Part shown: piece by piece, positions 1-64,000 of the stretch
Layout: the number at the start of each line of letters is the position of its first letter
Position numbering within the stretch: position 1 is the stretch's first letter
NCBI RefSeq assembly: GCF_000702605.1
Contig: NZ_JNIR01000001.1
Span: 1,044,501-1,108,500 of the forward strand
Reading direction: 5' to 3'
Source of the DNA: Exiguobacterium acetylicum DSM 20416
GTDB taxonomy: Bacteria > Bacillota > Bacilli > Exiguobacteriales > Exiguobacteriaceae
DNA length: 64,000 nucleotides
Made by a program: the position numbers and the translations under genes
The notes under the pieces: generated by a model
What the model saw: only the letters and a program-made list of their open reading frames with translations
Databases searched by the model: none
What the model was told of the DNA's origin: nothing

Positions 1-15
1 AAAGGAGGAATCACT

Positions 16-771
16 ATGCAAACCCCTTATCTTCCGATTCCCCATACGCTCTTACGGAGCGGGACGGCATTCGCGTCCGTCCATGAAAAGATGATTTACC
101 TGATCCTCGAGAGTTTCAGCGGTCAGGATGGTCAAGCGTTTCCGTCCTATCAGACGATTGCCGATGCTGTCCCGTGCAGCAAATCGACGGTCAAGTCGTG
201 TATCCAGTCCTTGATTGCGAGCGGTCGGATTGAAAAGGTCGAACGCTTTACGAAACACGGAGGGCAGACATCAAATGCCTATCGTGTCCTGCCTCGTGTT
301 GACAGTACACCCCCGGTAAGTCAGGAGACGACTGCCCCCGAGGTTTTTGTTGCCTCCGAAGAAGAGGTCTTGAAGAAAACGACTTTAAAAAAGGAACTGG
401 TGCAGCAGTACGAGACGAATCTCGGCAAAGCGACACCCCGAATCAAGCAAGAATTGCTTCAGCTTGCGTCGGAGCACCCAGTCGAGCGGATTCAGTACGC
501 AATCGAAGAAGCGGCACGGGCGAATAGTCGTCACTTCGGTTATATCGAACAAGTCGTCAAGCGCCTCGCGACCGGATCCGCGACTAAACGTTCCAAACGA
601 ATAACTCATCGAACGCGGAAAGGAACTTCATTATTTCAATTACCGAATTGGGTTGAACAAGAAAAAATATCACAACGCGCTTACGAGGCGAAACAACAAG
701 AGCAGCAAGTCATTCCTGACGATGCCGAGATCGCTGAATTGTTACAAGCATTGACAAGGGAGGGAGCTTAA
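16..771 (+). CDS. Phage-type replication protein (HTH + DnaD-like domain)
   Basis: 251 aa. Residues about 20-95 form a winged-helix domain of the HTH_36 type seen in phage and plasmid replication initiators (SYQTIADAVPCSKSTVKSCI reads as the recognition unit). Residues about 125-190 resemble the DnaD/DnaB_2 primosome domain, with YETNLG, then AIEEAARAN and a following tyrosine. By family it would help load the replicative helicase at a phage origin. AAAGGAGG lies 8 bases before the ATG. Its stop codon overlaps the ATG of the endolysin gene by one base (TAATG). The DnaD assignment is by pattern and could instead be a generic HTH protein. Confidence 0.7.
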   Translation: MQTPYLPIPHTLLRSGTAFASVHEKMIYLILESFSGQDGQAFPSYQTIADAVPCSKSTVKSCIQSLIASGRIEKVERFTKHGGQTSNAYRVLPRVDSTPPVSQETTAPEVFVASEEEVLKKTTLKKELVQQYETNLGKATPRIKQELLQLASEHPVERIQYAIEEAARANSRHFGYIEQVVKRLATGSATKRSKRITHRTRKGTSLFQLPNWVEQEKISQRAYEAKQQEQQVIPDDAEIAELLQALTREGA

Positions 772-1406
772 TGCAATTAGAAGAGTTACTGCGACGGGCA
801 AACCAAAAACTAACTGTCCCCGGCATGCACCCGACAGTCGTCCGAATCGCGCGTGACGTGATTCGTGAGCTCTATCCGCAAGGGATCAAGCTCGGTATAG
901 CGCAAAGCTTTCGGAGCATAGCCGAACAGAACGCGTTATATGCGAAGGGACGGACGACACAAGGACCGATTGTCACACAGGCACGAGGGGGTCAATCAAA
1001 CCATAACTTCGGTGTCGCAATCGACGTCTTCCATTACGAAAATGGCGCATTGTTCCTTTCTCCGCCAGACGCGCGACTCCGGCGGATCGTTGCAGCGATG
1101 AAACGACGCGGAATGGACTGGGGAGGCGATTGGTCTCGTTTTCCCGACTACCCACATTTTGAACTGTACGATCATGTTAGTCTTGCCCGCCATCATGTGC
1201 CAAAACCGGGACTCTATCTACGGGAACGAATCCAAGCACCGGAACTCGTTCGGGCAATTGAAAAACGATTAGGTCTAGCGGTAACCGGAGTGTTTGATGC
1301 CCGATTGACGCACGCCGTTCGAACGTTCCAACAGACGTGTCGTCTTGTCGTTGACGGAATTGTTGGTCCACTAACATGGCATCGTTTGTTTCCGGTGTCA
1401 CCATGA
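771..1406 (+). CDS. Endolysin: M15 L,D-peptidase with peptidoglycan-binding domain
   Basis: 211 aa. The first ~130 residues carry the zinc peptidase signature of the VanY/CwlK/Ply500 group: SNHNFGVAIDV (His and Asp ligands) and a later PHFE (third ligand plus catalytic neighbour). Residues about 155-208 form one PG_binding_1 repeat (VTGVFDARLTHAVRTFQ, then VDGIVGPLTW). Such enzymes cut the L-Ala-D-Glu bond of the cell wall peptide. There is no signal peptide, as expected for an enzyme released through a holin. AAGGGAGGGAG precedes the start, and the stop overlaps the holin ATG as ATGA. Confidence 0.85.
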   Translation: MQLEELLRRANQKLTVPGMHPTVVRIARDVIRELYPQGIKLGIAQSFRSIAEQNALYAKGRTTQGPIVTQARGGQSNHNFGVAIDVFHYENGALFLSPPDARLRRIVAAMKRRGMDWGGDWSRFPDYPHFELYDHVSLARHHVPKPGLYLRERIQAPELVRAIEKRLGLAVTGVFDARLTHAVRTFQQTCRLVVDGIVGPLTWHRLFPVSP

Positions 1407-1648
1407 TTCGTTTTCAAGCGTGGATTCGACTCTTGATTCCGCTCTACGTCTTTCTTGAGTTACTCTTACCGACGCTCGGATTTTCGGCATTACCGGTGTC
1501 GTCAAGTGACGTCGAGCGATTCGTGACGGGTTTGATTGGACTAGTCGGTCTTTTCATTGCTTGGTGGAAAAACAATGACGTGACCGAGCGTGCACTGAGA
1601 CGAAGACAGGCACAGGAACAGCTGGAAAACACATCCTTGACCGATTAA
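1403..1648 (+). CDS. Holin, SPP1-like
   Basis: 81 aa from the ATG at 1403, which overlaps the endolysin stop (ATGA). The reading frame stays open to an ATG at 1376, but the coupled start is favoured. It has two hydrophobic segments (about residues 6-26 and 38-55), then the WWKNNDVTE motif and a charged tail, matching the SPP1-family holin layout. It would form membrane holes that let the upstream endolysin reach the wall. With the two genes before it, this makes a translationally coupled replication-lysis module. No structural phage gene follows. Confidence 0.72.
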   Translation: MIRFQAWIRLLIPLYVFLELLLPTLGFSALPVSSSDVERFVTGLIGLVGLFIAWWKNNDVTERALRRRQAQEQLENTSLTD

Positions 1649-1704
1649 GAAGGCTGGAAGCGTTTGGAATGTGTCAGCAACGGGCATTATTTCATACAAA
1701 CGAC

Positions 1705-1732
1705 TAACAGTTTGATTTCAAGACACCGATAT
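1705..1732 (+). promoter_or_regulatory. Candidate SigD-type promoter of the GGDEF gene
   Basis: TAAC at 1705-1708, a 16-base gap, then ACCGATAT at 1725-1732. The flagellar sigma consensus is TAAA-N15-GCCGATAA. The fit of the -10 element is good and of the -35 element moderate. It lies about 50 bases before the GTG start. Confidence 0.35.
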
Positions 1733-1782
1733 AAGGGATAGACTTTAGTCAAGTAGATAAAGAAAGAAAGGTCGGTCTTTTT

Positions 1783-2919
1783 GTGAAATGGTCAACGTTG
1801 CAGCGGTATTTGTTTTTAGCACTTTGTGCGCTTTTGTTTACAAGCGTCTGGAGCTATCAAGCTTTCCTGAAAATCGAACGAGAAAATGCTCGTATCTTAA
1901 ACGAGGCGATTCCCATCTCGACGGAAGCAGCAGAATTATTTCCAGCGTTATTGAACCTTGAACTCGTCGTCCGCAGTTATATCCTCTCACCGAACGAGGC
2001 GGATTTAGCCCAGTATGAACGGACGATTGATCGGCTTAATCAAACGGTCAAGCGACTCAATCAACTCGATGAGAATCATCCGATCATGCGAAAACTCGTC
2101 CGGACCGAGGCGATTCCCCGAATTGAGACGGCGACGCGTTTTTATGACGCGCAACTGGAACTCGCTCGAAGTGGAGATCAAGCAGCGGCTGAGGCAAAAC
2201 GATATCAGGGGATGCAGTACATCGAGACGTTTCGTCCGATCGATGCTCGTCTACGAACGGACGTCAATCGCATCATTGCTGAAGCAACGAATCGTTCCGA
2301 ACAAGCATCGAGTGCTGCGAAATGGGTCATCGTCGTTGTCGCAAGCATCGCGGTCATCGTCTTGATCGCCTTCATCCAGACGTTTCGGATGGAGCGCAGT
2401 AAACAAGCCTTGATTCATCGTTCTCTTCACGACGCCTTGACTGGTATCCCGAATCGACGGGCGTTCGATGAACGACTCGAGCAACTGCTTGAAGAAGCCA
2501 AACAACATCAGACACCACTCTCCCTGATTCTGATCGATGTTGATGCCTTTAAATCGTATAACGATACGTATGGTCATTTAAAAGGGGATGAATGTTTAAA
2601 AGAAGTCGCCCGCGTCTTAAAGCGTCAAGCGCGTCACGGACAAGTCGCACGGTACGGTGGGGAGGAATTCACAGTCTTGTTGTCGCGTGGAGCAGAAGAA
2701 ACCCGGCACATTGCAGAACGAATCCGTCAGGACATTCTCGATTTGAATATCGTACATGAACGGTATGAACCACTTTGCCGGGTCAGTGTCAGTCTTGGCT
2801 TGACGTCGCTCGTACCCGGAGCAGAGACGACGGAAAAAGAGGTGATCGATCAAGCCGACCAAGCGTTGTATCGGGCGAAAGAGAATGGTCGGAACCAAAT
2901 CGGTGACATGGCAGGCTGA
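1783..2919 (+). CDS. Membrane diguanylate cyclase, CHASE3-like sensor + GGDEF
   Basis: 378 aa, GTG start. TM1 at about 7-25, an extracytoplasmic helical CHASE3-type region 30-178, TM2 about 181-199, and a GGDEF domain about 212-375 with an intact active site GGEEF at 292-296. It should make cyclic di-GMP from GTP in response to an external signal. The inhibitory RxxD site before the active site is not recognisable (RHGQ there), so product inhibition may be absent. A candidate SigD promoter upstream would tie it to motility. A strong terminator follows. Confidence 0.88.
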   Translation: MKWSTLQRYLFLALCALLFTSVWSYQAFLKIERENARILNEAIPISTEAAELFPALLNLELVVRSYILSPNEADLAQYERTIDRLNQTVKRLNQLDENHPIMRKLVRTEAIPRIETATRFYDAQLELARSGDQAAAEAKRYQGMQYIETFRPIDARLRTDVNRIIAEATNRSEQASSAAKWVIVVVASIAVIVLIAFIQTFRMERSKQALIHRSLHDALTGIPNRRAFDERLEQLLEEAKQHQTPLSLILIDVDAFKSYNDTYGHLKGDECLKEVARVLKRQARHGQVARYGGEEFTVLLSRGAEETRHIAERIRQDILDLNIVHERYEPLCRVSVSLGLTSLVPGAETTEKEVIDQADQALYRAKENGRNQIGDMAG

Positions 2920-2935
2920 AAATATGAATTCGACA

Positions 2936-2980
2936 AAAATCCCACGCGTGAGATGCGATGCTCACGTGTGGGATTTTTTC
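2936..2980. terminator. Bidirectional intrinsic terminator
   Basis: Twelve-base arms 2941-2952 and 2961-2972 with one mismatch (CCCACGCGTGAG / CTCACGTGTGGG), flanked by A and T runs on both sides. It serves the cyclase and the converging small gene, whose stop codon sits at its right edge. Confidence 0.85.
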
Positions 2981-3272
2981 ATTGTAAGATGACGCAATAT
3001 GATCGATCGGAAATGAGAGGCGCCGATATGACATAGACCGCTTTGACGGGAACACCACCGACACGTGCATCGAGTTGTTTGAGCTGGGACCGAATCTTGC
3101 GGCTTAAGCCATAGCGTGTTTCAGTACTGAGCTCATCGACATCTTCTTGGACGTGCAAGAGAAGTTGGAACGGTTCAAGCGAAAAGATTGAAAAATCACA
3201 GGAAATCCGCGGATCCTCGAACTTTTCATTCAATTCCTTCTTGATGTAATAGGCTTCTTGTGCACTGATCAT
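2979..3272 (-). CDS. Conserved hypothetical protein, 97 aa
   Basis: Not recognised. A small mixed charged protein with no signal peptide or membrane segment. AGGTGAG lies before the ATG. It is a single-gene unit converging on the cyclase gene and ending inside the shared terminator. Confidence 0.6.
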   Translation of the reverse strand: MISAQEAYYIKKELNEKFEDPRISCDFSIFSLEPFQLLLHVQEDVDELSTETRYGLSRKIRSQLKQLDARVGGVPVKAVYVISAPLISDRSYCVILQ

Positions 3273-3433
3273 CTTCTCTCACCTCACTCTCCTGGTTGAA
3301 CGACTTTTTCTCTACTATAGTCTATATTACCCAGTTTTCTGGCAACTAATCGTCTGATTTTGAAAAATAGTCAATCCAAACTTTAAAAACACTTGAAACG
3401 TTTTTTTAAGATGTCATCCTACTCGACAGCAAA

Positions 3434-3468
3434 AGAAAAACCGCCGAGCTTCAATGAGCAGGGCGGCA
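3434..3468 (-). terminator. Terminator of the DUF4129-like gene
   Basis: On the minus strand CCGCC and GGCGG arms enclose a GC-containing loop and are followed by TTTTTC. The 199 bases between this gene unit and the one at 2979-3272 hold only this hairpin and an AT-rich promoter region. Confidence 0.7.
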
Positions 3469-3472
3469 GGAT

Positions 3473-4150
3473 TCAAGAGATCGATGATTGAACTTGGCAT
3501 GTTCGAAGATACTGCTCCATCGCTTGGCCGAAGAAGGTCAATTGATGCGTCGAGATGACCGGTACCTTCCCATACCGCACTTCAAAGTAGAGCGGATCAA
3601 CAGGAGATGGGAACGCAATCCGATCAAACCATTCCGTTACCGTCTCGTGGGTCCGGCGTTGTAAGGACAGTGGCAATTGTGCATTAAAGTGAGCGAGTTG
3701 TTTTCGAATCGAGTCAGCAGGCAGGTCTTTTGTCTCATAAATGAAGATTGGAAATCGTGGCGGAAGCACATACCCTGATGGATCGATACGAGGTCGACGC
3801 AACCACTGGAGATAATGCCAGAAAAACCAGCTACAAAACAGGAGAATGAGACATAGTATGAGAAGATAAGGAGGTGTCGTCACCGAAGAATCGAACCCTG
3901 TCCGGAACCATGGAGCTGGTGGATCGACTTCGCTCATCGTGACCGTGCTCTCGCCATAAGACGTTCCTTCTTCGATCGTATCGAAGATCGATTCCTTTGG
4001 ACCACAACGATCGACGCAATATGTATTCGTTGCTGGATCAATTCGTCCAAGCAGTGACGTATAGAGCGACGGGACGAATTGTTGCACGGTAAGTAGTAGT
4101 AGACAGACAAGTGGGATAAGAAGCAATAGGCGAGTGCGAAGCGTTTGCAC
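3473..4150 (-). CDS. DUF4129-like membrane protein
   Basis: 225 aa when started at the GTG at 4150, which follows AAAGGAGGTG by 8 bases. The longer open frame to 4240 has no comparable ribosome site. Two membrane segments (about 6-25 and 95-118) flank an extracytoplasmic stretch with two cysteines (CVDRCG). The cytoplasmic tail has the spacing of DUF4129 proteins (ETVTEWFDRIAF, then YFEVRYGK). DUF4129 proteins often sit with transglutaminase/MoxR clusters, which are absent here. Function unknown. Confidence 0.6.
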   Translation of the reverse strand: MQTLRTRLLLLIPLVCLLLLTVQQFVPSLYTSLLGRIDPATNTYCVDRCGPKESIFDTIEEGTSYGESTVTMSEVDPPAPWFRTGFDSSVTTPPYLLILCLILLFCSWFFWHYLQWLRRPRIDPSGYVLPPRFPIFIYETKDLPADSIRKQLAHFNAQLPLSLQRRTHETVTEWFDRIAFPSPVDPLYFEVRYGKVPVISTHQLTFFGQAMEQYLRTCQVQSSIS

Positions 4151-4265
4151 GATAGGGACACCTCCTTTGACGAGTACGTTTAACAGACTTTCGCTACACA
4201 GTATAGCAAAAGTGGAGAGGGAATATTTTGATTTTTTCAAAAAATAGTCATTGATTTAGAAGGGA

Positions 4266-5348
4266 ATGAAAGAGATGGATTTACGATCGAGTTACCAAGA
4301 AACGACGAAACGTTTAGATGGACATGGTAGTCGGACGGTTGGCGTGTTACAAGAAGCGCTGCGAACTGTCTCAGCTGATCAACCAAGTGACATCTATGGC
4401 AACGGCGAATTCATCAAGACGTTCGAGCGCAAGATGGCAGACTTACTTGGGCATGAGGATGCGGTCTTTTTCCCGAGTGGTACGATGGCGCAACAGATTG
4501 CGCTACGCATCTGGTCGGATGAACAGGGTAATCGCAAGGTCGCCTATCATCCGCTTTGTCATCTCGAAATCCATGAGCAGGACGGCTTAAAGAAATTGCA
4601 CGGAATCGAACCAGTACTAGTCGGAGAAGCCGATTGGTTGATGACGATGGACGACATTAAAGCTTTGCCGGACGTCAGTTGTCTGTTACTCGAACTGCCA
4701 CAACGCGAACTCGGTGGATTGCTTCCGTCACGTGAGGAACTTGAAATCATCTGCACGTATGCCCGTAAACAGAATATCCGACTTCACTTGGACGGTGCCC
4801 GTTTACTTGAGGTCTTACCGTATTATGAGGCAGAAGCAAAGGACATCGCGCAACTGTTTGATAGTGTCTATATCTCATTTTATAAAGGACTCGGCGGTGT
4901 TGCAGGAGCGATTTTAGCCGGACCAGAAACGTTTTGCCAAGAGGCGCGAATCTGGAAACGGCGCTATGGCGGTGATTTGATCAGTCTCTATCCGTATATC
5001 CTATCCGCCGACTATTATTATGAACAACGAAAAAACCGCATGGCGGAGTACCATGCAGCCGCAAAAGCACTAGCGAGAAGGTTGAATGCAATTCCAGGCA
5101 TCTCGACTCGTCCCCTTGAGCCTGTCTCAAACATGTTTCATCTCTACTTCAAGGCAGAAAAAAAAGTCGTCGAAGAAAAATTGATTGCCATCCAGTTGCA
5201 AGGACCGGTTTGTATCGCCGGCTATCTAGTTGAGAAAGACATCGGCTGCGCAACAGAAATCAACATCGGCGATAGTTTTCTTGCGTTAACGCCTGACGAG
5301 CGGAAAACGGTCTTTCGTCAATTGACGGAGGCGTTTTCCGAGGATTGA
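4266..5348 (+). CDS. Threonine aldolase family PLP enzyme
   Basis: 360 aa, fold type I PLP enzyme of the beta-eliminating lyase/low-specificity threonine aldolase group. Visible landmarks are FFPSGTMAQQIAL near residue 75, HLDGAR near 175 (the PLP-ring Asp), and SFYKGLGG near 205, whose Lys would hold PLP. The likely reaction is splitting L-threonine to glycine and acetaldehyde, but sequence alone does not fix the substrate. GGGAATGAAAGAG is a weak ribosome site. Its 3' end overlaps the 3' end of the converging MerR gene by about 30 bases. Confidence 0.75.
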   Translation: MKEMDLRSSYQETTKRLDGHGSRTVGVLQEALRTVSADQPSDIYGNGEFIKTFERKMADLLGHEDAVFFPSGTMAQQIALRIWSDEQGNRKVAYHPLCHLEIHEQDGLKKLHGIEPVLVGEADWLMTMDDIKALPDVSCLLLELPQRELGGLLPSREELEIICTYARKQNIRLHLDGARLLEVLPYYEAEAKDIAQLFDSVYISFYKGLGGVAGAILAGPETFCQEARIWKRRYGGDLISLYPYILSADYYYEQRKNRMAEYHAAAKALARRLNAIPGISTRPLEPVSNMFHLYFKAEKKVVEEKLIAIQLQGPVCIAGYLVEKDIGCATEINIGDSFLALTPDERKTVFRQLTEAFSED

Positions 5349-5725
5349 ACAACATCAGGAGCGGGAATCGTAGGATGGAGGCGACGATAGGTGTCGACTT
5401 TTTCTGCGATCATTCGCTCCGTTTCCTGTAATGCTGCCAGTTGTGCCAAGACGTTCGCATGGTGTGCTTCAAGCAATGCGAGCCGTTCCCGTGTCGTATC
5501 CTGCTCGCCGTGGGCAAGGAACAGCGTCACATACGAACGGATCTGCTCGATCGGCATATGCGTTTCGCGCAAGCGAAGGACGAACCGAAGCCACGTCACA
5601 TCTTGGTCGTCGTATCGACGTTGACCGTTCTGGCGCTTCGGAAACAGTAGCCCTTCTTTCTCGTAATAGCGAATCGTATGGGCACTCGTATCGGTCAATC
5701 GACTGGTTTCAGAAATCGTATACAT
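5318..5725 (-). CDS. MerR-family regulator (AdhR/NmlR-like, cysteine-free)
   Basis: 135 aa from the ATG at 5725 (AAAGGTGAG before it). The HTH_MerR domain spans 1-70 (IRYYEKEGLLFPKR and the QRRYDDQDV wing), followed by a dimerising coiled coil about 78-118. Aldehyde- and electrophile-sensing relatives carry a cysteine just after the DNA-binding domain. This protein has no cysteine at all, so its signal must be perceived differently. It is divergent from the SDR gene and faces a 19-bp-spacer promoter carrying a perfect dyad. Confidence 0.85.
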   Translation of the reverse strand: MYTISETSRLTDTSAHTIRYYEKEGLLFPKRQNGQRRYDDQDVTWLRFVLRLRETHMPIEQIRSYVTLFLAHGEQDTTRERLALLEAHHANVLAQLAALQETERMIAEKVDTYRRLHPTIPAPDVVQSSENASVN

Positions 5726-5742
5726 ACATCTCACCTTTCTGC

Positions 5743-5773
5743 TTGACTTAGAGTTCACTCTAAGGATTAGACT
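5743..5773 (+). promoter_or_regulatory. MerR-type promoter with operator dyad
   Basis: TTGACT at 5743-5748 and TAGACT at 5768-5773 are separated by 19 bases, the long spacer typical of MerR-activated promoters. The perfect dyad TTAGAG-TTCA-CTCTAA (5748-5763) lies in the spacer. It drives the SDR gene, and the divergent regulator gene probably starts from the same region. Confidence 0.85.
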
Positions 5774-5807
5774 CTCACTATACCAAATCAAAAAGGGGAT
5801 ATGCTAC

Positions 5808-6557
5808 ATGAAGTACACGGTCATTACAGGAGCAAGTTCAGGAATTGGATATGAGACAGCAAAACTACTCGCAGGAAAAGGAAAATCACTCGTTCTCGTC
5901 GCACGGCGGACGTCTGAGCTCGAAAAACTTCGGGATGAAGTCAAACAAATCTCACCAGACAGTGATGTCATCCTCAAGTCGGTCGATCTTTCGGATAACC
6001 AAAACGTCCATGATCTGTACGAAGGCTTAAAAGAACTCGAAATTGAAACATGGATCAATAATGCCGGGTTCGGTGATTTTGATCTCGTCCAAGACATCGA
6101 CCTAGGAAAAATCGAAAAGATGCTCCGCTTGAACATCGAGGCGTTGACGATTTTATCGAGTCTGTTCGTTCGCGATCATCATGACGTCGAAGGAACAACA
6201 CTTGTCAATATCTCATCAGCCGGCGGTTACCGGATCGTGCCGAACGCGGTCACGTATTGTGCGACGAAGTTCTATGTCAGTGCCTATACAGAAGGGCTCG
6301 CGCAAGAACTGCAAAAAGGTGGCGCAAAACTTCGGGCGAAAGTGCTTGCACCAGCTGCGACAGAGACGGAATTCGCGGATCGTTCACGCGGGGAAGCAGG
6401 GTTCGACTACAGCAAGAACGTCAAGAAATACCATACAGCGGCTGAGATGGCAGGCTTCCTGCATCAGTTGATCGAAAGTGACGCGATCGTCGGCATCGTC
6501 GACGGTGAGACGTATGAGTTCGAATTGCGTGGTCCGTTGTTCAACTACGCAGGATAA
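5808..6557 (+). CDS. Short-chain dehydrogenase/reductase
   Basis: 249 aa. Classical SDR with cofactor motif TGASSGIG at 7-14, ARR near 37 (suggesting NADP preference), NNAG near 84, a serine in NISSAGG and the YCATK active site near 151-155. The substrate is unknown; related YqjQ/DltE-type proteins are oxidoreductases of small carbonyl compounds. It is under the MerR-type promoter just upstream, so induction by a small toxic molecule is likely. AAGGGG lies before the start and a strong terminator follows. Confidence 0.85.
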   Translation: MKYTVITGASSGIGYETAKLLAGKGKSLVLVARRTSELEKLRDEVKQISPDSDVILKSVDLSDNQNVHDLYEGLKELEIETWINNAGFGDFDLVQDIDLGKIEKMLRLNIEALTILSSLFVRDHHDVEGTTLVNISSAGGYRIVPNAVTYCATKFYVSAYTEGLAQELQKGGAKLRAKVLAPAATETEFADRSRGEAGFDYSKNVKKYHTAAEMAGFLHQLIESDAIVGIVDGETYEFELRGPLFNYAG

Positions 6558-6564
6558 AATAGAA

Positions 6565-6603
6565 CAAGGTCCCTTTTTCGAATGAGAAAGGGACCTTGCT
6601 TAT
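6565..6603 (+). terminator. Terminator of the SDR gene
   Basis: CAAGGTCCCTTT paired with AAAGGGACCTTG around a short loop, 8 bases after the stop. Confidence 0.8.
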
Positions 6604-6653
6604 GTAAGCATAATTCGAACAAGTTTCATGAATGGATCAAAAAAGGACGTCCA

Positions 6654-6758
6654 TCACTTATTTTTAAAGACTTTCTTCGCTAATTTCCATACGACATAGA
6701 CGACTGCGCTAATGATCAGAAGATTCATCAAGGCACCGAAAATCATAAATTGCCCCAC
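6654..6758 (-). CDS. 34-aa single-pass membrane miniprotein
   Basis: A GTG start at 6758 follows AAAGGTGG by 7 bases. The product is one hydrophobic helix (FGALMNLLIISAVVYVVWKL) with a basic end (KKVFKNK). The ribosome site, helix design and clean stop support a real gene. Function unknown. It is the first of a series of tiny membrane proteins in this region. Confidence 0.6.
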   Translation of the reverse strand: MGQFMIFGALMNLLIISAVVYVVWKLAKKVFKNK

Positions 6759-6800
6759 GAGTTAACCACCTTTAAATCCTTTTTAAGAGGAGTAAGCATT

Positions 6801-6980
6801 TTATTTACGTTTTTGTTTTGAGAACCTCAAGCTGATAAAGAATAACGCCATCAGCACGATAGCGATGTTCACGGCTAACGTTAATCGCTCATTTTCAATC
6901 ACTCGACCATTCAAGAGATTCAAGATGATAACAAGCAACATAAATGACAATAAAAAGTATTTTATGGATTTATTTATCAT
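6801..6980 (-). CDS. 59-aa membrane miniprotein with two helices
   Basis: The ATG at 6980 follows AGGAAG by 6 bases. There are two hydrophobic stretches (about 7-23 and 36-51), a polar turn with NGRVIENE, and a lysine-rich tail. A larger plus-strand open frame crosses the same bases but has no ribosome site there. Lies 43 bases upstream of the 34-aa gene on the same strand, so the two may be co-transcribed. Confidence 0.6.
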   Translation of the reverse strand: MINKSIKYFLLSFMLLVIILNLLNGRVIENERLTLAVNIAIVLMALFFISLRFSKQKRK

Positions 6981-7116
6981 GAATTACTTCCTTTTTTTGT
7001 GTTCTTGTATTAGTTTAAACATATCGCGCATTTTAAAACAAGGGGAATCAAGTTGGACGGAACATGTCAGAGTATTGAAAGTAACGTCAAATGACCATTG
7101 GAAAAAAGGTGATCGA

Positions 7117-7293
7117 ATGAAAAACATGATGTTCTTAGGACTCGTCGTTCTCTTACTCACGATGCTCTTTTTACTTCATTATGGGCTACATCTCATCAGT
7201 GATACGACGCTGAAAATATCTTTGTTGGCTTCGCTGATCATAGTATTGATTGCGCGGAAAAAATGGAAGATTACGTTTTCTACTGCGGAATGA
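7117..7293 (+). CDS. 58-aa membrane miniprotein
   Basis: The ATG at 7117 follows AAGGTGA by about 5 bases. The open frame extends upstream but without a ribosome site and against the minus-strand gene. Two hydrophobic helices (about 4-26 and 34-46) and a basic tail (ARKKWK). Function unknown. Followed after 32 bases by a soluble small protein gene. Confidence 0.65.
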   Translation: MKNMMFLGLVVLLLTMLFLLHYGLHLISDTTLKISLLASLIIVLIARKKWKITFSTAE

Positions 7294-7325
7294 TCTAGAG
7301 AACGTATGAAGAATTGGGAGAGAGA

Positions 7326-7574
7326 ATGAGCGTCAATGAATTTTTTGACTGGAAAATCAATTTAGAGGATGAACTGTATGCTGTCATTGATGAGAAGGCG
7401 AGAAAAATGGTAGTGATGGGGAACTTCATCGAACTAAGCGCGGTCTTATGGATGGATCGAAATGATGTCCTTCAGTTAAAGCCGACGTGGGATTGTGTCA
7501 TTTCCATCGACGATGCTACAAAACAGATTACGATTCGCTCGTCAGAATCATTGAATATGAGAGAAGAATGTTAA
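7326..7574 (+). CDS. Hypothetical protein, 82 aa
   Basis: Not recognised. Start at ATG 7326 behind GGGAGAGAGA; the TTG a few codons upstream lacks a site. Soluble, acidic and aromatic-rich (FFDWKINLEDELYAVID at the N-terminus). Probably co-transcribed with the preceding 58-aa membrane protein. A long hairpin follows. Confidence 0.55.
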   Translation: MSVNEFFDWKINLEDELYAVIDEKARKMVVMGNFIELSAVLWMDRNDVLQLKPTWDCVISIDDATKQITIRSSESLNMREEC

Positions 7575-7580
7575 GTGATC

Positions 7581-7630
7581 AAACAATCGAGTCCATTCGT
7601 GCGATCGCTGAATGGGCTCGATTGTTATTT
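7581..7630. terminator. Convergent terminator hairpin
   Basis: ACAATCGAGTCCATTC pairs with GAATGGGCTCGATTGT with one mismatch, lying between converging genes. Confidence 0.7.
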
Positions 7631-7642
7631 AAAGTACGATAT

Positions 7643-7969
7643 CTACTTTAATTCATGTTGAACGGAGCCAGTCACTTCAACATGATGCTGGTCGTATACA
7701 GTCGTCAGTACATGATCTTCAACGATTTCATAGTTGTATATATAGTCTGGTTCATTCGTGTATTTGATTTCCAACACGTATCTTCCGGTCTTCGACTCAA
7801 AGACCGTTTCTTTTTTTGAAATATCTTGGTCGTATTCTGATTCAACTAACATTCGTTCAATCTTGATTTCAGTCATCGTTTTAGAAACGAAGAGGTGAGT
7901 CGGATAGGCAGCTATCAAGATGACGAGAACGATAAGTGTATAGATGAGTGGACGTACTTCTTTTTTCAT
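7643..7969 (-). CDS. Membrane-anchored DUF3139-like protein
   Basis: 108 aa. One N-terminal membrane anchor (about 8-26), then an extracytoplasmic domain with KYTNEPDYIYNYEI, typical of DUF3139-style small proteins. Its C-terminus (GSVQHELK) and the NEPD motif recur in the protein at 49063-49485 (VEFANEPDVTYF, DLQHEFK), so the two are distant paralogues. Function unknown. Confidence 0.6.
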   Translation of the reverse strand: MKKEVRPLIYTLIVLVILIAAYPTHLFVSKTMTEIKIERMLVESEYDQDISKKETVFESKTGRYVLEIKYTNEPDYIYNYEIVEDHVLTTVYDQHHVEVTGSVQHELK

Positions 7970-8042
7970 ACAATCACATCCGTTCCGATGAAATGAATAG
8001 AGAAGCTAGGTATTCTATATTGAAGATGAGGAGAGATATGTG

Positions 8043-8339
8043 ATGGGAAAAAACAAAGACGAGATACCGTACTATATGAGGAACGTTCCGTTCTTCTTCC
8101 TAACGGCACTCCTCGCACCCGTCGCGGTATTACTTGTCCTACTCCACTGGGAAAAGCTCACTATGCAAATGAGAAATAATCATTTGACGTTCTCGATCTT
8201 AATGACCATGTTATACATCTCGAAAATACTGCCTGAAGGTCTGTTTAAAATCATATTCGCTGTCTTTACGTGGACGTTGATTCTTTTCGTGACATACATC
8301 TACTTTGGTGGCGGAAGAAAAGGAGGGGGACATGAGTAA
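8043..8339 (+). CDS. Small integral membrane protein, 98 aa
   Basis: GAGGAGAG precedes; a GTG at 8040 is an alternative start. Three hydrophobic segments (about 16-34, 47-63, 68-87). Glycine-rich tail FGGGRKGGG. Its last 8 bases overlap the next gene, whose ribosome site AAGGAGGGGG lies inside this gene's 3' end. Function unknown. Confidence 0.65.
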   Translation: MGKNKDEIPYYMRNVPFFFLTALLAPVAVLLVLLHWEKLTMQMRNNHLTFSILMTMLYISKILPEGLFKIIFAVFTWTLILFVTYIYFGGGRKGGGHE

Positions 8340-8526
8340 GTATCATCTATCGAGTATTCGCTTAATTCTGATTGTCGTCATCACGTCGTCAATCTTGTAT
8401 TATGGATTCGACTGGGAACTCGGGTATGGCATTATCTGGTTGATTGGTTTAGTAGGATTTACGATTTATCGCAACTTTGAGGCTGCTCGGAACGAGAAAA
8501 TCGAAGCGCAAACGAAGAACGATTGA
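8332..8526 (+). CDS. Small membrane protein, 64 aa
   Basis: Start at ATG 8332 behind AAGGAGGGGGAC, overlapping the preceding gene, so translation is probably coupled. Two helices (about 9-22 and 28-43) and a charged tail. Together with 8043-8339 it may form a two-component membrane complex, by inference from overlap and size only. Confidence 0.65.
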   Translation: MSKYHLSSIRLILIVVITSSILYYGFDWELGYGIIWLIGLVGFTIYRNFEAARNEKIEAQTKND

Positions 8527-8553
8527 TTTCATTTGAAGTCCATCGTTCTTTTT
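8515..8553 (+). terminator. Terminator overlapping the end of the 64-aa gene
   Basis: AAGAACGAT (inside the last codons) pairs with ATCGTTCTT, followed by TTT. A second, longer hairpin lies at 8649-8697. Confidence 0.65.
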
Positions 8554-8648
8554 AAATATGACCCCACCGAACTAAATCTTCAAGGTAATCACGATACGAT
8601 TCCATTTATTATCTTTTTCACCGACGCACTGGAATTCACCTGCTTTTA

Positions 8649-8697
8649 CACAAATAGACCGTTGGACGAGTGACGAGTCCAATGGTCTATTTGTGTT
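8649..8697. repeat. Long inverted repeat, possible terminator
   Basis: ACACAAATAGACC..TTGGAC pairs with GTCCAA..GGTCTATTTGTGT around a 10-base loop. It lies between converging units. There is no clean T run, so it may be a processing or stability element. Confidence 0.5.
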
Positions 8698-8729
8698 ATT
8701 TGTCGTCCTGTAGAACACATTTCATCGCC

Positions 8730-9146
8730 TTAGATCATTTTATATCCCATTCGTCTCGCCTCGATGAAAGCAGCAGCAAGAAAGGCGAAGCCCCCCCAAA
8801 GGATCCATGCTGCCCCACGTCCGACGAGTAAGGGATCCGTTCCATACAGCGATGTGCCCCACGTTAGAACGATTCCGTCTAAAAACGTCGCCATTAACAG
8901 TCCGAGACTGACACCCGGCACCATCTGTTCAGCATTCAAGCATGCAACTTTTTTTATGATGATGACGGAAATCCACGAAACCGGTAAACCAATCAGGAAG
9001 GCAATCACGTTTCCAACATTTTCGAACATGCCGATTCCAGATCCGAATCTGACTGACAGGGCACCGACGAACCAAAATGCTACACCAAGTACGACCAAGA
9101 CGATAGCTTGTCCTTTCGAGAATAGAGGGGGCTTATCATGTGTCAT
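8730..9146 (-). CDS. DUF5367-like membrane protein
   Basis: 138 aa with four membrane segments (about 13-32, 43-66, 78-98, 112-130). Spacing and motifs (RFGSGIGMFE early, LDGIVLTWG in helix 3) fit the DUF5367 family, whose role is unknown. AAGGAGG precedes the start. The promoter carries two near-identical 14-bp dyads, so expression is probably repressed by a dimeric regulator encoded elsewhere. Confidence 0.65.
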   Translation of the reverse strand: MTHDKPPLFSKGQAIVLVVLGVAFWFVGALSVRFGSGIGMFENVGNVIAFLIGLPVSWISVIIIKKVACLNAEQMVPGVSLGLLMATFLDGIVLTWGTSLYGTDPLLVGRGAAWILWGGFAFLAAAFIEARRMGYKMI

Positions 9147-9167
9147 TTGTATTTCCTCCTTAAAGGT

Positions 9168-9217
9168 GTAGTATTTACTACATAAATAAATGTAGCATCT
9201 ACTACGCTTTTTGACAA
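9168..9217 (-). promoter_or_regulatory. Promoter with two tandem operator dyads
   Basis: Minus-strand TTGTCA (9212-9217), 17-base spacer, TACATT (9189-9194). GTAGTATTTACTAC (9168-9181, perfect dyad) and GTAGCATCTACTAC (9192-9205, one mismatch) are 24 bases apart centre to centre. One overlaps the -10 box, the other the transcript start. Confidence 0.65.
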
Positions 9218-9278
9218 TGCCATGGTGTATCGATTGTAACTGTCACAATCTTTTTATCGAAGTGATTTCGTTTTCGTG

Positions 9279-9305
9279 AAAAACAACTTGAATAATCGCC
9301 GATTC
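9279..9305 (+). promoter_or_regulatory. Candidate SigD promoter of the PAS chemoreceptor
   Basis: AAAA at 9279-9282, 15 bases, GCCGATTC at 9298-9305, close to TAAA-N15-GCCGATAT. A second, weaker match lies further down (TAAA near 9311 with GACGATAG). Confidence 0.35.
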
Positions 9306-9407
9306 AGCTATAAAAAAGGTCAATCGATGACGATAGATAGGTACAGATTGTTCCTTTGAAAAACTGTCTTAGTACATGAACGATACATAGAAGGAGTTAA
9401 TGACACC

Positions 9408-10313
9408 ATGAATGAAATCTTACCGAGACCGTTACGTTCACCAGCGATTTTGTCGAGCCTTGAAGCAAACGTCGCGATGATCTGTTTTGATCGCCAACGA
9501 CGTGTCGTCGACGTCAATGACTTGTTTGCGAAAACGATGAAATATAAACGAGACGAGATGATTGGCCTACAGCACCATACGTTTTGCACACCAGAATTCG
9601 CGAACAGCCGTGAGTATCAGGACTTTTGGACACGCCTGTTTTCGGGCTTCAGTACATCGGATAAAATCAAACGGGTCGATGCCCGGGGCGACATCTTATG
9701 GCTTGAAGCAACCTACATGCCGATTTTTGAAGGAGAAGAGGTCGTCGGCGTCGTCAAGATCGCGAGTAACATCACGGACCGGATCGACCGTGTGCAAGGA
9801 TATGCGAAAAGCTTCCAGACGCTTGCTGAAGGACTGAATCTGCAGTCGATTCAAGGATCGAAAGAGGGAACCCAGCTTCAAGAAACGATGAACACGATCG
9901 CGAGTGAAACGGCAGAAAACCAACAGACGTTCGAAACGTTATATGACCAAGCAATCGAGATCACGAAGATTGCTGATACGATCAAGGAGATTGCTGCCCG
10001 GACGAACCTGTTGTCTCTGAACGCGGCAATCGAGGCAGCACGGGCTGGAGAACACGGTAAAGGATTTACCGTCGTTGCGAGCGAAGTCAAAAATTTATCA
10101 GATTTAGTCGGCAGTGCAGTTGTCGAAGTACGGACGAATACGGAAACGATGAATCGTCAAATCATGGCGATGATGAAAAAGATTGAAGCGTCCCATCTCG
10201 AAGTCGCGTCGAGCCTTGCGACGGTAAAAGAAACGATGCAACGCTTTACCGCAATCGAAGAGGTCGCACGACAACTCGAGCAGCAAACAGAGGATTTCCG
10301 GTCGTTCATTTAA
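9408..10313 (+). CDS. Soluble PAS chemoreceptor (methyl-accepting type)
   Basis: 301 aa without any membrane segment. PAS domain about 18-125 ([36 protein letters not shown]), then a shortened MCP signalling hairpin whose tip reads [20 protein letters not shown], the CheA/CheW contact region. It should sense an internal cue such as redox or a ligand bound by PAS and feed the CheA pathway. A paralogue of identical length lies at 41513-42418. AAGGAG lies about 11 bases upstream. A GC hairpin terminator follows. Confidence 0.88.
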
Positions 10314-10334
10314 AACAATTACCTGCGATATTTC

Positions 10335-10364
10335 AGCAATGTGAGGGGATCACATTGCTTTTTT
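10335..10364 (+). terminator. Terminator of the chemoreceptor gene
   Basis: GCAATGTGA and TCACATTGC arms followed by TTTTTT. Confidence 0.9.
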
Positions 10365-10429
10365 GATAGTGTTGAAATATCTAGGAAATGATAATGGAGT
10401 CATGGGAGTAGATAGTCAGGAGGGTAGAA

Positions 10430-11059
10430 ATGAAGCAATTTTGGAATAGATTCATCGATCAACAATATGCGAAACCACGGGGAATCATTGGAGCGTCAAT
10501 TGGTGAGATCATGGTCCGGCAACATCATGAAGAAATGAAATGGACGATCGACATACTTAACGTTCAGGCAGGAGAAACTTTTTTAGAACTCGGTACAGGT
10601 GCGGGACATGGCATTGCCTATTTGCTTTCGCAAACAGATACGAAGCACGTTACAGGTCTCGATCTGTCAAAGACGATGGTCCGGTCAGCAACTTTTCGTA
10701 ATCGGCAAGCGATTCAAGCAAACCGAGCGACGATTCAACAAGCCGATATTAATCATTTAAAATTACTCCATGAGACGGTCGACGGGATCTTTAGCATTCA
10801 TACGGTATATTTTTGGGAATCCGTCGATCAGACATTACAAGAACTGTATCGCGCTTTACGACCAGGCGGGCGATTCGTTTTAACATACTGTGATGGAAAA
10901 GCAGGGATTGAGTGGTTAGATCTTCAAAAACAAATCGAACAGGAGTTCATTCCACTTGCTGAACAAGCTGGTTTTATAAATGTCGTATTAATACGCGGTC
11001 CAATCATTCGGTCGTTTCATACGGTAGCGCTTGTGGGATATAAAGGATGTGCCCGTTGA
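10430..11059 (+). CDS. Class I SAM-dependent methyltransferase
   Basis: 209 aa. Methyltransf_11/25-type Rossmann enzyme: motif I LELGTGAGHG near residue 50, acidic residue TGLDLS near 75, QADINH near 107, motif post-I around LRPGGRFVLTY near 150. Substrate unknown; similarity is to UbiE-like small-molecule methyltransferases. AGGAGGG precedes the start. Single-gene unit. Confidence 0.8.
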   Translation: MKQFWNRFIDQQYAKPRGIIGASIGEIMVRQHHEEMKWTIDILNVQAGETFLELGTGAGHGIAYLLSQTDTKHVTGLDLSKTMVRSATFRNRQAIQANRATIQQADINHLKLLHETVDGIFSIHTVYFWESVDQTLQELYRALRPGGRFVLTYCDGKAGIEWLDLQKQIEQEFIPLAEQAGFINVVLIRGPIIRSFHTVALVGYKGCAR

Positions 11060-11102
11060 CCAAAGGGAGGATCCACGTTATAATTCAAATAGACGTTTGA
11101 AT
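11056..11102 (+). promoter_or_regulatory. Promoter and metal-regulator operator of the CDF gene
   Basis: TTGACC (11056-11061), 17 bases, perfect TATAAT (11079-11084). The dyad ATTCAAA-N6-TTTGAAT (11083-11102) overlaps the -10 and start point and resembles ArsR/SmtB-family (CzrA-type) zinc-sensor sites. The regulator is not in this window. Confidence 0.7.
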
Positions 11103-11125
11103 GAACTGATAAAGGAGGCAACGTC

Positions 11126-12061
11126 ATGGCACATGATCATCATCACCACCATCATCATACCGACAATAAAAAGGTACTGCTCTTATCGTTCCTGATCATC
11201 ACCGCGTTCATGGTCGTCGAAGTCATCGGCGGGATTTGGACGAATAGTCTAGCGTTGTTATCGGACGCAGGGCATATGCTCAGTGATTCGATTTCACTTG
11301 CAATTGCCCTGTTAGCCTTCCAGTTCTCGAGTCAAGCACCGGATGCGAACAAGACGTTCGGTTCAAAACGCTTTGAAATCTTAGCCGCAATCATAAATGG
11401 CGTGACATTGATCGTCATCGCTCTCTATATTTTCATTGAAGCCATCCAACGCTTCATCGATCCACCCGCTGTCGCAACGACCGGGATGCTGATCATCGGT
11501 GTCCTTGGCTTGCTCGTCAACATTCTCGTTGCTTGGATCATGACACGTGGCGGTGGACATGAGCACAACCTCAACATGCGCGGTGCCTATCTGCATGTCT
11601 TAAGCGACATGCTTGGATCGGTCGGTGCGATTGCAGCTGCTCTTCTGATCATGTTCTTCGGTTGGGGATGGGCGGATCCACTGGCGAGTGTCATCGTGGC
11701 GATCCTCGTCTTACGGAGCGGCTATTACGTGACGAAGGCATCCGTTCACGTCTTGATGGAAGGAACGCCGAGCGATGTCGACATCGATGAGGTCGTTTCG
11801 ACGATTCAGACGAACGAAGCCGTCCTCGGACTACATGATCTGCACATCTGGTCGATCACGAGTGGCTATAACGCATTATCGTGTCACGTCGTCGTCAAAG
11901 AGGACATGACCGTCCGGGAGTCAGAGTCAATTCGCGAACAGATTGATCACGATTTGAAACACGTCGGTATTAACCACGCGACCATCCAGGTCGAGACGGA
12001 TCAGCACGCACATGGCAATACGTTGTATTGTGACGGCAAACACGAATCGCATACGCATTAA
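11126..12061 (+). CDS. czcD: Cation diffusion facilitator (CzcD-like Zn/Co/Cd exporter)
   Basis: 311 aa, six membrane helices. A His run at residues 3-11 and a His-rich tail (HAHG, HESHTH) bind metal. The SDAGHMLSD and HVLSDMLG motifs of helices 2 and 5 supply the transport-site His/Asp residues. A cytoplasmic CDF dimer domain follows from about 215. It exports divalent metal for protons. AAAGGAGG precedes the start. The promoter carries an ArsR-type dyad, so induction by zinc or cadmium is likely. Confidence 0.9.
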   Translation: MAHDHHHHHHHTDNKKVLLLSFLIITAFMVVEVIGGIWTNSLALLSDAGHMLSDSISLAIALLAFQFSSQAPDANKTFGSKRFEILAAIINGVTLIVIALYIFIEAIQRFIDPPAVATTGMLIIGVLGLLVNILVAWIMTRGGGHEHNLNMRGAYLHVLSDMLGSVGAIAAALLIMFFGWGWADPLASVIVAILVLRSGYYVTKASVHVLMEGTPSDVDIDEVVSTIQTNEAVLGLHDLHIWSITSGYNALSCHVVVKEDMTVRESESIREQIDHDLKHVGINHATIQVETDQHAHGNTLYCDGKHESHTH

Positions 12062-12102
12062 AAAAACGAGCACGCGTCCAAATCGGACGTGTGCTCGTTT
12101 GC
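12062..12102. terminator. Bidirectional terminator
   Basis: AAACGAGCAC..GTCC pairs with GGAC..GTGCTCGTTT between two converging genes. Confidence 0.85.
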
Positions 12103-12108
12103 TTATGC

Positions 12109-12426
12109 TCAAATGATCGGCACCGTTGGTAGAAACAACGTCGCGAACAGACTGATACTCAAGAACATCGAGTATCCGAAAAAGGTCGTTTTGGCATTTC
12201 CAGCAGCTCGGTTACCTAAGTACATGAAAAAAACAATGGATAAGAACGTCAAACCCGTCAATACGGACGAGTGGTGTTGATCCGGCGAAGGAGCAAGCGA
12301 CTGGACAAGATGCGCGAGACCAAGCGGCAGGACGATCAAAAGAAAGTAGTAGCCTAGACGTGCCTCAGATGGGACGTCGACCTGTTCCTGTTCGGTTTCA
12401 TAGTCATAACGCGTTTGCGTTTTCAT
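12109..12426 (-). CDS. Hypothetical membrane protein, 105 aa
   Basis: Not recognised. A polar N-terminus of about 22 residues, then three hydrophobic helices (about 26-45, 57-70, 83-104) ending at the extreme C-terminus. AGAGGTGAAG lies before the ATG. Single gene, converging on czcD. Confidence 0.6.
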   Translation of the reverse strand: MKTQTRYDYETEQEQVDVPSEARLGYYFLLIVLPLGLAHLVQSLAPSPDQHHSSVLTGLTFLSIVFFMYLGNRAAGNAKTTFFGYSMFLSISLFATLFLPTVPII

Positions 12427-12600
12427 GGATCTTCACCTCTCTATGCGTTTAGTATAGCGAATGAACATGTCGGCTCTGTTACAGACGGGTAAGAATGCCT
12501 TAACAGACGATGACGATGTGATGACGAAAAAAGAATGGGCAGTAATTGAGAAAAATTGTAAGATAGACAAGAAGTCGTTTTAGGAAAGGAATAAAGAATC

Positions 12601-13800
12601 ATGTCACGTGCGTTTCGTTTTATGTATGTCTCGGATTTGTTATCGACCGTCGGGACGAGTTTCGTTTATATCGCGATCTACTGGTTGAGCGCGGAAGAGA
12701 TCAGTGCTTCTGGCGTCGCCCTGATTGCGACGGGTGTATTCTTGATTCGTTTTCTCGTTTCGACGTTCGTTGGACCGTGGATCGACCGCTTCGTCAGCGC
12801 ATCGTTGTACCAAATGTCGTTGCTCATTCGATTGCTTGCACTTGGTATTACGTTAGCAGGAATCGGGATGACGGACGTCGTCCTGCCGTGGTTACTCGGC
12901 TTACTCGTCGTTCAGACGATTTTACAAATCATTAGTGGCAATGCCGTCTTCACATGGGTCGTTGATTTAGTCGAAGATGACCAATTACCGCAAGCGAATG
13001 CCTATCTCGCAACGATTGAACGAATCGGGACGTTAAGCGGATTCTTGCTCGGTGGGATGATGATCGCCCGTTTTTCGATTGCGAGTATCTTATGGCTTGA
13101 TCTTGGACTGCATCTCGTTGCCTGGTTGCTCGTCCGACACATGACGGGACAGGTGGCTGAAGGGGTGCGTACCGGATCGTACCGCGAAGCGTTACTCGAA
13201 GGAATTCGCCACGTCGCGCGTGACAGTCGCTTGAAATGGATCCTTGGTTGTGCGATCCTCGCAAATTGGATGATCACACCGATGAACACTTTACTTGCGC
13301 CATACGCGAAGGACGTCTTATCGGGGAATGCACAGACCTTTTCTGCGCTTGAGCTAGCAACAGTAATCGGGGGAATCACGATGTCGCTCCTATACGGGAA
13401 GTGGGTCGTCTCGATAAGACAGGATAAGCTGTTTCGCGTCGCTGTTGTACTGCAAGGGCTCGCGATTGCAATCGTTGCTTATGTCTCGTCCGTTCCTCTT
13501 GCGATTGGCGGGTTCGTCTTACTCGGCATGGCGCTGACGTTGTTTGGGATTCCGTTTTCGACCTTGTTACAACGCTCGACGCCTGCGCACTTGCTCGGAC
13601 GGGTCCGGACCGCGATGGTCGCAGCATCAACGGCGTGTTCCGCGCTCTGTTACGGTCTATCGTCGTACTTGACGACGTTCTTCAGCATCTCGTTCGTCTT
13701 CCTGTTCTTTGCCTTGAGTGGTCTTGTCATGACTAGTATCTGGTTACTGATTCATCGTACCGTTTCCTTTACGGAGGAGCGACAGGACAAGGTCGGATGA
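12601..13800 (+). CDS. MFS transporter
   Basis: 399 aa with about 12 predicted membrane helices. The helix 2-3 loop carries FVGPWIDRF, a form of the MFS signature, and the layout resembles macrolide-efflux-type MFS proteins (MefA-like). Substrate unknown. AAAGGAATAAAG precedes the start. No regulator sits next to it. Confidence 0.8.
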   Translation: MSRAFRFMYVSDLLSTVGTSFVYIAIYWLSAEEISASGVALIATGVFLIRFLVSTFVGPWIDRFVSASLYQMSLLIRLLALGITLAGIGMTDVVLPWLLGLLVVQTILQIISGNAVFTWVVDLVEDDQLPQANAYLATIERIGTLSGFLLGGMMIARFSIASILWLDLGLHLVAWLLVRHMTGQVAEGVRTGSYREALLEGIRHVARDSRLKWILGCAILANWMITPMNTLLAPYAKDVLSGNAQTFSALELATVIGGITMSLLYGKWVVSIRQDKLFRVAVVLQGLAIAIVAYVSSVPLAIGGFVLLGMALTLFGIPFSTLLQRSTPAHLLGRVRTAMVAASTACSALCYGLSSYLTTFFSISFVFLFFALSGLVMTSIWLLIHRTVSFTEERQDKVG

Positions 13801-13881
13801 AATATCCGCCTTGAGGTGGAGGTAAGCGGTTTCGCGCTTCTGTACACTAGAAATAGAAATGAACGATGAGGAGTGGAGTCG

Positions 13882-13992
13882 ATGGAGAGTTTATGGATCA
13901 CGGCACTATTGTTTTTGATTCCGATCAGTGGGATGACGGTCTTCTTGAATGTACTGTGGCGCCGAATGGAAACGGAAGGCGTTTCAGAGTAA
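13882..13992 (+). CDS. 36-aa membrane miniprotein
   Basis: The ATG at 13882 follows GAGGAGTGGAG. One helix (LWITALLFLIPISGMTVFL) and a charged tail (WRRMETEG). A hairpin terminator follows directly. Nothing else is seen between the MFS gene and 14178. Confidence 0.6.
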   Translation: MESLWITALLFLIPISGMTVFLNVLWRRMETEGVSE

Positions 13993-14011
13993 GGATGAAC
14001 TAACTAAACAG

Positions 14012-14056
14012 TGCGTCTGCTTACCAATTTTAGATTGGACAGCGGACGCTTTTTTC
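14012..14056 (+). terminator. Terminator after the 36-aa gene
   Basis: GCGTCTGC pairs with GCGGACGC (one mismatch), with CCAAT/ATTGG inside, followed by TTTTTT. Confidence 0.75.
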
Positions 14057-14178
14057 ATTTAGGCATGAATGGTCGTAGAAGAATGACCTCAGATTCGTTA
14101 AATCAATACTTCCCGTGTAAACTGAAGTAGTAAGTGGTTTTATGATTTTTCGATCGAAGATAAGGGGGAAGCATCAAC

Positions 14179-14919
14179 ATGAAAGCAATCATTACAGGCA
14201 TGAACGGTACGGTAGCACCCGTCGTTGCGGACGTCTTAGCAAAACACAACATCAAGACGGTCGCGTGGGACCGGACGAAAGTCTCAACGACCAATGAATC
14301 CGCAATGCGGACATTTTTAGAAACCGAACGACCGGATTATTTCTTACATATTGGGATGGGGTCCGTCAGTTGGACGGAAGCGCTTGTCCGCTTGTGCCAA
14401 GAGTATAAGATCCCATTCTTCTTCACGAGTACGGTGTCTGTTTTCTCCGATGACGTGCCAGCACCGATTAAAAAGGATGCTGTACCAGACGCGACCGATG
14501 AGTATGGTGCGTATAAGATTGCTTGCGAAAAAGCAATTCAAGCAATCGATCCGCAAGCGAAAATCGTCCGGATCGGCTGGCAGATTGGAACGGAGGCAGG
14601 GTCGAACAACATGGTCGACTTCTTTACGAACGAAATGAAGCAGCATGGCGTTATTCAAGCAAGTCGAAACTGGTATCCGTCGAGTTCATTGCTTGAGGAC
14701 ACGGCGGAAGCACTTGTTACGATTTTACTTCAACGCGAAGCGGGGCTCTATCAATTGAACGGTAACGATCGTTATTCGATGTACGATTTAGCGCGTGCCT
14801 TAAATACACTCCACGCGAAAAACTGGACGATTGAACCAGTTGATGAACCACGCCGGGATAACCGAATGGCGACAGATGTCGTCTTAGTTCGTCCGTTATC
14901 AGAACGATTACCACTCTAA
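14179..14919 (+). CDS. NAD-dependent epimerase/dehydratase-type SDR (RmlD-like)
   Basis: 246 aa. Extended SDR fold: ITGMNGTVAP at the nucleotide site near residue 5, a TSTVSVFSDD active-site segment near 90 and YGAYK near 113-117 as the Tyr/Lys pair. Similar in order to dTDP-4-dehydrorhamnose reductases, but no sugar-nucleotide genes are nearby, so the substrate is unknown. AAGGGGGAAGC precedes the start. It shares a strong convergent terminator with the flavohemoglobin gene. Confidence 0.72.
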   Translation: MKAIITGMNGTVAPVVADVLAKHNIKTVAWDRTKVSTTNESAMRTFLETERPDYFLHIGMGSVSWTEALVRLCQEYKIPFFFTSTVSVFSDDVPAPIKKDAVPDATDEYGAYKIACEKAIQAIDPQAKIVRIGWQIGTEAGSNNMVDFFTNEMKQHGVIQASRNWYPSSSLLEDTAEALVTILLQREAGLYQLNGNDRYSMYDLARALNTLHAKNWTIEPVDEPRRDNRMATDVVLVRPLSERLPL

Positions 14920-14922
14920 TCA

Positions 14923-14972
14923 AACATCCCGCTCTTCTTGACGCGTGTCAAAGAGAGCGGGATGTTTTTTTT
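14923..14972. terminator. Bidirectional terminator
   Basis: AACATCCCGCTCT pairs with AGAGCGGGATGTT, followed by a run of eight T. Confidence 0.9.
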
Positions 14973-16110
14973 ACTGCGTGACTGGCGTTTCCGCTGCAAA
15001 AGCAAGCGCTGGTCCAAAGATTTCGTAATGAAGTTTATCAGGTGATGCTTTGAAGTGCTCAATGACAAATTGAATCATTGCTTCCGGACCACAGACGTAT
15101 GTCGGATCCGTGATGCTTGCGATGACGTCTTTCGGTAAGCGTCCCGCTTGATCTGTTGCCTGATGTTCCGCGTAACGAACGACGCGCGCTCCACGTTGCT
15201 CGAGTAAGGCGAGTTGTTCGTTAAATGGACGATTGCGTTCATCTTGGACGGCGTAATGTAACGTTACCTGGCGACCAGCAGCTAACGCTTCCTCTGCCAT
15301 CGCAAGCATCGGCGTGATCCCGATTCCGCCAGCAATTAATACGACGGGTTCACCTGATGCATCAAGCGTGAAGGCACCAGCCGGCGCACTAATCAATACC
15401 GTGTCACCGATTCCAGCTGCATGTAAGTAATCCGAAACGATTCCTTCTCGTTTGACGCCAATCGTATAGGTAGTCGTGTTCGATGCCGTCGTCAGACTGT
15501 ATTGACGGTTTTGCCATAAGCCGTCTTGATCTTGAATTCGTACCGTAATGTATTGCCCTGCTTGATAAACAGGAAGCGGACCGTTCGTTTTAAAAGTCAG
15601 CGAGCGAATTCCGTCTGCTTGTTCCTGAATGTCAGAAATCTCGACGGACTGATAACCGGAAAAGCCTTTCGCCTGTTCGTCCTGCGCGTATAGTTCAGCT
15701 TCAAGTGCGATGAACAGATCGGCAATTTCACCGTACGCTTCGCCCCACGCTTGCAAAATCTCCGGCGTCGCTGCTTCACCTAAGACGTCTTGCATCGCTC
15801 CGAGTAATTCTTGTCCGACGAGCGGATACATCTCCGGTTTGATTTGTAGACTGCGGTGTTTATGGAGTACCGGTAATAAGACCGGCTTTAACGTCTCGAG
15901 TCGATCGATGTGAGCAGCAGCGGCATACACGGCAGTCGCGAGTGCTTGCGATTGTCGGTCGCTCCGTTGATTTGATTGATTGAAGACGTGTTTCAGTTCC
16001 GGATGAGCCTGAAACAAGCGCTGATAGAAGACTTTCGTGATTGCGGCGCCGTGTGACGCAAGGACTGGAACAGTCGATTGAACGATTTGAATGGTAGAGG
16101 TTGATAACAT
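14971..16110 (-). CDS. hmp: Flavohemoglobin, nitric oxide dioxygenase
   Basis: 379 aa. Globin domain 1-135 with the proximal-His segment HKHRSLQIKPEMY near 83-95, FAD domain about 150-250 (RQYSLTTA), NAD-binding domain about 255-370 (AGGIGITPMLAM, YVCGPEAMI). Converts nitric oxide to nitrate with O2 and NADPH. AAAAGGAAG precedes the start. The upstream region holds an NsrR-like site, consistent with induction by nitric oxide. Confidence 0.93.
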   Translation of the reverse strand: MLSTSTIQIVQSTVPVLASHGAAITKVFYQRLFQAHPELKHVFNQSNQRSDRQSQALATAVYAAAAHIDRLETLKPVLLPVLHKHRSLQIKPEMYPLVGQELLGAMQDVLGEAATPEILQAWGEAYGEIADLFIALEAELYAQDEQAKGFSGYQSVEISDIQEQADGIRSLTFKTNGPLPVYQAGQYITVRIQDQDGLWQNRQYSLTTASNTTTYTIGVKREGIVSDYLHAAGIGDTVLISAPAGAFTLDASGEPVVLIAGGIGITPMLAMAEEALAAGRQVTLHYAVQDERNRPFNEQLALLEQRGARVVRYAEHQATDQAGRLPKDVIASITDPTYVCGPEAMIQFVIEHFKASPDKLHYEIFGPALAFAAETPVTQ

Positions 16111-16173
16111 AAGACCACTTCCTTTTCATTAAGTAATGAAGACAGTCTTAGTATTTCGTAGCCTCACCTTTAA

Positions 16174-16192
16174 TACAACATTTAAAATACTA
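16174..16192 (-). promoter_or_regulatory. NsrR-like operator upstream of hmp
   Basis: TACAACATTTAAAATACTA has the ATTTAAAAT core of NsrR sites. The outer half-site is imperfect on one side. It lies about 65-80 bases before the hmp start. NsrR itself is not in the window. Confidence 0.45.
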
Positions 16193-16249
16193 GATTGACG
16201 AATGTCGTGCGTTTTGTCACAAGCAGGTCAAGAATTCGTCAACGATTCG

Positions 16250-17881
16250 TCACGATTGATTGGAGATCCAGAGCTTTGAGAAATCAAAGTAACCGAACGA
16301 GTCAATCGTGATATTTTGCAGTTCGATCGGATACGGAATCAGACGAGTATCGTGATAGAACGGAATGAAATACGATTCGTCGATCAGGTAACGCTCAATC
16401 GCTTGATGTATCGGAAGCCAATCTTCAAACGGTGTCGCATCGTATTGTTCAATCGATTTCAGCATCTCCGGCATCTGTTGAAACAGTCGGATCGGCGGTG
16501 AAAACGTATTCGTCATGAACTGATAGAAGGCGTACTGGACATTCCGCTCGAACACTTCGGCGTGGACGGCGAGATCGATCGTATCGTACGCATGAAAATC
16601 CGTGATGCTCTCTTCAAACCCCACTTCGACGAACTCATACGGAATTCTGTCCTGATCAAATCGCTGACAGAGCCAGCGTGTCACCTTGTCCGTAAAATCA
16701 GTCAGCTTGATTCGGATCGGTTGCGTGAACAAGACGGCAGGACCATCCGGGACAGCATACGGTTGACTATAGGACTCAAGAAAACCACAGTCGTTCGGTT
16801 GTGCCCGTTCATGAAAGTCATGAATGCCACCGCGTACTTCTGCGACAAGCCGGTGGATATAATGCCGCGCTGCTTTTGATTCGAACGGACCACCAGCACG
16901 TGGATGAAGCAAGACGAGACCAAAGCCGGATTGTGTGGCGATCGTATCAATTGGACTAGAGTCAGAAGCCGATGTCCGGTAGACCGGGTCGTATTGCTCC
17001 GGCATCTGGATGAATTCAATCCGGTCGAGCAGGGCACGGATGCCGAAGTAGTTCGGGAAAGCCGTCAGAACGGTCTTCTTGTCGTCGTGTTGCGTCAGTT
17101 GGAACGATCCTGTTCCGACACCGTCCTTGATAATGCTCGTGTGAATCGAGGCAAGCTGTGGCAAAATCGAACTCCGCCGTTGATCGAGTGTGAGATCGAC
17201 CCGGTACGGACCGTTCGAGACGATCTGTTTCACGTGCCGATAGGAATAGGCGTAAGCAGGGTAAGCAATCAAAGCACGCAGACTCTTCGTCACTTCTTTG
17301 CTCGTCAGGAGCGAACCGTCATGAAAGCGGACGTCTTTCCGTAAGAAGAGACTGAGCGTCGCCCCGTTCCAGACATAGTGATGCGCCAGTTCACCTTGGA
17401 TGTTACCGTCGACGTCAATCGTAAACAGGCGGTTGAAGACGTTCTGGACGAGATGAGCACTATGGATATCCGCCGCTTCTAACGGGTGGGTCGTCAGGAA
17501 GTTCCGCTTTCGCGGAATCAATAACGCATCAGACGTCGTCTGTGTATAGCCGAATTTCCGTTCGAGTTGCCGCATGAAGCGTCCTGCTTGCGCCGGCGAC
17601 CAGTCCCACGTTAATTCTTCGGTCACCGATTCGATTGAGTCGCGGTCGATCCGCTCGAGCATCCGTTTCGCATATTCCCGTTCAACGTGACGCAGCCAGA
17701 CGAGTTCACTTAAGTTGCCTCGTCCACGCCCACTCGTGTAACCAATCCAGCCGTCTTCCTGCCATTTATTGAGATATCGTTTCGTTTGTTTAGGACTTAG
17801 ATGGATGGCGTCGGCAAGCGTCGCAATCGAGTAGTGTCCATTTCGGCAAGTCCTCCATAACATAAAAAGATAAGCATCCAT
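16250..17881 (-). CDS. SgrR-like regulator (HTH + solute-binding domain)
   Basis: 543 aa from the ATG at 17881 behind AAGGAGGAG. The first ~110 residues are the SgrR N-terminal winged helix (LADAIHLSPKQTKRYL, GWIGYTSGRGRGN). The rest is an SBP_bac_5 peptide/sugar-binding fold without a signal peptide (LSLFLRKDVRFHDGSLLTSK is the family motif). In enterobacteria SgrR answers sugar-phosphate stress and acts near the sugar exporter SetA. Here the divergent neighbour is also an MFS exporter, 102 bases away, so an equivalent ligand-sensing efflux pair is inferred. Confidence 0.82.
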   Translation of the reverse strand: MDAYLFMLWRTCRNGHYSIATLADAIHLSPKQTKRYLNKWQEDGWIGYTSGRGRGNLSELVWLRHVEREYAKRMLERIDRDSIESVTEELTWDWSPAQAGRFMRQLERKFGYTQTTSDALLIPRKRNFLTTHPLEAADIHSAHLVQNVFNRLFTIDVDGNIQGELAHHYVWNGATLSLFLRKDVRFHDGSLLTSKEVTKSLRALIAYPAYAYSYRHVKQIVSNGPYRVDLTLDQRRSSILPQLASIHTSIIKDGVGTGSFQLTQHDDKKTVLTAFPNYFGIRALLDRIEFIQMPEQYDPVYRTSASDSSPIDTIATQSGFGLVLLHPRAGGPFESKAARHYIHRLVAEVRGGIHDFHERAQPNDCGFLESYSQPYAVPDGPAVLFTQPIRIKLTDFTDKVTRWLCQRFDQDRIPYEFVEVGFEESITDFHAYDTIDLAVHAEVFERNVQYAFYQFMTNTFSPPIRLFQQMPEMLKSIEQYDATPFEDWLPIHQAIERYLIDESYFIPFYHDTRLIPYPIELQNITIDSFGYFDFSKLWISNQS

Positions 17882-17983
17882 CGTACTTCTCCTCCTTAAA
17901 AGGGGACATCTTTTTTGAATGACGTCCATTTTTCCTGTGTCTTGTCTTGTTTATAATACAGGTAGAGAATGGAAGGTGACAAT

Positions 17984-19219
17984 ATGAAATGGAAAGAAAT
18001 ACCGAAACCAATTAAAGTACGTCTCATCACATCGTTTTTCAACCGGGCTGTCTCGTTCTCCATCATGCCGTTCATGGCCCTCCTGTTCGTCCAGGCATTC
18101 AACGAAGTCATCGCTGGTGCATTTTTGATCGCGATGGTCTTCGTCAGCTTCATCACCAATCTACTCGGCGGATATCTCGCCGACCGTTTTTCTCGCAAAC
18201 GTCTACTCGTCACGACTTCTGCGCTCACAGCGCTGACGTTCATCACGATGACGATTTCATTATCACTCGACTGGATGCTACTATTCATGGTTATCTACGC
18301 CGTCTTCTCAGTGACGAGTAACCTTGGTCGTCCGGCGATGGGCGCAATCATCATCGATGCGACGACGAAGGAAAATCGACAAGCGGTTTATGCGCTCGAC
18401 TACTGGTTGATCAACCTCTCGATCGCGATTGGAACAGCGCTCGGAGGCTGGCTCTACGTCAGTAACCAGTTGCTGTTGTTCGGAATCTTGAGCTTCACGT
18501 CGTCCGTTTTACCGATTGCGTACTACCTGTTTCTTGACGACACACCACGGACGTGGCAGCGTCAAAAGTTACGTGGAGTCCTCACGGATATCTTCACGAG
18601 CTATCAACTTGCTTGGCGAGACCGTCCGTTCGTTAAGGTCGTCTTCGGTTCGATGTGTATCTTGGCGGCTGAGTTTTCGATGGGCAGTTACGTCGCCGTC
18701 CGCCTCGCCGATTCGTTCGAACCGCTGTCGTTTGCTGGTTGGTCGATCAATGGGGTCCGGATGATGAGTATCATCAACATCGAAAATACGTTGCTCGTCG
18801 TCACGTTGACGTTCATCGTTCAGCGACTAGCGAAGCGTTTGTCTCCGCGCCGGACGCTCGCTGCTGGTCTGATGCTTTACACGATTGGCTACGTCGTCGT
18901 GACGAGTGATAACAGTATGACAGCGCTGATGGTCTTCATCTTCATCGCGACGATCGGCGAGTTGCTCTACTCCCCGGTCTTGAACACACAAAAAGCGAAC
19001 ATGATGCCAGCCGATCAACGCGGGGCATACTCAGCGTTCGCCGGAACGTCGTTTGCTGGAGCGGACTTGATTTCTCGGTCGACGATTCTAGTCGGAACTT
19101 TCTTGATCCCGTCGATGATGAGTGTTTACCTCGGATTGATTCTTTTGACTGGCTTTGGTTTAGTTTATACAAGTCTGTTCGTGAAGGAATCGGTCGAACG
19201 ACAGCGAAATGTATCATAA
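17984..19219 (+). CDS. MFS exporter (DHA1 type) paired with the SgrR-like gene
   Basis: 411 aa from the ATG at 17984 behind GGAAGGTGAC. About 12 helices. GGYLADRFSRKR in the helix 2-3 loop is the classic MFS signature. MdtH/YttB-like in layout. It is divergent from the SgrR-like gene and is followed after 15 bases by a GNAT gene that probably shares its transcript. Substrate unknown: sugars or sugar phosphates by analogy with SetA, or drugs. Confidence 0.82.
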   Translation: MKWKEIPKPIKVRLITSFFNRAVSFSIMPFMALLFVQAFNEVIAGAFLIAMVFVSFITNLLGGYLADRFSRKRLLVTTSALTALTFITMTISLSLDWMLLFMVIYAVFSVTSNLGRPAMGAIIIDATTKENRQAVYALDYWLINLSIAIGTALGGWLYVSNQLLLFGILSFTSSVLPIAYYLFLDDTPRTWQRQKLRGVLTDIFTSYQLAWRDRPFVKVVFGSMCILAAEFSMGSYVAVRLADSFEPLSFAGWSINGVRMMSIINIENTLLVVTLTFIVQRLAKRLSPRRTLAAGLMLYTIGYVVVTSDNSMTALMVFIFIATIGELLYSPVLNTQKANMMPADQRGAYSAFAGTSFAGADLISRSTILVGTFLIPSMMSVYLGLILLTGFGLVYTSLFVKESVERQRNVS

Positions 19220-19234
19220 TAAGGGGGAGTACAG

Positions 19235-19807
19235 ATGAACTTACCAGATACGATTGAAACACCGCGGCACTTGTTACGCCGTTGGCAAGACGAAGATGCA
19301 GCAGCATTGTATGCTTACGCAAAGGATCCGAATGTCGGACCGAAAGCAGGCTGGGCACCGCACGCGTCGCTTGAGGAAAGCCAGGAAGTGATTGGCATCT
19401 TTCAAGCGTCACCTGGCGAATATGCCGTGACTGATAAAGAAACGGGGGAAGTGATCGGGAGCTTCGGGTTTCACTTCAATCGTCGACCGGATGCGTCGAT
19501 CACCCATGACCGTCAAGTCGAGATTGGGTATGTCCTCGCGCCTAACTACTGGGGAGAAGGGCGGATGCCGGAAATCGTCGAATCAATGCTCGCTTTCATC
19601 TTCCGGGAACTGCCGATTGATGTCGTCTGGTGCGGACACTTTGATTTCAACGACCAATCACGCCGTGTCGTTGAAAAACTAGGCTTTACACACGTCCTTG
19701 ATCGACCATTTGTCTTAGAGCGAATCGACGGTCGGACCTTGACGAGTCATGTCTACAACTGGACGCGTAAGCGGTATGAGGCAGAGTACGGGATAAAGAA
19801 TACGTAA
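19235..19807 (+). CDS. GNAT acetyltransferase, RimJ/RimL type
   Basis: 190 aa. Opens with TPRHLLRRWQDEDAAALYAY, the usual start of this group; acetyl-CoA site around EIGYVLAPNYWGEGRMPE near 92-110, then NDQSRRVVEKLGF near 140. Would acetylate a protein N-terminus or small molecule. AAGGGGGAG precedes the start. Downstream of the MFS gene, so a modify-and-export unit is possible. Confidence 0.82.
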   Translation: MNLPDTIETPRHLLRRWQDEDAAALYAYAKDPNVGPKAGWAPHASLEESQEVIGIFQASPGEYAVTDKETGEVIGSFGFHFNRRPDASITHDRQVEIGYVLAPNYWGEGRMPEIVESMLAFIFRELPIDVVWCGHFDFNDQSRRVVEKLGFTHVLDRPFVLERIDGRTLTSHVYNWTRKRYEAEYGIKNT

Positions 19808-19812
19808 TACAC

Positions 19813-19843
19813 AAAACGACCTCATCGCTGAGGTCGTTTTTTA
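19813..19843. terminator. Bidirectional terminator
   Basis: AAAACGACCTCA and TGAGGTCGTTTT around a 4-base loop, then TT. Confidence 0.9.
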
Positions 19844-19866
19844 CTATCAGAACGAAAGCAGATTTT

Positions 19867-20625
19867 TCAGTGACTCGACGATTTTGACTGATTTTGTTTA
19901 GATTCTCGAATAAAAGCAACTGTGATTGTAATAGCAGCAACAGCATATCCGACGAGTCCAGAAGTCAATTCCGACCAATCAAATACAGAACGGAGAATGA
20001 TTTGAGGAGCAAAATAGACGAGTAATGCAATCGGCAAAATCCATGTCTTTGTCTTCCATGCTGTGACGAGAATCCAAACAATCAATAGGGCACCAATCAT
20101 CCAGCCGACGCTTAGGGATAACGTGATCTTTGGCGAATCGATAAGTCCATTGACGATCAATAGTCCGATGATGAGTAAAATATGAACACTCCCATGAATC
20201 CCGTAAAGCATGATACTAGGGCGCGCGCTATCCCGTAAAGCATCTTGACGGAATAGAAGCGCCAGTGTCGTCAAATACACAATACTAATTAGTAAAAATC
20301 CGCCAACGAGCAGCATGCTGAACGTCGTTGTTCCATTCAGGAGATTTTGGAGATAGAGAAAACTCGATGCACCGAGAAAAACTTGCAATACGTTCCAAAA
20401 TACTTCTTTCGGATCAAACGCCATCTCTTTCGATATCGACTGGATATAGGCAGCAGGACTCTCGCCAGTAATCGCACGAACCGATTTCCCGTCCGATTCC
20501 GCTTCGATCAGATGGTCTTCGAGTTCATGAACAATCTCGTTCGTCGTCTGTTCATTTTTTCCGGAAGCAAGTAGGTATACCTTTAAGTCTTCTAAAAATC
20601 GTGTTGATTCCGTCGATAGGGTCAT
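19867..20625 (-). CDS. HAAS-domain membrane protein (PadR partner)
   Basis: 252 aa starting at the ATG at 20625, one base after the PadR stop and 9 bases after AAAGGAGG. The first ~75 residues are the HAAS helical domain (FLEDLKVYLLASGKN, IVHELEDHLIEAESDGKS). About six membrane helices follow. HAAS proteins are regularly encoded behind PadR regulators and are thought to relay membrane signals. Function unknown. Confidence 0.75.
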   Translation of the reverse strand: MTLSTESTRFLEDLKVYLLASGKNEQTTNEIVHELEDHLIEAESDGKSVRAITGESPAAYIQSISKEMAFDPKEVFWNVLQVFLGASSFLYLQNLLNGTTTFSMLLVGGFLLISIVYLTTLALLFRQDALRDSARPSIMLYGIHGSVHILLIIGLLIVNGLIDSPKITLSLSVGWMIGALLIVWILVTAWKTKTWILPIALLVYFAPQIILRSVFDWSELTSGLVGYAVAAITITVAFIRESKQNQSKSSSH

Positions 20626-20626
20626 C

Positions 20627-20950
20627 TCAATCATCCTCCTTTAAAATGCTTTCGACACTCATCGAAAGGTGATGCCATCGTTTCGTAAAAGCAGCAAGTT
20701 CTTCCATACCGCTCGTCGTGATCGAATAATATTTTCGCTTTGGACCAGACGGGGAAACGCGTGAAGTCGCTTCGATCCAGCCCAGTTTTTGCATCCGGAT
20801 CAATAAGGGATAGATTGTTCCTTCGCTGATGTCAGCAAAACCGTATGCTTTGAGTTTCGTCGCCAGTTCATAGCCATAAATCTCTTCTTCCGCGATCAGC
20901 GCAAGTAAACAGCCATCGAGAATCCCTTTTAACATTTGTGTCGAAGACAT
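20627..20950 (-). CDS. PadR-family transcriptional regulator
   Basis: 107 aa from ATG 20950, which has better spacing to AAAGGAAG than the ATG six bases upstream. PadR winged helix: IYGYELATKL near 26, EGTIYPLLIRMQKLGWI near 42, wing SGPKRKYYSIT near 68, short C-terminal helix. Two identical-phase repeats in its promoter suggest autorepression. Operon with the HAAS gene. Confidence 0.88.
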   Translation of the reverse strand: MSSTQMLKGILDGCLLALIAEEEIYGYELATKLKAYGFADISEGTIYPLLIRMQKLGWIEATSRVSPSGPKRKYYSITTSGMEELAAFTKRWHHLSMSVESILKEDD

Positions 20951-20973
20951 CCGCATCTTCCTTTCGCTACTTG

Positions 20974-21019
20974 GTATTACAAGGTAATGATACGCTAAGC
21001 TATTTTGTATTGCAAGGTA
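20974..21019 (-). promoter_or_regulatory. padR promoter with two 13-bp direct repeats
   Basis: Minus-strand TTGCAA (21010-21015), 17 bases, TATCAT (20987-20992). GTATTACAAGGTA (20974-20986) and GTATTGCAAGGTA (21007-21019) differ at one base and start 33 bases apart, about three helical turns. One covers the -35 box, the other the start point. Confidence 0.65.
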
Positions 21020-21106
21020 GTGGGGGAAAAAGGTTCATTTCTCTGAAAAAAAGGTAAATCAATGATACAGAAGGAAGGTCGCTCGTTTGAAAAGGAGGTC
21101 CTGATC

Positions 21107-21877
21107 GTGGATAAGCGGAACACCATTGTCTCGGCAACCGTCATCTTCGTCATCATGGGTATCGTCATGGCTGTCTCAGCATTTGGCTTCGGCATTCGTT
21201 ACGGTGATCCTGAGTTGTTACGGATCGCGATTTTTGGTGAAGTAGCGTCAGCCCTCTTTCTCGTCTGGTACATTCGTCGTCATGCCACGTTTGCTGCCGT
21301 TGGGTTTTTGAAACTACAAGCAAGAGGACTCGTCTGGTACATTCCGTTACTATTGATCGTTCTCTTTCAAGTCGGACTGATCGTCAACGCCCTGTTCACC
21401 ACGTCACTTTCGTCGTCGGTGCTTCAACTCGTAGGGATCGTCTTCCTGACGACCTTATTCGTCGGCTTCAACGAAGAAGTTCTGTTTCGAGGCATCATCC
21501 TGCGTTACCTTCGACCGAATGAACATCCGTATCGTGCCGTCCTCATCAGTGCGCTTCTGTTCTCGTCGTTTCATCTGCTGAATCTGATTGCCTTGATTCC
21601 ACCGGCAGCGATGCTGTTCCAACTCGCGAACACGTTCGTATTTGATGTATTCTTTGCGATCATCGCACTGAAGCTGAATAATCTATGGCCGTTGATCATC
21701 TTCCATGCCTTATGGGATTTCGCGAGCATCGCTGCGGATGTCGTCAACGTCAATTTAGGGATTACCTCGCTATTAACGCAAGTCTATCTTTTAGTTGCGA
21801 TCGTCATTCAACTGATCTTGTTAAAACGACATGATCTCAGTCACTTAAATGGACCGATGAATCCGCGAAATGTTTGA
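21107..21877 (+). CDS. CPBP-family intramembrane metalloprotease
   Basis: 256 aa. The GTG at 21107 sits 8 bases after AAAGGAGG; the longer frame from 21062 lacks a site. About seven membrane helices. Motif 1 EEVLFRGII (Glu-Glu...Arg), motif 2 FSSFHLLN (His) and motif 3 HALWDF are all intact, so it should be active. In bacteria these (Abi/CAAX) proteases act in bacteriocin self-immunity or membrane protein processing. No bacteriocin gene was found close by. Confidence 0.85.
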   Translation: MDKRNTIVSATVIFVIMGIVMAVSAFGFGIRYGDPELLRIAIFGEVASALFLVWYIRRHATFAAVGFLKLQARGLVWYIPLLLIVLFQVGLIVNALFTTSLSSSVLQLVGIVFLTTLFVGFNEEVLFRGIILRYLRPNEHPYRAVLISALLFSSFHLLNLIALIPPAAMLFQLANTFVFDVFFAIIALKLNNLWPLIIFHALWDFASIAADVVNVNLGITSLLTQVYLLVAIVIQLILLKRHDLSHLNGPMNPRNV

Positions 21878-21884
21878 ATAGCCG

Positions 21885-21912
21885 ACTCTCCGTCATGTGA
21901 CGGTGAGTTTTA
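21885..21912 (+). terminator. Terminator of the CPBP gene
   Basis: ACTCTCCGTCA and TGACGGTGAGT arms around TG, then TTT. Confidence 0.75.
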
Positions 21913-21934
21913 ATTTTGAATAAAGGTAGTAACG

Positions 21935-21957
21935 ATGATTAATATGTAATATATTAC
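21935..21957 (+). promoter_or_regulatory. Tiny upstream ORF and palindrome before the GntR gene
   Basis: AAAGG is followed 8 bases later by ATG ATT AAT ATG TAA (21935-21949), a four-codon ORF. The 12-bp perfect palindrome GTAATATATTAC (21946-21957) lies 4 bases before the regulator ATG, which has no ribosome site of its own. Confidence 0.4.
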
Positions 21958-21961
21958 TTGT

Positions 21962-22627
21962 ATGAAACCTACAGATGATTTAGCGATTGCACGACTTCCT
22001 CTCAGTGAGGAAGTGTATCGACGTTTGCAACATCACATTATCACCTTACGCCTTGCCCCAGGTGAGAAGGTGAACGATCAAGCGCTCGCGGAAATGTTCG
22101 GTGTCAGTCGGACGCCGGTCCGCGAAGCTTTGAAACGACTCGAAGAGGAGGGATTGATTTTTGCGAAACGGGGTTCGCGGACGATCGTGACGGAGCTCGA
22201 TGCTGAACAGGCACAGCAAACCTATCCGATCATCGCGACATTGCATGGACTAGCAGCACGCCTGGCGGGACCAGTGCTGACTAAAGACGACGTGACGGAA
22301 CTTCAAACGATTCATCAACAGTTCACGACGGCGATTGATCAGCAGGATACGGAGACGGCACTGACGCTTGACGATGCTTTTCACGATGTCTTCGTGAAGC
22401 GGAGTCAGAACGCTCAACTAGGAGAAACGATTCGCCGATTGACACCGCTGATCCGCCGGCTCGAATACGCCCAGTTCGATCGACTCGGACGTCAGTCGAT
22501 TGCCGACCATGCCGCGATTTTAGTTGCGTGTGAACAACGGGATGTCGAACAGCTCGTCCAGGCGACGGAACACAACTGGAACGGGCTCGGTCGTCTACTT
22601 GTCTCAACACTAAAGGAGGAGAGCTGA
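21962..22627 (+). CDS. GntR-family regulator, FCD subgroup
   Basis: 221 aa. Winged helix 10-75 (GEKVNDQALAEMFGVSRTPV then REALKRLEEEGL) and an FCD ligand domain 85-215 with three helix-borne His (DDAFHDVF, ADHAAI, EHNWNG) that usually bind a metal and carboxylate ligand. The start has no Shine-Dalgarno, so leaderless or coupled initiation is possible. The stop overlaps the transporter ATG (TGATG), so it likely controls that exporter. Confidence 0.85.
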   Translation: MKPTDDLAIARLPLSEEVYRRLQHHIITLRLAPGEKVNDQALAEMFGVSRTPVREALKRLEEEGLIFAKRGSRTIVTELDAEQAQQTYPIIATLHGLAARLAGPVLTKDDVTELQTIHQQFTTAIDQQDTETALTLDDAFHDVFVKRSQNAQLGETIRRLTPLIRRLEYAQFDRLGRQSIADHAAILVACEQRDVEQLVQATEHNWNGLGRLLVSTLKEES

Positions 22628-23559
22628 TGCGACCGATCGTTTACGGCATCTTAGCGGCGATGTTCTTTGCCGTCACCTTTATCTTGAATCAATCGATGCA
22701 AGGAGCAGGGGGGCACTGGATCTACAGTGCGTCGCTCCGCTTTTTCTTGATGTTGCCGTTCTTCATCTTCATCGTTTTGATGCGCCGGGGCATTGGACGT
22801 GTCATACAAGCCCTGCGAACAGATATCGGCTTTTGGTTACTGTACGGAACGATTGGTTTTGGGCTGTTTTACGGTAGCATTTGCCTCGCTGCCGATCATG
22901 CACCGGGCTGGCTGATTGCCGGAACGTGGCAATTGACGATTTTAGCCGGACCACTGCTTGCGCCCTTGTTCAAACAACGGATTCCGTGGTCGGCACTCAA
23001 GTATTCCGTCTTGATCGTCCTCGGTGTCGTCGTCATGCAAGTATCCGTCGCAGGAAGTCTGTCGCTGCAGTCGCTTCTGTTCGGTGCCTTGCCGGTGCTC
23101 GTCGCTGCGATCGCCTATCCGCTCGGGAACCGAAAGATGATGGAACGGTATGGGGACAAACTTGACGTTTTTGAGCGGATTCTTGGAATGACGATCGCAA
23201 GTCTGCCATTTTGGATCGTTCTCTCCGTGATTGCTTACATACAGGTCGGCTTACCGAGTGTCAGCCAAGTGACGCAGTCCGGCTTCGTCGCCCTATTCTC
23301 TGGCGTCATCGCGACATCGCTCTTTTTCTACGCGACGTCGCTCGTTCGGACAGAACTGGTTCGGTTAGCTGCGATCGAAGCAACGCAATCGTTTGAGATC
23401 GTCTTTACCGTTCTTGGCGAGATGCTGTTTCTCCACGCGGCACTGCCGACGGGACTCGCGACATTCGGGATCATCCTCGTCATGCTCGGGATGACGCTGC
23501 ATAGCTTGAATCAGGCGGAGCGAACGGTCGTCCGTCCTGATAAACGAAAAATCAATTGA
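22627..23559 (+). CDS. DMT-superfamily multidrug transporter (EmrE-like, 10 TM)
   Basis: 310 aa, about ten helices as two five-helix EamA-like halves. The N-terminus IVYGILAAMFFAVTFILNQS fits the multidrug resistance efflux transporter family. Coupled to the GntR gene by a one-base overlap; GGAGGAGAG lies at its front. Substrate unknown. Confidence 0.78.
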   Translation: MRPIVYGILAAMFFAVTFILNQSMQGAGGHWIYSASLRFFLMLPFFIFIVLMRRGIGRVIQALRTDIGFWLLYGTIGFGLFYGSICLAADHAPGWLIAGTWQLTILAGPLLAPLFKQRIPWSALKYSVLIVLGVVVMQVSVAGSLSLQSLLFGALPVLVAAIAYPLGNRKMMERYGDKLDVFERILGMTIASLPFWIVLSVIAYIQVGLPSVSQVTQSGFVALFSGVIATSLFFYATSLVRTELVRLAAIEATQSFEIVFTVLGEMLFLHAALPTGLATFGIILVMLGMTLHSLNQAERTVVRPDKRKIN

Positions 23560-23575
23560 GAAAGTAGGCTGTCAG

Positions 23576-24277
23576 ATGGTTTTAACAGGTACACTCGTCA
23601 ATACCGTCCTGATCATCATCGGGACGTTGCTTGGATTGATGTTCCACCGGATTCCGGAACGGATGAAGGAGACGGTCTTACAAGCGATCGGTCTAGCCGT
23701 CGTCGTCCTCGGGATCCAGATGGGGATGAAAAGCACGAACTTTTTGATCGTCATCGGTAGTCTTGTCCTCGGTGGAGCAATCGGAGAGTGGTTCCGCCTC
23801 GACGAGAAGCTCGACCGAATGGGGGCGTGGCTCGAACGCAAGATCAGTCGCGGTCGTCCATCAAATATCGCCGAAGGCTTCGTCACCGCGACGTTGATTT
23901 TCGTCATCGGAGCGATGGGTGTCCTCGGTGCGCTCGACGGTGGACTGCGTCAGGATCACGACGTCCTCTATACGAAGGGGTTGATTGACGGCTTCACGGC
24001 GCTCGTCCTCAGTTCAACGCTCGGGATCGGCGTCATGTTCTCAGCGATTCCCGTCTTCCTCTATCAAGGGGCGATTGCACTAAGTGCCGTTGCGATCACG
24101 AAGTTCATTCCCGACGCCGCGCTGCAAGAATTCATCTTGGAGATGACGGCGACCGGTGGAGTGATGATTGCAGCGATTGGTCTCAATCTAGCCGGAATCA
24201 CGAAGATCCGCGTCGCGAACTTGTTACCGGGCATCGTCATCGTTGCTGTCATCGTGACGGGATTATATCTATTCTAA
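23576..24277 (+). CDS. DUF554-family membrane protein
   Basis: 233 aa, about seven helices. Family signs: GTLVNTVLIIIGTLLG at the N-terminus, GAIGEWFRLDEKLDRMG near 62, GFVTATLIFVIGAMGVLGAL near 100. DUF554 (YdfK/YqgA-like) proteins are putative transporters of unknown substrate. Third gene of the GntR operon, 16 bases after the previous one; ribosome site weak. Confidence 0.82.
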   Translation: MVLTGTLVNTVLIIIGTLLGLMFHRIPERMKETVLQAIGLAVVVLGIQMGMKSTNFLIVIGSLVLGGAIGEWFRLDEKLDRMGAWLERKISRGRPSNIAEGFVTATLIFVIGAMGVLGALDGGLRQDHDVLYTKGLIDGFTALVLSSTLGIGVMFSAIPVFLYQGAIALSAVAITKFIPDAALQEFILEMTATGGVMIAAIGLNLAGITKIRVANLLPGIVIVAVIVTGLYLF

Positions 24278-24281
24278 CGAG

Positions 24282-24318
24282 ACATCCCCGCCTGTCCGAA
24301 AGGACGAGCGGGGATGTT
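24282..24318. terminator. Convergent hairpin
   Basis: ACATCCCCGC..GTCC pairs with GGAC..GCGGGGATGT; no strong T run, but located between two converging units. Confidence 0.65.
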
Positions 24319-24321
24319 GTG

Positions 24322-24792
24322 TTATGTCTCAATTAATTTATGTGTCTCGTATGCCGTGATCGTATGGGCATCGTAATGGAAGTCATGCAGTAACGGGTGC
24401 TCGGTCGACAGAACAATCGGTAGGTAGTGCCGGAGGTTGCTGATGATGCCCATGTTATCGTCGCCTAAAATCCAGTCGAGTGATTTCCAATCGAGGATTC
24501 CTTCAACTGTCATGACCGGTGTTGGAAACGGACGATTTTCTAAATCAGCCAGGTAGAGGTACATGCCAGATGTCTCTTCCCCATGTAAGCGAACGATGCC
24601 TTTTGATGTCACTGAGGTGAGCGTGATGCCTGTCTCTTCAAACGTCTCGCGGATGACGGCGGCTTCCGGTGTCTCGCCCGGTTCGATCTTACCACCGACA
24701 CCATTCCACATGCCCATCGCCGGACGTTTTTGCCGATTGACAAGTAAAAAGTGGTCTGCGTGGCGGATTAAACAAAGTGTATAACGATCCAT
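24322..24792 (-). CDS. Nudix hydrolase (MutT/8-oxo-dGTPase-like)
   Basis: 156 aa. Complete Nudix box starting GGKIEPGETPEAAVIRETFE near 33, giving GX5EX7REUXEEXGU with all metal-binding Glu. The YTLCLIRHADHFLLVNR start and W(N)GVGGK fit the MutT/YtkD-like group that cleans oxidised nucleotides. Starts 3 bases after the NAT stop, so it is the second gene of an operon. Confidence 0.85.
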   Translation of the reverse strand: MDRYTLCLIRHADHFLLVNRQKRPAMGMWNGVGGKIEPGETPEAAVIRETFEETGITLTSVTSKGIVRLHGEETSGMYLYLADLENRPFPTPVMTVEGILDWKSLDWILGDDNMGIISNLRHYLPIVLSTEHPLLHDFHYDAHTITAYETHKLIET

Positions 24793-24795
24793 GAT

Positions 24796-25542
24796 TTACG
24801 ACTCCCGTCCTAAAAAGTGTGTGTTGTACAGCATCTCGAATTGGGCGGGACCTGCGACCGGTAACTCGGTCGTCGTCGTTTCTTCAATCCGTAACGTCCG
24901 CTCAGTCAACGTCTTTTGTCCGGTTGGCGTCCGCATCGCGACGAGGCGACCTTTATTAAATGGGGAAACGTCGCTCTGCTGGATGATCTGTTCCATCTTC
25001 GATAAGTCATCTGTTGTAATGGATGTCTCGCGGTCGAACCGGTATCCAGTCACAAACTCTGCTTGTCCCGTTCGCTTCATCTCAAGTGTGTCATTATTGA
25101 TGATCCGGTAACTGCCGCTAGCGGAATGAACGGTCTCCCCACTCAACGGAACAGGAACGAGCGGTAAATTAACGCCGAAGCCGGTATCAAGCAGGTGTGT
25201 TTCATTCCAAATGATCGCGACATGGGTCGGTCCGGTCGCTGACCAGGCATCTGACTTCGTATCGTAGACAGTTGCTTGAACGAGTCGAACAGGACAGTTC
25301 AGTTCTTGCAGGACTCGGTGTAGCAGTCCGTTTAAGTCATAACAGACACCACCGCGTCGCTCCGTCAGAAATGTCTCGATGAAGCGCTCGTCGCTAAACG
25401 GACGCATGCGCTTCTCAAGGACGGTCGTATTCTCGAACGGTAACTGGTAGGCGAAGGCTTCGAGTAAGTCAGGTAATTGATCAAACGTGATTGCATCGAG
25501 CGGAAACTCAATCCGCTGTCCTAAGTCTTTCATCCAATCCAT
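24796..25542 (-). CDS. nat: Arylamine N-acetyltransferase
   Basis: 248 aa. The catalytic triad is visible: Cys67 in RGGVCYDLN, His107 in GPTHVAI, Asp119 in LLDTGFG. Transfers acetyl from acetyl-CoA to arylamines and hydrazines. AAAGGAGG precedes the start. Operon with the Nudix gene. Confidence 0.9.
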   Translation of the reverse strand: MDWMKDLGQRIEFPLDAITFDQLPDLLEAFAYQLPFENTTVLEKRMRPFSDERFIETFLTERRGGVCYDLNGLLHRVLQELNCPVRLVQATVYDTKSDAWSATGPTHVAIIWNETHLLDTGFGVNLPLVPVPLSGETVHSASGSYRIINNDTLEMKRTGQAEFVTGYRFDRETSITTDDLSKMEQIIQQSDVSPFNKGRLVAMRTPTGQKTLTERTLRIEETTTTELPVAGPAQFEMLYNTHFLGRES

Positions 25543-25680
25543 CTCTGGTCCCTCCTTTGTTCACTACCTGATTATCCCATATTCCTTCAGATAATGTGGA
25601 TTTCAGTCTATATTATCTGAAAATAAGGATTTCCCTTTTGTTCGATGGAAATCTTTGATATGCTGAGACAGGATTAATTA

Positions 25681-25697
25681 AGAATGATTCTCAATGT
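25681..25697 (+). promoter_or_regulatory. Fur box
   Basis: AATGATTCTCAAT matches the core of the Fur consensus (AATGATAATCATT). It sits 30-45 bases before the lipoprotein start, with TTGATA (25656) as a plausible -35 box upstream. Confidence 0.7.
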
Positions 25698-25725
25698 CGA
25701 ATCACGAATTAAAGGAGGTCTCACC

Positions 25726-26646
25726 ATGAGACGGAAAACTTGGATGACAGCGTTGACGCTCCTCGTGTTGAGCAGTTTGATGCTTGCAGCTTGTTCAGGT
25801 CAAGCAGAGCAATCGAACGAAAAGACGCGGACGATCACGCACGAAGCAGGAAAAACGAAAGTACCGGAAAAGCCGAAGAAGGTCGTCGCGCTCGAATTCT
25901 CGTTCGTTGATGCGTTAGACGAACTCGGCATCACACCGGTCGGGATTGCACAAGAAAACAAGACCGATGTCTCTGGATTACTCGGAAAAGACATCGAGTT
26001 CACGGAAGTCGGTACACGCCAACAACCGAATCTTGAAGTGATCAGTTCCTTGCAACCGGATTTGATCATCGGCGACTTCAACCGTCATAAAGGAATTTAC
26101 AAGCAATTGCAAGAAATCGCACCGACGATCATCTTGAAGAGTCGCAATGCGACGTATGAAGAGAACATCGATTCGTTCAAGACGATTGCGGAAGCGGTCA
26201 GCAAAACGAAACAGATGGATGATCGCCTTGCGCTTCATGAAGAGCGCTTGCAGGCAGCGAAGAAGAAGGTTGATCCAAAAGATGACCGGAAAGTCATGGT
26301 CGGTGTCTTCCGCGCCGATTCACTGACAGCACACGGTGAGACGTCGTTTGACGGTGAGTTGCTCGAGAAGATCGGTATCGAGAATGCCGTTACGAAAACA
26401 GCAGAACCGACTGTGACGATCACGTTAGAGCAGATGGTCAAGTGGGATCCGGACGTCATCTTCATGGCGGAAGCCGATCCTAAGTTACTGAAAGAGTGGA
26501 AGGATAATCCGCTCTGGAATCAGATCACAGCGGTCAAAAACGGAGAAGTCTACGAAGTCAATCGTGACCTCTGGACGCGTTACCGTGGTCTGGACGCTGC
26601 TGAACAAATCGTTGACGAAGCAATTCAATTGCTCAAACAGAAATAA
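25726..26646 (+). CDS. Siderophore-binding lipoprotein, ABC uptake
   Basis: 306 aa from ATG 25726 behind AAAGGAGG. Signal peptide with lipobox LAAC (Cys near 22). Type III periplasmic-binding fold: KVVALEFSFVDALDELGI, PDLIIGDFNRH, KWDPDVIFMAE. Binds ferric siderophore outside the membrane and hands it to the two permeases downstream. Under a Fur box, so expressed at low iron. A weak hairpin separates it from the permeases, which usually allows extra binding protein to be made. Confidence 0.9.
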   Translation: MRRKTWMTALTLLVLSSLMLAACSGQAEQSNEKTRTITHEAGKTKVPEKPKKVVALEFSFVDALDELGITPVGIAQENKTDVSGLLGKDIEFTEVGTRQQPNLEVISSLQPDLIIGDFNRHKGIYKQLQEIAPTIILKSRNATYEENIDSFKTIAEAVSKTKQMDDRLALHEERLQAAKKKVDPKDDRKVMVGVFRADSLTAHGETSFDGELLEKIGIENAVTKTAEPTVTITLEQMVKWDPDVIFMAEADPKLLKEWKDNPLWNQITAVKNGEVYEVNRDLWTRYRGLDAAEQIVDEAIQLLKQK

Positions 26647-26655
26647 CGAACGACA

Positions 26656-26679
26656 AAAAGCCGGAGCAATCTGGCTTTT
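26656..26679 (+). terminator. Intra-operon attenuator-like hairpin
   Basis: AAAAGCCGG and CTGGCTTTT arms with a mismatch; a partial terminator between binding protein and permease genes. Confidence 0.55.
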
Positions 26680-26705
26680 CGTCTTGATGAAAGGGGAAAG
26701 ATCCG

Positions 26706-27689
26706 GTGCAGCGGAAACGTCTGATTTTCGTACTTATCTTACTCAGTTGCTTGGCCGTTTATAGTAGCTTGTTCTTTGGCATCACACAGATGAATCCGGT
26801 CCACTTAGTGCACGAGTGGATCAGTGGCACGACCTCTAAAGCGGGACTCGTCCTGACGAATCTGCGCTTGCCGCGTCTCTTACTCGGGTTGTTGCTCGGA
26901 GCGAATCTTGCCGTCGCTGGAGCAATCATGCAAGCCGTGACGCGTAATCCGCTCGCTTCACCACAAGTCTTTGGTGTCAACGCCGGTGCGTCGTTTCTTG
27001 TAGTCGTCAGTCTCCTTGTCTTTCCGTCACTTGGGACGGCGAACTTGCTTTACTTCGCCTTTGCCGGTGCCTTGCTCGGTGGCGTGCTCGTCTTTTCGTT
27101 CGCTTCGATTCGCGGGATGACGGCGTTAAAACTCGCCCTCGTCGGGATGGCGATTCATATCTTGTTGACGTCGCTAACGAAAGGCTTGATTTTGTTCAAC
27201 GACCGGATCACGAACGTCTTGTACTGGTTGTCCGGTTCGCTCAGTGACGCAAGCTGGCTCGAACTCCGGATCGTTCTCCCATGGTCGCTCGCCGGTTTGA
27301 TTCTTGCGGCAAGTCTTGCGAAGTCGCTCGCCGTCTTCCAACTAGGACAAGACGTCGCGGTCGGACTCGGTCAAAAAGTGACGCGGATCCGTCTGCTTGC
27401 CGGCATCAGTGTCGTCTTACTCGCAGGCGTGACGGTCGCCGTCGCCGGAGCGATCGGCTTCATCGGTCTGATGGTGCCGCATATTACGCGTCGCCTTGTT
27501 GGTGAGGACTACCGAATCGTCTTACCCGTCTCTGCCGTCATCGGTGGTCTGTTGTTGACGTACGCCGATGTCCTGGCGCGCTTCATCGCCTATCCGTATG
27601 AATCACCGGTCGGCATCGTGACGTCATTGCTCGGGGCACCCTTCTTCCTTCTGCTGGCACGCCGCCAGATGAAAGGGGGATTACGATGA
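26706..27689 (+). CDS. FecCD-type siderophore permease 1
   Basis: 327 aa, GTG start behind AAAGGGG. Around ten helices of the FecCD/BtuC family; LRLPRLLLGLLLGANLAVAG and the FIGLMVPHITRRLVG coupling region are typical. Pairs with the next gene as a heterodimer. The last bases overlap the next start (ATGA). Confidence 0.9.
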   Translation: MQRKRLIFVLILLSCLAVYSSLFFGITQMNPVHLVHEWISGTTSKAGLVLTNLRLPRLLLGLLLGANLAVAGAIMQAVTRNPLASPQVFGVNAGASFLVVVSLLVFPSLGTANLLYFAFAGALLGGVLVFSFASIRGMTALKLALVGMAIHILLTSLTKGLILFNDRITNVLYWLSGSLSDASWLELRIVLPWSLAGLILAASLAKSLAVFQLGQDVAVGLGQKVTRIRLLAGISVVLLAGVTVAVAGAIGFIGLMVPHITRRLVGEDYRIVLPVSAVIGGLLLTYADVLARFIAYPYESPVGIVTSLLGAPFFLLLARRQMKGGLR

Positions 27690-28654
27690 GAGACATGCGC
27701 CGGATTCTACTTGTCGCTTTAGTCGTTTTTGTCACCAGCTTCGCCTTACTGTCGGTCGGTTCGATTCAGTTATCAGTAACGGAACTCTGGCAGTCATTCT
27801 TCGGTGGAAAGGATGCCTTCATCGTCCAAAATTACCGCTTGCCGCGAACGGTCCTCGCCTTTTTAGCAGGAGCGAGTTTCGCTCTTGCTGGAGTCATCTT
27901 ACAAAGTGTCATCCGCAATCCATTGATCTCGCCGGACGTGATTGGGGTGACGAACGGAGCGTCTCTGTTCGCCGTTTTGACGATTGCCTTAGTGCCGGAT
28001 GGTCCGCTCTTGTTGACACCGATTGCCGCCTTCATCGGAGCAGCAATCGTCATGCTGGCATTGATGATGCTTGAGCAGGGAGGAAACGTCTCCCGCAGTT
28101 CGTTTGCGTTACTTGGTATCGCTGTCAGTGCGATCTGTGCCTCGGGAACAGAATACCTGTTGATTAAATTTCCACTCCAGACGAACGATTCACTCGTCTG
28201 GCTTGCCGGAAGTCTATTTGGGAAAGGGTGGCAGGAAGTGATGATCTTAGCACCTGTCCTCGTCGTGATTGGTGCGATCCTCTTCTATCGCCATCGTCAA
28301 CTTGATGTCTTATCACTTAGTGAGGAAGTCAGCATCGGTCTCGGGTTACCGATTCAGCGGACGCGGCAGGTCTTCTTGGCGCTCGCTGTCGTCCTAGCCG
28401 GTGTTGCCGTTGCGACGGTCGGTGCAATCGGCTTCATCGGTCTGATTGCCCCACATATGGCGCGTCGTCTCGTCGGACATAAACACCTCGCTGTCTTACC
28501 GATGGCGCTGTTGCTCGGCGGTGGGTTACTCGTCGTCGCTGATGCGCTCGGTCGCGGGATTCATCCGCCGCTTGAAGTACCGGCTGGATTGATTACAGCA
28601 ATCATCGGTGTGCCGTACTTCTTGTATCTCTTACGAAGAGAACGGACGGCTTAA
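27686..28654 (+). CDS. FecCD-type siderophore permease 2
   Basis: 322 aa. Same family as its neighbour: RLPRTVLAFLAGASFALAG and FIGLIAPHMARRLVG. Overlaps the upstream permease by four bases. No ATP-binding gene follows; as in Bacillus Feu/Yfi systems the complex would use a shared ATPase (YusV-like) encoded elsewhere. A terminator closes the operon. Confidence 0.9.
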   Translation: MRDMRRILLVALVVFVTSFALLSVGSIQLSVTELWQSFFGGKDAFIVQNYRLPRTVLAFLAGASFALAGVILQSVIRNPLISPDVIGVTNGASLFAVLTIALVPDGPLLLTPIAAFIGAAIVMLALMMLEQGGNVSRSSFALLGIAVSAICASGTEYLLIKFPLQTNDSLVWLAGSLFGKGWQEVMILAPVLVVIGAILFYRHRQLDVLSLSEEVSIGLGLPIQRTRQVFLALAVVLAGVAVATVGAIGFIGLIAPHMARRLVGHKHLAVLPMALLLGGGLLVVADALGRGIHPPLEVPAGLITAIIGVPYFLYLLRRERTA

Positions 28655-28675
28655 ACGGATGAAACAAAACAAAAC

Positions 28676-28714
28676 AATCCCCCTCATTTCATAATTGGAA
28701 TGGGGGGATTATTG
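28676..28714. terminator. Terminator of the siderophore operon
   Basis: AATCCCCCTCATT pairs with AATGGGGGGATT (one mismatch), followed by ATTGT. Confidence 0.75.
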
Positions 28715-28758
28715 TATAGAAGTTTTTATTAGATTCATCACGAGACATGTTTTTCACT

Positions 28759-29687
28759 TTATGCTGAGCGGATTTCTGAACCTAAGTTCAAGAAAATCTC
28801 TTCCAAAGAAGCTTCCTCGACTTCGAGTCGATACACGTTAACGTGTTGCGAGACGAGGTAGCTATTGATCGTAGCAATATCGTGTTCACTTTGGACGATG
28901 AACGTCGAGTGAGTAGAGGAGACGTTGACGTCTTTCGCAAGTGTCGACAACTTGGTCTGCAGATGTTGTTGTGTATCATTGTCGAGCGGTGCATGTTTTA
29001 CGTGAACGGTGATGTTCTTCTCATGTTGTTCCCGTAACTCCTCCATCGTGCCTTGCGTCTGAATCGTTCCGTCCTGCATGATCGCAATCTCCGTACACAG
29101 TTTTTCGACCTCGTCTAAGTTATGAGACGTTAAGAAAATCGTCGTTCCGTCTGCTGCGATTTTGCGAATCAAGGAATGGATACCGAGAATCGAGTTGGCA
29201 TCAACGCCTGACGTCGGTTCATCCAAAAACAAGATATCCGGTCGATTGATCAACGCTTGGGCAATCCCGAGCTTTTTTTCATCCCGAACGAGTAGTTCTT
29301 CGTTTTCATATCGATCGCGTCTTCAAGTTGCACATCGCGAAGAAGTTGCTTTAACTCGTTCGTCGTTATCTTAAGACCAAGGACTTTACTGAAGTACTTC
29401 AAATGATCGAGCGCTGTGAAATTTTCGTAGAAGGTCGAGTAATCCGGTAGGACACCAATCCGTGTCCGAATGTTCTTTAAGGAATCATTTGATGCTCCAA
29501 GTAATTCGAACGTTCCGGACGTCGGGCGGACAAGTCCTGTAATCATATTGATGAATGTGGATTTACCGGCGCCATTTTGACCAAGGAAGCCGAAGATGGA
29601 CCCTTGTTTGATCTCGAGATTCAGCTGATTGACGACGGTCTTGTTGCCATATTGTTTCGTTAAGTTAGTTGCGCGAAGGGCTAACAT
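28759..29687 (-). pseudogene. ABC exporter ATPase broken by a one-base frameshift
   Basis: The protein is intact up to YSFGMKK, then reads out of frame to a stop at 29250. The other frame resumes LGIAQALINRPDILFLDEPT and continues to the normal end. The break is a run of seven A after the ATG of FGM (29272-29278). Eight A would give a full ~309-aa protein with Walker A GQNGAGKST, signature YSFGM, and Walker B ILFLDEP. Either a recent inactivation, a sequencing error, or rescue by slippage on the A run. Overlaps the permease stop as TGATG. Confidence 0.8.
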
Positions 29688-30376
29688 CACAGATCTCTCC
29701 TTTTAAAGATAATCAGACTCGTCATGACGAAAACAGCGATATGAATCAAGACAAGGTACGTGTAGGCCGTGTTTTGTTGCGTGTAATAGTAATAAGGCGT
29801 CAGGTAGGAGATCGTATCGACGATGACATTCTTCGAAAGAAGACTCCACATCCCGATGACTGGAAGCGCGATCGAGATGAAAATCCCGATGAACATCGTC
29901 ATCGAGGAGTTATTGACGACTGTTGAAAGAAACAGCGACAGACCGATGAAATAAGAGACGAAGATGATGGTTTGGATCAAATCGACGAAGTGAAACGACT
30001 TTGAAAATGGAACGATCAACAAGAGGGCAACTGTCAGACAGAGGACCCAGAACGAAACGTTGCCTAAAAACTTCCCGAAAATGATGTTCTCACGAGATGT
30101 TTTCGTCGCAAGAAAACGAATCGTCTTCGACTCCATCTCCTTATTGACGCTACTATGAGAAATACTTGTTACGAACAAAGGAGCAGCTAAGAACAGAAGT
30201 AGCATCAAACCGATGATATAGGCATTGTTACCTAAACCGAGATCACTGAGTTGTCCTTTGAACTGGCTGACGAGTTTAGCAGAACCAATCGTCACACCGA
30301 ACAAGACGACGATGATCAGGATCGCTCGAATACTTTGGAAAAGCGATTTAAATTCTCGAAGTGTAATCGCGAACAT
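29687..30376 (-). CDS. ABC-2 type permease
   Basis: 229 aa, six helices in the ABC-2 layout, with a cytoplasmic loop EMESKTIRFLATKTSRENIIFG between helices 2 and 3 that is typical of the family. Partner of the frameshifted ATPase; substrate unknown. Lies between the DUF4064 gene and the ATPase in one operon. Confidence 0.82.
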   Translation of the reverse strand: MFAITLREFKSLFQSIRAILIIVVLFGVTIGSAKLVSQFKGQLSDLGLGNNAYIIGLMLLLFLAAPLFVTSISHSSVNKEMESKTIRFLATKTSRENIIFGKFLGNVSFWVLCLTVALLLIVPFSKSFHFVDLIQTIIFVSYFIGLSLFLSTVVNNSSMTMFIGIFISIALPVIGMWSLLSKNVIVDTISYLTPYYYYTQQNTAYTYLVLIHIAVFVMTSLIIFKRRDL

Positions 30377-30400
30377 ACCGACACACCTTTCTGTTTGAGT

Positions 30401-30823
30401 TTAGTATTGCCGTGCTATCTTTTTATTCTTCGTGACGTTAGTGATACCGGCGATCAAGTAAGCGATTGAACCAAAGACGCCAGCGAGTAATGTGAAGATC
30501 CCACCGAGAATCGCGGTAATGATGAGCATCTTTCCAGCAGAACCGTTTTTACGGATCCGGACGATTGAGACGATACCTCCTAATGTACATAAGAGTGAGA
30601 CAGCACCAAGATACAAGAAGAATTGTTGGAAGGATGTGAGGATCTGATTCGCCGTGACATCCGTGATGTTCTCATCGCGGATAAATTGGTCGACCAAGTC
30701 CTTCATCCCAGCATGATCCGCAATCGATCCAGATAATAGAAAACCACCAAGACATAATGAACCGAACAAGACGATACCGATGACAGCAAAAATGTATTCC
30801 GTTGTTCTTTTCAAGTAAAACAC
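30401..30823 (-). CDS. DUF4064-like membrane protein
   Basis: 140 aa, three to four helices: one near the N-terminus (10-31), then 69-88, 97-130. The pattern (RTTEYIFAVIGIVLFG start, paired C-terminal helices) fits DUF4064, a family often found beside ABC exporters. First gene of the operon, 24 bases before the permease. Confidence 0.65.
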   Translation of the reverse strand: MFYLKRTTEYIFAVIGIVLFGSLCLGGFLLSGSIADHAGMKDLVDQFIRDENITDVTANQILTSFQQFFLYLGAVSLLCTLGGIVSIVRIRKNGSAGKMLIITAILGGIFTLLAGVFGSIAYLIAGITNVTKNKKIARQY

Positions 30824-31001
30824 TCCTTTTCCTTATTTTTCCGATTTGACAATCCTAAACTACCATGACTCCAATCACTATGACAAGAGAAATAATGAAT
30901 ATATTTTAATTATTTATTGGTTAAATGTTTAATTAATATTAAAAATACTTTAACTTTGTTTAAATAGATGCTACTATAGTGACATGGGAGGGAAATGGTA
31001 A

Positions 31002-31301
31002 ATGAAAAAAGATGATGTTCCAGATTGGGTTTTATCTCTAGAATTGGAAGAGATAGAATTCGTTAAAAAATTCATCGTAAGCTCGGGTTCCTTAAAAGAA
31101 CTGGCGAAACATTATGATGTCTCCTATCCCACAGTCCGGATTCGCGTCGATCGTATCATTCAAAAAATCGAAGTGAATGAGAAAATCGAGAATGAACCGT
31201 TCATCGCATACATTAAACAAATGGCTATCGAGGATCGCATCACGATTGAAGATGCCAAAAAAATCATCGAAAAATATCGACTTGAGAGGGGCAACAATTA
31301 A
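31002..31301 (+). CDS. DUF2089-type HTH protein
   Basis: 99 aa. WVLSLELEEIEFVKKFIVSS then SLKELAKHYDVSYPTVRIRV is a sigma-70 region 4-like helix-turn-helix of the DUF2089 family. A likely small regulator for the membrane protein that follows, to which it is coupled by a TAATG overlap. GGGAGGG precedes the start. The 178 bases upstream are very AT-rich, with a possible TACTAT -10 box. Confidence 0.75.
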   Translation: MKKDDVPDWVLSLELEEIEFVKKFIVSSGSLKELAKHYDVSYPTVRIRVDRIIQKIEVNEKIENEPFIAYIKQMAIEDRITIEDAKKIIEKYRLERGNN

Positions 31302-31585
31302 TGAATTTTTTCGTTTCTGCTCTAATTATCAGCATCTGTTTGGGAATACAGTATTTCTTATCGAGTCGTCACAATCCGTATCTTGGTGTCATCATGCCAA
31401 TTATTTTAGTGATCGTGATGACGTGGCGTTACTTTGATGGTAGATACAATAGTTTGTTAGCCTATGTGTTGATTTTAGGAATTGGTTTAATTTCACTTTG
31501 GGAACAATGGTCGCGAGGTCGAAAGGCTTTAAAAAAGAATCAAGAAAAGGAACTGGAACGGATGCGAGTCCACGATACATTGTGA
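31301..31585 (+). CDS. Small membrane protein, 94 aa
   Basis: Three hydrophobic segments (about 2-20, 27-42, 51-66) and a charged tail (RGRKALKKNQEKELERMR). Starts on the last base of the DUF2089 stop codon. Function unknown; the regulator-membrane protein pair resembles DUF2089-adjacent unknown membrane genes in Firmicutes. A strong bidirectional terminator follows. Confidence 0.65.
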   Translation: MNFFVSALIISICLGIQYFLSSRHNPYLGVIMPIILVIVMTWRYFDGRYNSLLAYVLILGIGLISLWEQWSRGRKALKKNQEKELERMRVHDTL

Positions 31586-31613
31586 TTTAAAACCATACAT
31601 ATCGTTTTTTAGT

Positions 31614-31666
31614 GAAAATGAGAGTAGCCTCAGTTTCGATGATGAAACCGAGGCTACTCTCATTTA
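31614..31666. terminator. Strong bidirectional terminator
   Basis: AAATGAGAGTAGCCTC..GTTTC pairs with GAAAC..GAGGCTACTCTCATTT, between converging genes. Confidence 0.85.
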
Positions 31667-31699
31667 TGTGTTACGGGCTAGATTCATATTCTGTTCATT

Positions 31700-34600
31700 T
31701 TAATCGAGTTCAATCTTCACTGTCGTATCCTTTGGAAAAGCTTCATCTGCCGCGTAGAGAACAAATGTTTTTTTGTCGACAGGTACTTGATAGACTAAGT
31801 CGACAAGTGACTCATACGGGGCGAAGTATTGATAGCCGTTCTTGAATGCTTTTTCATTGTGATTGACATAATCAATGGTAGAATATTCTTTACCATCTAG
31901 TGACGTCAACGTAAATGTTCCCGGTCTATAAGTTGAATATGCACCTTTACTTTGTGTATCCGAGTTGTGCATGAAGACAGGAATCGTAACATACCGATAA
32001 CCAGGCTTTTCTTTTAAATTCAATTCTTTTGGCGTCGGAGCGAGTGATTTAGCATAAAATAGCTCATATCTTGCTTTCGGATCACCGGGATACGTTTGGA
32101 TGACCCCTTTCTTCATCAGTTTTTTTAGTGCTGTTTGATCATCTGTTTTCTTGTCAGCTGGCGATTTCGTTTCAGAAGCTAAGTCTTTTAATTTTTGTCC
32201 GCTCGTCTGTTGTTGAGGAGCATTCTGTGGTGTAGTCGTCGAGGATTCTGTTGAGGCGAACAAGAACAGGCTCGCAACCCCGACACATAAGGAAGCAGCG
32301 ATTGATCCGAGTGCCCATTTGAAACGCCGTTCTGTCGCCTGTGTATTCTCGACGATACTACCGAGTGTGGCATTCGGTGTGATCCGGACGGCACGCTCGG
32401 CAGGAAGTAAGGCACCCAACAGACCGGTGATCACCGGAATCAAGAGCATGATGCTGAGGAAACCAAGCTCTTGGACCGGGAATTGCCCGTAAACGAAGCC
32501 AATCATCCCAAGTGCTGTCAGAAGACCAATCACGCCAGCGCAGAGTCCTGTCATCATGCCTTCACTTAGCACGAGTAAACGAACTTGACCGTCTTGCCAG
32601 CCCGTCGCTTTAAGGACAGCAAGCTGATTCTTGCGTTCATTGACGTTTTGCCACATGATTTCTGTCGTCGTCAGGATGGCAATCAGTAAAGCGACACCCA
32701 TCGCGACGTAATGCATCGTCCCTACTTCAAGCGCGACATATTCGCCGAGCCACGTTGCGTACAAGACGCCTTTCAGTCGGAACGTGATGAAGAGGAAGAA
32801 GATGAACAGACTCGTCGGTAAGGCGATCGCAACGACCGAAAGTAATGTCCGTTGCCAGTACGTGACGAGCTGATTGATGCTCATCCCGAGGGCGCTACGC
32901 GCACGAACGAAACGGCGACCTTTTGAGACTTCACCGGAACGCATGCTTTCGAACGGTTTGATCCGACGGATGAGCGTCATCGGCACGAGCGTTCCACCCC
33001 AGTAAATAAGTAAACCAGCAAGACCAATCAATAAAATTCGACCGATCGCAATCGGGTTGTCCGTCGTGACCCAGAACGAACCGAGAATCGTCCAGGCAAT
33101 CAAGACGACGAGTGTTCCGAGCAATGTGGCCTCGAGGAACAATAGTTTTGCCAGCTGACGCGGGCGCCAACCAAGTGATAGTAAAATCGCGAATTCTTTC
33201 TTTCGTGCATACAGTAGGATGATGTTCGAACTGAAGACATAGACGAGCGCGACAGCGATGACACTGGCGATGATGCCGCTCATCCCGACTTTTGCTTCCT
33301 GGAAGATCGCAATCGACGAGCCGAGCTTGATCCACGGTTGTTGAACCCACCCGAGCGCTGATTCGTCTTTTAGACCCGGTAAATAGGTCAAGGCGAGCTG
33401 CGGCGACGAGCCGAGGGTCACGTCCGTAATTAATCCTGTCTTCTGTTCGATTTCTGTCGCCACCTGTTGGAGCTTCTTCTCGCTAGCGGCATTCATCGTC
33501 TCGACACCTTTGACGTTGACGCGGATGGCTGAGATTGCTTTGTCACCACGAATTTTGAACGCAGCATCGAGCGTCGTCAGCATCGATGGTGGTTTCGTCA
33601 GGAAATCGTACGGATCATTCGTCGGTTTGACGTCTCGGACCGGATTGACGGGACGTTCATGCTTGTCCATCACCCACTGGGCTTTCGACGGGAAGTACGT
33701 CTCCATCGGCAGTTCCGTCAGCGGGTCTTTCGAGATATTCAATTTCTTCGGATCAAAGACCCCGATGTAGTTCAAATTGACTTTTGGCCAGTCCACGCTA
33801 TCTTTTCCGAACATGCGTGCTTCCCGGTACATGCTGCGTTTAGCGAGCAAGGAATCTTGCTCGACTTGTTTCGGTTGGACTTGATAGGTGAACGGCCAAC
33901 GTGATGCGTAAGGACTTTTGATCGAGCGGTAGTCGATTGGAGACGGCTTTAAAGCAATCCACGTAAAGGAATTGCTGTTCGTCTCTTCAGCGGTCGGTAA
34001 CGTGTGTTTCAGAATATCATTTACGAGCTTCTTCTGGACATCTTGTGTCGTGATCGTATAACGTTTCGCACCACTTGCCGGTAAGGACTCTAAGTATTTT
34101 TTTCCGCCTTTTTGTTCGACCTGTTGTACCAGATCGTTAATTGATTTTTCTTTTGACGGCAGCTCTACTTTTTCGTACGTGTAGATGCGTGACGCGTCCA
34201 CGTATTCACGATTGTTCAACAGGATTGGAATTTGGACACCGTCTTCACCAAACGAGATGACCTGATCATCTTTTGAAAAATAGTTACTATAGGTTCCTTT
34301 TGTCGTCGCTTGGTCCAAGCCGACGAGTGCGGCTTCCGCTTCGGGATCAACCCCCGCAATCATGACTTGACTTCCATACTCGTAAAGAGGTTGCTTTCCA
34401 AGGGGGAGGGGGGACACACCTGATTTTACTGCATTTTCTGTCGGTTCCCATCCTGCTGCTAAGAAGACGACTCCAATCGAGGATTCGTTCTGTAATCCGG
34501 TATTTTGCGTATCTTTGATCGTTAGTTTATAAATGCCTTCTTGGTCGATCGTATGCGTACCGACACTTGAAACTGTTTGATTGTAGCCAATCATCGCAAT

Positions 34601-34918
34601 CGGAGCAGCGATCTCGACGTCAGTGATTTTTTTGATCGTCTCGTATTGTTTGCGCGTAATCCCACCATCGAGCCCACTCATATAGTTTGGCTCGAGTAAC
34701 TTTAAGTCTTCCGTTACGCTCCGGCTGCCTTCCGGTCGGACAACGATGTCGTAAGAGGAGCCCCAGCGTTTTTGCAGTTCATCGACGACGGTTCCGTTAT
34801 TGGCTTGCGTCGTTCCGATCAAATAGCTCAGTCCAGTACTGACGATCAGAACGCCGACAAGTAGCAGGATGAATCGCTCTTTATTGCGCCACCAGGAATT
34901 CCAGATGAACTTAAGCAT
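31700..34918 (-). CDS. Large FtsX-type ABC permease with C-terminal DUF4352-like domain
   Basis: 1072 aa from ATG 34918 behind GGGAGGGG. TM1 about 13-35; a huge outside domain to about 535; an FtsX core (EFAILLSLGWRPRQLAKLLF and helices); a second FtsX-like core (QLAVLKATGWQDGQVRLLVL); one more helix near 880; then a Ser/Thr/Gln linker and an outside domain of about 140 residues resembling DUF4352 (YVTIPVFMHNSDTQSKGAY, FTLTSLDGKEYSTIDY). MacB/LolCDE-like permeases need an ATPase; none is adjacent. The DUF4352-like tail is an unusual addition. Confidence 0.78.
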   Translation of the reverse strand: MLKFIWNSWWRNKERFILLLVGVLIVSTGLSYLIGTTQANNGTVVDELQKRWGSSYDIVVRPEGSRSVTEDLKLLEPNYMSGLDGGITRKQYETIKKITDVEIAAPIAMIGYNQTVSSVGTHTIDQEGIYKLTIKDTQNTGLQNESSIGVVFLAAGWEPTENAVKSGVSPLPLGKQPLYEYGSQVMIAGVDPEAEAALVGLDQATTKGTYSNYFSKDDQVISFGEDGVQIPILLNNREYVDASRIYTYEKVELPSKEKSINDLVQQVEQKGGKKYLESLPASGAKRYTITTQDVQKKLVNDILKHTLPTAEETNSNSFTWIALKPSPIDYRSIKSPYASRWPFTYQVQPKQVEQDSLLAKRSMYREARMFGKDSVDWPKVNLNYIGVFDPKKLNISKDPLTELPMETYFPSKAQWVMDKHERPVNPVRDVKPTNDPYDFLTKPPSMLTTLDAAFKIRGDKAISAIRVNVKGVETMNAASEKKLQQVATEIEQKTGLITDVTLGSSPQLALTYLPGLKDESALGWVQQPWIKLGSSIAIFQEAKVGMSGIIASVIAVALVYVFSSNIILLYARKKEFAILLSLGWRPRQLAKLLFLEATLLGTLVVLIAWTILGSFWVTTDNPIAIGRILLIGLAGLLIYWGGTLVPMTLIRRIKPFESMRSGEVSKGRRFVRARSALGMSINQLVTYWQRTLLSVVAIALPTSLFIFFLFITFRLKGVLYATWLGEYVALEVGTMHYVAMGVALLIAILTTTEIMWQNVNERKNQLAVLKATGWQDGQVRLLVLSEGMMTGLCAGVIGLLTALGMIGFVYGQFPVQELGFLSIMLLIPVITGLLGALLPAERAVRITPNATLGSIVENTQATERRFKWALGSIAASLCVGVASLFLFASTESSTTTPQNAPQQQTSGQKLKDLASETKSPADKKTDDQTALKKLMKKGVIQTYPGDPKARYELFYAKSLAPTPKELNLKEKPGYRYVTIPVFMHNSDTQSKGAYSTYRPGTFTLTSLDGKEYSTIDYVNHNEKAFKNGYQYFAPYESLVDLVYQVPVDKKTFVLYAADEAFPKDTTVKIELD

Positions 34919-35021
34919 CGGCAAACCCCTCCCGTAGTAAGATGTACTGTCTTATGATGGACCTTGCATTAACCATCAACTGAAGTGAAGTTTGGCTGAA
35001 AATATGTACCGATTCAGTCAT
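34911..35021 (-). CDS. 36-aa leader ORF overlapping the FtsX permease start
   Basis: ATG at 35021 follows AAAGGAGGG by 8 bases, one of the best ribosome sites in the region. It encodes 36 residues (MTESVHIFSQTSLQLMVNAR...) and ends TAA at 34911, overlapping the permease ATG by 8 bases. A TATAAT box lies further upstream. It could be a translational-coupling leader or the remnant of a deleted ATPase gene. No family recognised. Confidence 0.5.
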   Translation of the reverse strand: MTESVHIFSQTSLQLMVNARSIIRQYILLREGFADA

Positions 35022-35294
35022 GGATGAACCCTCCTTTGAATGAATGTTTTTCATTCCATATGTAAGTAAAAAATCCAATCATTGCCTAATTATAATAGAA
35101 GATTGAGAAATCGGGCTATAAAAACAGAAAAATCAGAAAAATGAGTCAATCATTCAACTTAAGAATGATAGTAAAAGAGACAAACATATTATCCAGTGGG
35201 TAATTCAAAAAGATTATGAAACTTAAAGGAATGTAAAAGCGTTAATGAATTGACACGCGTCATACATTAAAACGAGAGAAAGGAGCGGATGGTC

Positions 35295-35618
35295 GTGAGC
35301 GAATCCATTGTTTATTTTGTAATCCTTGTTCCTCTGCTGGTGTTTGCTACCGTTCTATCGAAAGGAAAAGGCGCATCATTGCTTGCAGGATATAATACGT
35401 TATCTGAAAGCAAGAAACAAGACTATGACGAAGTCGCCCTATGTCAATTCATGGGTAAGATCCTATACGGCATTTGTTTTAGCATCCTGTTGATCGCTGG
35501 GAGCGAGCTGTTTGGATATCACTTTTTGTTTACTTTGGGCGTCCTGCTATTATTCTTTCTTATTGTATTTGCAATCGTCTATTCCAACACGAATGACCGA
35601 TTCAAGAAAGAGAGGTAA
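35295..35618 (+). CDS. DUF3784-like membrane protein
   Basis: 107 aa. GTG 35295 has proper spacing to AAAGGAG; ATG 35289 is too close. Helix near 4-20, the family segment GKGASLLAGYNTLSESKKQD, then LCQFMGKILYG and two C-terminal helices. DUF3784 function unknown. Lies in an AT-richer segment. Confidence 0.72.
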   Translation: MSESIVYFVILVPLLVFATVLSKGKGASLLAGYNTLSESKKQDYDEVALCQFMGKILYGICFSILLIAGSELFGYHFLFTLGVLLLFFLIVFAIVYSNTNDRFKKER

Positions 35619-35640
35619 TACCATTCAGATCAGAAAATTC

Positions 35641-36321
35641 TTAGTCATTTAAATCATAATGTAAATCAGAAAAAGAACGACTAATCTTAAAATCGAAGTC
35701 AATCAACAGTTGTACATCATCATTTTTTTGTCGATAGATTTCCTTCATGAATTGTAAGAAGATGTAGCGACATGTGTATAAATCATCTCCTGTATCTTCT
35801 CGCATCGCTGCGTAATCAATCTTCTCACCTAGCGAATCATACACGATTGTCTCAAACTCCAGATTCGTATGCCACATGAAATCTAAAAATCCCTGTAGGA
35901 CTGCTTTTTTATAGGTCTCTAGTGAAAAGGTAGCCAAGAATTGATTTTGATAATGAAATTCTACTAATTGTTTTCGATAGAAAAATCGAATGATGAAATG
36001 GTTAGAAATTTCTTCATTTTCATATGGAAGTGACCAATCGAATTTTTCGACGTCATGCAAATCGTTTGTGGATACGCTTTTTATTAATGCATGCCAAAAC
36101 AGATATAGCTCGCCTACGTGTGCGTTAAAAGGAAGAGGTGCACCCTTTATACAAAAGACGACTTTTCCGGCAGGATACCCGCCAGCTCGACCAAAAGCAT
36201 AATTAAAGACATCGTTATCGATGAGATTGGTCATCTCTATGAATCTAGGATAGGTTTGATGCACATCGTGCTCTTCTTTTTCAGGCGGAATTTCAAGATG
36301 GCTTTTAATTTCGAGATCCAT
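35641..36321 (-). CDS. Hypothetical protein, 226 aa
   Basis: Not recognised. Soluble, acidic and aromatic-rich, no signal peptide. The only GGAGG-like sequence before the start is far (about 16 bases), so initiation is uncertain. AT-rich codon use. Sits alone between the DUF3784 and GNAT genes in what looks like an acquired stretch. Confidence 0.5.
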   Translation of the reverse strand: MDLEIKSHLEIPPEKEEHDVHQTYPRFIEMTNLIDNDVFNYAFGRAGGYPAGKVVFCIKGAPLPFNAHVGELYLFWHALIKSVSTNDLHDVEKFDWSLPYENEEISNHFIIRFFYRKQLVEFHYQNQFLATFSLETYKKAVLQGFLDFMWHTNLEFETIVYDSLGEKIDYAAMREDTGDDLYTCRYIFLQFMKEIYRQKNDDVQLLIDFDFKISRSFSDLHYDLND

Positions 36322-36395
36322 AAAAACGACATTTCTGTTACCTCATAAAGAGTAAAGTTTTTTTGAAAATTGCTTTCTTTGATTACTAGAACATA

Positions 36396-36863
36396 TTAAA
36401 CGTCATCAACATTATAGGCAAAAATATGGATGGGTAACTCCGTCGTCTTGATCGTTTCGACCAAGGTCCATCCCAATTTTTTATAATATGCTGCAGCGTT
36501 ATCTGTTTTTAAGTAGATTGTAGAAACCTGTCGTGACTTGGCGTAAACGATTAATTGATTGATGAGTTGCTGCGCGATTCCTTGATTCCGATAGACTTTT
36601 TCAACGAATAAAGAAGCGAGCCAAGGTGTATAGGCTGGTCGTTCAATCAAGTCATTTTCAAATAAGGAGACAGTTCCTACACACGTGACATCATCTAAGG
36701 CAACGAACGTCACAGGATAGGGTTCTCTTGGTTTTTTATCTAAAAATGCTTTTACTTGTTCGTACGGTGTCGTCCGATTTTTCTTTTGAACGAATTCGGT
36801 ATGAATCATTGTGGCAACCACTTCTAATTGTTTAGGATGATTCGATAATGTATCAATGATCAT
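36396..36863 (-). CDS. GNAT acetyltransferase
   Basis: 155 aa from ATG 36863 behind AAAGGAGGATG; the longer frame upstream reads through cysteine-rich non-coding bases. Acetyl-CoA pocket LASLFVEKVYRNQGIAQQLI near 87-106, YYKKLGW near 133. The divergent DUF3885 gene starts 97 bases away. Substrate unknown. Confidence 0.82.
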   Translation of the reverse strand: MIIDTLSNHPKQLEVVATMIHTEFVQKKNRTTPYEQVKAFLDKKPREPYPVTFVALDDVTCVGTVSLFENDLIERPAYTPWLASLFVEKVYRNQGIAQQLINQLIVYAKSRQVSTIYLKTDNAAAYYKKLGWTLVETIKTTELPIHIFAYNVDDV

Positions 36864-36960
36864 CTTCTCATCCTCCTTTCTACAATTGTTATATCGATCC
36901 GTCCTGCAACAGTTATTCAAAACAATACATCTGTCCTCATCAGAATAAAGGAGTTTTAAA

Positions 36961-37572
36961 ATGAACTTAGAACAATACTTGCAACAACATTTTGGGAATG
37001 TGAACTTATTTGATCGTTCCTTTGTCAAGAAGGATTTAGTATTCCACGTAGATTTAGTCAAGGATCTTTATCAGCTAAAGGATAATTTAGATGAAATCAA
37101 TGAGGAATACTTCAAACAGGTATACAAAAAATCGAACGAACTGTTTGAAGATGTATTCCGAGAAGAGGAGTCCCTTTATTTAATTGTGCATGTGAGAAGT
37201 GAGCGCGGTAAGTATCAACAGTCAGCGACGAAAGTGTTTCGTCAGTTAAGACGTAGAGCAGACAAATACAACATAAAGTTTGTAGAGAAAGTGATGGATG
37301 AAGAAGAGCAAGTGATCGAATATGCCGTGTTATTACCGAACAAACAGACGTTAAATTATCAGCGTGTAATCAAAGCGATTTGCCATCAGGACTTCCCACC
37401 GCTACAACCAAGATTTCATCAAGCATATACATACTATCCGGAAGTCTTTTTCGTGAACGTAAATCGCAATATCGTCATGAATATCTATGATGATCGCGGT
37501 TGTTTCCTTCTGTTCGGTGATTCAGCAACGTATGACGTGTTTAAGAAGAAATATCGTCATGATATCAGTTAA
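36961..37572 (+). CDS. DUF3885-like protein
   Basis: 203 aa, soluble. The C-terminal half has the DUF3885 pattern: YYPEVFFVNVNRNIVMNIYD, DRGCFLLF, then KKKY. Function unknown; such proteins are often scattered as accessory genes. AAAGGAG precedes the start. Confidence 0.7.
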   Translation: MNLEQYLQQHFGNVNLFDRSFVKKDLVFHVDLVKDLYQLKDNLDEINEEYFKQVYKKSNELFEDVFREEESLYLIVHVRSERGKYQQSATKVFRQLRRRADKYNIKFVEKVMDEEEQVIEYAVLLPNKQTLNYQRVIKAICHQDFPPLQPRFHQAYTYYPEVFFVNVNRNIVMNIYDDRGCFLLFGDSATYDVFKKKYRHDIS

Positions 37573-37606
37573 TCAGCAACCGTCTTTTCATTGGTTCGCG
37601 AAACGC

Positions 37607-37846
37607 TCAAGCTAGTGCCAAGAAACCAATCACTGAAAAAATAAAAAGAACCAATAAAGAAGTGAGCAATGTTAATGCGAGGATTTTCCCCGTATTTTTT
37701 AGACTTATGATGGCGCACACTAGCGCAAGCACTAGTCCAGCTATCATATAGTTCGTACCCCAAAAACCATTGAACGGTAAGAGCTTAACAGTAAGGAAAG
37801 TAAAAACCACAATACCGATTGAGATCCATCCCAGGTGCTTTCGCAT
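37607..37846 (-). CDS. Small membrane protein, 79 aa
   Basis: Three helices (about 5-22, 31-48, 53-77) with short loops. AAAGGAGACTC precedes the ATG. No family recognised. Confidence 0.6.
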   Translation of the reverse strand: MRKHLGWISIGIVVFTFLTVKLLPFNGFWGTNYMIAGLVLALVCAIISLKNTGKILALTLLTSLLVLFIFSVIGFLALA

Positions 37847-38171
37847 GCACGAGTCTCCTTTAATAAGCAGAATATATAGCCATAATTTGGCTTGTTTTAA
37901 TCATATCATTACAAATGTTGGGATATAAAGAATTTTCAATTGACGCTTGAATATAGGGCGCATTAAATTCTTATCATGCAAAGGTTTAAAGAAATAATCC
38001 TTAATTTCAAATCAACTGATGCATTACATGATTTGTTAATTGAAGTGGTGTCAATGTTTTACAGAACTATACGTTATGTTAAGATAGGTGAATCGAACGA
38101 TAAAGACAGTAGGAACCTCAGTTCATAGAGGCTTTTACTGTCTTTTACTATTTCGAAAGGGGTAGGCATCT
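37847..38171. other. Intergenic region with leader hairpin
   Basis: AT-rich. AAAGACAGTA (38103) pairs with TACTGTCTTT (about 38138) enclosing CCTC/GAGG arms; this hairpin ends about 20 bases before the next start and could be an attenuator. A 50-codon open frame at 37976-38128 has no ribosome site. No known riboswitch was recognised. Confidence 0.4.
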
Positions 38172-38645
38172 ATGAAAAAGCAAGTATTGCAAAAAAAGAA
38201 GGCAATTCTGTTGATGAGTCTTCATTTTGGATTCATCTATTTATTGATGAATCCAGTGAACCTCGGGAGTGTTGAAGAAAATCTGTTCATGACGATCTTC
38301 GTTTTGATCGAGGTCTATGTCGTGACGGTCTTTTATACGAGTTTAATCTTTATAGGGATCGGGACACCGCTATCATTAGGGATTGAATATATCGTGAGTC
38401 AGCAAAAACATAAGCGTAGATGGTCAATCGTCCTCCATCTGCTGTTAGGAGGAGTTCTGACGTTAGTAATTCTTCTTCTATTTGGCATCTTGCCGCCGTT
38501 CTCGGCGTGGATGGACACCGAGATTCTATTGAAAGTTGTCTTCTTATTGTTTTATCCAGTGGGTTCTCTATTGGTATTTGAACGATTGATTGATCGTCGG
38601 AAGTCAACTCGTCACGAGACATACCAACAAGCAGAAAACGATTGA
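38172..38645 (+). CDS. Hypothetical membrane protein, 157 aa
   Basis: Four to five helices (about 12-28, 37-57, 60-75, 85-108, 117-137) and a basic charged tail. AAAGGGG precedes the start. No family recognised. A hairpin terminator follows. Confidence 0.6.
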   Translation: MKKQVLQKKKAILLMSLHFGFIYLLMNPVNLGSVEENLFMTIFVLIEVYVVTVFYTSLIFIGIGTPLSLGIEYIVSQQKHKRRWSIVLHLLLGGVLTLVILLLFGILPPFSAWMDTEILLKVVFLLFYPVGSLLVFERLIDRRKSTRHETYQQAEND

Positions 38646-38661
38646 AGAGCTATCAATCAAC

Positions 38662-38699
38662 AAACAATCCCTCACTCTATGTAGAATGAGGGATTGTTT
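38662..38699. terminator. Bidirectional terminator
   Basis: AAACAATCCCTCA and TGAGGGATTGTTT arms with an inner TCTA/TAGA pair. Confidence 0.85.
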
Positions 38700-38709
38700 C
38701 GTTTCATCA

Positions 38710-39087
38710 TTAGACCGTCAACTCGATCACATTACCTTCCGGATCGGCGACCGTACTTTCATAATACCCGTCACCCGTCGTCCGGGGACCGTCAAGATGT
38801 TGTATACCTGCGTTACGTAATCGAGTCGTCCAGTCATCGACCGCTTGTTTGCTTCCGAGCGAAAAGGCGAAGTGAGCATACCCGAGCGCATGCGTCGTCC
38901 GTTCCGTGATGTCCGTCCGTTGCATCAACTCCAGTCGCGCTCCGCTCGAGAACGTCAGAAAATACGACGTGAATCCTTTCGCTGGATTATGATAACGCTC
39001 GCCTGCCGTAGCATCAAAATGTGTTTCGTAGAACTGACGCATTGCATCAAGGTTTGCCACCCAGAGGGCGATATGTTCAATCTTCAT
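38710..39087 (-). CDS. VOC/glyoxalase-family protein
   Basis: 125 aa from ATG 39087, whose distance to AAAGGA is right. Glyoxalase fold: IEHIALWVANLDAMRQFYET, LELM, HFAFSLGS, YYESTVADPEGNVIELTV. His6, Glu52-like and Glu near the end fit metal ligands. Last gene of the ROK-MFS-VOC operon; substrate unknown. Confidence 0.82.
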   Translation of the reverse strand: MKIEHIALWVANLDAMRQFYETHFDATAGERYHNPAKGFTSYFLTFSSGARLELMQRTDITERTTHALGYAHFAFSLGSKQAVDDWTTRLRNAGIQHLDGPRTTGDGYYESTVADPEGNVIELTV

Positions 39088-39104
39088 GTTCATTCATCCT
39101 TTCT

Positions 39105-40268
39105 TCAAGACGCTTTTGCCAACCGTTGTCTGAATAACATTCGGTTCAAGCCTTCCGTAGCGACCAGCATCAAGAAAATCAGACTGATCGTGAACCAATG
39201 GAACAATGATAAGGAGTAGGAAGTCGCAAGCCACCCAAATAGGGGTGGCATAAAGGTACTACCGGTATAGGCGAATGCCATTTGCACGCCCATCAGCCGT
39301 TGCGCCGCAGCCTCCCCAAAGCGAACCGGTGTCTCGTGAAGCATTGCCGGATAAATCGGTGCGAGACCAAGCCCAACAAGCACGAAACCAAGCGGTATCC
39401 AGGCAGCGGGTGCGAGGATAAAACAGACAGCTCCAACGAGTGCCGTCCATTGACCGACACGAATCAAACGACGATTCGACCAGCGCAGCGATAGAAAACC
39501 ACTGATGAAACGTCCCGCGGTGATACTTCCGTAGTAAACGGAAATCCACGTCGCTGCTGACGTCACGGAAAAGGAACGGACTTGGACGAGATAACTACTG
39601 CCCCACAGCCCGACGACTGCCTCGGCTCCACAATAAAAACAAAACGCTGCGAGGGCGGCGGTCAATCCGCGTGGTTTTCCGGTCGATGTACTCACGGTCT
39701 GAACCTGTTCGGACACGTGTTTGGGAGCCCGTTTCCAAAGCGGTAAACTGACGATCAAGACAATCATCAAGACGAGTTGCAATGCACCGACGACGAGGTA
39801 ACCCATGCGCCAACCGGAATCAAGTAATACGCCAGCCATGATGAGCGGACCAGCCGTAGCGCCGATGCCCCAGAAGCAATGGAGCCAGTTCATGTGATGG
39901 GCTTGATAATGAGTAGCGACGAAATGATTCAGTGCGGCGTCAACGACACCAGCACCGAGTCCGAGCGGGATCGCAAGGACGAAGAGCCAAATCAAGGATG
40001 GCGCTACGAAAAAACCCATCAATGCCAGTGCCGTCAGACCAGCAGAAGCAGCCGTGATCGGACCTGTCGAATAACGTTCGATCAAGCGACCGCTAAACAG
40101 ACTCGAGACGATCGTTCCGGCAGCGATCGTCATGAAGAGCCATCCCGCCATGTCGAGCGGGGCGTCGAGATCGAGTCGCATCACGGGCCACGCCGTACCG
40201 AGTAACGCATCCGGAAGACCAAGACTGATGAAAGCAAGATAAATCAAAGGTAATAGTAAACGGGTCAT
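39105..40268 (-). CDS. MFS transporter (FucP/YfkF-like)
   Basis: 387 aa, about 12 helices. LAFISLGLPDALLGTAWPVM at the N-terminus and NHFVATHYQ then MNWLHCFWGIGATAGPLI in the middle mark the FucP/fucose-permease-like MFS branch. Its start overlaps the ROK stop (ATGA). A sugar or sugar-derived substrate is likely because a ROK regulator controls it. Confidence 0.82.
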   Translation of the reverse strand: MTRLLLPLIYLAFISLGLPDALLGTAWPVMRLDLDAPLDMAGWLFMTIAAGTIVSSLFSGRLIERYSTGPITAASAGLTALALMGFFVAPSLIWLFVLAIPLGLGAGVVDAALNHFVATHYQAHHMNWLHCFWGIGATAGPLIMAGVLLDSGWRMGYLVVGALQLVLMIVLIVSLPLWKRAPKHVSEQVQTVSTSTGKPRGLTAALAAFCFYCGAEAVVGLWGSSYLVQVRSFSVTSAATWISVYYGSITAGRFISGFLSLRWSNRRLIRVGQWTALVGAVCFILAPAAWIPLGFVLVGLGLAPIYPAMLHETPVRFGEAAAQRLMGVQMAFAYTGSTFMPPLFGWLATSYSLSLFHWFTISLIFLMLVATEGLNRMLFRQRLAKAS

Positions 40269-41248
40269 CGGGTGAGTCCTCCTAACGGAATCTGTTCAAT
40301 GAATGACTGGATGCTGAGTTGCATCAGACCATCTAAATAATCGGTTTCCCAGTCGCCTTTTCGCAACTGAGGTAATTTATCTAGCGGAAAACGCTTGGCG
40401 CATCGATCCGTCAACCGTGCTAATCCGTCATCCGAGACATCTGACGCTGTAAACAAGATGACATTCGGATTCAAGGTGACGCTAAACGAGAGAATGATTC
40501 GACATAACGCCTCATACCAATCATCCGAGTATGGTGAACTCGCAGCTAGGATTTGACCGACATTTCGCTTGTCGTCAAACGGGATGAACGAGATTTCTCC
40601 AGCGAAGTGGTGCGCTCCGCGAACGACTTGACCGGAAACAGCGACGCCGGATCCCGGTCCGTTCGTTCCGAGATACATATAGACCGTCGATTCGTTTTCT
40701 TGAGCAGAAGCGATGACAGCCGCATTCATATCATTTTCGACGATGACGGGTCGCCCGAACCGTTCAGCCAGTTCTTGTTGTAAGGGGCGACCGTCTAGCG
40801 TCGGATAATCCGGTGCGAATAAGATCGTTCCGGTTGTATCAACGGCACCGGCGACACCAATCGCAAGCGTTTGGATATGTGGATGATCGTTGAGTGATGT
40901 TGTCAATGTTTTCAATAAAACAGATGCATGATCCGACGAATCGAAGTTCAGGCGATCCGTTTTGATCACATGTCCACCGACATCGTGAATACGATACTGC
41001 AGATACGTGCGTTCGAGGTATAGAGCGAGTCCGAGGAAGTGATCCGTGCGATAGCGATACCGTTTTGCCGGACGACCACCGCGAACCAATTCAAGTGGAG
41101 TTTCTTCAATTTCCCGAGCAGCGATCATCTGATCGATCTGTTTGCTCGCAGTCGGAAAACTGACGTCCAAGACGTGGCGAATCGCAGGAATCGTATCCAG
41201 ATGCTCGACTAAAAAAGCGTGACGTGTACGTGAAATGAGTTCAGTCAA
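40265..41248 (-). CDS. ROK-family sugar-responsive regulator
   Basis: 327 aa. N-terminal winged helix (FPTASKQIDQMIAAREIEET, VRGGRPAKRYR), then a ROK/actin-like ATPase fold: IGVAGAVDTTG, VENDMNAAVIASAQE, YLGTNGPGSGVAVSG. The CXCGXXGC zinc motif of active ROK kinases is missing, so this is a sensor. It faces a 24-bp perfect palindrome and forms an operon with the MFS and VOC genes. Confidence 0.82.
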   Translation of the reverse strand: MTELISRTRHAFLVEHLDTIPAIRHVLDVSFPTASKQIDQMIAAREIEETPLELVRGGRPAKRYRYRTDHFLGLALYLERTYLQYRIHDVGGHVIKTDRLNFDSSDHASVLLKTLTTSLNDHPHIQTLAIGVAGAVDTTGTILFAPDYPTLDGRPLQQELAERFGRPVIVENDMNAAVIASAQENESTVYMYLGTNGPGSGVAVSGQVVRGAHHFAGEISFIPFDDKRNVGQILAASSPYSDDWYEALCRIILSFSVTLNPNVILFTASDVSDDGLARLTDRCAKRFPLDKLPQLRKGDWETDYLDGLMQLSIQSFIEQIPLGGLTR

Positions 41249-41270
41249 ATAAGGACCTCCAATCTAGATC

Positions 41271-41331
41271 ACTTATTAAAAATTTTTAATAAGTTTTGAT
41301 TTGAGTATAACAGGTCGGAAGAAAAAGACAA
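41271..41331 (-). promoter_or_regulatory. ROK operon promoter with 24-bp palindrome
   Basis: Minus-strand TTGTCT (41326-41331), 16 bases, TATACT (41304-41309). The palindrome ACTTATTAAAAA plus its exact reverse complement (41271-41294) lies just past the start point and fits a repressor operator. Confidence 0.75.
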
Positions 41332-41512
41332 GTTTGAAAAAGAGGTGTAGGATAAAAATATTTAAAGAGATAACGTTTCATTCCGTCGTTGTCTGGATAT
41401 ACTAAAAGAAGAGAAAAAATTTTAGTCATATATCTTTAATTCATACTATTCAGATTTGTAATATCTTGGATAGCCTGTAACGGGAGGTAGATGGCGAGAG
41501 GAGCTTGTAATC

Positions 41513-42418
41513 ATGACCACCCAACTATCAACCGAACTAGGATCCCAAGATATTTTAGCCTCTTTACGAGATAACGTCGCGATGATTCGATTCGATCGGC
41601 AACGTCGTGTCGTCGATGTCAATGGCTTATTTGCAAAGACGATGAAATACAAACGAGAAGAGATGATCGGGATGCAACATCATCTCTTCTGCACGACAGA
41701 GTTCGCAATGAGTGACAGTTACCAAGCATTTTGGCAGAAGCTGTTCAGTGGCTTCAGTACGGCAGATAAAATTGAACGCATCGATGCGCATGGTCAATCG
41801 ATTTGGCTAGAAGCAACCTATATGCCGATTTACGATGGAACGGAAGTGACAGGTGTCTTGAAGATCGCCTCCGATATCACCAATCGTCAGCAGACAATTC
41901 AAAAGTTCGCGACTTCGTTTGATGCGATCGCTAGTGATTTGAACACGCGGTCGACGCATGGCGAGCGGGAAAGCATAGCGTTACGGAAAACAATCGAGCA
42001 GATGGCTGAGACGACCCGTGATAACCATCAGAAGATTGAACGCCTTCAGCGCCAAGCGCAGGACATCACTCAAGTAACTGAGACGATCAAAACCATTGCC
42101 TCACAGACGAATCTCCTATCACTTAATGCCTCGATCGAGGCAGCGCGAGCGGGTGAACACGGGAAAGGGTTCAATGTCGTCGCGACGGAAGTCCGAAATC
42201 TCTCGAAGCTCGTCGAACAAGCTGTCGTCGATGTCCGACAGACGACGCAGCGAATGAATGATGAACTGCAGCGGATTGCTCGTGCAATGACGCAAGCAAC
42301 GACTGATGCACAAGCAAGCGTCACGGTCGTCGCGGAAACGGTCGATCGCTTCCATGACGTTCAGAGTGCCGCATCGACGTTAACGGAGACAGCGCGAGAC
42401 TTTACAAAAGCAATTTAA
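41513..42418 (+). CDS. Soluble PAS chemoreceptor, paralogue of 9408-10313
   Basis: 301 aa, no membrane segment. PAS about 18-125 ([29 protein letters not shown]), then the short MCP signalling hairpin with tip [20 protein letters not shown]. Same length and order as the gene at 9408, most alike in PAS and at the signalling tip. AGAGGAG precedes the start. A hairpin terminator follows. Confidence 0.88.
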
Positions 42419-42424
42419 GTGAGA

Positions 42425-42455
42425 GACGGCATTCCGATAATCGGAGTGCCGTTTT
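42425..42455 (+). terminator. Terminator of the second PAS chemoreceptor
   Basis: ACGGCATTCCGAT and ATCGGAGTGCCGT arms, then TTT. Confidence 0.8.
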
Positions 42456-42528
42456 GTATAAAAAAATACCCCTACACTTTGGAATAATATGTTAATATAC
42501 TACAAAACGAAAAAGGAGCGAACATCTA

Positions 42529-43017
42529 ATGAATATCCGCACTGCCCGTCCTGACGATTTTCAGGCATTGATTCCATTGTTTCAACAAATCCACGATCAA
42601 CACGTTGCCTTACGACCCGATCATTACCGTCCGCACGAGATGCCGGTTCCGGAAGACTTATTTCTGACGCAACTCGAGAATCCGGATTATGCATTACTCG
42701 TTGCGGAACAAGACGGGCTTGCCGGTGTGATCGTCCTCAAGGAAGATATCGTCGAAGGAAGTGGGTTCGTCTTCGATAAGCATTACTTACGCGTCATCAG
42801 TCTCGTCGTTGCGGATACACATCAAAAACAAGGCGTCGGCAAACGGTTGATGCAAGCCGCTTACGCGCACGCGGAAACGATTGGCTGTGACAAAATCGAA
42901 CTCGGCGTCGATGACGCCAATCAGGAAGCGATTGCCTTTTACGAGGCACTCGGAATGGCTGTCCGCTCGAGACGAATGGAATGGAACGTAACACCAAGCA
43001 GGGAAACGACGACGTGA
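42529..43017 (+). CDS. GNAT acetyltransferase 1 of 3
   Basis: 162 aa. Acetyl-CoA loop LRVISLVVADTHQKQGVGKR near 87-106, ELGVDDANQEAIAFYEALGM near 125. The early IRTARPDDFQALIPLFQQIH is usual for the family. AAAAAGGAGCG precedes the start. First of three tandem GNAT genes in one direction, the next 34 bases away. Confidence 0.85.
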   Translation: MNIRTARPDDFQALIPLFQQIHDQHVALRPDHYRPHEMPVPEDLFLTQLENPDYALLVAEQDGLAGVIVLKEDIVEGSGFVFDKHYLRVISLVVADTHQKQGVGKRLMQAAYAHAETIGCDKIELGVDDANQEAIAFYEALGMAVRSRRMEWNVTPSRETTT

Positions 43018-43051
43018 CGTCAAACAACAGATATTAGAAAGGGGAGAGGTC

Positions 43052-43630
43052 ATGTTCAGGTTACAAGTATCCGATCACGTAGCGCTTCAATTGATCGAAC
43101 GGCACCATGCGGAAGGATTATTCGCACTCGTCGATGCCAATCGCGCACATCTCCGCGAATGGCTCGGTTGGGTCGATGGTGCAACAGAGGCAAGTACATA
43201 TCAGGAGATCGTCATTCCAGCATGGCTGCAACAGTTCGCCGATGGCAACGGCTTTACGTGTGGCATTTATCTTGAGGACGAGCTCGTTGGAACGATCAGT
43301 TTGCATGAAATTAATCGGCATCTCGGACAAACGTCGATTGGCTATTATCTAGGAGAAAAGGGACTTCGAAAAGGCGTCATGACGGACGTCGTCCGGTTCG
43401 TCACGAACTATTGTTTCGAAACGCTCGGTTTAAACCGTGTCGTCATCGAGTGTGCGACCGGAAACGTCCGGAGTAGACGAATCCCAGAACGACTCGGCTT
43501 CACGGAAGAAGGCGTCTTACGGGACGCTGAGAAATTGTACGGGACTTATCATGACCTTCAGGTCTATGCGATGTTACGACGGGACTGGACGAAAACGCAG
43601 GAGGTGGCAGCATGCGCATTGAGCAAATGA
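43052..43630 (+). CDS. GNAT acetyltransferase 2 of 3 (RimL-like)
   Basis: 192 aa, RimJ/RimL/YdaF type: LHEINRHLGQTSIGYYLGEK near 88-107, RVVIECATGNVRSRRIPERL near 130. Likely a protein N-terminal or polyamine-type acetylase. AAAGGGGAGAGG precedes. Its end overlaps the next start by 19 bases. Confidence 0.85.
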   Translation: MFRLQVSDHVALQLIERHHAEGLFALVDANRAHLREWLGWVDGATEASTYQEIVIPAWLQQFADGNGFTCGIYLEDELVGTISLHEINRHLGQTSIGYYLGEKGLRKGVMTDVVRFVTNYCFETLGLNRVVIECATGNVRSRRIPERLGFTEEGVLRDAEKLYGTYHDLQVYAMLRRDWTKTQEVAACALSK

Positions 43631-44088
43631 GTCAAGCGACGTATGACGCTTACTTACCGATCGCAATCAAAGAGTACGCGACGGATAAGTGTCGCGCCGG
43701 TACGTGGTCAGAGAACGAGTCGCTGGAGAAGGCGACAGGAGAGTTCGCTTCGCTGTTGCCAGAAGGTTTAGAGACGAAAGATCATTATTTATTTACGTTT
43801 CGCGACGAGACAGGTAGTGATGTCGGAATGGTCTGGGTCCATGTGACAAAGGGACCGCTTGGACGTGAAGCGTTCATCTTCGACGTCAAGATTACGTCTG
43901 ATAAACAAAACCAAGGCTACGGCAAGGAAGCACTCCGCTTGCTCGAAGTGATGTTAAAGCGGATGAACGTCAAGAAGATTTCTTTACACGTCTTCGCCCA
44001 TAACGAACGAGCGATTCATGTGTATCACTCGCTTGGCTACGAGACGACGGATTATCATATGTCGAAACGTCTCGATGACAGCCATTAA
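43612..44088 (+). CDS. GNAT acetyltransferase 3 of 3
   Basis: 158 aa. FIFDVKITSDKQNQGYGKEA near 88-107, FAHNERAIHVYHSLGYE near 128. CAGGAGGTGG lies inside the previous gene's end. Translationally coupled member of the GNAT array. Confidence 0.85.
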   Translation: MRIEQMSQATYDAYLPIAIKEYATDKCRAGTWSENESLEKATGEFASLLPEGLETKDHYLFTFRDETGSDVGMVWVHVTKGPLGREAFIFDVKITSDKQNQGYGKEALRLLEVMLKRMNVKKISLHVFAHNERAIHVYHSLGYETTDYHMSKRLDDSH

Positions 44089-44125
44089 AAAGCTTCCTCT
44101 TGCGCAAGCAGGAGGAAGCTTTTTC
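44087..44125. terminator. Bidirectional terminator
   Basis: AAAAAGCTTCCTC and GAGGAAGCTTTTT arms with a small TTGCGCAAG inner pair. Confidence 0.85.
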
Positions 44126-44127
44126 GT

Positions 44128-45180
44128 TTAACGCCACGTCTGTAATGTATTCGCGAACTGGATGTTCGTCTCCAGTTCTCCCGTGATCTCGCTTGCTGTA
44201 AAGTCATTGCCAGCGAGCCAGTCGGAAAAGTCGAACGTGACCGGTTCTTGATCACCACCGAGCGCGAACCAGACCTTCAACTCTTCCGGGAAGTAGGCAG
44301 ACGTATGAATCGTTCCCGCCCACTGGGCATATAAATCAGCGAAGACGCCTTTATCGGTATCGTTGAGTAGTCGGAAAGCGGACTCCGCATCTTGAATCAT
44401 GTGTTGATGGGTCTTCAACTCCATCATCCGACGTTTCGAGTCATCCAGATGATAGCGGTTTTCGTGTTGCAGCAAATCGAAGTGATTGGTGCACATGTTC
44501 GATTCCCGCACTTGGACGTCGCGTGCCGTCGCCTCGATGACGAACGAACGCGCCGATTTATCGTGGACGACATACGTGAACGATCCGCGATGCGGAATCT
44601 CCTTGACGAGTGAGATCGCGTCGTCGACCGACGTGCACATCTCGAGGATGATCCGCCCGATCATGAAACTGACGAACCCATCGCCCGGACGCCGACGATT
44701 GATGAAGTTATAGCCCATCGCAAGCCCATGTTCATTCATCCCGTCCATCCGACCGGTCACCCGTGAAGCGGGACCGATAATTGCTGATCCGCCATCATTC
44801 GGTTGAAAGACGGAAAATCGCCCATCGTACGTCATCGGATGATAGTCGTAATTGCGGACGAGGAAATTATCACCGGTCATGATCGAACAACCACTTTTCG
44901 GTCCTTCGACCCGGTAGTGCCCAAAATGCAGTAACGTATCCGGCAGAGAAAGTTCAAGTTCGTCTTGAAGTCCGAGTAGCTCGTCCCAAATATGCGGGGC
45001 GTACCGGAGAAACATCTCCTTCGTCTCGACCGGATCGACTTGAAAGCGCGGAACACGGATTTTCCAGTTGTCCTCCCGGTTATGGAGCAACTGGTTTCGT
45101 TTGACGTAACGCCCTTGTTCGCGACCGAACTCATAATGACTGCCGCGGAATTGCGTGATCTCATTGGCTACACGTTGCAT
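44128..45180 (-). CDS. C45-family Ntn hydrolase (acyl-CoA:6-APA acyltransferase-like)
   Basis: 350 aa from ATG 45180 behind AAAGGATG. The nucleophile is Cys98 in PKSGCSIMTGDN, where this family self-cleaves. FLVRNYDYHP follows, and GMNEHGLAMGYN near 148 is typical of choloylglycine/penicillin acyltransferase-like enzymes. Hydrolyses or transfers an acyl-amide; natural substrate unknown. Divergent from the chemoreceptor pseudogene. Confidence 0.8.
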   Translation of the reverse strand: MQRVANEITQFRGSHYEFGREQGRYVKRNQLLHNREDNWKIRVPRFQVDPVETKEMFLRYAPHIWDELLGLQDELELSLPDTLLHFGHYRVEGPKSGCSIMTGDNFLVRNYDYHPMTYDGRFSVFQPNDGGSAIIGPASRVTGRMDGMNEHGLAMGYNFINRRRPGDGFVSFMIGRIILEMCTSVDDAISLVKEIPHRGSFTYVVHDKSARSFVIEATARDVQVRESNMCTNHFDLLQHENRYHLDDSKRRMMELKTHQHMIQDAESAFRLLNDTDKGVFADLYAQWAGTIHTSAYFPEELKVWFALGGDQEPVTFDFSDWLAGNDFTASEITGELETNIQFANTLQTWR

Positions 45181-45295
45181 ACGATTCATCCTTTCTTCAA
45201 CTGCTGTATGCTGATTATATCGAACGTGAGGGAGAAAGTCGTACGGCAAGTCTTTACCAAAGCACATCTAAAGTATGGGAATATTGAAAAAATAG

Positions 45296-45322
45296 TCAAC
45301 TTTTTCATTCTTAAACCGATAA
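45296..45322 (+). promoter_or_regulatory. SigD-type promoter of the chemoreceptor locus
   Basis: TCAA at 45296-45299, exactly 15 bases, ACCGATAA at 45315-45322, near the flagellar consensus TAAA-N15-GCCGATAA. The chemoreceptor start follows 20 bases later. Confidence 0.6.
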
Positions 45323-45342
45323 CAAAAACGGGAGGGGATGGA

Positions 45343-47048
45343 ATGAAACATATGTCAGTCAGACGGAAGATACAAGCTTTGATCGCAACAGCCGTCGTTG
45401 CGATGCTTTTGATTGCGGGAGCAGGACTCTATTTCTTGAATCAGATGTCGAATGCTTCCCGAGCGATGTATCAGCAAAACTTAATACCGATCCAGGAAGT
45501 AGCTCAAATCCGAATCGATACACGCGCGCTCGATTCTTTTTTAGTCGAGATGATGTTAACGAAGGACGAGACGCGGGTCACGGAACTGCAAGCTGAGATC
45601 GATACGCGTCAGGCGCAGATTCGTTCGTCGGTCACGAAGGTCGAAAAAACAGGGCATTTCGATGCCAAAGAAAAGAAATAGCTTGAAGAATTAAAGGATA
45701 ACGTCCTCGCCTATGATAATTCGATGACGATCGTCCAGGATGCGGCGACGCGCAACGAGACCGAAGAAGCCTATACGGCGTATACGCAAGGTCTGGAACA
45801 AGTCCGGGATAACGTCGCGGATTCTGCGAAGTCGTTGATGGCTTCGATGACGAAGCAAGCGAAAGCGTTAGACGCTCAGAATCAAGCTGAAAAACAAACG
45901 GCCTTTTACTTAATGCTCGGCATTTTTTTCTCGCGGTTCTCTTGTTTGCAGGACTTGCGATGTACATTACACGTCTCATCACTCGTCCGATTCGTCAATT
46001 GCAGGGATGGATGGATCAATCGGGGAACGGGGACTTGACCGTCCGTGGAACATACGACTCCAAAGACGAACTTGGACAGTTGACGACGTCTTTCAACGAG
46101 ATGATTGCCTCACAGCAACAAGTCGTACTTGAACTAACCGGTACGGCTGACCGTGTCGCTGTCGCATCGGACGAGTTAAGCGTTAATGCGGAATCGACGA
46201 CGAAAGCTACGGAAATGGTCGCCGTGACGATGGAAGAGATGGCAAGCGGTGCAAGTCAACAATTGCATCAAGTATCCGACGCCTCACGGACGATTGAAGA
46301 GTTGACGACGTCGGTTCGTTACGTCGCCGGCAATGCCCAACAAATGACTGAGCGTACAGCGGATGCGATGGAAAAAGTCGAACTCGGTGGTCAAGTCGTC
46401 GGAACACTCGGCACCCAAATGGGACGGATTCAAGAAGACGTCTCTCGTCTGAGCCAAGTCATTGATGGTCTTGGTAACCGATCGCAGGAAATCGGACAAA
46501 TCACGGATTCGATCAAAGGTGTCGCGGCGCAGACGAACTTACTTGCGTTAAACGCAGCAATCGAAGCGGCGCGTGCTGGCGAACAAGGACGCGGATTTGC
46601 CGTCGTCGCAGCGGAAGTCAAGACGCTCGCGGAGCAGTCAGCGGTCTCGGCAAAACAGATCGAGTTGTTGATTCGGGTCATTCAACAAGAGACGGAAGCA
46701 TCGGTCGCCTCGATGGAGAAAGTCTCAACCGAGATGACGAGTGGAATTGCCGTTGTCGATCAAGCCGGTGCCTCATTCTCAGAAATCGAGACAGCCATCA
46801 CCGACGTGACAGGGCACGTCGAAGAAGTGTCCGGTGCCGTACAAGAAATGGCGGCAGCGAGTGAGCAGATCGCCTCCGTCATGCGAACAATTCAAGCGGT
46901 GACGGAAGGAACGGCTGCCGGAACCCAAAACATCTCCGCGTCGACCGAGGAGCAGATGGCGTCGATGGAAGAAATTTCGTCTGCGTCTCAGTCGCTTGCG
47001 ACGATGGCGGATGATTTAAAACAAGTCACAGGCAGGTTTACTGTCTAA
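45343..47048 (+). pseudogene. Methyl-accepting chemotaxis protein with amber codon and frameshift
   Basis: ATG behind GGGAGGGG. TM1 about 14-33, helical sensor domain, then an in-frame TAG at 45679 (after KEKK); the same frame goes on with LEELKDNVLAYDNS. Inside TM2 a run of seven T (45923-45929) shifts the frame: eight T would read [18 protein letters not shown] into an intact HAMP ([15 protein letters not shown]) and full signalling domain with [21 protein letters not shown] restored protein would be about 568 aa. Two lesions make it a likely pseudogene. Confidence 0.85.
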
Positions 47049-47111
47049 GTGATTAAAAACTGCGACCATTAGACTGACCTAGCAATATGAGACACATATA
47101 AAACACCTTGA

Positions 47112-48025
47112 TTAGGCTGCCTGTACACCGTATTTTTTCGGTGTCAGGTAGCCTAATTTTTCTTGGATTCGTTCTTCGTTATAGTAATTTAAGTAATTAG
47201 TAACGCGTTCAGAGACCTCATGGTCTCTTAGTGAATTAAATTTGACGTACTGGAATTCCTCGGACTTTAAATTAGAGTGGAACGATTCGATAACTGCGTT
47301 GTCCCAACAGTTTCCTCTACGAGACATGCTGCTTGTTAGGTGATTCCTTTTAACGAATTCTTGAAAGGCGTATGACGTATAGACACTTCCTTGGTCCGAA
47401 TGAAGGATGACCCCTTCGGGATAGTTTCGATTCTCAAGCGCTATCTTCAACGTATCAATCACAAGAGACGTTTGTTGATGCTCGTATAACTTGTATGCGA
47501 CGATTTCGTTATTAAAAAGATCCATGATGGTGGAAAGATATTTCGTCGTGCTGCCGTATTGGATATAGGTGATATCCGTCACCCACTTTTGATTCGGTTT
47601 ACTTGCTGTGAAATCGCGCTTGATGAGATCCGGTGCCGTTATGATGCGCTCACCTTGAGACTTCCATCTTCGCTTCGGCTTGATCCGACATTGGAGATGG
47701 TGTTTTTGCATGATTTTCTGTACGGTATTCCGATTGGCTTTTAACTGATAGATTTGCTGTAATAATGCCTTTATTTTTCGATGTCCATTCCGATACTTCG
47801 TCTGTTTACTTAGTTCAATGACGGTTTTTTCGAGCACCGAAGGTGCTTTCACAGATTCCTTAATCCAACGGTAATAGCTTGCTCTTGGTACATTCAAAGC
47901 GCTAAGAATGGCGGTGATTGTATACTTTCTCCGAAGAAACTCTACAATTTTTATGACTACTTCTTTCTCAACTCTCTTTCGATTTCCATGTACTTTTTTA
48001 AGATCTCATTTTCCATCTTCAGATG
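47112..48025 (-). CDS. IS3-family transposase OrfB (frameshift-expressed)
   Basis: The catalytic DDE domain is intact: WVTDITYI, ILHSDQGSVYTS and NAVIESFHSNLKSE supply Asp, Asp, Glu; YLNYYNEERIQEKLGYLTP is the rve C-terminal box. The frame has an ATG at 47897, but in-frame coding continues upstream (VHGNRKRVEKEVVIKIVEFL, then LNVPRASYYRW) to the slip site near 47993, so it is normally made as an OrfAB fusion by -1 frameshifting. The start given here is approximate. Confidence 0.85.
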
Positions 48026-48274
48026 TGACATTTGTCGTTCTCTCTTGTCATCCTCACTCGCAGAATCTGGACCATGTCCATAGGTATATTGTTTACCGAT
48101 TGGCTGATCAAATCGATAATGTTCGTTAGAGCGATACCATCTCATCCATGTTTTGATTTGAGATTCATTTTTGATTCCGTACTTCTCCATGATTTCTCTC
48201 GTCGTTAACTTACCACTCAGCTTTTCTTTGACTACTGCCCATTTTACTTCACTTGAATATACGTTTTTGCCCAT
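47957..48274 (-). CDS. IS3-family OrfA (HTH)
   Basis: 105 aa. Helix-turn-helix VVKEKLSGKLTTREIMEKYG and a leucine-zipper-like MSHLKMENEILKKYMEIERE. The slippery heptamer AAAAAAG (plus-strand 47993-47999), in frame as A-AAA-AAG within LKK, is the classic IS3 frameshift site that yields OrfAB transposase. Confidence 0.88.
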   Translation of the reverse strand: MGKNVYSSEVKWAVVKEKLSGKLTTREIMEKYGIKNESQIKTWMRWYRSNEHYRFDQPIGKQYTYGHGPDSASEDDKRERQMSHLKMENEILKKYMEIERELRKK

Positions 48275-48477
48275 GCAAAAACACCTCCGATGTTAGTACT
48301 TTTTAAAAGTGTACCACTCCGAAGGTGTTTTATATTGTCTCAAAATTTTAGGTTAGCCCACATGAAGGGCAACCGTCATGGTCGTTTTTTTTATTTGTGG
48401 GAATTACTGGAAAATAGGCAGGGAAGTAAGCGTGTTTCGTCGTATGTACAGGTTAAGTAAGAGGCAATGGATGGATA

Positions 48478-48981
48478 TTATGAAAGTGATTGAAGAAACT
48501 GTTTGACGGCGCGGCGGGACGTCAAATGAATGATCTGTTTATCGGACGTTGCTTCAAGTGTTGAAAGGATACTCGGTCGTTTATCAATCGGGAAACGCCA
48601 AATCCACTTCAGAAAATCAAACGATAATTTCTCCGTGCAGTCTACCGCCATATCCGGTCGACCGGTCTTGCGGTAGCGCCACGTCCGTTTCAATACCCGG
48701 TACAGACAGAGCGTCCGCGGTAGATCAAGGAAGATGATTGTATCGGCGGCATCGATTCGTAAGTCAAGCGTTCCACCGTAATTACCGTCGATAATCCACG
48801 TGTCTCGCGATATGAGTGTTTGTTGAATCTGGCGTTGTTCCTCACGCGAAACCGCCTCCCAGTTCGGACGCCACAATAAGCTGTCGAGGTGATCAACGGG
48901 ATAGTTGAGTTTTTTGCCCATCTCGCGGGCAAGCGTCGATTTACCGGATCCACCGGAACCGATCAGGATGATCTTTTGCAT
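48478..48981 (-). CDS. P-loop kinase, FlaR/topology-modulation-like
   Basis: 167 aa from ATG 48981 behind AGGAGG. Walker A GSGGSGKST at 8-16, DHLDSLLWRPNWE near 32, DGNYGGTLDLRIDAADTIIF near 67, lid R residues near 103-115. Adenylate-kinase-like fold; the family is annotated as DNA topology modulation FlaR, but a nucleotide or small-molecule kinase role is more likely. Single gene. Confidence 0.8.
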   Translation of the reverse strand: MQKIILIGSGGSGKSTLAREMGKKLNYPVDHLDSLLWRPNWEAVSREEQRQIQQTLISRDTWIIDGNYGGTLDLRIDAADTIIFLDLPRTLCLYRVLKRTWRYRKTGRPDMAVDCTEKLSFDFLKWIWRFPIDKRPSILSTLEATSDKQIIHLTSRRAVKQFLQSLS

Positions 48982-49062
48982 GCAATACCTCCTATTTTTT
49001 GTCATAGGAATTGATCATACCACGGTTTTTTAGTCGAGGATAGAACGAAAGGAGTGAATGAG

Positions 49063-49485
49063 ATGGTACCAAATTTCATAATCGAAGGGATGACGATCGT
49101 TTTTACACTACTCGTAGTCGGCTGCGGCGTGATGTGTCTCCCGAAACGATGGAAGCGGTATGGATTGATTTTGCTTGGTTTGGTGGCGATCGGGTGCAGT
49201 TTCTTTTGGTACATCCGACCGACGCTCATCAATCAACAGATTGCTGAGGATGAGAAATTGCTTAAGATAGAACTAGCACGTCGATTCCCGGATGAAGTCT
49301 ACACTACAAAAACACAAAAATTTTCGTATGAGTCTTCGGCGAATCCGGCTTCAATCGAAGTCGAATTTGCAAATGAACCTGACGTAACTTATTTTCTAGA
49401 TATGGATGGGAACCGGATTAGGCTTTCAAGTTTCACCTTTAAAAACGGAGGATTTCCACAGGATTTACAGCATGAATTCAAATGA
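49063..49485 (+). CDS. Membrane-anchored DUF3139-like protein
   Basis: 140 aa from ATG 49063 behind AAAGGAG. Two N-terminal helices (about 7-24 and 33-49), then an outside domain with VEFANEPDVTYFLDMDGN and a DLQHEFK end, related to the protein at 7643-7969. Function unknown. The repeat element at 49489 begins 4 bases after its stop. Confidence 0.6.
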   Translation: MVPNFIIEGMTIVFTLLVVGCGVMCLPKRWKRYGLILLGLVAIGCSFFWYIRPTLINQQIAEDEKLLKIELARRFPDEVYTTKTQKFSYESSANPASIEVEFANEPDVTYFLDMDGNRIRLSSFTFKNGGFPQDLQHEFK

Positions 49486-49488
49486 AGA

Positions 49489-49727
49489 GGCTGACTCAAA
49501 AAAAGAATGACGCGTCTTTTCACGCCCTTTCCTCAGACGAGACACAAGCCAGTTTTCCTGCTTCATTGAAGCAGGAAAGCGGGTCTTGTTCGTCTCTGAT
49601 AGCGCATAAATGCGCTTGTTCCTGTAGGAGTAGTGTGTGACGCGTCATTCTTTTTGTTACTAAATAAGGGAGGCAGATCATTATTCTGCCACCCTTATCT
49701 TTGTAGAGACTGACTTTTGAGTCAGCC
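49489..49727. repeat. MITE-like repeat, copy 1
   Basis: 239 bp with terminal inverted repeats GGCTGACTCAAAA (49489-49501) and TTTTGAGTCAGCC (49715-49727). Inside are a second perfect inverted pair AAAAGAATGACGCGTC (49501-49516) / GACGCGTCATTCTTTT (49639-49654) and a hairpin ATAAGGGAGGCAGA / TCTGCCACCCTTAT (49664-49698). Bases 49507-49552 recur in reverse at 57229-57274 with one mismatch. No coding capacity. It ends 8 bases from the rhodopsin stop and probably terminates that gene. Confidence 0.8.
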
Positions 49728-49735
49728 CCTTTTGA

Positions 49736-50482
49736 TTAAGTCAATTTCAAATTTTTCGTAGCAGACATCGTCTTGACGGCGAAGAAGGCAATCAGACCAA
49801 ATCCGACCTTGTTGATCAAGTCAGCGAAGTTATAGATCAATTCGCGGACGAGTTGTACCTCGATGCCGGGTGCAAACAAGGTGACCGCGTAACCGACCGG
49901 ATAGATCGCCCATCCGATCAAGATGAACAAGCGCATCTGCAACAAGGCTTCACGAATCGGGGCAGGCTTATCTTCAGCAGCTTTCGTGACGTTCGTGAAC
50001 AGCAGATAAATGATATAAAACCATGCGATACAACCAACGACGTATGCCCAAAGACCGAGTTGTGTGAAGCCACCCGCTAAATTGATGGACGACTCGCCGA
50101 TATACCCACCGATGATCATGATGATGTCCGCGATGACGAGTTTCGTTAGAAGGGAACGTCCTTTCCCACCTTTTAAACCGAGCAACAGCGGAAACTTGAT
50201 CAGTAAGAGAGGCGTCGTCACAAGCCAGTCGATGTAGCGGATTTCGGTCGGAAAGCCATCGATCTCTGACAACAAACCCGATTCCCCGACAGCTTGCTTC
50301 ATGAAATAGTAATGAATCGCAGCGACGAACGTGACGAGAGCAGCGACTGTTGCGGTCGAGCGGTATTCCGGGGCAAGGGAATTTCGTTCGACGAGAAAAT
50401 AGAGCGTACCGGCGGCCATTCCGACGAATCCGACCCAGAACATGTACTGGGTCGCAAGGACGAGGAGATTGACGTCTTCCAT
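49736..50482 (-). CDS. Proton-pumping rhodopsin (Exiguobacterium type)
   Basis: 248 aa, seven helices. Key residues: His57 (AAIHYYF) next to acceptor Asp85 (RYIDWLVTTP), Thr89, Lys96 in LLLIKFPLL at the usual donor carboxylate position, Asp221 and retinal Lys225 (NFADLINKVGFG). This set is that of the E. sibiricum rhodopsin, a light-driven outward proton pump where Lys96 replaces the carboxylate donor. AAAAGGAG precedes the start. No retinal synthesis gene is in the window, so the chromophore is made elsewhere or acquired. Confidence 0.95.
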   Translation of the reverse strand: MEDVNLLVLATQYMFWVGFVGMAAGTLYFLVERNSLAPEYRSTATVAALVTFVAAIHYYFMKQAVGESGLLSEIDGFPTEIRYIDWLVTTPLLLIKFPLLLGLKGGKGRSLLTKLVIADIIMIIGGYIGESSINLAGGFTQLGLWAYVVGCIAWFYIIYLLFTNVTKAAEDKPAPIREALLQMRLFILIGWAIYPVGYAVTLFAPGIEVQLVRELIYNFADLINKVGFGLIAFFAVKTMSATKNLKLT

Positions 50483-50633
50483 GTTGTTTCGACTCCTTTT
50501 CGTAAGTGGACACGACCTTTCATACTTTTATTTTACTGACGATACAGTCTTCAGACACCATGTCGAAACGCTCTTGATGTGTGGTCTATCAACGGTTTGA
50601 CAACATTTCGACACACTTGAGGAGGAGTGACGG

Positions 50634-51074
50634 ATGCCGAGTAAACGAATGGATCATATCAGTCTGAACGTCGTGAACCTAGAAGAAGCGATTCACTTTT
50701 TTTCGCTTTGTGGCCTCGAAGTACGCGGACGATGGGAGATGAAAGGAGAGTTACTCGATCGTTTATTAAATTTAGAGGGAGCGGAGACGGAGTGTGCTGC
50801 ACTCGGATTACCAGGTGAAGCAATCTGGCTTGAACTCGTTCGATTTAAACACCCGCGTGACACGCCTTCCGTGATCCAATCCGTCCACGCAGGTGGATTG
50901 CGTCATCTCTGTTTTGAAGTAACGGCACTCGCCGCGCTCGTCGAACGTTTAGCGGACAATGGATATCAGTCGATTGGCGACGTCGCGAATTACGAAAATG
51001 AGTATCGCCTATGTTACGTAAGAGGACCAGAAGACGTGATCATTGAGTTGGCAGAAAAAATCGGACCTGTCTAA
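50634..51074 (+). CDS. VOC-family protein
   Basis: 146 aa. Glyoxalase/bleomycin-resistance fold: MDHISLNVVNLEEAIHFFSL, LRHLCFEVTAL, YVRGPEDVIIELAEK. His8, His near 94 and Glu near 140 fit metal ligands. GAGGAGTG precedes the start. Divergent from the rhodopsin gene; TTTCGACA occurs once on each strand of the 151-bp gap. Confidence 0.8.
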   Translation: MPSKRMDHISLNVVNLEEAIHFFSLCGLEVRGRWEMKGELLDRLLNLEGAETECAALGLPGEAIWLELVRFKHPRDTPSVIQSVHAGGLRHLCFEVTALAALVERLADNGYQSIGDVANYENEYRLCYVRGPEDVIIELAEKIGPV

Positions 51075-51094
51075 GACTGGTCCGATGTATATAT

Positions 51095-52363
51095 TTAAGA
51101 ACAACAGGAAGTCGATGATTGTGGCAGGGAAACGTTGCACACACCCGTCTCCGGTAATGATAACTTGACCTGCTTGGCACGTGCCTCGTCTCCGACAAGA
51201 AAAGCAACGACTGATCGAACTTGTTCATAACCGGTCGCAAGCAGGAAGGTCGGAGCACGACCGTAACTTTTTGCACCGACCAGATAAAGTCCGAGATCTG
51301 GATGACGTAACTCCGCTTCTCCATGTGGACGGACAGTTCCGCAACTATGAAGGTTCGGATCAATCAGAGGAGCAAGTATTCGACTACTCTCGGTGACAGG
51401 GTCGATGTCAAGCCGTACTTCCTCGAGGAACGAAAAGTCGGGTCGACTTCCTGCGTTGACGATCAACTGATCGATGTGATGAAGGGTCCGACCATCTTGA
51501 GCAGTGATGTCAAACGACTTCCCTTTCGATTCAATGGATCGGGTCTTGAAGCTGGAGTGAACCCTAATCTGATCTCGTTCAACGAGCTGACGGATACGCG
51601 AACCGAGTGCTCCGCGACCTTCCAGTGCATCCTTGTCTTCTCCTCCGTAAGCTTGAACGGGGTCCGATTTGCGAAGGATCCAATGAATCTCCGTTTCAGG
51701 ATGTTGTGCTTTAATGGAAACGAGTTCAAGGAGCGAGTTCAAAGCCGAGTGCCCGCTACCGATGACAGCGACGGATTGATTAGCGAAAACAACAGTATCA
51801 CGTTTCGCATCTACGATCGAATACCGGACAGGTAAGTTCTGCTCAATTTCGACTCGATGTCCGGAACTGATTGCAGGGTTTGGTCGCCCGAGGACTCCAG
51901 ACGCATCGATGACCGCGCGAGCGAGAATATGTTTACGACCATTCGGCGTATCTATGACTAATTCGAACGGCGTTACTTCACGTGAGGCATTTGTCATCTT
52001 GTCTAGACCTGCCCGTGAGATCGAGAGAATCTCATGTTGGAAATGTAGAGAGGGAGCAATTTCCGGTAATGCAGCAAGTGGAGCAAGGTATTGTTTGATC
52101 AATTCAGTTCCGGTCGGCACAGTATCGTTTGCTGGTGCAATCCAGTCCGTCAGCTCGAGCAAGTGACGTGCTGCGTCACTAATATTGTATTGCCACGTCG
52201 AAAACATCCGAACGTGTTCCCATTGTTTGATATGGTGGGCAATCGAAGGACCTTTCTCAAATAGTAAAAACGATTGACCTTCCACTACAAGTTGAGCTGC
52301 AGCTGCAAGACCGATCGGACCGGCACCGATGATGACGATGGGGTGGGAAGAAGCGTATGACAT
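51095..52363 (-). CDS. Flavin monooxygenase-like protein with cysteine tail (ArsO-like)
   Basis: 422 aa from ATG 52363 behind AGAGGAGG. FAD site IIGAGPIGLAAAAQL at 10-24; NAD(P) site VAVIGSGHSALNSL in the middle; a C-terminal LPETGVC and SCCS give Cys409, Cys420 and Cys421. This build resembles flavoprotein monooxygenases of arsenic islands (ArsO type), but the match is from memory of motifs. It follows the MarR gene, and a TTGTAAGTTGCAA site precedes it. It may oxidise an arsenical, thiol or other soft electrophile. Confidence 0.6.
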   Translation of the reverse strand: MSYASSHPIVIIGAGPIGLAAAAQLVVEGQSFLLFEKGPSIAHHIKQWEHVRMFSTWQYNISDAARHLLELTDWIAPANDTVPTGTELIKQYLAPLAALPEIAPSLHFQHEILSISRAGLDKMTNASREVTPFELVIDTPNGRKHILARAVIDASGVLGRPNPAISSGHRVEIEQNLPVRYSIVDAKRDTVVFANQSVAVIGSGHSALNSLLELVSIKAQHPETEIHWILRKSDPVQAYGGEDKDALEGRGALGSRIRQLVERDQIRVHSSFKTRSIESKGKSFDITAQDGRTLHHIDQLIVNAGSRPDFSFLEEVRLDIDPVTESSRILAPLIDPNLHSCGTVRPHGEAELRHPDLGLYLVGAKSYGRAPTFLLATGYEQVRSVVAFLVGDEARAKQVKLSLPETGVCNVSLPQSSTSCCS

Positions 52364-52383
52364 GAATAAAACCTCCTCTTTAT

Positions 52384-52396
52384 TTGTAAGTTGCAA
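52384..52396. promoter_or_regulatory. MarR-type site before the flavoprotein gene
   Basis: TTGTAAGTTGCAA matches the divergent-promoter dyad at 52899-52911 in 11 of 13 bases. It lies between the MarR stop and the flavoprotein ribosome site. Confidence 0.55.
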
Positions 52397-52399
52397 GTA

Positions 52400-52846
52400 T
52401 TAGAGACATGGTTTACAGCAGACGTCACTCTCGCCCATCTTCGTGTTCAGCAAGTCGATTGCCTGGAGGACATGTGCTTTTTCGAAGGAAGTCATTGATG
52501 AGAAGATGGAATCAAGATACGTGTTCATCTCTTCGTCAATGGCTTGAGCAACACGTAATCCTTTCTCGGACAGGCGAAGTAGGTGAATTCGCCGATCGTT
52601 GATCGCGGGACGCTTTACGAGTAGGTCCCGCTTAATCAATGTTTGTACTTGTCTGCTGAACGTAGTGATATCAAGAGCGAGTTGGTCCGCAATTTCTTGC
52701 ATTGCGGAGTCAGGATGTTTGGCAACCTGATACAGCAAATGGCTTTGAACGAGAGATATCTCTTCATCTAGAACGGCACAACAATTCTTATTCAATAATC
52801 CAAAGCGCCGAGTGAACGTTTGAAATAATTCACGCGTTTCATTCAT
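52400..52846 (-). CDS. MarR-family regulator with paired cysteines
   Basis: 148 aa. MarR winged helix: AMQEIADQLALDITTFSRQV near 48-67, KRPAINDRRIHLLRLSEKG wing near 78. Unusual Cys pairs: Cys22-Cys23 near the N-terminus and Cys143, Cys144, Cys147 at the end (DVCCKPCL). These could bind a thiophilic metal or react with an electrophile. Divergent from the ArsN-like gene and upstream of the flavoprotein gene; two matching dyads flank it. Confidence 0.8.
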   Translation of the reverse strand: MNETRELFQTFTRRFGLLNKNCCAVLDEEISLVQSHLLYQVAKHPDSAMQEIADQLALDITTFSRQVQTLIKRDLLVKRPAINDRRIHLLRLSEKGLRVAQAIDEEMNTYLDSIFSSMTSFEKAHVLQAIDLLNTKMGESDVCCKPCL

Positions 52847-52898
52847 GTATAGCTCTCCCTTCGTTATTTTGCTTATGAATCAGTTATACGATATAAAC

Positions 52899-52911
52899 TT
52901 GCAAATTGCAA
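52899..52911. promoter_or_regulatory. MarR-type operator in the divergent promoter
   Basis: TTGCAAATTGCAA: the repeat TTGCAA is itself self-complementary, giving a perfect 13-bp dyad between the MarR and acetyltransferase genes, in an AT-rich stretch. Confidence 0.6.
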
Positions 52912-52967
52912 ATAATAAATATATGATTTTCTCATATTCAGTCGTTAATAAGGAAAGGTGAAATTCG

Positions 52968-53447
52968 ATGCTTGTTCGTTCGATGGAAGAGAAAGATCGT
53001 AGCACTGTGTTAGCCATCTATCGTCAAGGAGTAGAAGAAGGAAACGCGACGTTTGAAACGATGATTCATGAGCAAGAGTGGTGGACAACGGTGACACAAT
53101 CTGAACGGTTCGTTCTAGAGCAAGGTGGAAAAGTGATTGGTTGGGCTAAACTGGAACGTGTTTCTGAACGTTATGTCTATCGTGGCGTACGAGAAGTCAG
53201 TATATATCTAGAGCGTTCCGCTCGAGGACTCGGCGGTGGACGATTCTTAATGGAGGCATTGATCACCTATGCGGACGCCAATGAGATCTGGACGCTTCAA
53301 TCACACATGTTCCCAGAAAACATCGCAAGCAGACGGCTGCATGAGCGACTTGGGTTCGAACTAGTCGGTCGACGACGTGCCATCGCACAGCATCATGGTG
53401 TCTGGCGAGACACATTGTTATTGGAGCGACGAAATGACCTCCAATAA
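52968..53447 (+). CDS. GNAT acetyltransferase, ArsN1/phosphinothricin-acetylase-like
   Basis: 159 aa. VRSMEEKDRSTVLAIYRQGV and GNATFE at the N-terminus, EVSIYLERSARGLGGGRFLM near 80-99 as the CoA loop, HMFPENIASRRLHERLGFEL near 113, then HHGVWRDTLLLER. This is the Pat/YwnH/ArsN1 type that acetylates the amino group of phosphinothricin or arsinothricin-like antibiotics. Divergent from the Cys-rich MarR, so co-regulation is inferred. AAAGGTG precedes the start. Confidence 0.78.
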   Translation: MLVRSMEEKDRSTVLAIYRQGVEEGNATFETMIHEQEWWTTVTQSERFVLEQGGKVIGWAKLERVSERYVYRGVREVSIYLERSARGLGGGRFLMEALITYADANEIWTLQSHMFPENIASRRLHERLGFELVGRRRAIAQHHGVWRDTLLLERRNDLQ

Positions 53448-53501
53448 TAAAACGATGTTTCCGCGTTTGATTTTTCAATTCAATTCTTCTACCATGATCT
53501 G

Positions 53502-53526
53502 CCTTCGCTGAAGCGAAGGTTTTTTA
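53502..53526 (+). terminator. Terminator after the ArsN-like gene
   Basis: CCTTCGC and GCGAAGG arms around TGAA, then six T. Confidence 0.9.
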
Positions 53527-53601
53527 GTTTATCCGTCAATGGAAGAAGGGAAGTATTAAAGACGAATGATACTACCTAAAATGACAGAGGAGGATGGAAG
53601 G

Positions 53602-54219
53602 ATGTTGCATGCCTTATTCTTGAACTGCACCTTAAAAGCATCACATGAACCATCGAATACGGAGGCGCTGATCCGTGACGTGATCGCATATTGGAAACAG
53701 GAGGACGTCACTTCAGAAATTGTCCGGATCGTCGATCACCAAGTGGCGTTCGGCGTCACGGAAGACGAAGGCAACGGGGATGAATGGCCCGTGATTTTCG
53801 AAAAAGTGAAACGAGCCGACATCGTTGTCATCGGAACACCGCTCTGGCTGGGTGAAAAAAGTAGTGTTGCGACGCAAGTCATTGAACGATTGTACGGAGG
53901 GAGCGGTCTGACGAACGATCTTGGACAAGCAATCTACTACAACAAGGTCGGTGGCGTCATTGTCACGGGGAATGAAGATGGAGCTAAACATGCGTCTGCT
54001 TCCATCTTGTACGGTCTGTCGCATATCGGCTTTACGATTCCGCCGAACGTCGATGCTTACTGGGTCGGTGAAGCGGGACCAGGACCATCGTACATCGAAG
54101 CAGGACGGGACAATGATTTTACGAAGCGACACGCACAGTTTTTAGCTGCCAACCTATACCATTTTGCCAAGATGTTAAATGAGCATCCGATTCCAGCAGA
54201 AGGGAATGTGATGGAATGA
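53602..54219 (+). CDS. NADPH-dependent FMN reductase/flavodoxin-fold oxidoreductase
   Basis: 205 aa from ATG 53602 behind AGAGGAGG. Flavodoxin fold: LHALFLNCTLKAS phosphate loop, DIVVIGTPLWLGEKSS near 75-90 (FMN contact), TGNEDGAKHASASILYGLSH near 120. Would reduce a quinone, metal or azo/nitro compound with FMN. Its stop overlaps the lipoprotein ATG (ATGA). Confidence 0.8.
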   Translation: MLHALFLNCTLKASHEPSNTEALIRDVIAYWKQEDVTSEIVRIVDHQVAFGVTEDEGNGDEWPVIFEKVKRADIVVIGTPLWLGEKSSVATQVIERLYGGSGLTNDLGQAIYYNKVGGVIVTGNEDGAKHASASILYGLSHIGFTIPPNVDAYWVGEAGPGPSYIEAGRDNDFTKRHAQFLAANLYHFAKMLNEHPIPAEGNVME

Positions 54220-54701
54220 AGAGACAACGTTTAACAGGATACGGTGTCGCAACGTTGTTCGCTATGAGTTTAATGTTGGCGGGTTGCGGAAATGACGAAG
54301 CGTCGACGGACAAGGTCGAAGAAGGATCAACGAACTCGAACACGACCGACGATACGATGCAAGACAAGGATACGGTAACGAAAAATGCCGACACGGATTA
54401 TGGCTTCAACAGTCTGTCGATTGAAGCGGACGTTGAAGGGGATAACGATGCCATTGATATTAGTTATGACCGGGATAATGACGGAACGGAAGCGGAATAT
54501 CGCTATAAAGGGGAGCAAAAGCAAGGAGACGACGCGATGACGGAACTCGACGCGAAGTTCAAGAACTTAAAGATTGATGCGGATACATCTGAAAAAGAGG
54601 TCATCAGTGAGGTTGAGCGTGTGTTTGCGATTCAAGATGCTTCCCGCTTAGAGGTTGAAATCGAATTCTCAGACGGAACCGAAAAAGAATATAAAAAATA
54701 A
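54216..54701 (+). CDS. YusW-like lipoprotein
   Basis: 161 aa. Signal peptide with lipobox LAGC (Cys about 24), an acidic Ser/Thr linker, and a C-terminal domain ending EVERVFAIQDASRLEVEIEF, which fits the YusW family. Surface-anchored; function unknown. Coupled to the reductase gene. Confidence 0.75.
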   Translation: MKRQRLTGYGVATLFAMSLMLAGCGNDEASTDKVEEGSTNSNTTDDTMQDKDTVTKNADTDYGFNSLSIEADVEGDNDAIDISYDRDNDGTEAEYRYKGEQKQGDDAMTELDAKFKNLKIDADTSEKEVISEVERVFAIQDASRLEVEIEFSDGTEKEYKK

Positions 54702-54740
54702 ACAACAGGTCTGCGCCCGTAAGGGGTGTAGACCTGTTGT
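54702..54740. terminator. Bidirectional terminator
   Basis: ACAACAGGTCT..CCC pairs with GGG..AGACCTGTTGT between converging genes. Confidence 0.85.
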
Positions 54741-54741
54741 C

Positions 54742-55527
54742 TTAGTGTAGCTTCACGTGAGCGAGGACACCGTAATGATCGCTCGGTACAAGGTGATGCT
54801 GCAGTCGATGATTTCCGATCAGCTGGACGTGCTGTAAGGTCACCTGTGAAAGCGAACGCTGACAGAGTAACCAATCATATCGAACGGGGCTTGTGATGCC
54901 GTCATTCTTCCTTGCGTACGGATTCATCACGGAATCAAGCGTCGCGGCGGCAATCTGTCCTGTACGAGCGGCAAAACTACCGGCGAGATCGACCCATTCC
55001 TTAAGCGCAGCTTGATGCAGAGCAGAGTTTGGACAATCATTAAAGTCACCGCCTAAGAACTCGATCGTCGTGTCATCCGTCTGTGAGGCAATCCATTCGT
55101 TGACGAATCGAAGTTGATCGAGTCGAATGTCTGAAGCACGCCAATTGAAATGAATGTTCGTCACGGCAAAACGAATACCGTCAATCGAAAACGGGATCCG
55201 AATCGCACAGTGGTGGTTGATGTTTGCTGTCGCAGCGGCACTCGAATCCGTTCGTTCAAACGGTAATTTCGTCAGAATGGCAAGTCCTTCGTCCGGTGAA
55301 TCCATGTAAGGATCCATCATCATATACGGATAACCGGTCGCCTCTGCGAGGTGCTCAGCGATCGAGACGAATGGTTCATCCGGATGAAACGTCGACATGA
55401 CTTCTTGCAGGAGGAGAATATCCGGTTGGTGTTGCTTGATCTCCGCGCATAACGCCTCGAACCGTTCTTGTCGTTTGTGCGGGTGATGCCAGATGTTATA
55501 TGTCGCAATCGACAATGAAAGACTCAT
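54742..55527 (-). CDS. Endonuclease/exonuclease/phosphatase-family protein
   Basis: 261 aa from ATG 55527, which overlaps the GNAT stop as ATGA. EEP fold: SIATYNIWHHP, DILLLQEV (metal Glu), FAVTNIHFNW (His), FLGGDFND (Asp/Asn), VPSDHYGVLAHV (final Asp-His). Mg-dependent phosphodiesterase; substrate may be nucleic acid, phospholipid or a sugar phosphate. No signal peptide. Confidence 0.85.
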   Translation of the reverse strand: MSLSLSIATYNIWHHPHKRQERFEALCAEIKQHQPDILLLQEVMSTFHPDEPFVSIAEHLAEATGYPYMMMDPYMDSPDEGLAILTKLPFERTDSSAAATANINHHCAIRIPFSIDGIRFAVTNIHFNWRASDIRLDQLRFVNEWIASQTDDTTIEFLGGDFNDCPNSALHQAALKEWVDLAGSFAARTGQIAAATLDSVMNPYARKNDGITSPVRYDWLLCQRSLSQVTLQHVQLIGNHRLQHHLVPSDHYGVLAHVKLH

Positions 55528-56054
55528 AGCTGTAAGCCCATCAACACCGTATCGTAAAAGCAACCGTCCGATAGTAACCGGTCATGACGCAGTCGTCCTT
55601 CTTCTTGAAATCCATGTCGCTGATAGAGGCGAATGGCGCCGAGGTTCGTCTCGACGACTTCGAGCTGAATTTTTTGCAGGGATTGCGCTTTTGCCCAAGC
55701 AATCATCCGTTCCATCAGTTGCGTACCGATTCCTTGCCCCCAGTCGGATTGAAGTACACCGAGTCCAAATGATGCCTTGTGCGCGAAACGTTTTAAATGA
55801 AACCCACGACACCGGGCGTAGGCGATGAGTCGTCCATCGCGCTCGACGACGAGGATACGATCCGGAACCGAGGCATCGTGTAATTGATCCGCGAAATCGC
55901 TCGCCGTCATCACGTCCTCACCAGGCATTCGGTCGAAGAATTCCGTTTCCGCATCGAGTGTTTGGCGGAGTTCAGCGAGGGCTTCAGCGTCACTGAGTCG
56001 AGCCGGTCGAATCTGGTACCGTTGCGTATCGAACGAGTGGTGCATCGTCTGCAT
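55524..56054 (-). CDS. GNAT acetyltransferase
   Basis: 176 aa. YQIRPARLSDAEALAELRQT start, SFGLGVLQSDWGQGIGTQLM near 93-112, VVETNLGAIRLYQRHGFQEE near 128. ACGGAGGATT precedes the start. Operon with the EEP-family gene. Confidence 0.85.
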   Translation of the reverse strand: MQTMHHSFDTQRYQIRPARLSDAEALAELRQTLDAETEFFDRMPGEDVMTASDFADQLHDASVPDRILVVERDGRLIAYARCRGFHLKRFAHKASFGLGVLQSDWGQGIGTQLMERMIAWAKAQSLQKIQLEVVETNLGAIRLYQRHGFQEEGRLRHDRLLSDGCFYDTVLMGLQL

Positions 56055-56133
56055 ATGTAATCCTCCGTTCTAGATGGAATATGCTATCATTATGGCAGGA
56101 ATGGTATCATTTGTAAATTTAAGGAGAGAAGAA

Positions 56134-56229
56134 ATGAAAATTCAATTAGGGTCAGAACAATACGAAAGGGTGACTCAAAAAAAGAATGATTCGCCTTTTT
56201 GCACTTTTTCCTATCGGAGTTGCGTGTGA
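56134..56229 (+). pseudogene. Truncated gene start interrupted by repeat copy 2
   Basis: ATG 56134 follows AAGGAGAGAAG. It reads MKIQLGSEQYER, then runs into the repeat element at 56168 (VTQKKNDSPF...) and stops at 56229. The good ribosome site and the abrupt entry into the repeat suggest a gene cut by insertion. No remainder was found to the right. Confidence 0.5.
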
Positions 56230-56322
56230 CGAGTCATTTTTTTACGAGATAAGGATGATAGATGATTATTCTGTCACCCTTATCTTTGCAGAGAATAATT
56301 TATGAATCACCCTCCATGATGT
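56168..56322. repeat. MITE-like repeat, copy 2
   Basis: Terminal inverted repeats GGGTGACTCA (56168) and TGAATCACCC (ending 56322). Shares TGACTCAAAAAAAGAATGA and the ATAAGG..TCTG(T/C)C.CCCTTATCTTTG hairpin with copy 1 but is shorter (155 bp) and more decayed. Sits in the gap before the converging membrane gene. Confidence 0.75.
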
Positions 56323-56337
56323 GTTCAACAAATGATT

Positions 56338-56799
56338 TTAACGCCGGACGTGCACGATCCAAGCTGACATGTACGTAAGTGTTCCGATCGATAAGATAAT
56401 AGCAATCGCATAGAACGGAAACGCTGGATACAGTTGAAGTAACGGTTGCTCGAACAAAAAGGCAATCATTAGGACGGGAAGGCTGATCATAAAAGCAACA
56501 TACGCGGCACGAGTTGCTTTACCGGTGATCAGTGCCTCACGTTCATCGGAGTCGGAAAATTCTGCTGTCGCGAACGAACGTGTACGGTCTTCTCGTAAGA
56601 AATAGCTGACGATCGAAAGGACTATCGCAATCACTAGCACTGGAAGGATAACCATTACATCTAATTTCAGCGACAATCCCGTACCGGATACAGGATCATC
56701 TTGAAATAACTGCAGATTAGCATGAATGGCACTAATGAGATAAGCAGCTAAAAAGTAGAGACAACAATTAAGTAAAGATTGAGTGACGACACGTTTCAT
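56338..56799 (-). CDS. DUF2178-like membrane protein
   Basis: 153 aa from ATG 56799, overlapping the XRE stop (TGATG), behind GAGGAGG. Four helices (about 7-25, 42-63, 95-115, 122-145). The mid-loop SDSDEREALITGKATRAAY is typical of DUF2178-type proteins, which are usually paired with a small XRE regulator, as here. Function unknown. Confidence 0.65.
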   Translation of the reverse strand: MKRVVTQSLLNCCLYFLAAYLISAIHANLQLFQDDPVSGTGLSLKLDVMVILPVLVIAIVLSIVSYFLREDRTRSFATAEFSDSDEREALITGKATRAAYVAFMISLPVLMIAFLFEQPLLQLYPAFPFYAIAIILSIGTLTYMSAWIVHVRR

Positions 56800-57005
56800 C
56801 AGGATTCCTCCTCTAATTGAAATAGTTCCTCGATCGGGCAATCAAAGACGCGGGCAATCTGCATCGCGAGTAAGAGCGACGGCGTATAGCTTCCTTTTTC
56901 AAGTGAGATGACGGTTTGTCGTGTCACACCGATTCGTTCAGCGAACTGCTCTTGTGTCCACTTGTGCTGTTGACGATAGAGGCGGACATGGTTCGTCAGT
57001 TTCAT
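56799..57005 (-). CDS. Small XRE-family regulator
   Basis: 68 aa, a single HTH_3 domain: WTQEQFAERIGVTRQTVISL near 16-35, then EKGSYTPSLLLAMQIARVFD and PIEELFQLE. YozG-like. Coupled to the membrane gene behind it. Its promoter carries two TTTACA..TGTAAA dyads, probably autoregulatory. AAAGGAGG precedes the start. Confidence 0.88.
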   Translation of the reverse strand: MKLTNHVRLYRQQHKWTQEQFAERIGVTRQTVISLEKGSYTPSLLLAMQIARVFDCPIEELFQLEEES

Positions 57006-57027
57006 CTGACGACCTCCTTTCCAGTTG

Positions 57028-57061
57028 TTTACATTGTAAAGTCAGGTTTACATTTTGTAAA
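57028..57061 (-). promoter_or_regulatory. XRE promoter with two dyads
   Basis: Minus-strand TTTACA (57056-57061), 17 bases, TACAAT (57033-57038). TTTACATTGTAAA (57028-57040) covers the -10 and TTTACATTTTGTAAA (57047-57061) covers the -35, a repressor layout. Confidence 0.7.
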
Positions 57062-57089
57062 GTAGACTTTACGTCATGTATGTAAAAAA

Positions 57090-57292
57090 TGGAGCTGACT
57101 CAAAAGTCAACTCCTCAGACTGAAAACAAAGCGTAATTTTTTTTAAAAACGAAAAGGATTGCGCTTTTTTGTTCATCTCGAATCGTTTTCCTAGGACAAG
57201 CATCGCACCGCTTCGCTGCAGGGTCGCTCTGGCTTGTGTCTCGCCTGAGGAAAGGGCGTGAAAAGACGCGTCATTTTTTAGGATCAGTCATC
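57090..57292. repeat. MITE-like repeat, copy 3 (inverted)
   Basis: Begins with a hairpin GGAGCTGACTC/GAGTCAACTCC-type (57091-57114) like the right end of copy 1 and ends near GGATCAGTCA (57281-57290). Bases 57229-57274 are the reverse complement of 49507-49552 with one mismatch. Another hairpin AAAGCGTAAT / ATTGCGCTTT with T run lies at 57127-57170. Confidence 0.7.
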
Positions 57293-57309
57293 TGAAGCCC
57301 ACGTGAACA

Positions 57310-57591
57310 TTAAAATGCGTAAGGTGTCAAAATGACAGCCATGAGACAGGCGAACGTCGTCCATCCCTGATGATAACGTAAGGATAAGAAAAGCGTGATC
57401 AGCCCAGTGATCGTCATACCGGATAAAATCCATCCTAGCCAAAATTCCGTGCTATTCGAAGCAATCGGGATGCTCAATAAGTAAGCTGTCGCGTGCGGAA
57501 AGAAGCCGATGGCATCTAAAAGGATACCGCCAAAGACACCCATCAGCAGCAAGCCGATCGACAGGCGAAATAGTGCTTTACGTTTAATCAT
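57310..57591 (-). CDS. Small membrane protein, 93 aa
   Basis: Start at ATG 57591, 7 bases after AGGAG; an ATG two codons upstream is too close. Three helices (about 9-28, 45-66, 72-90). No family recognised. Confidence 0.6.
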   Translation of the reverse strand: MIKRKALFRLSIGLLLMGVFGGILLDAIGFFPHATAYLLSIPIASNSTEFWLGWILSGMTITGLITLFLSLRYHQGWTTFACLMAVILTPYAF

Positions 57592-57663
57592 ATGCATGCT
57601 CCTATTCTGTTTGGTTGACGCAAGAAATCCTACTGTTGCGCCTATTCAATATGTTTCTACAAA

Positions 57664-57719
57664 AAGCGAGGGATTCCTTTCTGTTATCTATCCCTGAACT
57701 TTATCAAAAATCCTCGCTT
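57664..57719. repeat. Inverted repeat between divergent small genes
   Basis: AAGCGAGGGATT and AATCCTCGCTT pair with one bulge over a 33-base loop. Could be an operator pair or RNA hairpin; no T run. Confidence 0.35.
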
Positions 57720-57804
57720 CTGCACATCAATCGGAATATTCAGATAATTATCGGGTATTCTGTTGAAAACGCCATCGCCGATTCAGTGGAGAGGAGAAGA
57801 GAAG

Positions 57805-57981
57805 ATGATGCCTGAACTGATACCGGATGACCGGGAGCTCGAACGAAGGATTCGGATCGTCCATCTGTTGCGAAAACTGGGGAAGACGGACGAAGCGATT
57901 GCCCGATCCTTGTATGTTTCGATCGAATGGGTTCAATCGATTTATGAAGAAGACGACTGGCAGCAAATGCAATCATCCTAA
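57805..57981 (+). CDS. Small HTH-like protein, 58 aa
   Basis: Start at ATG 57805 behind AGAGGAGAAG. Residues 14-45 (RIVHLLRKLGKTDEAIARSL then VSIEWVQSIYEEDDW) look like a lone helix-turn-helix. Role unknown. A compact terminator follows. Confidence 0.6.
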   Translation: MMPELIPDDRELERRIRIVHLLRKLGKTDEAIARSLYVSIEWVQSIYEEDDWQQMQSS

Positions 57982-57983
57982 GG

Positions 57984-58008
57984 CAAGGACGTTTCGTCCT
58001 TGTTTTTT
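57984..58008 (+). terminator. Terminator of the 58-aa gene
   Basis: CAAGGACG and CGTCCTTG arms around TTT, then six T. Confidence 0.9.
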
Positions 58009-58061
58009 CGCGTGTTCCGGTATACTAAAACAAGTATCTCAAATCGAGAGGATGAAGTGAA

Positions 58062-59114
58062 ATGAACGTTGCCATCATAGGAGCAGGAATCAGTGGTTTG
58101 TATCTCGCGACGCGTATGCAGGAACTTGGACACGACGTGACGATCTATGAAGCACGTGACCGAATCGGCGGTAGAATCGAGACAGTCGATTTCGACCTAG
58201 CCGGGCAAGCATATGCGTTTGATCTTGGACCGACTTGGTTTTGGCCGGACAGTGAACCACTGATGGTCGATTTGATCCATCGATTCGATTTACCGACACT
58301 GGAACAATATGCGACGGGAACGCTTCGACTAGAACGGGCTGACGGAATCGAGTCACATCTGGTTGCGAATCAACCGACGGCGCTTCGCCTTCGTGACGGA
58401 ATCCGCTCCGTTGCTACGGCACTTGCTGCACGACTCACACCGGGAACGATTCGACTCAAGTCTCCGATCAGCCAAATTGATGTCACGAACCGGATTCTCG
58501 TCAGTTCAGGAAGGAAAAGTCAACCGTACGACGAGATCGTCCTCGCACTACCACCGCGTCTAGCGGCAACATTATCGTATATGCCAGCTTTACCTGAAGC
58601 AGTTCTGGGTGAACTTGAAGCATTACCGACTTGGATGGCGCAGCAAGCTAAATGTCTGATTCTTTACGAGAGACCGTTTTGGCGTGATTCGGGCTGGTCC
58701 GGTCAGGCAATCAGCTGGACTGGGATGGTGCAAGAGATACATGACGCTTCCCCACAAGACGGACCAGGAGCGTTGTTCGGTTTTTTCCGGACACCGGCAC
58801 GTGAACGACAGTTATTGACCGAGGCGGAAATCAAGGAAACCGTATTCGCGCAGCTGGTTCGTCTATTCGGTGAACAAGCGCGTCAGTCGATTGGTTGGGC
58901 GTATAAAGACTGGTCGACGGATAGTTGGACAGCAACACGAGCTGATGCAGCACCGCTCGTGGATTTCCCGGCATATCATGCTATCAATCTCGGAATGGAG
59001 CATGCAGCGATTTCACTGATTGGGACAGAGACCGATCCGAGTCATGGTGGACACTTAGAAGGGGCCATACGATCCGTTGAACGCTATTTAGAAAAGAGAG
59101 GAGTAAAAAAATGA
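58062..59114 (+). CDS. Flavin amine oxidase-like protein
   Basis: 350 aa, shorter than typical monoamine oxidases. FAD motif IIGAGISGLYLATRMQELGH at 5-24, then YEARDRIGGRIETVDFD, DLGPTWFWP near 63, and GGHLEGAIRSVERYL at the end (FAD contact). Oxidises an amine or carotenoid-like substrate; not a crt-type desaturase by length. AGAGGATG precedes the start. Overlaps phzF-like start as ATGA. Confidence 0.82.
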   Translation: MNVAIIGAGISGLYLATRMQELGHDVTIYEARDRIGGRIETVDFDLAGQAYAFDLGPTWFWPDSEPLMVDLIHRFDLPTLEQYATGTLRLERADGIESHLVANQPTALRLRDGIRSVATALAARLTPGTIRLKSPISQIDVTNRILVSSGRKSQPYDEIVLALPPRLAATLSYMPALPEAVLGELEALPTWMAQQAKCLILYERPFWRDSGWSGQAISWTGMVQEIHDASPQDGPGALFGFFRTPARERQLLTEAEIKETVFAQLVRLFGEQARQSIGWAYKDWSTDSWTATRADAAPLVDFPAYHAINLGMEHAAISLIGTETDPSHGGHLEGAIRSVERYLEKRGVKK

Positions 59115-60022
59115 TCGAGACGCTACATTATGATGTGTTCACGACGACGCCAGGAAGCGGTAATCCAGCTGGGGTCGTCTTAGACGCCGATCAATTGACT
59201 GAGTCGGAAATGCAACGAATCGCGCGTACGAATGGCTTTACCGAGACGACGTTCGTCCTGTCATCCGACCAAGCGGACTACCGCATGCGCTACTTTGCAC
59301 CGGAACGGGAAATGGACTTATGCGGACATGGTACGATTGCCGCATTGACGGCACTTGATTCAAAGATCCGTTTATCTATGGCATGTCAGATCGAGACAAA
59401 GTCAGGCATCTTGCCCGTGATGCGTTTAGCGAACGGAATGTTTCGCTTGCAACAGGGACAACCACAATTACATCAGTTTGACGGTGACATAAAGCACGTT
59501 CTAGCCGCGATTGGTCTCGAATTGACACATCTCGATGACCGATGGCCAATCGTATACGGCAGTACTGGGAACTGGACACTGCTCCTCCCGATTCGTCGAC
59601 TTGAGGACTTTCACCGGATGGTGCCGGATAACCAACGCTTTACCACCGTGTTGACCGATCTCCCACAAGCCTCGATTCATCCGATTTGTCTCGATACATA
59701 TGACCGACAAGCGACGATGCACGGACGTCACTTCTCGGCAACAGGAGCAGGGAGCATCGAAGATCCGGTTACGGGAACGGCGAGTGGTGTGATGGGTGTC
59801 TATTACCGAAAATTCATCCAGCCATTTGAAACGGAAACTGCGATCATCGTCGAACAAGGACACGAGATGGAACGACCCGGTCATGTCGGAATCCGTATTT
59901 CTGGCGAAGGTCTTGATCACAGCCAATGGAAAGTCGAGATGGACGGGCAAGCCGTCTTTGTCGGCGTCAAGAGAGTGAGAAAGGAAGAGGCAGATGTTAA
60001 AACACTTCATTTGGGATTTTGA
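59111..60022 (+). CDS. PhzF-family isomerase/epimerase
   Basis: 303 aa. PhzF fold: catalytic Glu45 in NGFTETTFV, DLCGHGTIAA near 69, and GSIEDPVTGTASG near 216. The family isomerises amino-acid-like or anthranilate-like compounds. Coupled to the amine oxidase and overlapping the HAD gene by 29 bases, so the three are probably a pathway. Confidence 0.85.
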   Translation: MIETLHYDVFTTTPGSGNPAGVVLDADQLTESEMQRIARTNGFTETTFVLSSDQADYRMRYFAPEREMDLCGHGTIAALTALDSKIRLSMACQIETKSGILPVMRLANGMFRLQQGQPQLHQFDGDIKHVLAAIGLELTHLDDRWPIVYGSTGNWTLLLPIRRLEDFHRMVPDNQRFTTVLTDLPQASIHPICLDTYDRQATMHGRHFSATGAGSIEDPVTGTASGVMGVYYRKFIQPFETETAIIVEQGHEMERPGHVGIRISGEGLDHSQWKVEMDGQAVFVGVKRVRKEEADVKTLHLGF

Positions 60023-60599
60023 CGGCACCTTGTTTGATACGTATCCAGTGTTAGTCGATGTGTTCGTGGAATTACTCGAGCGTGAGGGGCGAACGGTTGA
60101 ACGCGAGCAAGTAGCAGAGCTGATGGCGATCTCGGCAAAAACGACGTATGAGGCGTTTGGTGTGTCCGAACCATTCATTCTGAACTACAAGCAACAAAAG
60201 ATGATCATCGAACAAGAACAGTCTGAACCGTTTCTCGGAATCCGTGAACTGCTAGAGGCGTTATCGACGAGAGGTGCGACGCATCATATCGTCACCCATC
60301 GCGGAACATCGATTCATGCGTTGCTTGCAAAACATGGGATGACGCATCATTTTCAAGACGTATTGACGGCACCGGATGGATTCGCCCGAAAACCGGATCC
60401 GGAAGCTGTCACGTACTTGATCGATCGGCACCAGATGGCACGAGACGAGACGATCATGATTGGAGACCGGGAACTCGACGTCTTAGCCGGACATCGTGCC
60501 GGTATCAAGACGTGTTTGATAACCGAACATACGAGTCAGACCGTTGCGACGTATACCATAACGTCGCCCGGTCGATTAAAGGAATTGTTACTGACATAA
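59994..60599 (+). CDS. HAD-superfamily phosphatase (PGP-like)
   Basis: 201 aa. Motif I FIWDFDGTLFDTYP (nucleophile Asp), motif II VTHRG, motif III KPDP, motif IV MIGDRELDVLAGHRAG. Phosphoglycolate-phosphatase-like. AAAGGAAGAGG lies inside phzF's end. The 29-base overlap is long and suggests coupled translation. Confidence 0.87.
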   Translation: MLKHFIWDFDGTLFDTYPVLVDVFVELLEREGRTVEREQVAELMAISAKTTYEAFGVSEPFILNYKQQKMIIEQEQSEPFLGIRELLEALSTRGATHHIVTHRGTSIHALLAKHGMTHHFQDVLTAPDGFARKPDPEAVTYLIDRHQMARDETIMIGDRELDVLAGHRAGIKTCLITEHTSQTVATYTITSPGRLKELLLT

Positions 60600-60601
60600 A
60601 A

Positions 60602-60641
60602 ACAGCCCCGCTTCCAGTGATGGAAACGGGGCTGTATTTTT
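60602..60641. terminator. Bidirectional terminator
   Basis: ACAGCCCCGCTTCC pairs with GGAAACGGGGCTGT, then TTTT. Confidence 0.9.
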
Positions 60642-61821
60642 AAGAAGACAATCGATCTGCTTTGGTGGCTTCAGCGCGTGGTGCACGCCAGAAATACGTC
60701 AGGAAAATACCGACTGCGAGCATGGCTGTCGCAAAATAGAACGGATAGTTCAAATTGACGTCAAAGAGTAGTCCACCAACGATCGGTCCGAGAATGTTGC
60801 CGATGCTCGTAAACATCGAGTTCATTCCGCCGACGAATCCCTGTTCATTTCCGGCAATCTTCGAAAGATAGGTCGTGACAGCGGGGCGCATCAAGTCGAA
60901 ACCGACGAAGACGACCATCGTCACGAGAATGATCGAGAGATAGTTCGTCACGAACGTCATCAAGACGACGAGCAGTGTCGAACCGATCAAGCTGTACCGG
61001 ATCAAGCGAATCTCACCGAACCAGCGTGTCAAACGATCGAACAGTCCGACTTGGACGATGACGCCGACGATCGCACCGAGAGAAATCGCAAGCGCAATGT
61101 CCTTCGCTGTGAAGCCGAACTTCCGGTCGACGAACAAGGCGAATAACGACTCGAACGAGGCGAGACCGAACGATGAGATCAACAGGACAAGAAAAGCGAT
61201 GAAATAGAGCGGGCTGAAGACTTTCCGGAAACCCGTCTGTTGTTTGACCGTCGTTGTCTCGTAGTGACGTTCCGGTTCTTTAAGCGTAAAGACGGATAAC
61301 ACCATCGCTGTTAAACCGAACGCAGCAGCAAAGAAGAACGGTGTCCGCGAACCGAGGTCAGCGAGGAACCCACCAATCCCTGGTCCGATGATGAAACCAG
61401 TCGAGATGGCAGCAGACATATATCCGAGCGCTTTTGGACGAGTCTCGTTCGTTGTGATGTCAGCGATGAATGCCGTGACGGCTGGCATGATGAAAGCCGC
61501 ACTGACACCACCGAGGATCCGAGACGCGAACAGGACTTCGACACTTTGACCGAGACCGAATAAGAGCTCGGACATACTGAAGATGAACAAACCAATGATG
61601 ATCATCGGTTTACGTCCGTACTTGTCGACGGCACGTCCCGCGAGTGGTGAAAGAATCAGTTGCGCAAAGGCGAAGGCGGAAACCATGTAACCGACCGTCG
61701 CCCCGGAAATGTTCAACTCGTTCATGATTGTCGGTGTGACAGGAATGACGAGTCCAATGCCTAAAAAGGCGATGAATAAGTTGAGCAGGAGTGTACTTAA
61801 AATCAATGTATTGTTTTGCAT
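60640..61821 (-). CDS. MFS multidrug exporter (NorA/Bmr-like)
   Basis: 393 aa, 12 helices. LSPLAGRAVDKYGRKPMIII in loop 2-3 and GGVSAAFIMPAVTAFIADIT in helix 4, GPGIGGFLADLG (motif C of drug antiporters). GAGGTG precedes the start. Follows the TetR gene by 17 bases, so a drug-inducible efflux unit is likely. Confidence 0.87.
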   Translation of the reverse strand: MQNNTLILSTLLLNLFIAFLGIGLVIPVTPTIMNELNISGATVGYMVSAFAFAQLILSPLAGRAVDKYGRKPMIIIGLFIFSMSELLFGLGQSVEVLFASRILGGVSAAFIMPAVTAFIADITTNETRPKALGYMSAAISTGFIIGPGIGGFLADLGSRTPFFFAAAFGLTAMVLSVFTLKEPERHYETTTVKQQTGFRKVFSPLYFIAFLVLLISSFGLASFESLFALFVDRKFGFTAKDIALAISLGAIVGVIVQVGLFDRLTRWFGEIRLIRYSLIGSTLLVVLMTFVTNYLSIILVTMVVFVGFDLMRPAVTTYLSKIAGNEQGFVGGMNSMFTSIGNILGPIVGGLLFDVNLNYPFYFATAMLAVGIFLTYFWRAPRAEATKADRLSS

Positions 61822-61838
61822 AGTTCACCTCAATAAAA

Positions 61839-62432
61839 TTAAATCGTTTTTGACATACCGCGCCAGACGATCGGCCAGACAGCTTGCTGTCGAGCGTGAA
61901 ACGCGTCGACACCGTTGTAGACGAGTTCCGTCAGCGTACCTTCAGCAACCGTCAAATAGGCGAGAGCGGCACTTTTGTAATCCGTCGAAAAGAGAATCTG
62001 TTCTGTTCGGTCTCGTTCGCGTAGTAATCGCGTCAATAGATCGTGCAATGAATCGAAAAACGGATTGAAACGGTCCGTCATCTCTTGTTCGAGCTTCTCC
62101 GGTGGAAAATAGGCAGCCCGAAGGATGAATCGCATCAGGATATCGTCTTGCTGTTCCGAAATGAACCAATCGAAGAAGCCGTGCAGCGATTGCTCGAGCG
62201 GCTGCTGCCGCGTACTCGTGAAATACGTCGCAAAGCGGCGCTTTTGTTCTTGCAAGGCGTACGTCGTCGCTTGCAGGAACAGGTCGTCCTTCCCTTTATA
62301 GTGCGCATAGATCGATGGCTTTTTTATGCCAACCTCTGTCGCGATCTCTTGCAACGATGCCCCTTCATAGCCGTGCGAAGCAAAATGATGGATGCTCGTC
62401 TGTAACAATTGTTGGGCTTTCAGATGAATCAC
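61839..62432 (-). CDS. TetR-family repressor of the adjacent efflux gene
   Basis: About 197 aa using the GTG at 62432; an ATT or CTG a few codons on has better spacing to AGGAAGG, so the exact start is open. HTH ASLQEIATEVGIKKPSIYAH then YKGKDDLF; C-terminal ligand domain. A perfect CTAACG-N2-CGTTAG dyad sits at the promoter. Confidence 0.85.
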   Translation of the reverse strand: MIHLKAQQLLQTSIHHFASHGYEGASLQEIATEVGIKKPSIYAHYKGKDDLFLQATTYALQEQKRRFATYFTSTRQQPLEQSLHGFFDWFISEQQDDILMRFILRAAYFPPEKLEQEMTDRFNPFFDSLHDLLTRLLRERDRTEQILFSTDYKSAALAYLTVAEGTLTELVYNGVDAFHARQQAVWPIVWRGMSKTI

Positions 62433-62436
62433 CTTC

Positions 62437-62485
62437 CTAACGGTCGTTAGGTAACACTGTAACAGCAAATTTCAAATGTAGTCAA
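62437..62485 (-). promoter_or_regulatory. TetR promoter and operator
   Basis: Minus-strand TTGACT (62480-62485), 17 bases, TTACAG (62457-62462); the dyad CTAACG-GT-CGTTAG (62437-62450) is centred on the start point. Confidence 0.75.
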
Positions 62486-62502
62486 TCAGATTGTCTTACC
62501 GC

Positions 62503-62537
62503 ACAAAAAAACTGACTCCGCGAAGGCGGAATCAGTT
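62503..62537 (-). terminator. Terminator of the 350-aa membrane protein gene
   Basis: Minus-strand AACTGATTCCGC pairs with GCGGAGTCAGTT around CTTC, then seven T in total. Confidence 0.85.
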
Positions 62538-62549
62538 AAGGAAGAATCA

Positions 62550-63602
62550 TTATTTATTCATGACACGACCGCGTGTTGCGACGCGTGAGCCGGCGATTCC
62601 TGCGAATGACGTAAAGATAAGAGTCAGAAGCAGTCCGACGAACGCCCAGATTGAAACTTTTGACGCCGTTTGTGTCGCTTGTTCTGTTTGCTCGCGGGCA
62701 TCTTGGACCGTTTTCTTGAGGTCAGCGGATGTTTCATCAAGCGTTTGTTTAGCAGTCTCAATTTGTTGCGTCGTTTCTTTTGTTGCCGTGTTGAGACCAT
62801 CAACGATGTTTTGCGTCGCTTCTTCCGCTTCAGCACCTGTCAAATCGGTGTTTTTCGCAACAGCATCAGCGATTTTATCTTCATCGACTGATTTCTCGAT
62901 TTTTTCAGCTCGTGCTGTCAACGAATCACCGAGATCCTGGACGATCGTATCGAAGTTCTCTGGTTTCGTGATCGCTTCCTTACCAGCAGCCGTGACGTCT
63001 TCTTGAACAGCGTCAAGTTCGTTCTGCAAGTAACCTGGTTGCAATTCTTTGATGTCCGTGTCTTTTAAAATTTCGTCAACGTTACCTTCAAGTTCTTTCG
63101 TATCAACTTGTGACACGTTTTTCGTAATCAAATCGAATCCTTTCGTCGCAGCGTCTTGAGCGGTTGAAGCAACGGATCCGATGCCGCTACCTGCCGCACC
63201 ACCGACTGTCCCGAGTAGTGAGCCGACCGATTGTAACGTATTTACCGTCGTGAATGTCAAGAGAGCGAACAAGAGGATGACGCTCGTCGACCATGTCAAG
63301 AAACCGTGGACGAGACCGGCACGTGCCGACGTCACACCGGAGACGAATCCAGCAACGAACAGCGAGATGAGCAATGAAAGGATTGCCCAGATGATCAAAC
63401 CAGCACCGACACCATCGAACGGGTTATTCGACGTGACGTCCGTGACGCCGAGTCCGATCGCTGAACCGATTAAACTAAATAAGATCAATAAAGATAGAAA
63501 TGATACCACACCTGCAAAAATCGAGCTCCATGAGATGTTACGACCTGCTCCGTCCGCTTCCGCTCGGAAATGCGACGAAAAGCCTCTGTTTGTCTTTTCC
63601 AT
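62550..63602 (-). CDS. Membrane protein with long helical outside domain
   Basis: 350 aa from ATG 63602 behind AGAGGTAG. Three N-terminal helices (about 24-48, 66-88, 98-120), Gly/Ser-rich linker (GTVGGAAGSGIGSVAS), then a long Lys/Glu/Ala/Thr coiled-coil-like region about 145-310 and a final helix about 315-337. The N-terminal part resembles YrzE-like stress-associated membrane proteins. Function unknown. Confidence 0.6.
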   Translation of the reverse strand: MEKTNRGFSSHFRAEADGAGRNISWSSIFAGVVSFLSLLILFSLIGSAIGLGVTDVTSNNPFDGVGAGLIIWAILSLLISLFVAGFVSGVTSARAGLVHGFLTWSTSVILLFALLTFTTVNTLQSVGSLLGTVGGAAGSGIGSVASTAQDAATKGFDLITKNVSQVDTKELEGNVDEILKDTDIKELQPGYLQNELDAVQEDVTAAGKEAITKPENFDTIVQDLGDSLTARAEKIEKSVDEDKIADAVAKNTDLTGAEAEEATQNIVDGLNTATKETTQQIETAKQTLDETSADLKKTVQDAREQTEQATQTASKVSIWAFVGLLLTLIFTSFAGIAGSRVATRGRVMNK

Positions 63603-63847
63603 AATAAGCACTACCTCTCCCCAAATTGGTCTTTCAAGTTCGAGATGTTCATGAATGTAAAAGCTTCATCTCAAGTTTCTTACGCGCATAGCTCTTATAT
63701 AACCGGTAACTAAATAAGAGAAACCTAGTATTACAGGTACATGATTAATGGTCGTCTGAACTTCAACGAAGTGATATTGGTTGCGTTTGAAGAAAAAGCA
63801 TCGTACACTCGTATCAAGTGTCACGTTATACTGTACAGTTTAAAATC

Positions 63848-63884
63848 AAAAGGAGGTGATCCCCCGCTTTTAGGGGGATACAAG
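63848..63884 (+). promoter_or_regulatory. Ribosome site separated from TTG start by a hairpin
   Basis: AAAGGAGGTGAT is a full match to the 16S tail, but the start lies about 30 bases away. The gap holds ATCCCCC (63859-63865) and GGGGGAT (63873-63879), a 7-bp hairpin that would bring start and site together, or hide the site. Confidence 0.6.
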
Positions 63885-64000
63885 TTGGACATCGTCTTAA
63901 CACTGAATTTGTTGTTGCTCGTCGTATTGATTGGTTTGACCGCGTTTTTCGTCGGTTCGGAATTTGCTGTCGTTAAAGTCCGGATGTCACGTCTCGACCA
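63885..64000 (+). CDS. CorC/HlyC family (DUF21) membrane protein, start only
   Basis: Partial, first 38 codons; runs off the window. TTG start followed by DIVLTLNLLLLVVLIGLTAF and FVGSEFAVVKVRMSRLD, the classic N-terminus of hemolysin-like CBS/DUF21 proteins implicated in magnesium or cobalt export (YhdP/YrkA). See the unusual hairpin before its start. Confidence 0.85.
   Translation, partial: MDIVLTLNLLLLVVLIGLTAFFVGSEFAVVKVRMSRLD

Follow-up and report, generated by a model that had tools for sequence, protein, structure and literature searches.

An ortholog of the Exiguobacterium sibiricum rhodopsin (ESR) is encoded in the window, that is, in the whole 64,000-nucleotide stretch of the Exiguobacterium acetylicum DSM 20416 genome that we analysed (positions 1044501-1108500 of contig 1 in a three-contig assembly of 3,277,108 bases). 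By far the best reading of its product, to which we assign a probability of roughly 0.9, is an outward light-driven proton pump with a lysine as the proton donor, because the protein is 89% identical to ESR and carries all six residues named for this type. This agrees with the original prediction, which had proposed a light-driven pump with a lysine donor from the letters of the sequence.

Identification of the rhodopsin gene

The limits given for the gene in the original prediction were right, and the strand, which had gone unnamed there, is the minus strand. The gene is a single long frame of 248 codons that starts with the ATG at 50482-50480 and is preceded by a probable ribosome-binding site (Table 1); frame 1 of the plus strand over the same interval contains five stops. 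The protein matches the Pfam model Bac_rhodopsin (PF01036) over residues 10-238 with a score of 204.9 bits against a cut-off of 24.6 (E=1.5e-60). Its best match among solved structures is 4hyj (E=5.7e-145), followed by the proteorhodopsins at about 1e-38, and, judged by sequence, a chance likeness to 4hyj is excluded. The 4hyj structure is that of the E. sibiricum protein, as its residues 1-244 are the same as those of the copy in E. sibiricum 255-15 (L009, NC_010556.1). A column-by-column count between the window protein and 4hyj gave 218 equal residues out of 244.

The earlier proposal had also named six residues, His57, Asp85, Thr89, Lys96, Asp221 and Lys225, as matching the E. sibiricum-type rhodopsin. 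We compared each of them with 4hyj, and all six are identical. K225 in the last helix is the Schiff-base lysine, as it is in 4hyj. The H57-D85 pair, T89, the lysine at position 96 and the close orthology to ESR place the protein among the ESR-type rhodopsins, and not among the proteorhodopsins with a carboxylate (Asp or Glu) donor. A protein with 98% identity is found in a record of Exiguobacterium indicum (L092).

Pumping, its direction, the colour of the protein and the chemistry of its donor would be as described for ESR and for its relative E17R from Exiguobacterium sp. S17. If so, this seven-helix retinal protein would absorb light and move protons out of the cell. Light would isomerise the retinal on K225, and the proton of the Schiff base would then pass to D85, which would interact with H57. 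K96 would be neutral in the dark, receive a proton from the cytoplasm and give it to the Schiff base, a task that falls to Asp or Glu in other pumps. The lysine donor of ESR is described in these terms: it is neutral in the dark, is first protonated from the cytoplasmic medium, and then passes the proton on (PMC8387761). E17R is reported to be 85% identical to ESR, to absorb at 524 nm, and to produce proton currents upon illumination in membrane measurements (PMC4871484).

Table 1. Features of the rhodopsin locus, of the carotenoid cluster in the same genome, and of the rhodopsin-blh pair in a distant relative. Positions without a prefix are those of the window.
Feature	Position	Strand	Remarks
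MCP gene (methyl-accepting chemotaxis protein)	45340-47048	plus	In-frame stop and frameshift here; open frame in a close relative (L028)
IS3-type transposase genes (rve/HTH_21)	47112-48274	minus	Between the MCP and rhodopsin genes; unmatched in 11 same-genus neighbourhoods
Dispersed repeat with inverted terminal arms	49485-49731		Directly behind the rhodopsin stop codon; about 245 bp
Terminator-like hairpins inside the repeat	49690-49672, 49526-49509	minus	Consensus matches only
ESR-type rhodopsin gene	49736-50482	minus	248 aa; H57, D85, T89, K96, D221, K225
Probable ribosome-binding site AAAGGAG	50493-50499	minus	10 nt before the ATG; read from the sequence
Carotenoid cluster of the same genome	L022:4294-13882		Synthase, three CrtI/N-type desaturases, CruF-like protein, glycosyltransferase, acyltransferase
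Rhodopsin frame, Ca. Caenarcanales	L090:9956-10741		Lys-donor type
blh frame, Ca. Caenarcanales	L090:10722-11645		Overlaps the end of the rhodopsin frame

Distribution and selection

The window protein is ordinary for its genus, being a member of the ESR-type rhodopsins that are already known across Exiguobacterium. Published work places such rhodopsins throughout the genus and gives 21 further genomes (PMC4871484), and eight rhodopsins, that of E. sibiricum included, have been noted to form a branch in which position 96 is divergent (PMC13043013). In our data set, 12 of the 19 genomes of the genus have an open-frame copy, and all 12 matches are free of internal stops. The remaining seven lack the gene or have it only in fragments, and the gene is therefore dispensable. 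At the syntenic locus of one close relative (G010; L112:6808-7073) there are two rhodopsin fragments, which may be read as a decaying copy; in another genome (G011), the flanking neighbours are kept on both sides, with no rhodopsin between them. The sister genus has the rhodopsin in 9 of 19 genomes, where it is 83-85% identical to the window protein, and one of these copies has an in-frame TAG (G390, an assembly with 8% contamination). The other 360 of the 398 Bacilli genomes yielded two weak matches, one 27% identical with Ala in the K96 column (L069) and one that could not be aligned as a rhodopsin (L070); both were left out of the K96 counts.

When named genomes were scanned for two exact peptide patterns, an approach that would miss more distant Lys-donor relatives, 21 loci were recovered, 14 of them in Exiguobacterium records. 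The other loci belong to Jeotgalibacillus, two Alkalicoccus records, a Bacillus MAG, Marinococcus luteus, Salisediminibacterium halotolerans and a Ca. Caenarcanales MAG. All 12 same-genus copies, all 9 sister-genus copies and all 21 loci from the named genomes retain K96; these sets overlap, since several of the named records are identical assemblies. Plasmid records contained no close copy: three of them matched, each with 33.7% identity over 40% of the query. The copy in Jeotgalibacillus sp. R-1-5s-1 (L077:10001-10738) is 89% identical to the window protein and thus closer to it than the sister-genus copies are; judging from this identity, it may represent either a recent transfer or a mixed assembly. 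The tree of Lys-donor rhodopsins leaves 11 of its 15 inner branches open, and the branches of the outgroup and of the Caenarcanales protein are very long; we claim no direction of transfer from it.

Comparison of the window gene with eight of the 11 remaining same-genus copies gave dN/dS values of 0.005-0.046 (NG86, first 240 codons), with dS above 1, near saturation, in the three most distant of the eight pairs. NG86 values are quoted because YN00 was numerically unusable for four of these pairs. The values point to strong purifying selection on the rhodopsin, despite its patchy presence in the genus. They also bear on whether the opsin is a relic that was never charged with retinal. On the one hand, no known retinal gene was found (see below), the gene is missing in G011 and fragmented in G010 at the same locus, and one sister-genus copy, from the contaminated assembly, is interrupted by a stop. 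On the other hand, neither the low dN/dS nor the open frame in every same-genus match is what such a relic would leave, and we rejected this reading, which we consider very improbable, on dN/dS.

The repeat element behind the gene

A repeat right behind the rhodopsin gene had been pointed out before, and it is indeed there. Its arms, 17 nt each (49485-49501 and 49715-49731), are 94% complementary, and the genome holds 36 matching pieces of it, nine of which, this copy included, are near full length. Two more pieces lie in the window, at 56167-56312 and 57229-57279. Among the 12 same-genus copies of the rhodopsin gene, the site behind the gene is taken by the element in two (the window and L005), by a short hairpin ending in TTT in five, and by another hairpin in five. 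In five same-genus relatives, a terminator-like hairpin stands at the spot that the element occupies here, and the element itself contains two predicted hairpins of this kind (Table 1). Five terminator-like sites are predicted in 49400-50800, against a mean of 1.7 in shuffled sequence, a count that is no proof of function.

The neighbouring chemotaxis receptor gene

An MCP gene lies two genes away from the rhodopsin gene, and a sensory rhodopsin that signals through this receptor is a conceivable alternative to a pump. The two genes are indeed found near each other in all 11 same-genus neighbourhoods compared. However, the MCP gene is also kept in 6/6 same-genus loci without an intact rhodopsin, and no MCP homolog was detected at the four sister-genus and five other-genus rhodopsin loci compared. 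In the window, an in-frame stop and a frameshift break the MCP gene, and both ESR and E17R pump protons. We find a sensory pair scarcely credible and rejected it: at the loci compared, the MCP does not go with the rhodopsin, and it is interrupted here, and the locus does not supply the transducer that such a pair requires. A proton pump with a lysine donor is the reading that we retain.

Retinal and carotenoid genes

The window had been described as free of retinal and carotenoid genes, and our searches bear this out. Nine proteins, namely seven from the carotenoid cluster of this genome, the second SQS_PSY protein and one true blh, gave only weak matches when searched against the window with tblastn. 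The best of these, 30.6% identical over 115 residues (58068-58370, E=1.6e-7), sits in a gene (58062-59114) for a 350-aa protein of the flavin amine-oxidase family. When the search was extended to the rest of the genome, where blh and crt genes had been suggested as a check, a carotenoid cluster was found outside the window, and neither PF15461 nor TIGR03753 revealed a blh gene for retinal synthesis.

The same holds for a much wider set of genomes. PF15461 is over its cut-off in none of 398 Bacilli genomes, among them 38 genomes of the family. It is found below the cut-off in five (E 1.3e-4 to 1.0e-3); three of these matches have internal stops, and one of the five is in G011, the same-genus genome without a rhodopsin. 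The model was silent in all 14 control genomes, and the Caenarcanales blh (G403) served as the positive control. The RPE65-type oxygenase (PF03055) was found neither in the genome under study nor in any of the 38 family genomes, and the lycopene cyclase model PF18916 also found nothing in these 38. Another lycopene cyclase model, PF05834, has matches in 18 of the 19 genomes of the genus (eight over the cut-off, the genome under study among them). Within the genus, these matches lie in frames of 431-542 aa and span only positions 1-2 to 35-129 of the 380 positions of the model; we read them as a shared flavin-binding motif and rejected them as lycopene cyclases.

Two SQS_PSY genes lie on contig 1 of the genome, one at 362 kb and the other at 2.117 Mb. 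The first belongs to the carotenoid cluster (Table 1), in which no cyclase was recognised. C30 carotenoids have no beta-ring. Such carotenoids have been predicted for the whole genus Exiguobacterium (PMC6331483), and the gene content of the cluster appears consistent with that prediction. No known retinal gene having been found, the protein might be without a chromophore in pure culture.

A blh gene next to a distant Lys-donor rhodopsin

We searched for blh in seven genomes of ESR-type relatives from other genera and found one full match, in the Ca. Caenarcanales MAG, and none in the six ESR-bearing Bacillota among the seven (two of them MAGs, and all six of unstated completeness). The Caenarcanales rhodopsin is 64% identical to the window protein and keeps K96 together with the other five named residues. 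The adjoining blh passes both PF15461 (145.1 against a cut-off of 28) and TIGR03753 (146.8 against 95.25). The pair (L090:9956-11645) stands downstream of genes resembling those for cytochrome bd oxidase. Ca. Caenarcanales are non-photosynthetic relatives of cyanobacteria. Among open-licence PMC papers, searches on this group, Vampirovibri- and Melainabacteria names included, brought up none with a rhodopsin of the group in its title or abstract.

Source of the chromophore

The simplest and likeliest reading of the missing retinal genes is that the cell obtains its retinal by uptake from the environment. We infer that such uptake is probable, and favour it because PF15461 is nowhere over its cut-off in the 398 Bacilli genomes and neither PF03055 nor PF18916 occurs in any of the 38 family genomes. 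Retinal auxotrophy has been called common (PMC12422013). Rhodopsin genes without blh or diox1 are also mentioned for Firmicutes and other phyla, although as data not shown, in a study that reports one actinobacterium making retinal without either gene (PMC7734400).

That last observation leads to a second reading, in which the protein is the same pump and the cell makes the chromophore by a route for which no gene has been described, either with a new cyclase together with a new cleavage oxygenase, or by turning its carotenoids into an aldehyde. The opsin is under strong purifying selection, yet no blh, RPE65 or PF18916 gene was found. A precedent is Aurantimicrobium minutum, in which retinal is present and pumping occurs although both blh and diox1 are missing (PMC7734400). 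A distant cyclase also stays formally conceivable in view of the weak PF05834 matches, which exceed the cut-off in 8 of 19 genomes. However, these matches cover no more than the beginning of the model, the carotenoid cluster consists of a synthase, three desaturases and modifying enzymes with no recognised cyclase among them, and the carotenoids predicted for the genus are of the C30 type, in which the beta-ring is absent. Overall, we consider a route of this kind rather unlikely. The broader proposal, that the ESR-type rhodopsins of Bacillota are charged through undescribed genes, be it a new Exiguobacterium cyclase with an oxygenase or a carotenoid aldehyde (probably C30) that replaces ordinary retinal, seems a little less likely still.

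Whichever source applies, the pattern is worth keeping: a strongly selected opsin, a family in whose genomes no known set of retinal genes was found, and a distant Lys-donor relative with blh next to its rhodopsin gene. Together, the selected opsin without retinal genes and the distant rhodopsin-blh pair turn the choice between auxotrophy and an unknown pathway into a question that is testable in easily grown bacteria.

Comparison with known systems

Green proteorhodopsin (8cnk, 2l6x) belongs to the same fold family and has the same type of pump mechanism (E about 1e-38), but its donor position is occupied by Glu instead of Lys, with CEFYL aligned to IKFPL in the window protein. The Ca. Caenarcanales protein, although only 64% identical, shares the lysine donor and the five other named residues; it differs in having an adjoining blh, whereas no blh over the cut-off is present in the 38 family genomes. 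E17R is closer: by its published description, on which we base the comparison with the window protein, it is a rhodopsin of the Lys-donor type with reported proton pumping and a reported 85% identity to ESR, although it comes from the other Exiguobacterium clade (PMC4871484). ESR itself (4hyj) differs from the window protein in 26 of 244 residues and in the C-terminal tail, and the window gene has the dispersed repeat behind it. The two proteins share the remaining 218 residues, including all six named positions and the lysine donor K96, and the E. sibiricum gene (L076) stands in the same neighbourhood, with genes for a C45 acyltransferase, an MCP and a VOC protein.
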